26,974 nt of DNA from a virus, in IMG/VR virus record IMGVR_UViG_3300045131_001343, positions 1-26,974 of that record; one strand, written 5' to 3'. Shown here one piece after another: positions 1-26,974 of the stretch (position 1 is the first letter of the stretch; the number at the start of each line of letters is the position of its first letter). The notes beneath the pieces were generated by a model. The model saw only the letters and a program-made list of their open reading frames with translations, ran no database searches and had not been told where the DNA came from. A program made the translations under genes and the position numbers.

Positions 1-1
1 A

Positions 2-1498
2 GTATTACCTGAAATCAGAAAACCAAACAAAGAGAGAGGAAGAAGATGGTTAGTTGCAGATTCTATTGAAGGATGGGCAGATGCCGTTAAAGTATTGGTT
101 AAGTCTTATTTCTTTGGTGGATCAAAAATCGAATTCGATTTCTCTGACATCAGACCAAAAGGAGCTAGATTAGTTACATCGGGAGGTAAAGCACCTGGTC
201 CTCAACCATTAAAAGAATGTCTTATCAAATTAGAAGGTATTCTTGATTCGAAAGAAGATGGTCAAAAATTGAGACCAATTGAAGTTCATGATATGGTTTG
301 TCATATCGCAGATGCGGTATTGGCGGGTGGTATCAGAAGAGCGGCACTTATCTCATTGTTCTCTGCATCTGATGATGAAATGATCAGTTGTAAGAGTGGG
401 GCTTGGTGGGAAACAAATCCACAAAGAGGTAGAGCTAACAACTCTGTTAGTTTAATGAGACATAAAGTTAATAAAGATTACTTTATGGATTTATGGAAGA
501 GAATCGAAGCAAGTGGAGCAGGTGAACCTGGTATCTACTTATCAAACGATAAAGATTGGGGAACTAATCCTTGTTGTGAGATTGCTCTTAGACCATTCCA
601 ATTCTGTAACCTTACAGAGGTGAATGTATCGAATGTGGTATCACAAGAAGACTACGAGGCAAGAGTAAAGGCTGCATCATTCATTGGTACTCTTCAAGCG
701 GGATATACTAACTTCCACTACTTGAGACCAATATGGCAAAGAACTACTGAGAAAGATGCGTTAGTTGGAATATCAATGACAGGTATCGGATCAGGAGCAG
801 TTTTAAAGTTAGACATGAAAGCAGCTGCGAAAGTTGTTAAAGAAGAAAACAAAAAAACTGCTGAGTTATTGAAGATCAATCCAGCAGCAAGAACAACAAC
901 AGTAAAACCTGCAGGAACAACATCATTAACTTTAGGTACATCATCAGGAATACATGCTTGGCATAATGAATATTATATCAGAAGAGTTAGAGTTGGTAAA
1001 AACGAATCAATTTATTCTCATCTAAAACAAAATCATCCTGAACTTGTTGAAGATGAATATTTTAGACCACATGATACTGCGGTAATTGGAATTCCACAAA
1101 AAGCACCTGAAGGATCAATTCTAAGAAATGAATCACCAATCCAATTATTGGAGAGAGTGAAGAAGGTTCAACAAGAATGGATTAAACCAGGTCACAGAAG
1201 TGGATCAAATGCTCACAATGTATCTGCAACCATTTCAATCAGAGAGCACGAGTGGCCAGCGGTTGGTGAATGGATGTGGGAGAACAGAGAATATTACAAT
1301 GGACTTTCAGTATTACCATACGACGGAGGTACATATATTCAAGCACCGTTTGAAGATTGTACTGAAGAAAAATATGACGAGTTGATGGAAACATTAAAAG
1401 ATGTTGATTTATCTAAAATTGTTGAAGTCGATGATAACACAGACCTATCAGGCGAAGTTGCTTGTGCGGGAGGTGCTTGTGAAGTTGTGATGGCATAA
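2..1498 (+). CDS. nrdJ: Class II (B12-dependent) ribonucleotide reductase, 5'-truncated by window edge
   Basis: Reduces ribonucleotides to deoxyribonucleotides for phage DNA synthesis. The frame is open from base 2, reading VLPEIRKPNKERGRRWLV, so the first in-frame TTG (base 95) is not the true start and the N-terminus lies outside the window. Visible landmarks are DSIEGWADAVK, the FDFSDIRPKGARLVTSGG strand typical of RNR large subunits, the active-site NPCCEI (bases 566-583, thiyl-radical Cys at 572-574), the PAGTTSLTLGTSSGIHAWH loop, and a C-terminal CAGGAC pair (C-x4-C, bases 1463-1480). That pair matches the redox-shuttle cysteines of monomeric Lactobacillus-type RTPR. No small-subunit (NrdB) gene is seen nearby, which fits class II, where adenosylcobalamin generates the radical. 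The residue after the catalytic Cys is a second Cys; many homologues have Gly there. The stop overlaps a downstream ATG (TAATG). Confidence 0.93.
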   Translation, partial: VLPEIRKPNKERGRRWLVADSIEGWADAVKVLVKSYFFGGSKIEFDFSDIRPKGARLVTSGGKAPGPQPLKECLIKLEGILDSKEDGQKLRPIEVHDMVCHIADAVLAGGIRRAALISLFSASDDEMISCKSGAWWETNPQRGRANNSVSLMRHKVNKDYFMDLWKRIEASGAGEPGIYLSNDKDWGTNPCCEIALRPFQFCNLTEVNVSNVVSQEDYEARVKAASFIGTLQAGYTNFHYLRPIWQRTTEKDALVGISMTGIGSGAVLKLDMKAAAKVVKEENKKTAELLKINPAARTTTVKPAGTTSLTLGTSSGIHAWHNEYYIRRVRVGKNESIYSHLKQNHPELVEDEYFRPHDTAVIGIPQKAPEGSILRNESPIQLLERVKKVQQEWIKPGHRSGSNAHNVSATISIREHEWPAVGEWMWENREYYNGLSVLPYDGGTYIQAPFEDCTEEKYDELMETLKDVDLSKIVEVDDNTDLSGEVACAGGACEVVMA

Positions 1499-1566
1499 TG
1501 GAACACGATAAATTAGTTCAGAACATTGTAACTGGAATGTATGACTCGATCAAAGGAAACAGATAA
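1498..1566 (+). CDS. Possible 22-residue ORF coupled to the RNR stop
   Basis: An ATG overlaps the RNR stop (TAATG) and opens a frame encoding MEHDKLVQNIVTGMYDSIKG then N-R-stop. The TAATG coupling is the same arrangement as several solid gene junctions in this window (9400, 11902, 13921), and the composition is protein-like. It overlaps the start of the next gene by 26 bases in another frame. It may be a real leader or small peptide, the remains of an N-terminal extension of the DUF5522 gene lost by a frameshift, or chance. No family is recognised. Confidence 0.22.
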   Translation: MEHDKLVQNIVTGMYDSIKGNR

Positions 1567-1741
1567 TACAGTAAGGGAGAAGCCAAAACTTCTCCCTTCT
1601 GATTTTTATATTGAAAACGGATTTAAAGTGATGACTGAAGAATATCATATTAAAAGAGGATATTGTTGTGGAAACGGTTGTAGACATTGTCCTTTTACTC
1701 CAAAAGCAATTAAAGGTAATAGTACTTTAATTGAAAAATAA
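1541..1741 (+). CDS. DUF5522-like small cysteine-rich protein
   Basis: This 66-residue protein carries DFYIENGFKVMTEEYHIKRG followed by YCCGNGCRHCPF. That is the hallmark of DUF5522, a family of small proteins common in Bacteroidota with CC-x3-C-x2-C cysteine spacing that could bind a metal or iron-sulfur cluster. The function is not established. It sits immediately after RNR, and a redox or metal role near RNR would be pure inference. The start is uncertain: ATG 1541 lies inside a 22-codon frame that begins at 1498, and there is no Shine-Dalgarno sequence. The core domain (from about residue 19) does not depend on the choice of start. Confidence 0.82.
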   Translation: MTRSKETDNTVREKPKLLPSDFYIENGFKVMTEEYHIKRGYCCGNGCRHCPFTPKAIKGNSTLIEK

Positions 1742-1749
1742 AGCAAGTA

Positions 1750-1756
1750 TATTTAT
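1750..1756 (+). promoter_or_regulatory. TATTTAT box before the baseplate block
   Basis: TATTTAT lies 6 nt before the gp25 ATG, in the 21-nt gap after the DUF5522-like gene. It is one of six copies, each before a gene not tightly joined to its predecessor. It may be a late-promoter -10 element (a leaderless mRNA would result here) or a translation signal. No -35-like partner is evident. Confidence 0.4.
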
Positions 1757-1762
1757 CACTAT

Positions 1763-2227
1763 ATGGGAGACGGAACTACATATGGTATAAATTTTCCTTT
1801 CAGAGATTCTGTTCGTGGTGACTACTTGGATTTAACCAATACTGCGGGACAAGAAATCAGAGCGGATCTTATTAACCTACTTCTTACTAGAAAGGGATCT
1901 AGATATTTTTTACCTGATTTTGGTACAAGACTCTATGAATATCTTTTTGAACCATTCGATGGTTTAACTTTCGACGCTATTGAATCTGACATCAGATCTT
2001 CAGTCGAAAAATATATTCCAAACTTGTTAATTAATAGATTAACAGTAGAACCTCTAAACCCAGAAGAGGAGGCGGATGACAACGCTTTCACATCAAACTT
2101 ACCAACATCACCTGTTTATAGATACCCTGGAAAGGGAACCGCAGAATATACTGCAAAAATAAAAATAGAATATTCTGTCCAAGACAGTGCATTTGCAACA
2201 AGTGATTTTGTAATTATCAATATTTAA
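1763..2227 (+). CDS. Baseplate wedge subunit, T4 gp25 / GPW family
   Basis: This 154-residue structural protein is of the gp25-like (GPW/gp25) family, which forms part of the inner baseplate wedge and primes sheath assembly in contractile-tailed phages. Diagnostic segments are YGINFPFRDS near the N-terminus, then EIRADLINLLLTRKGSRYF, and LPDFGTRLYEYLFEPFD, which is the classical core of the family. The rest carries acidic residues and ends in a beta-rich segment. It is slightly longer than T4 gp25 (about 132 residues). The start is fixed because the family core begins only about seven residues in; no Shine-Dalgarno is present. The gp6-like gene follows after 5 nt, the usual order of wedge genes. 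Confidence 0.92.
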   Translation: MGDGTTYGINFPFRDSVRGDYLDLTNTAGQEIRADLINLLLTRKGSRYFLPDFGTRLYEYLFEPFDGLTFDAIESDIRSSVEKYIPNLLINRLTVEPLNPEEEADDNAFTSNLPTSPVYRYPGKGTAEYTAKIKIEYSVQDSAFATSDFVIINI

Positions 2228-2232
2228 GATAG

Positions 2233-4071
2233 ATGGCTAATCGTAAGATATCATATACAACCAGAGATTTCGAAGGAATAAGATCAGAACTTATACAATA
2301 CGTTCGTACTTATTATCCTGAATTAATTCAAAACTTTAATGACGCTTCGGTGTTTTCAGTGTTTTTGGATTTAAATGCTGCTGTTGCAGATAATCTACAT
2401 TATCATATTGATAGAAGTATTCAAGAGACAGTTCTTCAATATGCTCAACAAAGATCTTCAATTTACAACATAGCAAGAACTTATGGATTAAAGTTACCGG
2501 GTCAAAGACCTTCAGTTGCTTTAGTTGATTTTTCAATAACAGTACCTGCATTTGGTGATAAAGAGGACGAAAGATACTTGGGACAATTAAGAAGAGGATC
2601 ACAAGTTTTAGGTGCTGGACAAGTTTTTGAAAACGTAGAAGACATTGATTTCGCATCTCCATATAATTCGCAAGGATTTCCTAATAGACTTAAAATACCA
2701 AACTTTGATAGTAGTAATAGGTTGGTTAACTATACTATAACTAAAAGAGAAGTTGTTGTTAATGGTATTACTAAAGTGTTCAAAAGAGTTATTACACCAA
2801 GTGATGTAAGACCATTCTTAGAGGTATTCTTACCTGAAAAGAATGTGTTAGGTGTTACAAGTGTTCTTTTAAAGGATGGTACAAGTTACACAACAGTACC
2901 TACAGTTAATGAATTTTTAGGTTTACAAAATAAGTGGTATGAGGTTGATGCTTTAGCTGAAGATAGAATCTTCATTGAAGACCCGACCAAAGTATCAGAT
3001 CAGCCAGGTATTAAAGTAGGTCGTTATATTCAAACACAAGATAAATTTATTACAGAATATACACCTGAAGGATTTTTAAAGATGACTTTTGGAGGTGGAA
3101 CAAATACAGCCCAAGATGCTCTTAATCAATTTACAACGATGGGAGTTCCTTTAAATCTACAATTATATCAAAACAATTTATCGTTAGGATCCGCTCTTAA
3201 GTCGAATACTACTTTATTCATTCAATATAGAACAGGTGGAGGATTATCAACAAACTTAGGGACCAATGTAATTAATCAAGTTGGAACCGTTTCATTTTTT
3301 GTGAATGGTCCATCAGAATCTACAAACCAACAAGTTGTTGGATCTTTAAGATGTAATAACGTAACAGCAGCTATCGGTGGAGCTGGTCAACCAACTGTTG
3401 AAGATGCAAGAAATTATGTGTCATTCAATTTTGCTTCACAAAATAGAGCGGTAACAGTAAACGACTATGAAGCACTTGTTAGAAAAATGCCATCACAATT
3501 CGGAGCACCTGCAAAAGTTGCAATTACAGAAAACAATAACAAAGTGTTAGTTCAGATTTTATCTTATGATACGTCTGGTAAATTAACATCTATTGTTTCA
3601 AACACATTAAAACAGAACTTAGCAAATTATTTATCAAACTATAGAATGTTGAATGATTATATCTCAATAGAGACCGCTGAGGTTATTGATATTAGTATTG
3701 ATATTGCGGTTGTCTTAGATTCAACTCAGAACCAAGGACAAGTTATTTCAAACATAGTTAATAAGATATCTACTTTCATGGATCCACAGGTTAGACAGTT
3801 AGGTCAAAATATTTATTTAGCCCAATTGAATAGTTTGATTCAAGATGAGAATGGTGTAATTACTGTTGCGGGACTTCAGATTTTTAATGAAGTTGGAGGA
3901 CAATATTCATCAGCACAAACATCAATGCCATATGCTGACGATGAAACAAGACAGATAAGACCTGTTGATGATACCATATTTGCTCAACCAAGTCAGGTCT
4001 ATCAAATTAGATATCCACAGAAGGATATTAGAGTAAGAGTCAAGAACTTCCAAAACGTTTCGTTTACTTAA
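2233..4071 (+). CDS. Baseplate wedge subunit, T4 gp6 / baseplate J-like
   Basis: This 612-residue protein resembles T4 gp6 and the broader baseplate J family, which forms the ring of the inner baseplate. The N-terminus ISYTTRDFEGIRSELIQYVR is typical, as are LDLNAAVADNLHYHIDRSIQE and QRSSIYNIARTYGLKLPG. These helical segments link wedge subunits. A J-like core follows from roughly residue 390 (EDARNYVSFNFASQNRAVTV), including VNDYEALVRKMP. Length is close to T4 gp6 (about 660 residues). It lies 5 nt after the gp25-like gene and is probably co-transcribed with it. Confidence 0.93.
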   Translation: MANRKISYTTRDFEGIRSELIQYVRTYYPELIQNFNDASVFSVFLDLNAAVADNLHYHIDRSIQETVLQYAQQRSSIYNIARTYGLKLPGQRPSVALVDFSITVPAFGDKEDERYLGQLRRGSQVLGAGQVFENVEDIDFASPYNSQGFPNRLKIPNFDSSNRLVNYTITKREVVVNGITKVFKRVITPSDVRPFLEVFLPEKNVLGVTSVLLKDGTSYTTVPTVNEFLGLQNKWYEVDALAEDRIFIEDPTKVSDQPGIKVGRYIQTQDKFITEYTPEGFLKMTFGGGTNTAQDALNQFTTMGVPLNLQLYQNNLSLGSALKSNTTLFIQYRTGGGLSTNLGTNVINQVGTVSFFVNGPSESTNQQVVGSLRCNNVTAAIGGAGQPTVEDARNYVSFNFASQNRAVTVNDYEALVRKMPSQFGAPAKVAITENNNKVLVQILSYDTSGKLTSIVSNTLKQNLANYLSNYRMLNDYISIETAEVIDISIDIAVVLDSTQNQGQVISNIVNKISTFMDPQVRQLGQNIYLAQLNSLIQDENGVITVAGLQIFNEVGGQYSSAQTSMPYADDETRQIRPVDDTIFAQPSQVYQIRYPQKDIRVRVKNFQNVSFT

Positions 4072-4077
4072 GTTTAT

Positions 4078-4107
4078 TTAATCAACCATTAGGTTATCAT
4101 TGATTAA
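4078..4107. other. 8-bp inverted repeat / hairpin between gp6 and the giant structural gene
   Basis: TTAATCAA (4078-4085) pairs perfectly with TTGATTAA (4100-4107) around a 14-nt loop. Inside, AACC (4084-4087) could instead pair with GGTT (4092-4095) around ATTA. No T-run follows, so this is not a standard intrinsic terminator. It may be an operator, a processing site or a weak attenuator. The only upstream in-frame TTG (4100) of the next gene lies within the right arm. Confidence 0.4.
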
Positions 4108-4144
4108 TACGCCATTTCTTTTCCTTAGAAAATGGGGGTTAAAC

Positions 4145-4151
4145 TATTTAT
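4145..4151 (+). promoter_or_regulatory. TATTTAT box before the giant structural gene
   Basis: The 11-mer AAACTATTTAT (4141-4151) also occurs before the gene at 13016 (12988-12998). It ends 14 nt before ATG 4166, the same distance as at 19567 and close to the 17 nt at 13016 and 21159. This supports 4166 as the start of the downstream gene. Confidence 0.42.
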
Positions 4152-4165
4152 CAAAAAAGGCATTA

Positions 4166-7100
4166 ATGGGTAATTCCTACAGAATACGAACCGAACCAGG
4201 TTCAGACCAAATTATTAACGTACAAATCGACCAAGAATTTGATTTCTTGGAAATACTTTCTTTGAAGATTCAAAGCGATGACATCTACACAAGAAACTGT
4301 GCGGATTATGGTGTTGTTGTTGGACGTGTTACGGCAAATGGTGGATTCGGATTACCTAATGTTAGGGTTTCAGTCTTTGTTCCTATTGCACAAGAAGATC
4401 AAAATAATCAAATTGTTAGTGTTCTTTACCCATACAAATCACCGACAGATAAGAATGAGGATGGATACAGATATAATTTATTACCATATGAAAAATCTTA
4501 TTCTTCTCACGTTCCAACAGGGACATTCCCATCAAGAAGTGATGTATTAGCCAATCCAACAGTTATTCAAGTTTACGACAAGTATTATAAGTATACGGTA
4601 AAGACTAACGACAGTGGTGATTATATGATCATGGGAGTTCCATTAGGGAACCAAACTGTTGTAATGGATGCTGACCTTTCAGATATTGGTGAGTTCAGCC
4701 TTACCCCTCAAGATTTGATTAGAATGGGGTTAGCAACAGAGAACCAATTTAATGGCAATGGATTTAAAGCTTCTGCTGATTTAAATTCCTTACCTCAAAT
4801 TTTAAATTTACAAGCGAATATAGATGTTTCACCTCTTTGGGGACAACCTGAAGTATGTCAAATTGCCATCAACAGAGTTGATTTTGACCTAAGAGATGAT
4901 GCGAATATTGATATTCAACCAACAGCTGTTTTCATGGGTTCTGTGGTTTCTGCAACAGACTCAAGAGTATTAAGAAAAAACTGTAGGCCGGCAACTGAAG
5001 CTGGTAACTTATGTGATTTGGTTTCAGGACCGGGAGAAATATTATGTATTAGACAAACTGTAGGCCAAGATAGCACAGGAAAACCAGTATTAGAGGAATA
5101 TGAATTTGACGGTGGTGCGAAAATAATTGATGGTGACGGAACGTGGTTAGCTGATGTTCCAATGAACTTAGATTACATAATAACAAATGAGTTTGGTGAG
5201 AGAACAATTTCTTTAGACCCAAGTGTTGGAGTACCAACTAAGGGTAAATATAGGTTCAAGGTTAAGTGGGAGCAATCTGCAGATTTAGGCGAGCAAGTTA
5301 AAAGGGCAAACTACTTGGTTCCAAATATTAAAGAATATGGATGGAATAGTCCTGCAGTAGATCCATATGGGGCTTTAACAGGGTCAACACAATATCAAGC
5401 AGTACAAAAATCATACGCATTTTCTTTAGATTGGAATGACTATGCTAATCCACAAGCAGCTATTAATTGTGAAGATACTTTTTATGAGTTCGGATATAAT
5501 AGAGTTTATACAGTGTCTCAGTTTTTAGATGGATATCATAAAGGAACGAACAGGGGTAGATTTATTGGAATCAAACAAATTTTAGATAACACTTGTGATT
5601 CAACTAGTAATAAATTCCCAACCAATGATGGTGTAAAAAACTTCGATTTAATTTTTATTATATTTAATTTCTTCTTTAGTTTTATAACACTTCTCTTAAT
5701 ACCATTAATGGTTGTTGTCCACTTATTGGCATTTTTATGGCCGATATTGAAAGCCTTGATAACTTTTGTTTATGGTTCATTGGCTTGGATTGTTTATATT
5801 CTTTGTAAGGTTGTTGATGCGATACCATTTGTTAGTATTAACTGTAATAAACCACCATCGTTTAAGGATATTTTTAATTCTTTAGGGGATCCGTTTAAAA
5901 ATATTTCATTACCAACAATAACATATCCTGATTGTGAGTTATGTTCATGTGACTCTGATACGGTTGGGAGTAGTACTAGCGCTGCTGATTTTGCTGCGGA
6001 ATCTTTGAGAACGACTTCTTTAACTATTTTAGCGGATACTCCAAATCCGGTTAGTTATTCAAATTTGTTTGAAGATGTTTATGTAGTAAATGATCCATGG
6101 TTTGAAAATTTGACAATAACAACACAGCCTTGGGGTCCACAGGTAGCTGCAAAACAAATTGCTTTGCAAACAGTAGAAAATCCTTATCTGCAGTTTCAAA
6201 CTGATTATCAAAGATTGATTGCAGGTATTAATAAAGTTATTCCAGGACAAAGAACCCCAGCAAGTACATGGATTGGAGGAGCACCTAGAGCCGGATTTGA
6301 TTTGACACTTACAGAAAGAATGAATTTGTTTAACTACAAACACCAATATTTTAATCAATTTGGAGGTTACAACCAAGTTAAAACTTATGTTGCTTCAGAC
6401 ATTACCGCCAATAACGGAGCGTTTCACTATGATAACACAATAACGTTATTATGTGATCCTGAAACTTTAGATAATTTTTTAACAGGACGAATCTTGGCAT
6501 TCCAAAGTCCAAGTAAATCCTTAGATCCAAATACTGATATGGCAGCCTCAAATTTTTCAGGATTAACCTCGTCAACAGGATATTCTAAAAATTTAAAATC
6601 CATTACGGTAAAGTATGCTAACCCTGATAATTCAGATCAAGAACTAACTCAACAATATATTGTTAATCAAGTACCTGATGCAGTACAAAACTGTTTAGTT
6701 GGATCTGTAACAGCGGTTACTGGTGACGATTGGTTTTATTACGATTGTGGAGAGACTTATTACTCAGGTAATACCCCATTGTCAGGAACGATATGTGTTA
6801 ATGATTTTTATCCAAGTCAAGGAGTTGCTATTACCGCAGTTAAATGTCAAGAACCTTTAAATTTACATTACACTAGAGTTAAATCGGATATAGAATATTT
6901 TCAGGTTATTACTGCTATGACGTATAATACTTTCTCAGATTTAAATCCTGGATATATTGGACAAAAAAGTTTGAAAGAAAGGTATATTGACAATTACAAT
7001 TTAATTTGGCAAGAAAGTGAGGAAAAAGATGGATGGTTCGGAGGGAAGTATTTAGAATGGAATCAGAATTTTTCTACAAGACCGTTTTTCGCAATTCCAG

Positions 7101-9400
7101 AACAGGGAGAACTTGTTGTGGTAATATTACAAAGAGGAGTTGACCCTAACTCAACAAGACAAACTACAAAAGTCGATATTAGTAGAATATGTGGACAACA
7201 ATATGGAACAGTTCAAGTGACTTCAAAATATAAGTTGAATATTCCAATCCAAGCGGGATTAGTTTTACCTAGACATGATGAATATACAAGTAATGAAAAT
7301 AATCCAATTTTCTTTGAATCTTTTATATTTGAGCCTGGATTAAATTATTCGGGGTATACCACAAATATGCCGTCATATTATTCTTCTTTGGATTCCACTA
7401 AGGTTGGTAATGGAGGGTTCCAAATTGACCCTAAAGGATCTGCAACAATTCTTACTAATAATAAAATTGCGATTAACAGTGGATTTGGAGGACCTTATGT
7501 TAAGGCCAACACATCTTTGAATGTTTTTGCAACAAATGTTTATATTAATGTGTCGGGTCAACCTAGGTATTTACCTCCACAAGCATTTGGTCCAAGTCCA
7601 TGGTTTCAAATAATGGGAGAATATTATAAATTATGTGGTGGAAAAAAATTCTTAGGTTATTGGAATGATGAGTATGTTGAAGGAGGTTCTTATTTCTTTG
7701 CGTCAGTGGGAGGTAGTATTGAAGACGGAAGACCGTCATTAAGATATGATAGATATATGTATTTTTCACCGGCTTACTCTACAGGAAATACTATGACAAT
7801 GAATGCTCAGTCCAATAAAATTGTAATGAGAACGGATAGACTACCAACATCAACGTCAAGGACCAATAATCTTAATAACACATATTTGTTACATCAGAAC
7901 ACAAATATGAGTTTTTATTTTATTAGTGATGAAGGGGCGGTTGAATCATATGAAAATTTAATATCAGATTTCTTAATTAATGGTACTGTTGAAGACTTTG
8001 GAAATGAGTTTGAAGATCAATTAACGTCGACTTTTGGTTGTCAGGGATTGGTTCCATATAATTGTTATTCAGGAAATTCAGAAAACTTTGGAGTTAAACC
8101 TACGACAGATAAGTGTTATACTAAGGTTAAGATTAAAGGTGGTTGCTATATCTTTGTGAGTAAAGCCATTTTATCACTTCCGAATGACTTCAAACAATTA
8201 AGTGAGTATAAAGCAAGAACAAGAATTAATTTCGCAGCTTGTAGAAATGTGTTTGGACACTCATTTTCTAATAACTGGATAAATGGTTCGTTATATCATT
8301 TTCCATTTAGGAATTTAAGATTTTTTAAATCACCATTAGATCCTGTAGATCCTAACGGACCATACAATGAATTTTGTAAGGATACTATTTTATTGCACGA
8401 GAAAACTAACAACTTCTATTATAGATCGTCTCCATATAATGGAACTTCTTTTATTGGTAAACAACATTCAACAGCAAGACAAAGACGAAATGAAAAAGAA
8501 ATTTTGTTTCCAACCACAGTAATGGATATGGGTCCAAGAGACTCGTTTACTCAGGAAGTAAGTTTGAATTCTGATTTTTATGGGTATAATGTTAACAAGA
8601 TACCTACAACAACTTTCCAAGATCCTTCGGACCTTTTAAATTTGTTTATAGTGTCAAGACAACTTAATTCAACGTTTTTACAAAAATTAATTGGACTTGG
8701 TGATGGATCAGTTAATGCTTTCTTTACTAGACCTAAAGAAAAATTTGATGGTGATTATGCTCAAATGATATCAATTAACTCTGAATTAGGGGTTAAACAA
8801 TTTAACTTTGAAGCCTACACTGCTCAATCTGGATCGTCAACAAACAATCCATTCTTCCTCGGATCGGATAGATCTGGAGAACCAGTTATCGGTGTGTTTT
8901 TCTCATCAGATACACAAACAAGAGATTTAGTATCTCCAAGAAGACTTATAAGAAATGATCAACTTCCATATAACGCTGCGATATATGATTACTTACCTAT
9001 AAAAACACAACAAATACCGTTTTATAGTTGGACAACAAGAGATAGTAATACTTTGTTCGGTACTCAATATAATGATTGGAGAACATCAGCAATTAAATCT
9101 AATTTATATCAGAAGTTTAATAGAACTGAAGTAACCTCAAATTACTTTATGGGGGAAAATCCTAAGGCCGAATTTATGAAAGGGTATATCTATAATAGAA
9201 GTAATGTTCTTTATCAACCGGGGACAACGGCAGAGGCATACCAATTTGAAGGAGATAAAAATACATCAGATTCACCTAGTTATGATCCTGTGAATATAAG
9301 TACATATTTTACAGTTGGTTTACCATATCAATTCTATTTTGGGTTAGGTAGTGGTAAAAGTGCCATGAACAGATTTGTGAAAAAATATGTTAACGAATAA
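4166..9400 (+). CDS. Giant virion structural protein with internal hydrophobic membrane-type segment
   Basis: About 1,744 residues; no specific family recognised. Residues about 48-73 (VVVGRVTANGGFGLPNVRVS) and 143-174 (TNDSGDYMIMGVPLGNQTVV) resemble the two halves of a carboxypeptidase-regulatory-like beta-sandwich, split by a Tyr/Pro-rich insertion. Residues about 493-556 are strongly hydrophobic, enough for two or three membrane spans (IIFNFFFSFITLLLIP, then LLAFLWPILKALITFVYG and LAWIVYILCKVV). They are followed by a cysteine cluster DCELCSCDSD (from residue 589). The remainder is Tyr/Asn/Ser-rich and beta-rich, as in phage structural proteins. The frame also opens at TTG 4100 (1,766 residues). 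I prefer ATG 4166 because a TATTTAT box and a weak AAAGG precede it and the TTG lies in a hairpin arm. Placement directly after the wedge genes suggests a baseplate or tail-tip component. Confidence 0.8.
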   Translation: MGNSYRIRTEPGSDQIINVQIDQEFDFLEILSLKIQSDDIYTRNCADYGVVVGRVTANGGFGLPNVRVSVFVPIAQEDQNNQIVSVLYPYKSPTDKNEDGYRYNLLPYEKSYSSHVPTGTFPSRSDVLANPTVIQVYDKYYKYTVKTNDSGDYMIMGVPLGNQTVVMDADLSDIGEFSLTPQDLIRMGLATENQFNGNGFKASADLNSLPQILNLQANIDVSPLWGQPEVCQIAINRVDFDLRDDANIDIQPTAVFMGSVVSATDSRVLRKNCRPATEAGNLCDLVSGPGEILCIRQTVGQDSTGKPVLEEYEFDGGAKIIDGDGTWLADVPMNLDYIITNEFGERTISLDPSVGVPTKGKYRFKVKWEQSADLGEQVKRANYLVPNIKEYGWNSPAVDPYGALTGSTQYQAVQKSYAFSLDWNDYANPQAAINCEDTFYEFGYNRVYTVSQFLDGYHKGTNRGRFIGIKQILDNTCDSTSNKFPTNDGVKNFDLIFIIFNFFFSFITLLLIPLMVVVHLLAFLWPILKALITFVYGSLAWIVYILCKVVDAIPFVSINCNKPPSFKDIFNSLGDPFKNISLPTITYPDCELCSCDSDTVGSSTSAADFAAESLRTTSLTILADTPNPVSYSNLFEDVYVVNDPWFENLTITTQPWGPQVAAKQIALQTVENPYLQFQTDYQRLIAGINKVIPGQRTPASTWIGGAPRAGFDLTLTERMNLFNYKHQYFNQFGGYNQVKTYVASDITANNGAFHYDNTITLLCDPETLDNFLTGRILAFQSPSKSLDPNTDMAASNFSGLTSSTGYSKNLKSITVKYANPDNSDQELTQQYIVNQVPDAVQNCLVGSVTAVTGDDWFYYDCGETYYSGNTPLSGTICVNDFYPSQGVAITAVKCQEPLNLHYTRVKSDIEYFQVITAMTYNTFSDLNPGYIGQKSLKERYIDNYNLIWQESEEKDGWFGGKYLEWNQNFSTRPFFAIPEQGELVVVILQRGVDPNSTRQTTKVDISRICGQQYGTVQVTSKYKLNIPIQAGLVLPRHDEYTSNENNPIFFESFIFEPGLNYSGYTTNMPSYYSSLDSTKVGNGGFQIDPKGSATILTNNKIAINSGFGGPYVKANTSLNVFATNVYINVSGQPRYLPPQAFGPSPWFQIMGEYYKLCGGKKFLGYWNDEYVEGGSYFFASVGGSIEDGRPSLRYDRYMYFSPAYSTGNTMTMNAQSNKIVMRTDRLPTSTSRTNNLNNTYLLHQNTNMSFYFISDEGAVESYENLISDFLINGTVEDFGNEFEDQLTSTFGCQGLVPYNCYSGNSENFGVKPTTDKCYTKVKIKGGCYIFVSKAILSLPNDFKQLSEYKARTRINFAACRNVFGHSFSNNWINGSLYHFPFRNLRFFKSPLDPVDPNGPYNEFCKDTILLHEKTNNFYYRSSPYNGTSFIGKQHSTARQRRNEKEILFPTTVMDMGPRDSFTQEVSLNSDFYGYNVNKIPTTTFQDPSDLLNLFIVSRQLNSTFLQKLIGLGDGSVNAFFTRPKEKFDGDYAQMISINSELGVKQFNFEAYTAQSGSSTNNPFFLGSDRSGEPVIGVFFSSDTQTRDLVSPRRLIRNDQLPYNAAIYDYLPIKTQQIPFYSWTTRDSNTLFGTQYNDWRTSAIKSNLYQKFNRTEVTSNYFMGENPKAEFMKGYIYNRSNVLYQPGTTAEAYQFEGDKNTSDSPSYDPVNISTYFTVGLPYQFYFGLGSGKSAMNRFVKKYVNE

Positions 9401-11130
9401 TGAACGGAACGACAATTATACCAAGTAATTTAAGATTTAAATCAGCTCCATCGATTGATCAGCAGGTACCCGTATCTGTTGATAGTAAATCTAATGAAAT
9501 AACTGAATATGATAGAATCGCTTCAGTTAATCTTGCAGTTCAATTTGATAAAGAAAGACAAGAGTCCACTACATTTAGACCGACATTTAAAGTTAGTCCG
9601 ATTTATAATAATGCGTTTACTGGTACAACAGAATATATTCCATTTCTTAATAATTTATATTATGCGGATGCTGAAAGATCACTTCTTAGTGGTTTATGGA
9701 AAGGATTTCCTCAGTATTATGAGTACGAATTTTATAGACCAAACATTACAGACCAACACTTAAGTTATGTTAGTAAAAGTGCGTATACGTATAATTGGTC
9801 ATACTACTTAACGTATCCGTTTGAAAATAATTATACACAACCAATGTATTGGACTAATGGGTCTGATAAAATAGATTGGGAGGCTAAAGACGGAATTCCT
9901 TTTATTGTTAAAAATTTAAAGTTTGATGGTACCAAATATATTTCATGTAAATGTATTTCAGAACATAATTTAGTCGCAGGTGAATATGTTCAACTTAGTT
10001 TATCTTACGGAAGTCAAACAGTATTTCAAGTTAATTCATTAGGAGACGGTACCTTTGGTTCGGATTTATATGTGTTTAACATATACAATATTGGATATAC
10101 AGGTAACACCTTCACGGATAATAAGATTGGTACGTTCAAAAAAATAATTGATATCACTAATTCAGGTGAAACAATGTCGAGTTATTATGTTAAAATGCAT
10201 AAAGTACTGACGAACGCTAATGATTTGGTTGTTACGAAGACTGGATTTGAAGAGGTTCCATTTGCAAACAATAAAAAGTTTGAATTCTCATCTTTAACTC
10301 CTAATAATATTTCGAGGATATCACAAAAAAATGCATCAACAACTTATACCTTTACAACCAATTATGATTTGAATATCAATAATATACTGGATAATCAAAA
10401 AAGACCTTTGAATGAGATATTTTTAACGATTATAAATAAAGGATATTCAGGATACTACAATAAACCCTTCCAAGGAGTTGGAACCAAACAAGGTTGGCAA
10501 TTTAATATTTTATCATTAAACAATTTATATTGGGCTGACGATAATATTAAATCTAATTCAAATATACCCGTAAGTTCTTATACTCAAACGAGTGGTAGTA
10601 CTGAGCAATTCTATTACAATTTAGATTTAAAATCTGGTGATACAATGTGCGGAGATTTTTGTGAATGGAATAATTTTACACAGAAAGAAAGAATTATCTC
10701 GCCTTATTATCAAAAGATAAGATATAATCAAGACATATTTAAAAGTTCAAGTACTCCTACTAATAACCCAAGTGGGTATTATTATCAACCACATATTGGT
10801 ATGGTGATAAGAGTTTTTTCAAGTTACATTGAAACTGGCCAATTAGTTAATGTGGACAATGTTCCATCTTGGGCATATTACTCAAATAACTATAAACAAT
10901 TCATGTGGAGAGATCTTTATACATATGGGTTTGTTGATGAAAACTTGAATGGTGTTGATTATCCATTCTTAAACTTTTCACATTATCCTTACATTAATGG
11001 GTTCTTTAGACTTATTCCTGATGGTGACATTGAGGCTGGTGTAGAAGGACCAAAATTTGGTCCATTAAGTGGATTCAGTATAAACACAGGTACATTAGTA
11101 GTTAAACCAATAGTAGATGAGTGTGAGTAA
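9400..11130 (+). CDS. Unrecognised structural protein, 576 aa
   Basis: No family recognised. The start overlaps the previous stop (TAATG), which indicates translational coupling to the giant structural gene. The sequence is rich in Tyr, Asn, Ser and Thr with no signal peptide and no clear membrane span. This composition is typical of beta-rich baseplate or fibre proteins. Aromatic patches such as YYEYEFYRPN and YTYNWSYYLTYPFENNY lie in the N-terminal third. The C-terminal region has GFVDENLNGVDYPFLNFSHY. Context places it among baseplate or tail-tip genes. The role is inferred from position only. Confidence 0.78.
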   Translation: MNGTTIIPSNLRFKSAPSIDQQVPVSVDSKSNEITEYDRIASVNLAVQFDKERQESTTFRPTFKVSPIYNNAFTGTTEYIPFLNNLYYADAERSLLSGLWKGFPQYYEYEFYRPNITDQHLSYVSKSAYTYNWSYYLTYPFENNYTQPMYWTNGSDKIDWEAKDGIPFIVKNLKFDGTKYISCKCISEHNLVAGEYVQLSLSYGSQTVFQVNSLGDGTFGSDLYVFNIYNIGYTGNTFTDNKIGTFKKIIDITNSGETMSSYYVKMHKVLTNANDLVVTKTGFEEVPFANNKKFEFSSLTPNNISRISQKNASTTYTFTTNYDLNINNILDNQKRPLNEIFLTIINKGYSGYYNKPFQGVGTKQGWQFNILSLNNLYWADDNIKSNSNIPVSSYTQTSGSTEQFYYNLDLKSGDTMCGDFCEWNNFTQKERIISPYYQKIRYNQDIFKSSSTPTNNPSGYYYQPHIGMVIRVFSSYIETGQLVNVDNVPSWAYYSNNYKQFMWRDLYTYGFVDENLNGVDYPFLNFSHYPYINGFFRLIPDGDIEAGVEGPKFGPLSGFSINTGTLVVKPIVDECE

Positions 11131-11902
11131 ACAAATATTATTTTCAGGGTTCACTAATAATCGAATTAATATACCTATCAATTTAGATTGGGAATATTTG
11201 GATGTTGATTCTGAAATAAAAGAATATGAAAACAGTATTCTTAATGAGTTAATAACAACTGATAAAGATTTTGAAGTTAATAGGTTTTTTCATGCGGACT
11301 ACGATAATAAATCTGAAATTAATTATGAGTTTTATTTTTATGAGGGAGCTTCGTTATCTAATGCATCAAATTGGAAAATAGATTATAGAGCGGAAGGATT
11401 TACAACACAAGAAGTATATTATTATGCCAACTCTTTCACAAATTCGTTTTTCAAATTGGATTTCTACGATAGTCCTATTGAGTCACAACAAGAAAATTAC
11501 ATAACAGTTATATTACCAACTCAACAAGGATTAAGAATGGCGACAAAAATGCAGAGCACAGATGTTCAAATTAGAAAGCCACAATTCCTTCTTGATTATG
11601 TTGGAGATAAAGAAGGGTTTTTTATTTATTGGTTAAAGAAAAGAAACTTTTTGGATATCAGTACCTTCTATATGACAGCCAAATTCTTTGATGGAAAAAC
11701 AGGACAATTTGTTAGAATGATGAATCGACCACAATCGACAATACAAGGTAACAAATTCATCTTTTCAAGTTCAGAATATTTCTATTATAGGGTTGATATG
11801 GATTATTTAACACATTCATATAAAGTATATGATATAATTAATCCTACAGATAGAGTCGGGGGAACAGTCCCCATAAAATGGTACGAATACGTTAACCCAT
11901 AA
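11117..11902 (+). CDS. Unrecognised structural protein, 261 aa
   Basis: No family recognised. The start lies 14 nt inside the previous gene, so it is probably coupled to it. The protein is acidic and aromatic-rich, with predicted beta character and no membrane segment. Near the middle it has ENYITVILPTQQGLRMATKM, then LLDYVGDKEGFFIYWLKKRN and FYMTAKFFDGKTGQFVRMMN, a two-part beta-sandwich-like stretch. Its location between other tail structural genes suggests a small baseplate or fibre-connector protein. This is inference from context. Confidence 0.75.
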   Translation: MSVSKQILFSGFTNNRINIPINLDWEYLDVDSEIKEYENSILNELITTDKDFEVNRFFHADYDNKSEINYEFYFYEGASLSNASNWKIDYRAEGFTTQEVYYYANSFTNSFFKLDFYDSPIESQQENYITVILPTQQGLRMATKMQSTDVQIRKPQFLLDYVGDKEGFFIYWLKKRNFLDISTFYMTAKFFDGKTGQFVRMMNRPQSTIQGNKFIFSSSEYFYYRVDMDYLTHSYKVYDIINPTDRVGGTVPIKWYEYVNP

Positions 11903-12981
11903 TGGCAGCAGATTATTCATATAAGATATCTCCCGAAGTAATTCAAGGAGACCTATTTACGGTTTATTATTCAGGAACACCTGTGGGTGTTTATTCTGCG
12001 ATGACTCAAGTCTTGTCGGGAAACACTGGAGGAACATCTCTTTTGACTGGATTAACGATTCCAATACTAATCACCGAGTCAGCTTTGGATTGTGGATACT
12101 ACTCACCATTTGACGGAGCTGTTATACAAAAAGATGTTGTAACTAATTTTATATTCTCGGCAAGTACTGCCGACACCTATACCTATTACGTTTATAATAC
12201 TTCTGATGAGTTCAAGAAATTCCTTGAACTATCGACATATACTATTGATTGGGGAGATGGATCACCAGTTAACTCCTTTAATCAGTTAGCGCCAGCATCA
12301 ATATCACATAGATATCCTGTGACGATAAGTGCTTACACAATTACATTAACACAAACAAATCCTTGGGGTACAAACAAAGTTCAAAAAGAAGTTGTTACAC
12401 CTTATGCGTTGGCGACAATAACTAACCCTAATGGAACTGCATTTTTCATTCCTAATACAGGTAGTTGGTCTGCGACACCAATAAATTATGATTTCATCTT
12501 TTCCGGAGATGCGGAAAATAATGTTCAAGACCAAATATCATCAGGTTATGTGACAGTACCTTATACTGTGTCGGGAACGACCCAATCGAGATTGAACGAG
12601 TTGGCTCAGTATGGACCACAAAAGTTCATTGTTGGAGCTCCTATTATTAAAAATAATGAAGTGTTTGGAGTTATTAATAACATATCACCAATATACACGG
12701 CATATACTATTTCAAACATGGACTATTATGACTACAATAATGGAGAGACACTTTATTTTGTTGGTAGTTCTGGATTTACTGAAGATAATACAACTGCCGT
12801 TCCGATTACAAAAAATTCTGCATTACAAAAGAGTGTGTTTCAAGCTGAGATTGTAACAAATTTATACATTGAGAGAGGTAAAAATTCTGCGTATGAAAGA
12901 ATTCAAAGATTGGGAGAGGTGGATAATGTGGGAGACCTAATAAATTATGGTTACGGATTTTTTAATGTTGAAACCAAATAA
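11902..12981 (+). CDS. Structural protein with a PKD-like module, 359 aa
   Basis: Residues about 113-165 read YTIDWGDGSPVNSF and then a SISHRYP strand. This matches the WGDGS...H-x-Y pattern of PKD and other Ig-like beta-sandwich modules found in surface proteins. The rest is Thr/Ser/Tyr-rich with a C-terminal IERGKNSAYERIQRLGEVDN stretch that could be helical and act in assembly. The start overlaps the previous stop (TAATG). The overall family is not recognised; a tail or baseplate decoration role is inferred. A non-coding gap of 34 nt with a TATTTAT box follows, so this gene ends the coupled block. Confidence 0.78.
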   Translation: MAADYSYKISPEVIQGDLFTVYYSGTPVGVYSAMTQVLSGNTGGTSLLTGLTIPILITESALDCGYYSPFDGAVIQKDVVTNFIFSASTADTYTYYVYNTSDEFKKFLELSTYTIDWGDGSPVNSFNQLAPASISHRYPVTISAYTITLTQTNPWGTNKVQKEVVTPYALATITNPNGTAFFIPNTGSWSATPINYDFIFSGDAENNVQDQISSGYVTVPYTVSGTTQSRLNELAQYGPQKFIVGAPIIKNNEVFGVINNISPIYTAYTISNMDYYDYNNGETLYFVGSSGFTEDNTTAVPITKNSALQKSVFQAEIVTNLYIERGKNSAYERIQRLGEVDNVGDLINYGYGFFNVETK

Positions 12982-12991
12982 AGAGATAAAC

Positions 12992-12998
12992 TATTTAT
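12992..12998 (+). promoter_or_regulatory. TATTTAT box before the second structural block
   Basis: AAACTATTTAT occurs in the 34-nt gap, 17 nt before ATG 13016. The same 11-mer occurs before the giant structural gene. No Shine-Dalgarno lies between the box and the ATG, only A/T-rich sequence. Confidence 0.42.
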
Positions 12999-13015
12999 AG
13001 AAAATAAATTAACAC

Positions 13016-13921
13016 ATGGCTATAGCATCATACGGTACAATCAGACCAGCTGACGTTTCACCTGACGATATGGAGATCATATTGAACTACACTCCGTCAA
13101 GAGACGTTACAAACAATTTTGTACTTAGAAAATTGGACGCTAAAACATTACTAAGACCGTATTTCAGTAATCAAGAAATTGGAGGGTCACCCGTTGAAAT
13201 TTTAGGCGGGTTATACAACCTTACATTGCCGGCAACAGAGTTTAACGCTCTTGGGATTTACACAATGTTGATTAGACCTGCACAAATCAGAACTGCAATC
13301 ATTGATTGTGGTGTTTTAAGTGCATTACCTAACGTAAGAGGAATAATATTGGATTTAACATTAATCCCTCAAGAATATAGAAATAAGTTCACGCCACAAG
13401 GATTAGTTGGATTCAGAATAGAATATTTGAATAGTGATGGAACTAAAGTTCCAAACTTTTTCAGAATTGTAACATCGAATTTTTATTGTGAGCCTGTGGT
13501 TACAAACCAGGTTAACACCCAACAAAAATCTATTCGATACAGATATGTTGATAGTAATTCAAACTTAATGTTTTTAACCTTATCACCATCATCTTCACCG
13601 ACAACTAAACCAAATGCAACACCATATATTGGTCAACCAGACCAAGATATTATCTTATCAAACACTTTCTTCAATCCGTTAACGATTGATATTGAAATGG
13701 TTGAATATGATGTATCATCACTTGCGATAGCTCTTTACGGTAATCAGACTAAGTCTATTGATGACGGTATTTACACTATCTACGACTCCAATAATAACAT
13801 ATACAGACAGTACAACCTGTTTGAAATTAGAGATCAGTTTAATGACCTTCTGTATGAAGTTAGGCAGAATAGAGGTGATAATATCGATTTCAGTAAAAAC
13901 TTTAACACGATTATTAGTTAA
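13016..13921 (+). CDS. Unrecognised structural protein, 301 aa
   Basis: No family recognised. The N-terminus MAIASYGTIRPADVSPDDME is followed by an all-beta region including GLYNLTLPATEFNALGIYTM and VRGIILDLTLIPQEYRNKF. A C-terminal part reads IYRQYNLFEIRDQFNDLLYE, which looks helical. There is no signal peptide or membrane span. It heads the second coupled block, and its stop overlaps the next start (TAATG at 13919-13923). Position directly before the gpI/wedge-like gene suggests a partner in the baseplate periphery or fibre attachment. This is inference from order only. Confidence 0.77.
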   Translation: MAIASYGTIRPADVSPDDMEIILNYTPSRDVTNNFVLRKLDAKTLLRPYFSNQEIGGSPVEILGGLYNLTLPATEFNALGIYTMLIRPAQIRTAIIDCGVLSALPNVRGIILDLTLIPQEYRNKFTPQGLVGFRIEYLNSDGTKVPNFFRIVTSNFYCEPVVTNQVNTQQKSIRYRYVDSNSNLMFLTLSPSSSPTTKPNATPYIGQPDQDIILSNTFFNPLTIDIEMVEYDVSSLAIALYGNQTKSIDDGIYTIYDSNNNIYRQYNLFEIRDQFNDLLYEVRQNRGDNIDFSKNFNTIIS

Positions 13922-16920
13922 TGGCAACAACTCAAAAATATTTCTACCCACCAAGACCAGGATCTGGATTGAATACCTTTTCAGATAACATAGTAGGTTT
14001 ACAACTTACTGATGGAGGAGGTCTTACGCAGGGTAATTTTGAATTTACAACAGCTGTAACCGAAAAGGTTAATAGAAATTTTAACATTGGATCGTTCTCC
14101 GCACCAATAAGTTTGGAGGATATGGATGTTGACCAAATTGCTCAAAGTAGAATTATTTTTGCAAAAGAGTTTAGAGTTTATCCAAATTTGGATTTGAGTG
14201 AAGTTAGTAACTTCTCAATGTATGGATCACTTACCAAACGATTAGAGGTTTCCATAACAAGAATAATTAATCAATTCCCTGCAGCGATAGATGTTAGATA
14301 TGTAAACTTACAATCTACAACAGGATTTACGGCTGAAGATATTTCTTATGATAGTATTAACAATGAAACTTTCTTTAGGGTTAATACGGAAAGATTAGTT
14401 AATCCTTTCGATATTGATTACTCAATATCTGCAGCAACAAACATAATTGCTCGAGAAATTGTTACATCTCCGTTGAGAAATATGAACCAAACTTATTTGG
14501 ATTATTGTATTGCGGTTTTGGATGCTAATAACGAACCTGACATTTATAAAGTTAACTCGTTTACACCTTCTGAAAGTTTATCTTCAGGATTAATAGAATT
14601 TTATGTCTCAGGCGCACCATTCGGAACTACGGCAAGTACAGTGGTAAGTAACTATCAAATTAGACCTAACGATTTAGTTGTTGACCAAGTTTTTGCGGAA
14701 GTATTCGATGAGGTCGAGAAATTTTTATTGAATAGATTGGTTGAACCACCATATACTGCTGTTTTCCAAATACCTTCTGAAACTGAAAATGGTCAATTCA
14801 CTACGAGTATAAGTACGGCTACATGGCCTTTAGATGGTCCTTGGAATTTGGATATCAGAACTCCGTCATTCGATTTATACCTTGAACAAATTAATAAGAT
14901 TGCCATTGATTTTGACATATACAAAACAGATCTCTTATCAAGATTTTTAACACAAGAGTCGTTTAAAGAATTTGATACGAGAGATAGAAAAGTTGAAAAG
15001 ATATTACAAATTTATGGTAGAAGTTTTGATGAGATAAAGAAGTTTATTGATGGTATGGCAAACATGACATCGGTAAATTACAATATAGGTAATAATGATA
15101 TTCCTTCATTATTGTTAAAAAACTTAGCCGATACATTAGGGTGGGAACCTAATATATCTCCGATAACAAATGAGAATTTTTTAGATTCAATTTTTGGAGA
15201 TACAAACACGCCTACGTTTCCTGGTTACGCTAGAGGACTAACGCCAACTGAATTAAATTATCAATATTATAGAAACTTAATATTAAATGCGGGATATCTT
15301 TTCAGATCAAAGGGTACAAGAAGATCTGTTGAGTTTTTGCTAAGATTGGTTGGAGCTCCTGATTCAGTTATTGAGTTTAATGAGAATATCTATCTTGCGG
15401 ATCAGAAGATTAATATGGAGCAGTTCACAACGCAATTTGCTAGAATCTCTGGCGGAACTTATGCAGATGATGTACCGGGATTATCTCCAACAAATGTTTA
15501 TAGAATACAAGGTCAAACTTTTACAGGATTTACGTCAACAACATTTTACGAAAACGTTACTTTAGAAGAGGCGGATTATCCTGTTGATATTGAAGGATAT
15601 CCAAGGGCACCAATACCAACTGAAGACTTCTTCTTCCAAAAAGGGGCAGGATGGTATCAACAAACGCCACAACATAGAAGTCCTGCATTACCTGTTAGTG
15701 TTGCAACATTTACAGGTGCTAACACTGATGTTCAAACAAATTTAGAACCTTTTACATATGGTCAGATTTATCTCGAAAGATTTAGAGACTTTCCGTATAT
15801 GACTGAAGGGTTTAAATTACAAAAAACAATTGATAATAAAAAGTCATGGGTTTCTAATGATGAAGACTTAAGAATTGCCACAGATGCAGGATATGAATCA
15901 TATTACTATTTGGATAGTGAGAAACTAGTGTTGAACGTTAAAAATGTGGATCTCTTCCTTAATCCAGGACAAGGGTTAACGTATGATGTTTGGGTTCAAT
16001 CAAGAAGTTACGATTACCCAATACCTGAAACAGGAATGACTAGCCCATATCCAACAATAGGAGGAGTAGACTGGACATTTATTAATCCAGAACCAAAGAA
16101 GAAAACCTTCTTCGAATTCGCCCAAACATTTTGGCAAAATACGATTAATGTAAGAAACAGAATGTATATCACAGACGGACATACCGGAGGATATCCAACT
16201 CTTTCATCGATATTTTGGAAATATCTAGAACAAGAACAAACAATTGGAATACCAAACAACCAATACACTTACCAAAAGTTAATTGATTATGTAGAAGGAC
16301 TTGGTCCTTATTGGATGAAGTTAGTAGAACAAATGATTCCGGCCACAACAATATGGAATTCAGGAACAAGATTTGAAAATTCTATTTTTCAAAAACAAAA
16401 GTTTGTTTATAGAAGACAAAGAGGTTGTCAGTTTGTACCTGTACCTGCTGATGCTTGTTATATCATTGGGAATGTATTCAATTACGATTGTTCAACAGAA
16501 TTTGTTGAATTTGCGGTATTCCCTTGGTTAAATGGTGATTCGTCTGTTTCAAATTTTAATGGAATTCTTTCTAATAGATTACAAAATTTCTTGAGTGAAA
16601 GTGGACTTACATTAAATGATTGTATTACAAGTACATTACAAACTCAATGGGTTGTTGAAATGAAATTAGGTGATGAGTATTTAATTTATGAACCATTCTA
16701 TAATGGAAATGGTCTAAATGATGTACCATCAAGAAGTATGTGGAAGAATGCGGTTGGGGAGTATTTGGATAATCTATATGATTATGGGTTGAATTACTTC
16801 GTTAACGGTAATATATTGAATGTAACGAATATGGATTGTGTGCCAAAGAATTTGAATAGTACCCTGAGCTTAAATGTGGGGATAAACATTAGTATAAGTT
16901 GCGATAGTGGCATCATTTAA
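13921..16920 (+). CDS. Baseplate/tail protein with P2 gpI-like wedge segment, 999 aa
   Basis: Residues about 334-484 hold a helical region with DRKVEKILQIYGRSFDEIKK, LADTLGWEPN, and YRNLILNAGYLFRSKGTRRS followed by VEFLLRLVGAP. This resembles the core of phage tail protein I (P2 gpI, Tail_P2_I) and related wedge proteins that connect the baseplate to tail fibres. The assignment is by motif memory, not by a search. The rest is beta-rich. Residues about 800-999 include a cysteine-containing stretch (RRQRGCQFVPVPADACY) and a final module with FYNGNGLNDVPSRSMW that resembles the C-terminus of the next protein. Length is far above P2 gpI (under 200 residues), so it is probably a multi-domain wedge or fibre-connector. 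The start is coupled to the previous stop (TAATG). Confidence 0.82.
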   Translation: MATTQKYFYPPRPGSGLNTFSDNIVGLQLTDGGGLTQGNFEFTTAVTEKVNRNFNIGSFSAPISLEDMDVDQIAQSRIIFAKEFRVYPNLDLSEVSNFSMYGSLTKRLEVSITRIINQFPAAIDVRYVNLQSTTGFTAEDISYDSINNETFFRVNTERLVNPFDIDYSISAATNIIAREIVTSPLRNMNQTYLDYCIAVLDANNEPDIYKVNSFTPSESLSSGLIEFYVSGAPFGTTASTVVSNYQIRPNDLVVDQVFAEVFDEVEKFLLNRLVEPPYTAVFQIPSETENGQFTTSISTATWPLDGPWNLDIRTPSFDLYLEQINKIAIDFDIYKTDLLSRFLTQESFKEFDTRDRKVEKILQIYGRSFDEIKKFIDGMANMTSVNYNIGNNDIPSLLLKNLADTLGWEPNISPITNENFLDSIFGDTNTPTFPGYARGLTPTELNYQYYRNLILNAGYLFRSKGTRRSVEFLLRLVGAPDSVIEFNENIYLADQKINMEQFTTQFARISGGTYADDVPGLSPTNVYRIQGQTFTGFTSTTFYENVTLEEADYPVDIEGYPRAPIPTEDFFFQKGAGWYQQTPQHRSPALPVSVATFTGANTDVQTNLEPFTYGQIYLERFRDFPYMTEGFKLQKTIDNKKSWVSNDEDLRIATDAGYESYYYLDSEKLVLNVKNVDLFLNPGQGLTYDVWVQSRSYDYPIPETGMTSPYPTIGGVDWTFINPEPKKKTFFEFAQTFWQNTINVRNRMYITDGHTGGYPTLSSIFWKYLEQEQTIGIPNNQYTYQKLIDYVEGLGPYWMKLVEQMIPATTIWNSGTRFENSIFQKQKFVYRRQRGCQFVPVPADACYIIGNVFNYDCSTEFVEFAVFPWLNGDSSVSNFNGILSNRLQNFLSESGLTLNDCITSTLQTQWVVEMKLGDEYLIYEPFYNGNGLNDVPSRSMWKNAVGEYLDNLYDYGLNYFVNGNILNVTNMDCVPKNLNSTLSLNVGINISISCDSGII

Positions 16921-19078
16921 TTATAATATCAATATAACGGGAGATTGTCAGAACAATGGTTCTGGTGTGATACAAGTTGGATTCTCTGGCGGAACTCCAC
17001 CATACACCATTGCATGGGCTCCACCGATAAATTCATCATTTGTTTTAATTTATGATTTTAATCCATTTAGTGCGACAACTAGTTATCAAACGTATAATAC
17101 GGTATCAAATCTTTCGGCTGCGACATATTCCTTTAGAGTAAATGATTCAACTGTTCCAACTAACTTAGAATTCGATGTTAACGTTCCAATATCTTCAGGA
17201 AATTGTACGAGTATTATTGATGTGTCAGCCACAACATGTAACACTAATAGTGGAAGTGTTACTGCGGATGCGAGTAGTGACTTTAGTGAAACAGAATATT
17301 ATCTGTATACTTCGGATGACGAATTAGTTCAATCGGGGTTAACGGGTCTAGGATTATTTACATTCCAAAATCTTTCTGCGGGAACGTATTTTGTAACAAG
17401 TGTTGATTACGGTGGGTGTACAGGAACTAGCTCAACGTTTATTGTTAATGATTCAGTTGAAGTTGATTTTGGATTTTACCCTGTGGATGATACACAATGT
17501 GGTCAAGCTTCCGGAAAAATTATAGTTACGGGACAAACAGGAGTACAACCTTTTACTTATCAATGGAATGATGGATCAACAGGAAGTACTTTATCTGGTT
17601 TAACTGCTGGAACATATTCGGTTAAAGTTACGGATGCAACAGGATGTTCTAAAATAAAAGAACAATCAATTGGACAGATTGATCCTGTTGGTTTAGGTGC
17701 TTTTACGATTGACTTGATTCCAACTTGTTTAAATGCCGATGGAGTATTAACTATGACGATTACAGGTGGAACTGGTCCATACTATTATTCGGCCTCCACA
17801 GGAGCAATTGACGTTAGTTATGCTCAAAGTTTTTCATTGTCAGGAATTCCTGCAGGATCTTATGTTTTTTCAGTTACTGACGCTGCTCTATGTAAATTTA
17901 CTACGGGTGTTGATGTTGCCACTGAAAATGGAATTTCAGACATCATTTTGGAGGTTAATCCTTCTTTCTGTAGTAATGCTGACGGATCGATATTGGTGAC
18001 CGCCTTGGGAGGTACATCACCATTTACGTATACTTTAATTTATCCTGATGGATCAACATATTCAATAAATTCAAATGCAGCTTCATATACCTTCTCTGAA
18101 TTAACGGGTGGTACTTATACTGTGATATTAGAAGATGCCTCAGGATGTTACTTTTTAAATGAAAGTGCAATACTTTCACAAAATACTTTTACAATAACTG
18201 CATCAACAACAGGAACAACATGTGCAGCTAATAATGGAACCATTGTTGTTGAAAAATCAGTGGGTGGAACTTCACCGTTTGATTACTCTTTAGATGGGAT
18301 ACAAAATGTTATCGATACAACTGCAAGTGCTGTTACGTTTTCTAACGTAAGCTCGGGTCAACATACGATATCTGTTACCGATGCCTCAGGATGTACTCAA
18401 ACGCAACAAGTGTTTATAACACCAAGTACACCATTAGTTTACAATTTATACTCAACTTCGTGTGGACAAGGATCTGAAGGAACAATAACCGCATTCATAT
18501 CTGATGGAATTCCTCCATTTACATATGATTGGTCAGATAATGTTGATTCAAACCCACAACAAATCAAAGTTACGGGTTTAACTGCCGGTACTTACTCTTT
18601 AACTGTTTTAGATTCAAGCGGATGTTCTCAAACAAGAACAACAATTATTGACTGTGATAAAACATATGTGTCGTATCAATCTTATGTAATGGGAGCTGAA
18701 CAATTTAATTTAGTGTCTCCAACAAAGAGAGGAATTTTACAAATGTTGAATGAAGGATTTGATGATTTAACCACAGGAAATACAAATTGTGATCTAATTA
18801 CCACTGAATTTTATGCGAAAGTACAAGTTCAGCCGATTGGAATTGTTTTAGACCAATTATTTTTCACAGGAACAAGTTTAATTCAACCACCATCCGATAG
18901 TTTGTGGTATTCTACTATAGAATCTATGTTAGAAAGTATCTATGGAATAGGAAATGTAACTGTAAATCAGTTAACAAATGAAATAACCATAGAAACAGAT
19001 AGAAGTGAAACATCACTTAATGGTCAAGAAGTAATTATCGAACTAATTATAGTATACGATATTATGTGCTTGACATGA
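16907..19078 (+). CDS. Structural/adhesin-like protein with seven SprB-type repeats
   Basis: 723 residues from a GTG start that overlaps the previous gene by 14 nt. It is built of seven related modules of about 55-75 residues. Each has the form C...G-x-I.V...GG-x-x-P[FY]-x-Y...L-x-[AG]-G-x-[YH]-x-[FV]-x-V-x-D-x-[ST]-G-C, for example GLTAGTYSVKVTDATGC in module 3. This is the SprB repeat pattern known from the Flavobacterium gliding adhesin SprB and other Bacteroidota surface proteins. Residues about 600-723 form a non-repeat C-terminal domain similar to that of the preceding protein. There is no signal peptide or type IX sorting domain, which is expected for a virion component rather than a secreted adhesin. 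It is likely a tail decoration or host-contact protein. Confidence 0.85.
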   Translation: MASFNYNINITGDCQNNGSGVIQVGFSGGTPPYTIAWAPPINSSFVLIYDFNPFSATTSYQTYNTVSNLSAATYSFRVNDSTVPTNLEFDVNVPISSGNCTSIIDVSATTCNTNSGSVTADASSDFSETEYYLYTSDDELVQSGLTGLGLFTFQNLSAGTYFVTSVDYGGCTGTSSTFIVNDSVEVDFGFYPVDDTQCGQASGKIIVTGQTGVQPFTYQWNDGSTGSTLSGLTAGTYSVKVTDATGCSKIKEQSIGQIDPVGLGAFTIDLIPTCLNADGVLTMTITGGTGPYYYSASTGAIDVSYAQSFSLSGIPAGSYVFSVTDAALCKFTTGVDVATENGISDIILEVNPSFCSNADGSILVTALGGTSPFTYTLIYPDGSTYSINSNAASYTFSELTGGTYTVILEDASGCYFLNESAILSQNTFTITASTTGTTCAANNGTIVVEKSVGGTSPFDYSLDGIQNVIDTTASAVTFSNVSSGQHTISVTDASGCTQTQQVFITPSTPLVYNLYSTSCGQGSEGTITAFISDGIPPFTYDWSDNVDSNPQQIKVTGLTAGTYSLTVLDSSGCSQTRTTIIDCDKTYVSYQSYVMGAEQFNLVSPTKRGILQMLNEGFDDLTTGNTNCDLITTEFYAKVQVQPIGIVLDQLFFTGTSLIQPPSDSLWYSTIESMLESIYGIGNVTVNQLTNEITIETDRSETSLNGQEVIIELIIVYDIMCLT
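16928..18631 (+). repeat. Seven SprB-like protein modules
   Basis: Modules fall at about residues 8-82, 107-172, 195-248, 271-330, 351-415, 436-498 and 516-575 of the 723-residue protein. Shared marks are a leading Cys, GG-x-x-P[FY] in the middle and a closing T-D-A-[ST]-G-C. The first module lacks the closing Cys. The modules are divergent at DNA level, so this is an old expansion rather than a recent tandem duplication. Confidence 0.8.
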
Positions 19079-19506
19079 CAAGAATAGAAATTTCAGCAGT
19101 TACGGGGGGATCATATCCCATTAATGTTTATGTCTCTGATTATTACGGTAATTACGAGACATTAATCTATACTATTACTTCAGGTAATACGATACCTCCT
19201 GCGACAGGTGCTACATTATCTTCAACTTTTGCAACCGCTCCTGCCATTTTACTTAAAATGGTTGATGCTAATGGTTGTGAAAAAATTGAATTGTTAGAAT
19301 GTAGATTTGGATGTTCTTTCTTAATAACAATACAAGAAGGTTCTTGTGTTACGGATATTAACATTCAAACATCAAGTTGCCTTGTTGGAGGATTGGCGAT
19401 TGTTGAGGCAAGTTGTGTTACAACATTAAGCATTGCAGACCCGTCATGTGACTATAATTTGGTCGTTGGAGGACCATCATGTGTAACTAATTTGGTCATA
19501 ACATAA
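19075..19506 (+). CDS. Small structural protein ending in an 11-residue Cys-spaced repeat
   Basis: 143 residues from ATG 19075, which overlaps the previous stop as ATGA. A GTG three codons upstream (19066) is possible but less likely. Residues 1-75 form a beta-rich module (IEISAVTGGSYPINVYVSD, then LKMVDANGC) that resembles a single SprB-like or Ig-like unit. From residue 80 to the end the protein is six short units, each starting [GS]-C, with cysteines spaced 11, 11, 12, 11 and 11 residues. It ends within the sixth unit. It is likely a partner of the SprB-repeat protein. No family is recognised. Confidence 0.75.
   Translation: MTRIEISAVTGGSYPINVYVSDYYGNYETLIYTITSGNTIPPATGATLSSTFATAPAILLKMVDANGCEKIELLECRFGCSFLITIQEGSCVTDINIQTSSCLVGGLAIVEASCVTTLSIADPSCDYNLVVGGPSCVTNLVIT
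19312..19503 (+). repeat. Six-unit 11-residue Cys repeat
   Basis: The unit pattern is C-x-x-x-[LI]-x-[IV]-x-x-x-[SG], for example CVTDINIQTSS, CVTTLSIADPS and CVTNLVIT. Regular Cys and aliphatic spacing suggests short beta-strands stacked with a ladder of cysteines, as in a beta-solenoid or beta-roll. This is inference from pattern only. Confidence 0.65.
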
Positions 19507-19545
19507 AATTTTTGAAATATCGTAAAATAAATCGGTAAAAAAAGG

Positions 19546-19552
19546 TATTTAT
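19546..19552 (+). promoter_or_regulatory. TATTTAT box before the Thr/Pro fibre gene
   Basis: It lies in the 60-nt A/T-rich gap, ends 14 nt before ATG 19567, and is followed by an A-run. No Shine-Dalgarno is seen. It is one of six such boxes in the window. Confidence 0.42.
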
Positions 19553-19566
19553 TAAAAAAATCTTGA

Positions 19567-21096
19567 ATGGCCCTTTACTCTATATTCGTCGTTAACACCG
19601 CCCCAGGTTGTGATAATGAAATTGAACAACAACTTTCTGTTTCAGGATGTACTAATTACATCATCCGTTTAGCGTCAAACTCGAACGCTCTAGGGCCTTT
19701 TGATGTATTTTATTCTATATTTCCGATAGGTCTTACAGGAGCTACTTTGGCATATTCTGCTGTTACAAGATACGACATGTTCAACGGAGTAGTAGTTTCC
19801 ATAGAATGTGTGACACCAACACCAACTCAAACACCAACTCAAACAAATACACCTTCAATATCAGCAACGGTTGGAACATCTCCAACACCGACAGAAACTC
19901 CAACACAAACACCAACTTTAACACAAACACCGACAAATACATCAACACAAACACCAACTGAAACCCAAACTCCAACAGTAACCCAAACTCAAACACCAAC
20001 AAATACTGAAACACCAACTCAAACACCAACACCTAGTATAACTGCGTCTGAAACTCAAACACCAACACCTAGTATAACTGCGTCTCAAACTCAAACACCT
20101 ACGCCTAGTATAACTGCGTCTCAAACTGAAACACCTACACAGACTCCAACAATGACGCAAACACCTACAGTGACTCAAACGCCAACTCCAAGTATTACAG
20201 CATCTCAAACTCAAACACCAACTCCAAGTATTACACCAACAAATACAGAAACACCAACTAATACACCAACAGAGACTCCAACTAATACGCCAACAAATAC
20301 CGAAACACCAACTAATACACCAACAGAGACTCCAACCAATACGCCAACAAATACAGAAACACCAACTGTAACACCTACCGAAACACCAACTAATACGCCA
20401 ACAAATACAGAAACACCAACTAATACTCCAACAGAGACTCCAACTAATACACCAACTAATACCGAAACACCAACACAAACTCCAACTGAAACACAAACTC
20501 CAACACCTACACCTTCATCTACACCACCTGCATTAAAGGCTTACATAATATTAGATCAAGGTGATGTAAATGCAAGAAATAATTTAAGTGCATGGATGAC
20601 ATCTCAAGGAAGTAGTTGGAGAGGATTTAATACTGTTCCTACTTCACCGTCAATAAGTCAAGAAACATTCGACGCACAGATGAATGCATACTTAAGTTAT
20701 CCAGGGTGGGGTATTTACGAACCGGCAATTATCGAGGCACCAATATCAACAACAAGTGGAGGTAATGACGCTTATGGAAATCCAATTGAAGCTTATAAAT
20801 TCCAAACTACTCAAATACCTGTCGGAGCATTCTCTGCAACAAGTTGGGTGATGGTATTCGTTGCTACAGGATCTACAAACGGACAGAAATATTCAACGGT
20901 TAAAAACGGTACGTCAGCGGGTTCAATGACCTCTAGAGTTATGAATACAAATTATAATAGTTTGGTGATAAATTATTCTGGAACTACAAATATTCCTACA
21001 GGAACATATAAAATGTATTCAACTTTCGCAGGAACATCGTTCCAATTGAGTACAGGGTTCTTACCTAACTATATCCAAGGAGGGACATTAGTTTAA
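19567..21096 (+). CDS. Putative tail fibre/adhesin with Thr/Pro-rich stalk, 509 aa
   Basis: Three parts are visible. Residues 1-82 form a small beta-rich head with three cysteines (GCDNEIE, SGCTNY, SIEC). Residues 83-321 are a low-complexity stalk of TPT-x-TPT-x-T type ([20 protein letters not shown] and variants such as [12 protein letters not shown]). Residues about 322-509 form a globular C-terminal domain ([20 protein letters not shown], later [20 protein letters not shown]) that could be the receptor-binding part. The stalk resembles extended mucin-like linkers of surface proteins. It lacks the D-[ST]-[aliphatic] motif used by Bacteroidota O-glycosylation. The start follows a TATTTAT box with an A-rich leader. 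Fibre function is inferred from architecture and position. Confidence 0.8.
19813..20529 (+). repeat. Thr/Pro-rich low-complexity stalk
   Basis: 239 residues, mostly T, P, N, E, Q and S. The later half (from about 20230) is a regular alternation of [10 protein letters not shown] and TPTNTETP units encoded by ACA/ACT/ACG/ACC and CCA/CCT/CCG codons. The DNA is a degenerate ACNCCN repeat. The Thr codon third base varies freely, so selection seems to act on the peptide. Confidence 0.85.
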
Positions 21097-21134
21097 TTAA
21101 AAAAGAAATAAATAGGTATTAATATAATGGTTGA

Positions 21135-21141
21135 TATTTAT
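21135..21141 (+). promoter_or_regulatory. TATTTAT box before the large Gly-X-Y fibre gene
   Basis: It lies in the 62-nt gap after the Thr/Pro fibre gene and ends 17 nt before ATG 21159. The overlapping sequence TATAAATA (21139-21146) equals the T4 late-promoter core on the + strand. The leader is nearly pure A/T with a purine-rich run and no Shine-Dalgarno. Confidence 0.42.
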
Positions 21142-21158
21142 AAATAAAAAAAGAAAAA

Positions 21159-24100
21159 ATGAGTTTTCAATACAAAAATCCAACGTCAGACACTATAATC
21201 GCGGGACCTTTTTCGGTAGAAAGAGAATCTGATAGTGGTGTTAATTTTAGTGTAAATACAATTGGTGGATACCAAGAAGTATGGAGCTTGGCCGATTTAA
21301 ATTGGGTAATCCCAAACGATGTAAAAATATCTGGAGGACAAGTTCTCTATTCAGGTAACACTATTCCAATTTCATTTGTGTATGGTGGAGATGGTCCGGC
21401 ACCAATATTTAGTCAATTAAATATTAATAACGATGGAATATCTTCAGGTAGAAGAAGATTGGGAATGTTGGTTTTTGTTCAAGAAACGCAATTAACTTAT
21501 CAATATACAATTCCTAACTACGCAAGTATATGGAATGTTGCTCAAACAGATGGTGACATATTTGATACAGGGTTAACTTATCAAGTAACAAATGGAGATG
21601 CGGGTGGACAAGCATTACAAAATGCTTGGACAGGATCAACAATTGAGGGTGTTAGTGGTGTTACAAGAGAAAATGCTAGATGGAGAATTGCCAATTTCAA
21701 TGACACTTCAATTACAGGAGGAACTTATTTTTCGGCAACAACAACCTTAGATTTATATGATAGTGATGGTGGAACTGTTACAATTACAGGATTTACAGGA
21801 ACTGTAACAGGAGGAACTTACAATAGTGGAACTTCAACTTTAACTTTAAATAATAGTGATGGTACTGAGGTATCGATTACGGGAATTACTTCAGGATCAG
21901 GTTCAGCCTTATCTGTTGGAGATGGTACGACAACAGTAAATCCTGTTTCAGGAATTACATTTAGTGGTGCAACAGTTGTTAACGATGGTGATGGAAATAT
22001 TACAGTAGTAATAACTGGCGGTACTTCAGGAACTAGTGGATCAAATGGTACAGACGGTTCATCAGGAACTAGCGGTTCTAACGGAACGGATGGTTCATCA
22101 GGAACTTCAGGTTCTAATGGTACAGACGGTTCATCAGGAACAAGTGGTAGTAATGGTACAGACGGTTCATCAGGAACAAGTGGTAGTAATGGTACAGACG
22201 GTTCATCAGGAACTAGCGGTTCTAACGGAACGGATGGTTCATCAGGAACTTCAGGTTCTAATGGTACAGACGGTTCATCAGGAACTAGCGGTTCTAACGG
22301 AACAGATGGTTCTTCAGGAACAAGTGGAACTTCTGGAGTTAGTGGTATTGATGGAACATCAGGAACTAATGGTTCTTCAGGGACATCAGGAACTAATGGT
22401 TCTTCAGGTTCTTCAGGTTCAAACGGAACAGACGGTTCATCAGGAACATCAGGAACATCAGGTTCTAGTGGTATAGATGGTTCTTCAGGAACATCAGGTT
22501 CTAGTGGTATAGATGGTTCATCAGGAACATCAGGTTCTAGTGGTATAGATGGTTCATCAGGAACTTCTGGATCTAACGGAACAGATGGTTCGTCAGGAAC
22601 TTCTGGTTCTAATGGTACAGATGGTAGTTCAGGAACTAGCGGTTCTAACGGAACAGACGGTTCTTCAGGAACATCAGGTTCTAGTGGTATAGATGGTTCA
22701 TCAGGAACATCAGGTTCTAGTGGTATAGACGGTTCTTCAGGAACTAGTGGTTCTAACGGTACAGACGGTTCTTCAGGAACTAGTGGTTCTAACGGTACAG
22801 ACGGTTCTTCAGGAACTTCAGGTTCAAATGGAACAGATGGTTCTTCAGGAACTAGTGGTGTAGACGGATCAAGTGGTACATCAGGTTCCTCAGGAACTAG
22901 TGGTGTAGACGGATCAAGTGGTACATCAGGTTCTAATGGTACAGACGGTTCATCAGGAACATCAGGTTCTAATGGTACAGACGGTTCATCAGGAACATCA
23001 GGTTCTAGTGGTATAGATGGTTCTTCAGGAACTAGTGGTGTAGACGGATCAAGTGGTACATCAGGTTCTTCAGGAACTAGTGGTGTAGATGGTTCATCAG
23101 GAACTTCAGGTACAGACGGTTCTTCAGGAACAAGTGGTTCTAGCGGAACTGACGGTTCATCAGGAACTAGCGGTTCTAACGGAACAGACGGTTCATCAGG
23201 AACTAGCGGTTCTAACGGTACAGATGGTTCTTCAGGAACTAGTGGTGTAGACGGATCAAGTGGTACATCAGGTTCTAATGGTACTGACGGTTCTTCAGGA
23301 ACAAGTGGTTCTAGCGGAACTGACGGTTCATCAGGAACTAGCGGTTCATCAGGAACTTCTGGTTCAAATGGAACAGATGGTTCTTCAGGAACTAGTGGTA
23401 TAGACGGTTCTTCAGGAACGAGTGGTAGTAATGGTACAGACGGTAGTTCTGGTACTTCAGGTATAGATGGTTCATCAGGAACTTCAGGTGTAGATGGTAG
23501 TTCAGGAACTAGCGGATCTAGCGGTACAGATGGTTCTTCAGGAACTTCTGGTTCAAATGGAACAGATGGTTCTTCAGGAACTAGTGGTATTAGTGGTGTT
23601 GATGGAACTGATGGTAGTTCTGGTTCTTCAGGAACAAGTGGTATAGATGGTTCATCAGGAACTAGCGGTACAGATGGTAGTTCAGGAACAGATGGTTCTT
23701 CAGGAACTAGCGGATCTAATGGAACAGATGGTTCTTCAGGAACTAGCGGATCTAATGGTACAGATGGTTCTTCAGGAACTAGCGGATCTAATGGTACAGA
23801 TGGTAGTTCAGGAACAAGTGGTATAGATGGTTCATCAGGAACTAGCGGATCTAATGGAACAGATGGTTCTTCAGGAACTAGCGGTACAGATGGTTCTTCA
23901 GGAACTTCTGGATCTAATGGTACAGATGGTAGTTCAGGAACTTCAGGTTCAAATGGAACAGATGGTTCTTCAGGAACGAGTGGTATAGACGGTTCTTCAG
24001 GAACGAGTGGTAGTTCTGGCACTTCAGGTATAGATGGTTCATCAGGAACTTCAGGTTCTAACGGTACAGACGGTTCATCAGGAACTTCAGGTTCTAACGG

Positions 24101-26129
24101 TACAGACGGTTCTTCAGGAACTTCTGGATCTAACGGAACGGATGGTAGTTCAGGAACAAGTGGTATAGATGGTTCATCAGGAACTTCAGGTTCTAACGGT
24201 ACAGACGGTAGCTCAGGAACATCAGGTTCAAGTGGTACATCTGGTTCAAGCGGAACATCAGGTTCAAACGGAACAGACGGTACATCAGGATCAAACGGTA
24301 CAGACGGAAGTTCTGGTACTTCAGGATCAAACGGTACAGACGGAAGTTCTGGTACTTCAGGAATAGATGGTTCATCAGGAACATCAGGATCTAATGGTAC
24401 AGACGGAACTTCTGGATCTAATGGAACGGATGGTACATCAGGTACAGATGGTACATCAGGTACAGATGGTACATCAGGATCAAACGGTACAGACGGTACA
24501 TCAGGATCAAACGGTACAGACGGTACATCAGGATCAAACGGTACAGACGGTACATCAGGATCAAACGGTACAGACGGTACATCAGGAATAGATGGTTCAT
24601 CAGGAACATCTGGAACAGATGGAACTTCAGGTACATCAGGTATAAGTGGTGTAAACGGAACAAGTGGAACAAGTGGATCAAACGGAACAAATGGTAGCTC
24701 AGGTACATCAGGTTCATCAGGAACTTCAGGTAGTTCAGGTTCAAGTGGAACAAGTGGTTCTAACGGAACAGACGGTAGCTCAGGTACATCAGGATCAAAC
24801 GGAACAGATGGTTCTTCAGGAACTTCTGGATCTAACGGAACAGACGGTAGTTCAGGTACATCAGGATCAAACGGAACAGATGGTTCTTCAGGAACGAGTG
24901 GTAGTAATGGTACAGACGGAAGTTCTGGTACTTCAGGAATAGATGGTTCATCAGGAACATCAGGTTCAAGTGGTACATCTGGTTCAAGCGGAACATCAGG
25001 TTCTTCAGGAACGAGTGGTAGTAATGGTACAGACGGTTCTTCAGGTTCAAGTGGTACATCTGGTTCAAGTGGTACATCTGGTTCAAGCGGAACATCAGGT
25101 TCTAACGGAACAGACGGATCAAGTGGTACATCAGGTTCTTCAGGAACTTCAGGATCTTCAGGAACAAGTGGATCTAATGGTACAGATGGTAGTTCAGGAA
25201 CTAGCGGTTCATCAGGAACTTCAGGTTCAAGTGGTACGTCAGGATCTAACGGAACAGACGGGTCAAGTGGTACATCAGGTTCTTCAGGAACTAGCGGTTC
25301 ATCAGGAACTTCAGGTTCAAATGGTACAGATGGTAGTTCAGGAACTAGCGGTTCTTCAGGAACTTCAGGTTCAAGTGGTACGTCAGGATCTAACGGAACA
25401 GACGGGTCAAGTGGTACATCAGGTTCTTCAGGAACTAGCGGTTCATCAGGAACTTCAGGTTCAAATGGTACAGATGGTAGTTCAGGAACTAGCGGTTCTT
25501 CAGGAACTAGCGGTTCATCAGGAACTTCAGGTTCAAATGGTACAGATGGTAGTTCAGGAACTAGCGGTTCTTCAGGTTCATCAGGAACAAGTGGATCTTC
25601 AGGAACATCAGGTTCATCAGGAACTTCTGGATCAAGCGGTTCTTCAGGAACTTCAGGTTCATCAGGAACTAGTGGAGCTGCAACAATTAACAATAATGTA
25701 AACAATTATTTATTAACAGCAACTGGTACAAATGGACTGATTGAAGGAGAAGAGAATCTACAGTTCAACGGAACTCATATGAGTTTAACGGGAAATACGA
25801 TTCAAATTGGAGACGAATTTATTAGCTCTGAGTCAACATCATCAGTAGGTAGTGGTACATCAACTATATCCACAATACCTGTTTCATCAGGAAATTCAGC
25901 GATATATGATTATTATGTGTCTGATGGTACAAATAGAAGGGCTGGTACAGTTATCGCAGTTTGGGACGGAAGTACTTCAACATTTACTGAATACTCAACA
26001 CCTGATTTAAATGGTTCAACGGCTGGAATATCATTTGGTACGACAATAAGTGGAGGAAATATACTTCTTCAGTCTATCGTAACAGCAGGAACATGGACAA
26101 TTAAAGTTGGATCAAGAGTAATATTCTAA
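21159..26129 (+). CDS. Giant tail-fibre-like protein with proline-free Gly-X-Y shaft, 1,656 aa
   Basis: Residues 1-287 are a beta-rich N-terminal region with repeated GGTY-x-S-x-T-[ST]-T-L-x-L strands (SITGGTYFSATTTLDL; VTGGTYNSGTSTLTLNNSDG). Residues 288-1505 are about 406 unbroken Gly-X-Y triplets in which X and Y are only S, T, N, D, I and V, with no proline. Residues 1507-1656 form a C-terminal cap with NNYLLTATGTNGLIEG and DYYVSDGTNRRAGTVIAVW, ending SGGNILLQSIVTAGTW then TIKVGSRVIF. The cap looks like fibre-tip domains of marine phages, by memory. This head-shaft-tip plan is that of a long tail fibre. An intrinsic terminator follows. The long antisense frame opposite the shaft is a by-product of the repeat. 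Confidence 0.87.
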   Translation: MSFQYKNPTSDTIIAGPFSVERESDSGVNFSVNTIGGYQEVWSLADLNWVIPNDVKISGGQVLYSGNTIPISFVYGGDGPAPIFSQLNINNDGISSGRRRLGMLVFVQETQLTYQYTIPNYASIWNVAQTDGDIFDTGLTYQVTNGDAGGQALQNAWTGSTIEGVSGVTRENARWRIANFNDTSITGGTYFSATTTLDLYDSDGGTVTITGFTGTVTGGTYNSGTSTLTLNNSDGTEVSITGITSGSGSALSVGDGTTTVNPVSGITFSGATVVNDGDGNITVVITGGTSGTSGSNGTDGSSGTSGSNGTDGSSGTSGSNGTDGSSGTSGSNGTDGSSGTSGSNGTDGSSGTSGSNGTDGSSGTSGSNGTDGSSGTSGSNGTDGSSGTSGTSGVSGIDGTSGTNGSSGTSGTNGSSGSSGSNGTDGSSGTSGTSGSSGIDGSSGTSGSSGIDGSSGTSGSSGIDGSSGTSGSNGTDGSSGTSGSNGTDGSSGTSGSNGTDGSSGTSGSSGIDGSSGTSGSSGIDGSSGTSGSNGTDGSSGTSGSNGTDGSSGTSGSNGTDGSSGTSGVDGSSGTSGSSGTSGVDGSSGTSGSNGTDGSSGTSGSNGTDGSSGTSGSSGIDGSSGTSGVDGSSGTSGSSGTSGVDGSSGTSGTDGSSGTSGSSGTDGSSGTSGSNGTDGSSGTSGSNGTDGSSGTSGVDGSSGTSGSNGTDGSSGTSGSSGTDGSSGTSGSSGTSGSNGTDGSSGTSGIDGSSGTSGSNGTDGSSGTSGIDGSSGTSGVDGSSGTSGSSGTDGSSGTSGSNGTDGSSGTSGISGVDGTDGSSGSSGTSGIDGSSGTSGTDGSSGTDGSSGTSGSNGTDGSSGTSGSNGTDGSSGTSGSNGTDGSSGTSGIDGSSGTSGSNGTDGSSGTSGTDGSSGTSGSNGTDGSSGTSGSNGTDGSSGTSGIDGSSGTSGSSGTSGIDGSSGTSGSNGTDGSSGTSGSNGTDGSSGTSGSNGTDGSSGTSGIDGSSGTSGSNGTDGSSGTSGSSGTSGSSGTSGSNGTDGTSGSNGTDGSSGTSGSNGTDGSSGTSGIDGSSGTSGSNGTDGTSGSNGTDGTSGTDGTSGTDGTSGSNGTDGTSGSNGTDGTSGSNGTDGTSGSNGTDGTSGIDGSSGTSGTDGTSGTSGISGVNGTSGTSGSNGTNGSSGTSGSSGTSGSSGSSGTSGSNGTDGSSGTSGSNGTDGSSGTSGSNGTDGSSGTSGSNGTDGSSGTSGSNGTDGSSGTSGIDGSSGTSGSSGTSGSSGTSGSSGTSGSNGTDGSSGSSGTSGSSGTSGSSGTSGSNGTDGSSGTSGSSGTSGSSGTSGSNGTDGSSGTSGSSGTSGSSGTSGSNGTDGSSGTSGSSGTSGSSGTSGSNGTDGSSGTSGSSGTSGSSGTSGSNGTDGSSGTSGSSGTSGSSGTSGSNGTDGSSGTSGSSGTSGSSGTSGSNGTDGSSGTSGSSGSSGTSGSSGTSGSSGTSGSSGSSGTSGSSGTSGAATINNNVNNYLLTATGTNGLIEGEENLQFNGTHMSLTGNTIQIGDEFISSESTSSVGSGTSTISTIPVSSGNSAIYDYYVSDGTNRRAGTVIAVWDGSTSTFTEYSTPDLNGSTAGISFGTTISGGNILLQSIVTAGTWTIKVGSRVIF
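24477..24584 (+). repeat. Four perfect 27-bp tandem repeats
   Basis: Four identical copies encoding GSNGTDGTS lie at 24477-24503, 24504-24530, 24531-24557 and 24558-24584. The identity of synonymous sites, unlike the surrounding shaft, points to recent slippage or recombination. Confidence 0.9.
25212..25508 (+). repeat. 144-bp tandem duplication (48 residues)
   Basis: The segment 25212-25364 is identical to 25356-25508, an offset of 144 bp (four 36-bp units). The first difference upstream is 25211 A versus 25355 T. Synonymous choices such as GGTACGTCAGG and GACGGGTCAAG are shared, indicating a recent in-frame duplication. Confidence 0.85.
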
Positions 26130-26159
26130 TAATAATTTAAAATTCTTTGTAATTTTTTT

Positions 26160-26187
26160 AAAAACCACACAATCGTGTGGTTTTTTT
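26160..26187 (+). terminator. Rho-independent terminator after the large fibre gene
   Basis: AAAAACCACAC (26160-26170) pairs perfectly with GTGTGGTTTTT (26175-26185) around an AATC loop, and the T-run continues to 26187. It lies 31 nt after the stop of the 1,656-residue fibre gene. The A-run on the left arm could also support termination on the minus strand, but no minus-strand gene is present. Confidence 0.9.
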
Positions 26188-26218
26188 ATTATAACAAAAA
26201 TAATAACAATTAATTCAA

Positions 26219-26225
26219 TATTTAT
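26219..26225 (+). promoter_or_regulatory. TATTTAT box between terminator and second Gly-X-Y gene
   Basis: It lies 32 nt downstream of the terminator and 52 nt before ATG 26278, a longer leader than at the other five boxes. Being after a terminator, the next gene needs its own promoter, which favours a promoter reading for this box. Confidence 0.42.
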
Positions 26226-26277
26226 AAGTTAATAAACATAAAAGAATTTTTCTTTTGGAAAGTGAAAAAAGAAAATC

Positions 26278-26974
26278 ATGGCAAATGAATTTGTAGCCCG
26301 TAAAGGGCTGATTGTATACGGAGTTAATTCTGGTAGTACATCAGACCAAGTTGTTGTTTTAAATGCGACAACCAATAAATTAGAAACAAGAACTAACGCA
26401 GGAACCAGTGGTTCTTCGGGAACAAGTGGTAGTTCTGGCACTTCAGGAACTTCTGGATCTTCAGGAACGAGCGGAACTAACGGTTCTTCAGGAACAAGTG
26501 GATCAAGTGGTTCTTCAGGAACAAGTGGATCAAGTGGTTCTTCAGGAACTTCTGGATCAAGTGGTTCTTCAGGAACATCAGGTTCATCAGGGACTTCTGG
26601 ATCAAGCGGTTCTTCAGGGACTAGTGGATCTAACGGAACGGATGGTAGTTCAGGAACAAGTGGATCAAGTGGTTCATCGGGAACTTCTGGATCTTCAGGT
26701 TCAAGTGGAACTTCAGGTAGTTCAGGTTCATCTGGAACAAGTGGATCATCTGGAACATCAGGTTCATCAGGTTCGTCTGGAACAAGTGGAACTAACGGTT
26801 CATCAGGTACATCTGGATCAAGTGGAACAAGTGGATCTTCAGGTTCTTCAGGATCAAGTGGAACAAGTGGATCTTCAGGTTCTTCAGGAACTTCTGGATC
26901 TTCAGGAACGAGCGGAACTAACGGTTCTTCAGGAACAAGTGGATCATCAGGAACTTCTGGTTCAAGTGGTTCTT
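26278..26974 (+). CDS. Second Gly-X-Y fibre-like protein, 3'-truncated by window edge
   Basis: The frame from ATG 26278 stays open to the last base (232 complete codons). The N-terminus MANEFVARKGLIVYGVNSGS and TSDQVVVLNATTNKLETRTN look like the attachment segment of a tail-fibre protein. From residue 42 the sequence is again proline-free Gly-X-Y (GTSGSSG, GTNGSSG, one GSNGTDG). It has fewer Asn/Asp triplets and no Ile/Val triplets compared with the previous gene. The leader is A-rich without a Shine-Dalgarno and follows a terminator and a TATTTAT box, so it is probably a separate transcription unit. The tip domain lies outside the window. Confidence 0.85.
   Translation, partial: MANEFVARKGLIVYGVNSGSTSDQVVVLNATTNKLETRTNAGTSGSSGTSGSSGTSGTSGSSGTSGTNGSSGTSGSSGSSGTSGSSGSSGTSGSSGSSGTSGSSGTSGSSGSSGTSGSNGTDGSSGTSGSSGSSGTSGSSGSSGTSGSSGSSGTSGSSGTSGSSGSSGTSGTNGSSGTSGSSGTSGSSGSSGSSGTSGSSGSSGTSGSSGTSGTNGSSGTSGSSGTSGSSGS
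26401..26974 (+). repeat. Gly-X-Y repeat of the second fibre gene (incomplete)
   Basis: At least 191 residues of Gly-X-Y continue to the window edge. The main unit is GTSGSSGSS (27 bp) with recurring GGAACAAGTGGATCAAGTGG stretches. The DNA is close to the shaft of the upstream gene, so the two could recombine. Confidence 0.9.

Follow-up and report, generated by a model that had tools for sequence, protein, structure and literature searches.

The gene at positions 16907–19078 of the window, by which we mean the whole 26,974-base virus record that was analysed, itself a fragment, encodes a 723-aa protein consisting of seven Ig-like modules of the SprB repeat family and a C-terminal domain. The reading we favour, and hold to be probable, is that this protein is a conserved virion stalk between the baseplate and variable receptor-binding tips in large T4-type myophages, probably of Bacteroidota. 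The seven non-identical modules would form a rod of fixed length at the tail-fibre/baseplate periphery, which we infer to be carried on the virion with one end facing outward. The C-terminal domain, which is related to the C-terminus of the 999-aa protein encoded just upstream, would most likely dock or oligomerise at the baseplate. Receptor recognition would most likely fall to later parts, such as the tips fused after TP-rich linkers in some relatives; in the window, the candidates are the separate downstream TP-repeat and GSSGTSG-repeat fibre proteins. Features are listed in Table 1.

Table 1. Features of the window, with positions counted from its first base.
Feature	Position	Strand	Remarks
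gp25-like baseplate wedge	1763..2227	+	profile match
gp6-like baseplate wedge (Baseplate_J)	2233..4071	+	profile match
TATTTATA, late-promoter-like motif	12992..12999	+	24 nt ahead of gene 13016; inferred from its biased placement in three relatives
301-aa protein	13016..13921	+	most conserved of the block, 68–99% identity
999-aa conserved baseplate-block protein	13921..16920	+	gene directly 5' of the SprB slot; last ~150 aa are homologous to SprB-protein aa 584–723
SprB-repeat protein gene	16907..19078	+	723 aa; GTG start; orthologs begin at the same residue
Module 1	16907..17206	+	aa 1–100; ~20-aa stretch absent from about half of orthologs
Module 2	17207..17455	+	aa 101–183; outside the six stretches placed by Pfam SprB
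Module 3	17456..17698	+	aa 184–264; Pfam SprB and family profile
Module 4	17699..17935	+	aa 265–343; Pfam SprB and family profile
Module 5	17936..18184	+	aa 344–426; Pfam SprB and family profile
Module 6	18185..18430	+	aa 427–508; Pfam SprB and family profile
Module 7	18431..18655	+	aa 509–583; Pfam SprB and family profile
C-terminal alpha/beta domain	18656..19075	+	aa 584–723, 140 aa; remote homolog of the 999-aa protein's C-terminus
146-aa protein	19066..19506	+	one SprB-like module in the homologs from L046–L048 and L049
TP-repeat linker protein	19567..21096	+	putative tip domain at C-terminus
GSSGTSG-type low-complexity repeat fibre protein	21159..26129	+	1656 aa, mostly GSSGTSGxDG repeats

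In a Pfam search, SprB (PF13573) matched the 723-aa protein in six stretches with E = 2.8e-24 and 84.9 bits, about threefold above the curated cut-off of 28 bits, and the same family was matched by all 20 of the 20 aligned orthologs. A profile of the phage family resolved seven modules at aa 1–100, 101–183, 187–261, 271–343, 345–427, 427–511 and 509–583, each with a domain E ≤ 3e-18; since this profile includes the window's own module sequences, it delimits the modules and is no independent test, and Pfam scoring, which is independent of it, found six of the seven. The modules are about 80 aa long, are 19–41% identical to one another, and usually contain a cysteine with a glycine a few residues on, a GGTxPYxY turn and an LTAGTYSVTVTDxxGC ending. 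Y_Y_Y and BiPBP_C each matched one stretch with scores barely over their cut-offs, as expected of an Ig-like fold. The seven SprB-type modules described in an earlier note on this DNA were thus recovered, and the profile search proposed there matched SprB itself and not just a generic Ig-like family. The C-terminal domain (aa 584–723) is absent from that note. Tandem Repeats Finder reported no array inside the gene, and a recent tandem duplication of the modules was rejected on that result.

AlphaFold modelled the full protein as seven beta-sandwiches and an alpha/beta C-domain with a pLDDT of 79; the pTM was only 0.32, so that the geometry of the rod is not reliably predicted. The closest solved structure in a Foldseek search was GhpA, the Aureispira grappling-hook protein (E = 2e-20), with many Ig-domain and macroglobulin-type proteins of eukaryotes ranking behind it, and profile searches gave weak, single-module matches to the neck-whisker protein gp24 (9occ, E = 2.8e-4) and to T5 pb10 (5lxk, E = 0.0043). 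These matches describe a generic Ig-like fold whose sequence is of the SprB type. The gp24 and pb10 matches, and a match of aa 181–251 to the Hoc-like head-decoration family PHROG 3945, also fit a different kind of protein, a Hoc-like decoration or neck whisker whose Ig-like array on the head or neck would stick weakly to surfaces. Hoc of T4 has the same plan, a string of Ig-like domains with a conserved C-terminal docking domain (PMC10385173), and a head location may be compatible with the Ig part of the sequence. However, all the decoration and whisker matches are limited to the Ig modules, with the C-domain outside them, and the gene overlaps the 3' end of the 999-aa baseplate-block gene by 14 nt, has its C-domain in common with that gene and lies behind it in 45 of 45 loci. 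We therefore regard a head or neck protein as unlikely.

The gene lies in a stretch that contains, in order, the end of a ribonucleotide reductase gene, the gp25-like and gp6-like wedges, large proteins without assignment and the SprB gene itself, with the 146-aa, TP-repeat and 1656-aa GSSGTSG-repeat proteins 3' of it. A long antisense open frame within the last of these (21818–25705 in 21159–26129) is probably a consequence of the repeat composition. Searches of IMG/VR returned 45 loci with a single-sequence query and at least 578 confirmed relatives with an alignment query, and in each of the 45 loci the genes 5' of the SprB gene stood in the same order, even where identity falls to 33%. Longer relatives, the largest of them reaching 326 kb, encode a gp23-type capsid, a contractile sheath, for which matches were mostly just under the family cut-off, and a terminase; judged by this gene content, these phages are T4-type myophages. 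The placement of the gene in a tail/baseplate block, as had been claimed, is confirmed by the two wedge genes in the window and by the capsid, sheath and terminase genes of the longer relatives, and a phage structural protein with a host-contact role, as also suggested, is plausible for SprB-type modules sitting in a baseplate/fibre block. None of three neighbouring proteins had a relative among 50,697 annotated phage records, and the lineage thus appears to be uncultured. Five relatives (L046, L047, L048, L051 and L052) carry a second gene, of 524–541 aa, with two SprB-like modules, and G002:295388–297877 encodes an 829-aa counterpart of it.

The motif TATTTATA, which is the reverse complement of T4's TATAAATA, has copies at 12992, 21135 and 26219 in the window. 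In three relatives (G002, G004 and G005), 38 of 97, 18 of 32 and 20 of 52 occurrences, respectively, lie 10–29 nt before an ATG, and the motif is likely to serve this lineage as a late promoter. The copy ahead of 13016 suggests that genes 13016, 13921, 16907 and 19066 probably form one late unit starting near 12992. Bacteroidota promoters (TTTG-N17-21-TAnnTTTG) were found upstream of genes six times in G002 against 0.7 expected and were not clearly enriched in G004 and G005; sigma70-like sites were enriched alongside them, and the promoters give no consistent pointer to the host. No match to the conserved 301-aa protein was obtained in 297 Bacteroidota genomes, in a search run without a positive control.

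The number of modules is constant. Of 105 viral orthologs, 104 have exactly seven; the remaining one has six, and its contig breaks off within the gene. When 139 modules were placed in a tree, the copies from each of the seven positions grouped as one clade over nine divergent phages (SH-aLRT 87–99); the alignment had only 83 columns, and many of the deeper forks are unresolved. The thirteen modules of a protein from the phage LR756502, unlike those of the window, grouped mainly with one another, and cellular SprB arrays, again unlike the window's, contain near-identical repeats. On the fixed number and the positional clades, we read the window array as one whose assembly predates the divergence of these phages and which has since been neither shuffled nor re-duplicated. 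The earlier note had suggested that the phage captured host surface modules. As a recent event this is rejected by the fixed module number, the ancient divergence and the positional orthology; an ancient acquisition from Bacteroidota is possible, and the module tree does not decide the source. The cellular relatives found are just 23–29% identical to the phage protein.

Between the window and a 93%-identical relative, dN/dS was 0.09 for the SprB gene, indicating purifying selection, and 0.03–0.07 for its upstream neighbours. Values for modules 1–6 were 0.03–0.16, and module 7, almost without synonymous change, was uninformative. Relative to L008, synonymous divergence within window 18431–19506 was 0.02 in module 7, 0.12 in the C-domain and 0.14 in gene 19066, compared with 0.3–1.4 in modules 1–6; gene 13016 was also low (0.13). 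Module 7, the C-domain and gene 19066 look as if they had been exchanged recently by recombination.

The C-domain, modelled alone, reached a pLDDT of 82, and Foldseek found no solved structure for it in the PDB below E = 0.001 and no meaningful match. Its alignment by hhalign with the C-terminus of the 999-aa protein covered the whole domain length (135 columns, E = 2e-5, probability 77). With either profile as query against every open reading frame of the window and of several relatives, the partner protein ranked next after the query's own family (best E = 0.0016). No BLASTP match linked the SprB protein to the 999-aa protein, so the common domain is visible by profiles only, and a PHROG search with the 999-aa protein gave no convincing identity. 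The homology is remote, and we read the C-domain as a putative docking or assembly module common to two adjacent structural proteins.

The position behind the 999-aa gene was surveyed in 80 loci found via the 999-aa protein, of which 11 lacked the array but had little downstream sequence left, leaving 69 to be assessed. The SprB array lay directly 3' of the 999-aa gene in 62 of these, complete with seven modules and C-domain in 56 and cut by a contig end in 6. In the other 7 of the 69 a different protein occupied the slot, several being long with TP-rich linkers, and both of the two that were scanned contained von Willebrand A (VWA) domains. The slot is thus exchangeable. Fibre-slot proteins at L203:8940–14942 and L237:8982–14930 combine TP-rich linkers with one to three VWA domains (DxSxS motif). 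Beyond the C-domain, at least ten SprB orthologs continue with TP-rich linkers, most of these then ending in sequence-variable tips. This location of the variation beyond the array argues that the array is the stalk and that the tips or downstream fibres would recognise the receptor. The repeat-rich tips that follow the TP linkers in L019, L020 and L100 have a beta-propeller look by eye (YNPxxNxxY repeats); a Pfam scan of the L019 and L100 tips gave no match.

The opposite assignment gives receptor binding to the SprB modules, as mimics of Bacteroidota adhesins that bind polysaccharides or host adhesins, possibly the gliding SprB filaments. The sequence family is common to Bacteroidota surface proteins, flavobacterial gliding mutants can resist phages, SprB having been suggested as a receptor (PMC13288928; PMC7345892), and module 1 combines the highest nonsynonymous divergence among the modules with a length-variable stretch. 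Set against this, the array is the conserved part of the locus, under purifying selection, and variability lies in the C-terminal tips and downstream genes; the host, too, is only probably a member of the Bacteroidota. Nor are SprB repeats specific to gliding. Among the genomes sampled, 20 of 99 from Bacteroidota and none of 14 controls contained them, the F. johnsoniae genome had 53 matches distributed across several open reading frames, and such repeats have been reported in a fucoidanase (PMC7698502) and in T9SS substrates adjoining toxin genes (PMC7073777). Taken together, these points make receptor-binding modules improbable.

A product outside the virion, secreted as an adhesin that modifies the host surface, would be in keeping with the usual exposure of SprB-repeat proteins on the cell surface, and the 642-kb phage LR756502.1 does encode a protein of this kind with export signals. 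The N-terminus of this 1670-aa product (L007:12553–17565) resembles a signal peptide, the chain contains 13 SprB repeats together with a PKD domain, and the type IX secretion signal CHU_C scores 52.6 bits (cut-off 27); the gene lies near topoisomerase II genes, outside any recognisable tail block. It is apparently a phage-encoded, T9SS-exported surface protein, and this combination in one protein may be more surprising than the window's array. A 476-kb viral contig (L253) encodes a C-terminal domain related to that of the LR756502.1 protein. In the 723-aa protein of the window, the N-terminus (MASFNYNINITGDC), read directly from the sequence (MASFNYNINITGDCQNN), has no hydrophobic segment or recognisable signal peptide, TIGR04183 scored 9.8 bits against a cut-off of 23, CHU_C gave no match, a Por_Secre_tail match was internal and under cut-off, and the gene keeps a constant place in a structural block. 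Secretion is thus the least probable explanation, with hardly any weight.

The link to gliding drawn in the earlier note is not supported. With the repeat spread over many different Bacteroidota surface proteins, a fucoidanase and T9SS substrates among its carriers, and with no recognisable export signals on the phage protein, the SprB repeat suggests a Bacteroidota connection and not gliding. An annotation of 'SprB repeat' is no evidence of gliding. In phages of gliding hosts, the seven-module rod might bind the host's T9SS adhesin filaments, and the gliding machinery would then catch the virion and move it over the cell before injection; the literature on SprB and the gliding machinery in phage adsorption keeps such a homotypic interaction in view, as a very unlikely case.

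The stalk reading can be set beside several known proteins. The phage modules belong to the same sequence family as the PF13573 repeats of Bacteroidota surface proteins, but each phage module position is individually conserved and not recently duplicated. F. johnsoniae SprB has thousands of residues and bears both an export signal and a C-terminal domain for type IX secretion, whereas the phage protein has 723 aa and neither signal. A database entry, A0A6J5LD72 (714 aa, 'SprB repeat [uncultured Caudovirales phage]'), probably belongs to the same family, its C-domain superposing at a TM score of 0.81 with 23% identity; the name is an automatic UniProt annotation, and the repeat in such phages is thus already on record. 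We found no study of this family in the literature on SprB repeats in phages. GhpA of Aureispira (PDB 9flp, 9fly and others), the nearest solved structure, is a cellular Ig-like-domain protein. It is giant, and only 15–20% identical to the phage protein. We know of no phage role for GhpA. What the phages add is that a family otherwise typical of Bacteroidota surface proteins appears as a rod of constant make-up and old divergence in hundreds of large uncultured phages, and the slot filled by VWA-domain proteins in some relatives offers a natural comparison by which stalk, docking and receptor-binding parts could be told apart. Phage virions with Ig-like modules are known, and the origins and roles of these modules are mostly unclear. 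The gp24 and pb10 proteins have a weak, single-module likeness to the SprB protein but different virion positions and architecture, and Hoc, although similar in plan, has three modules on the head against seven in a tail block, with no detected similarity between the C-domains. The SprB array is a variant of these known Ig-like arrays on phage virions.
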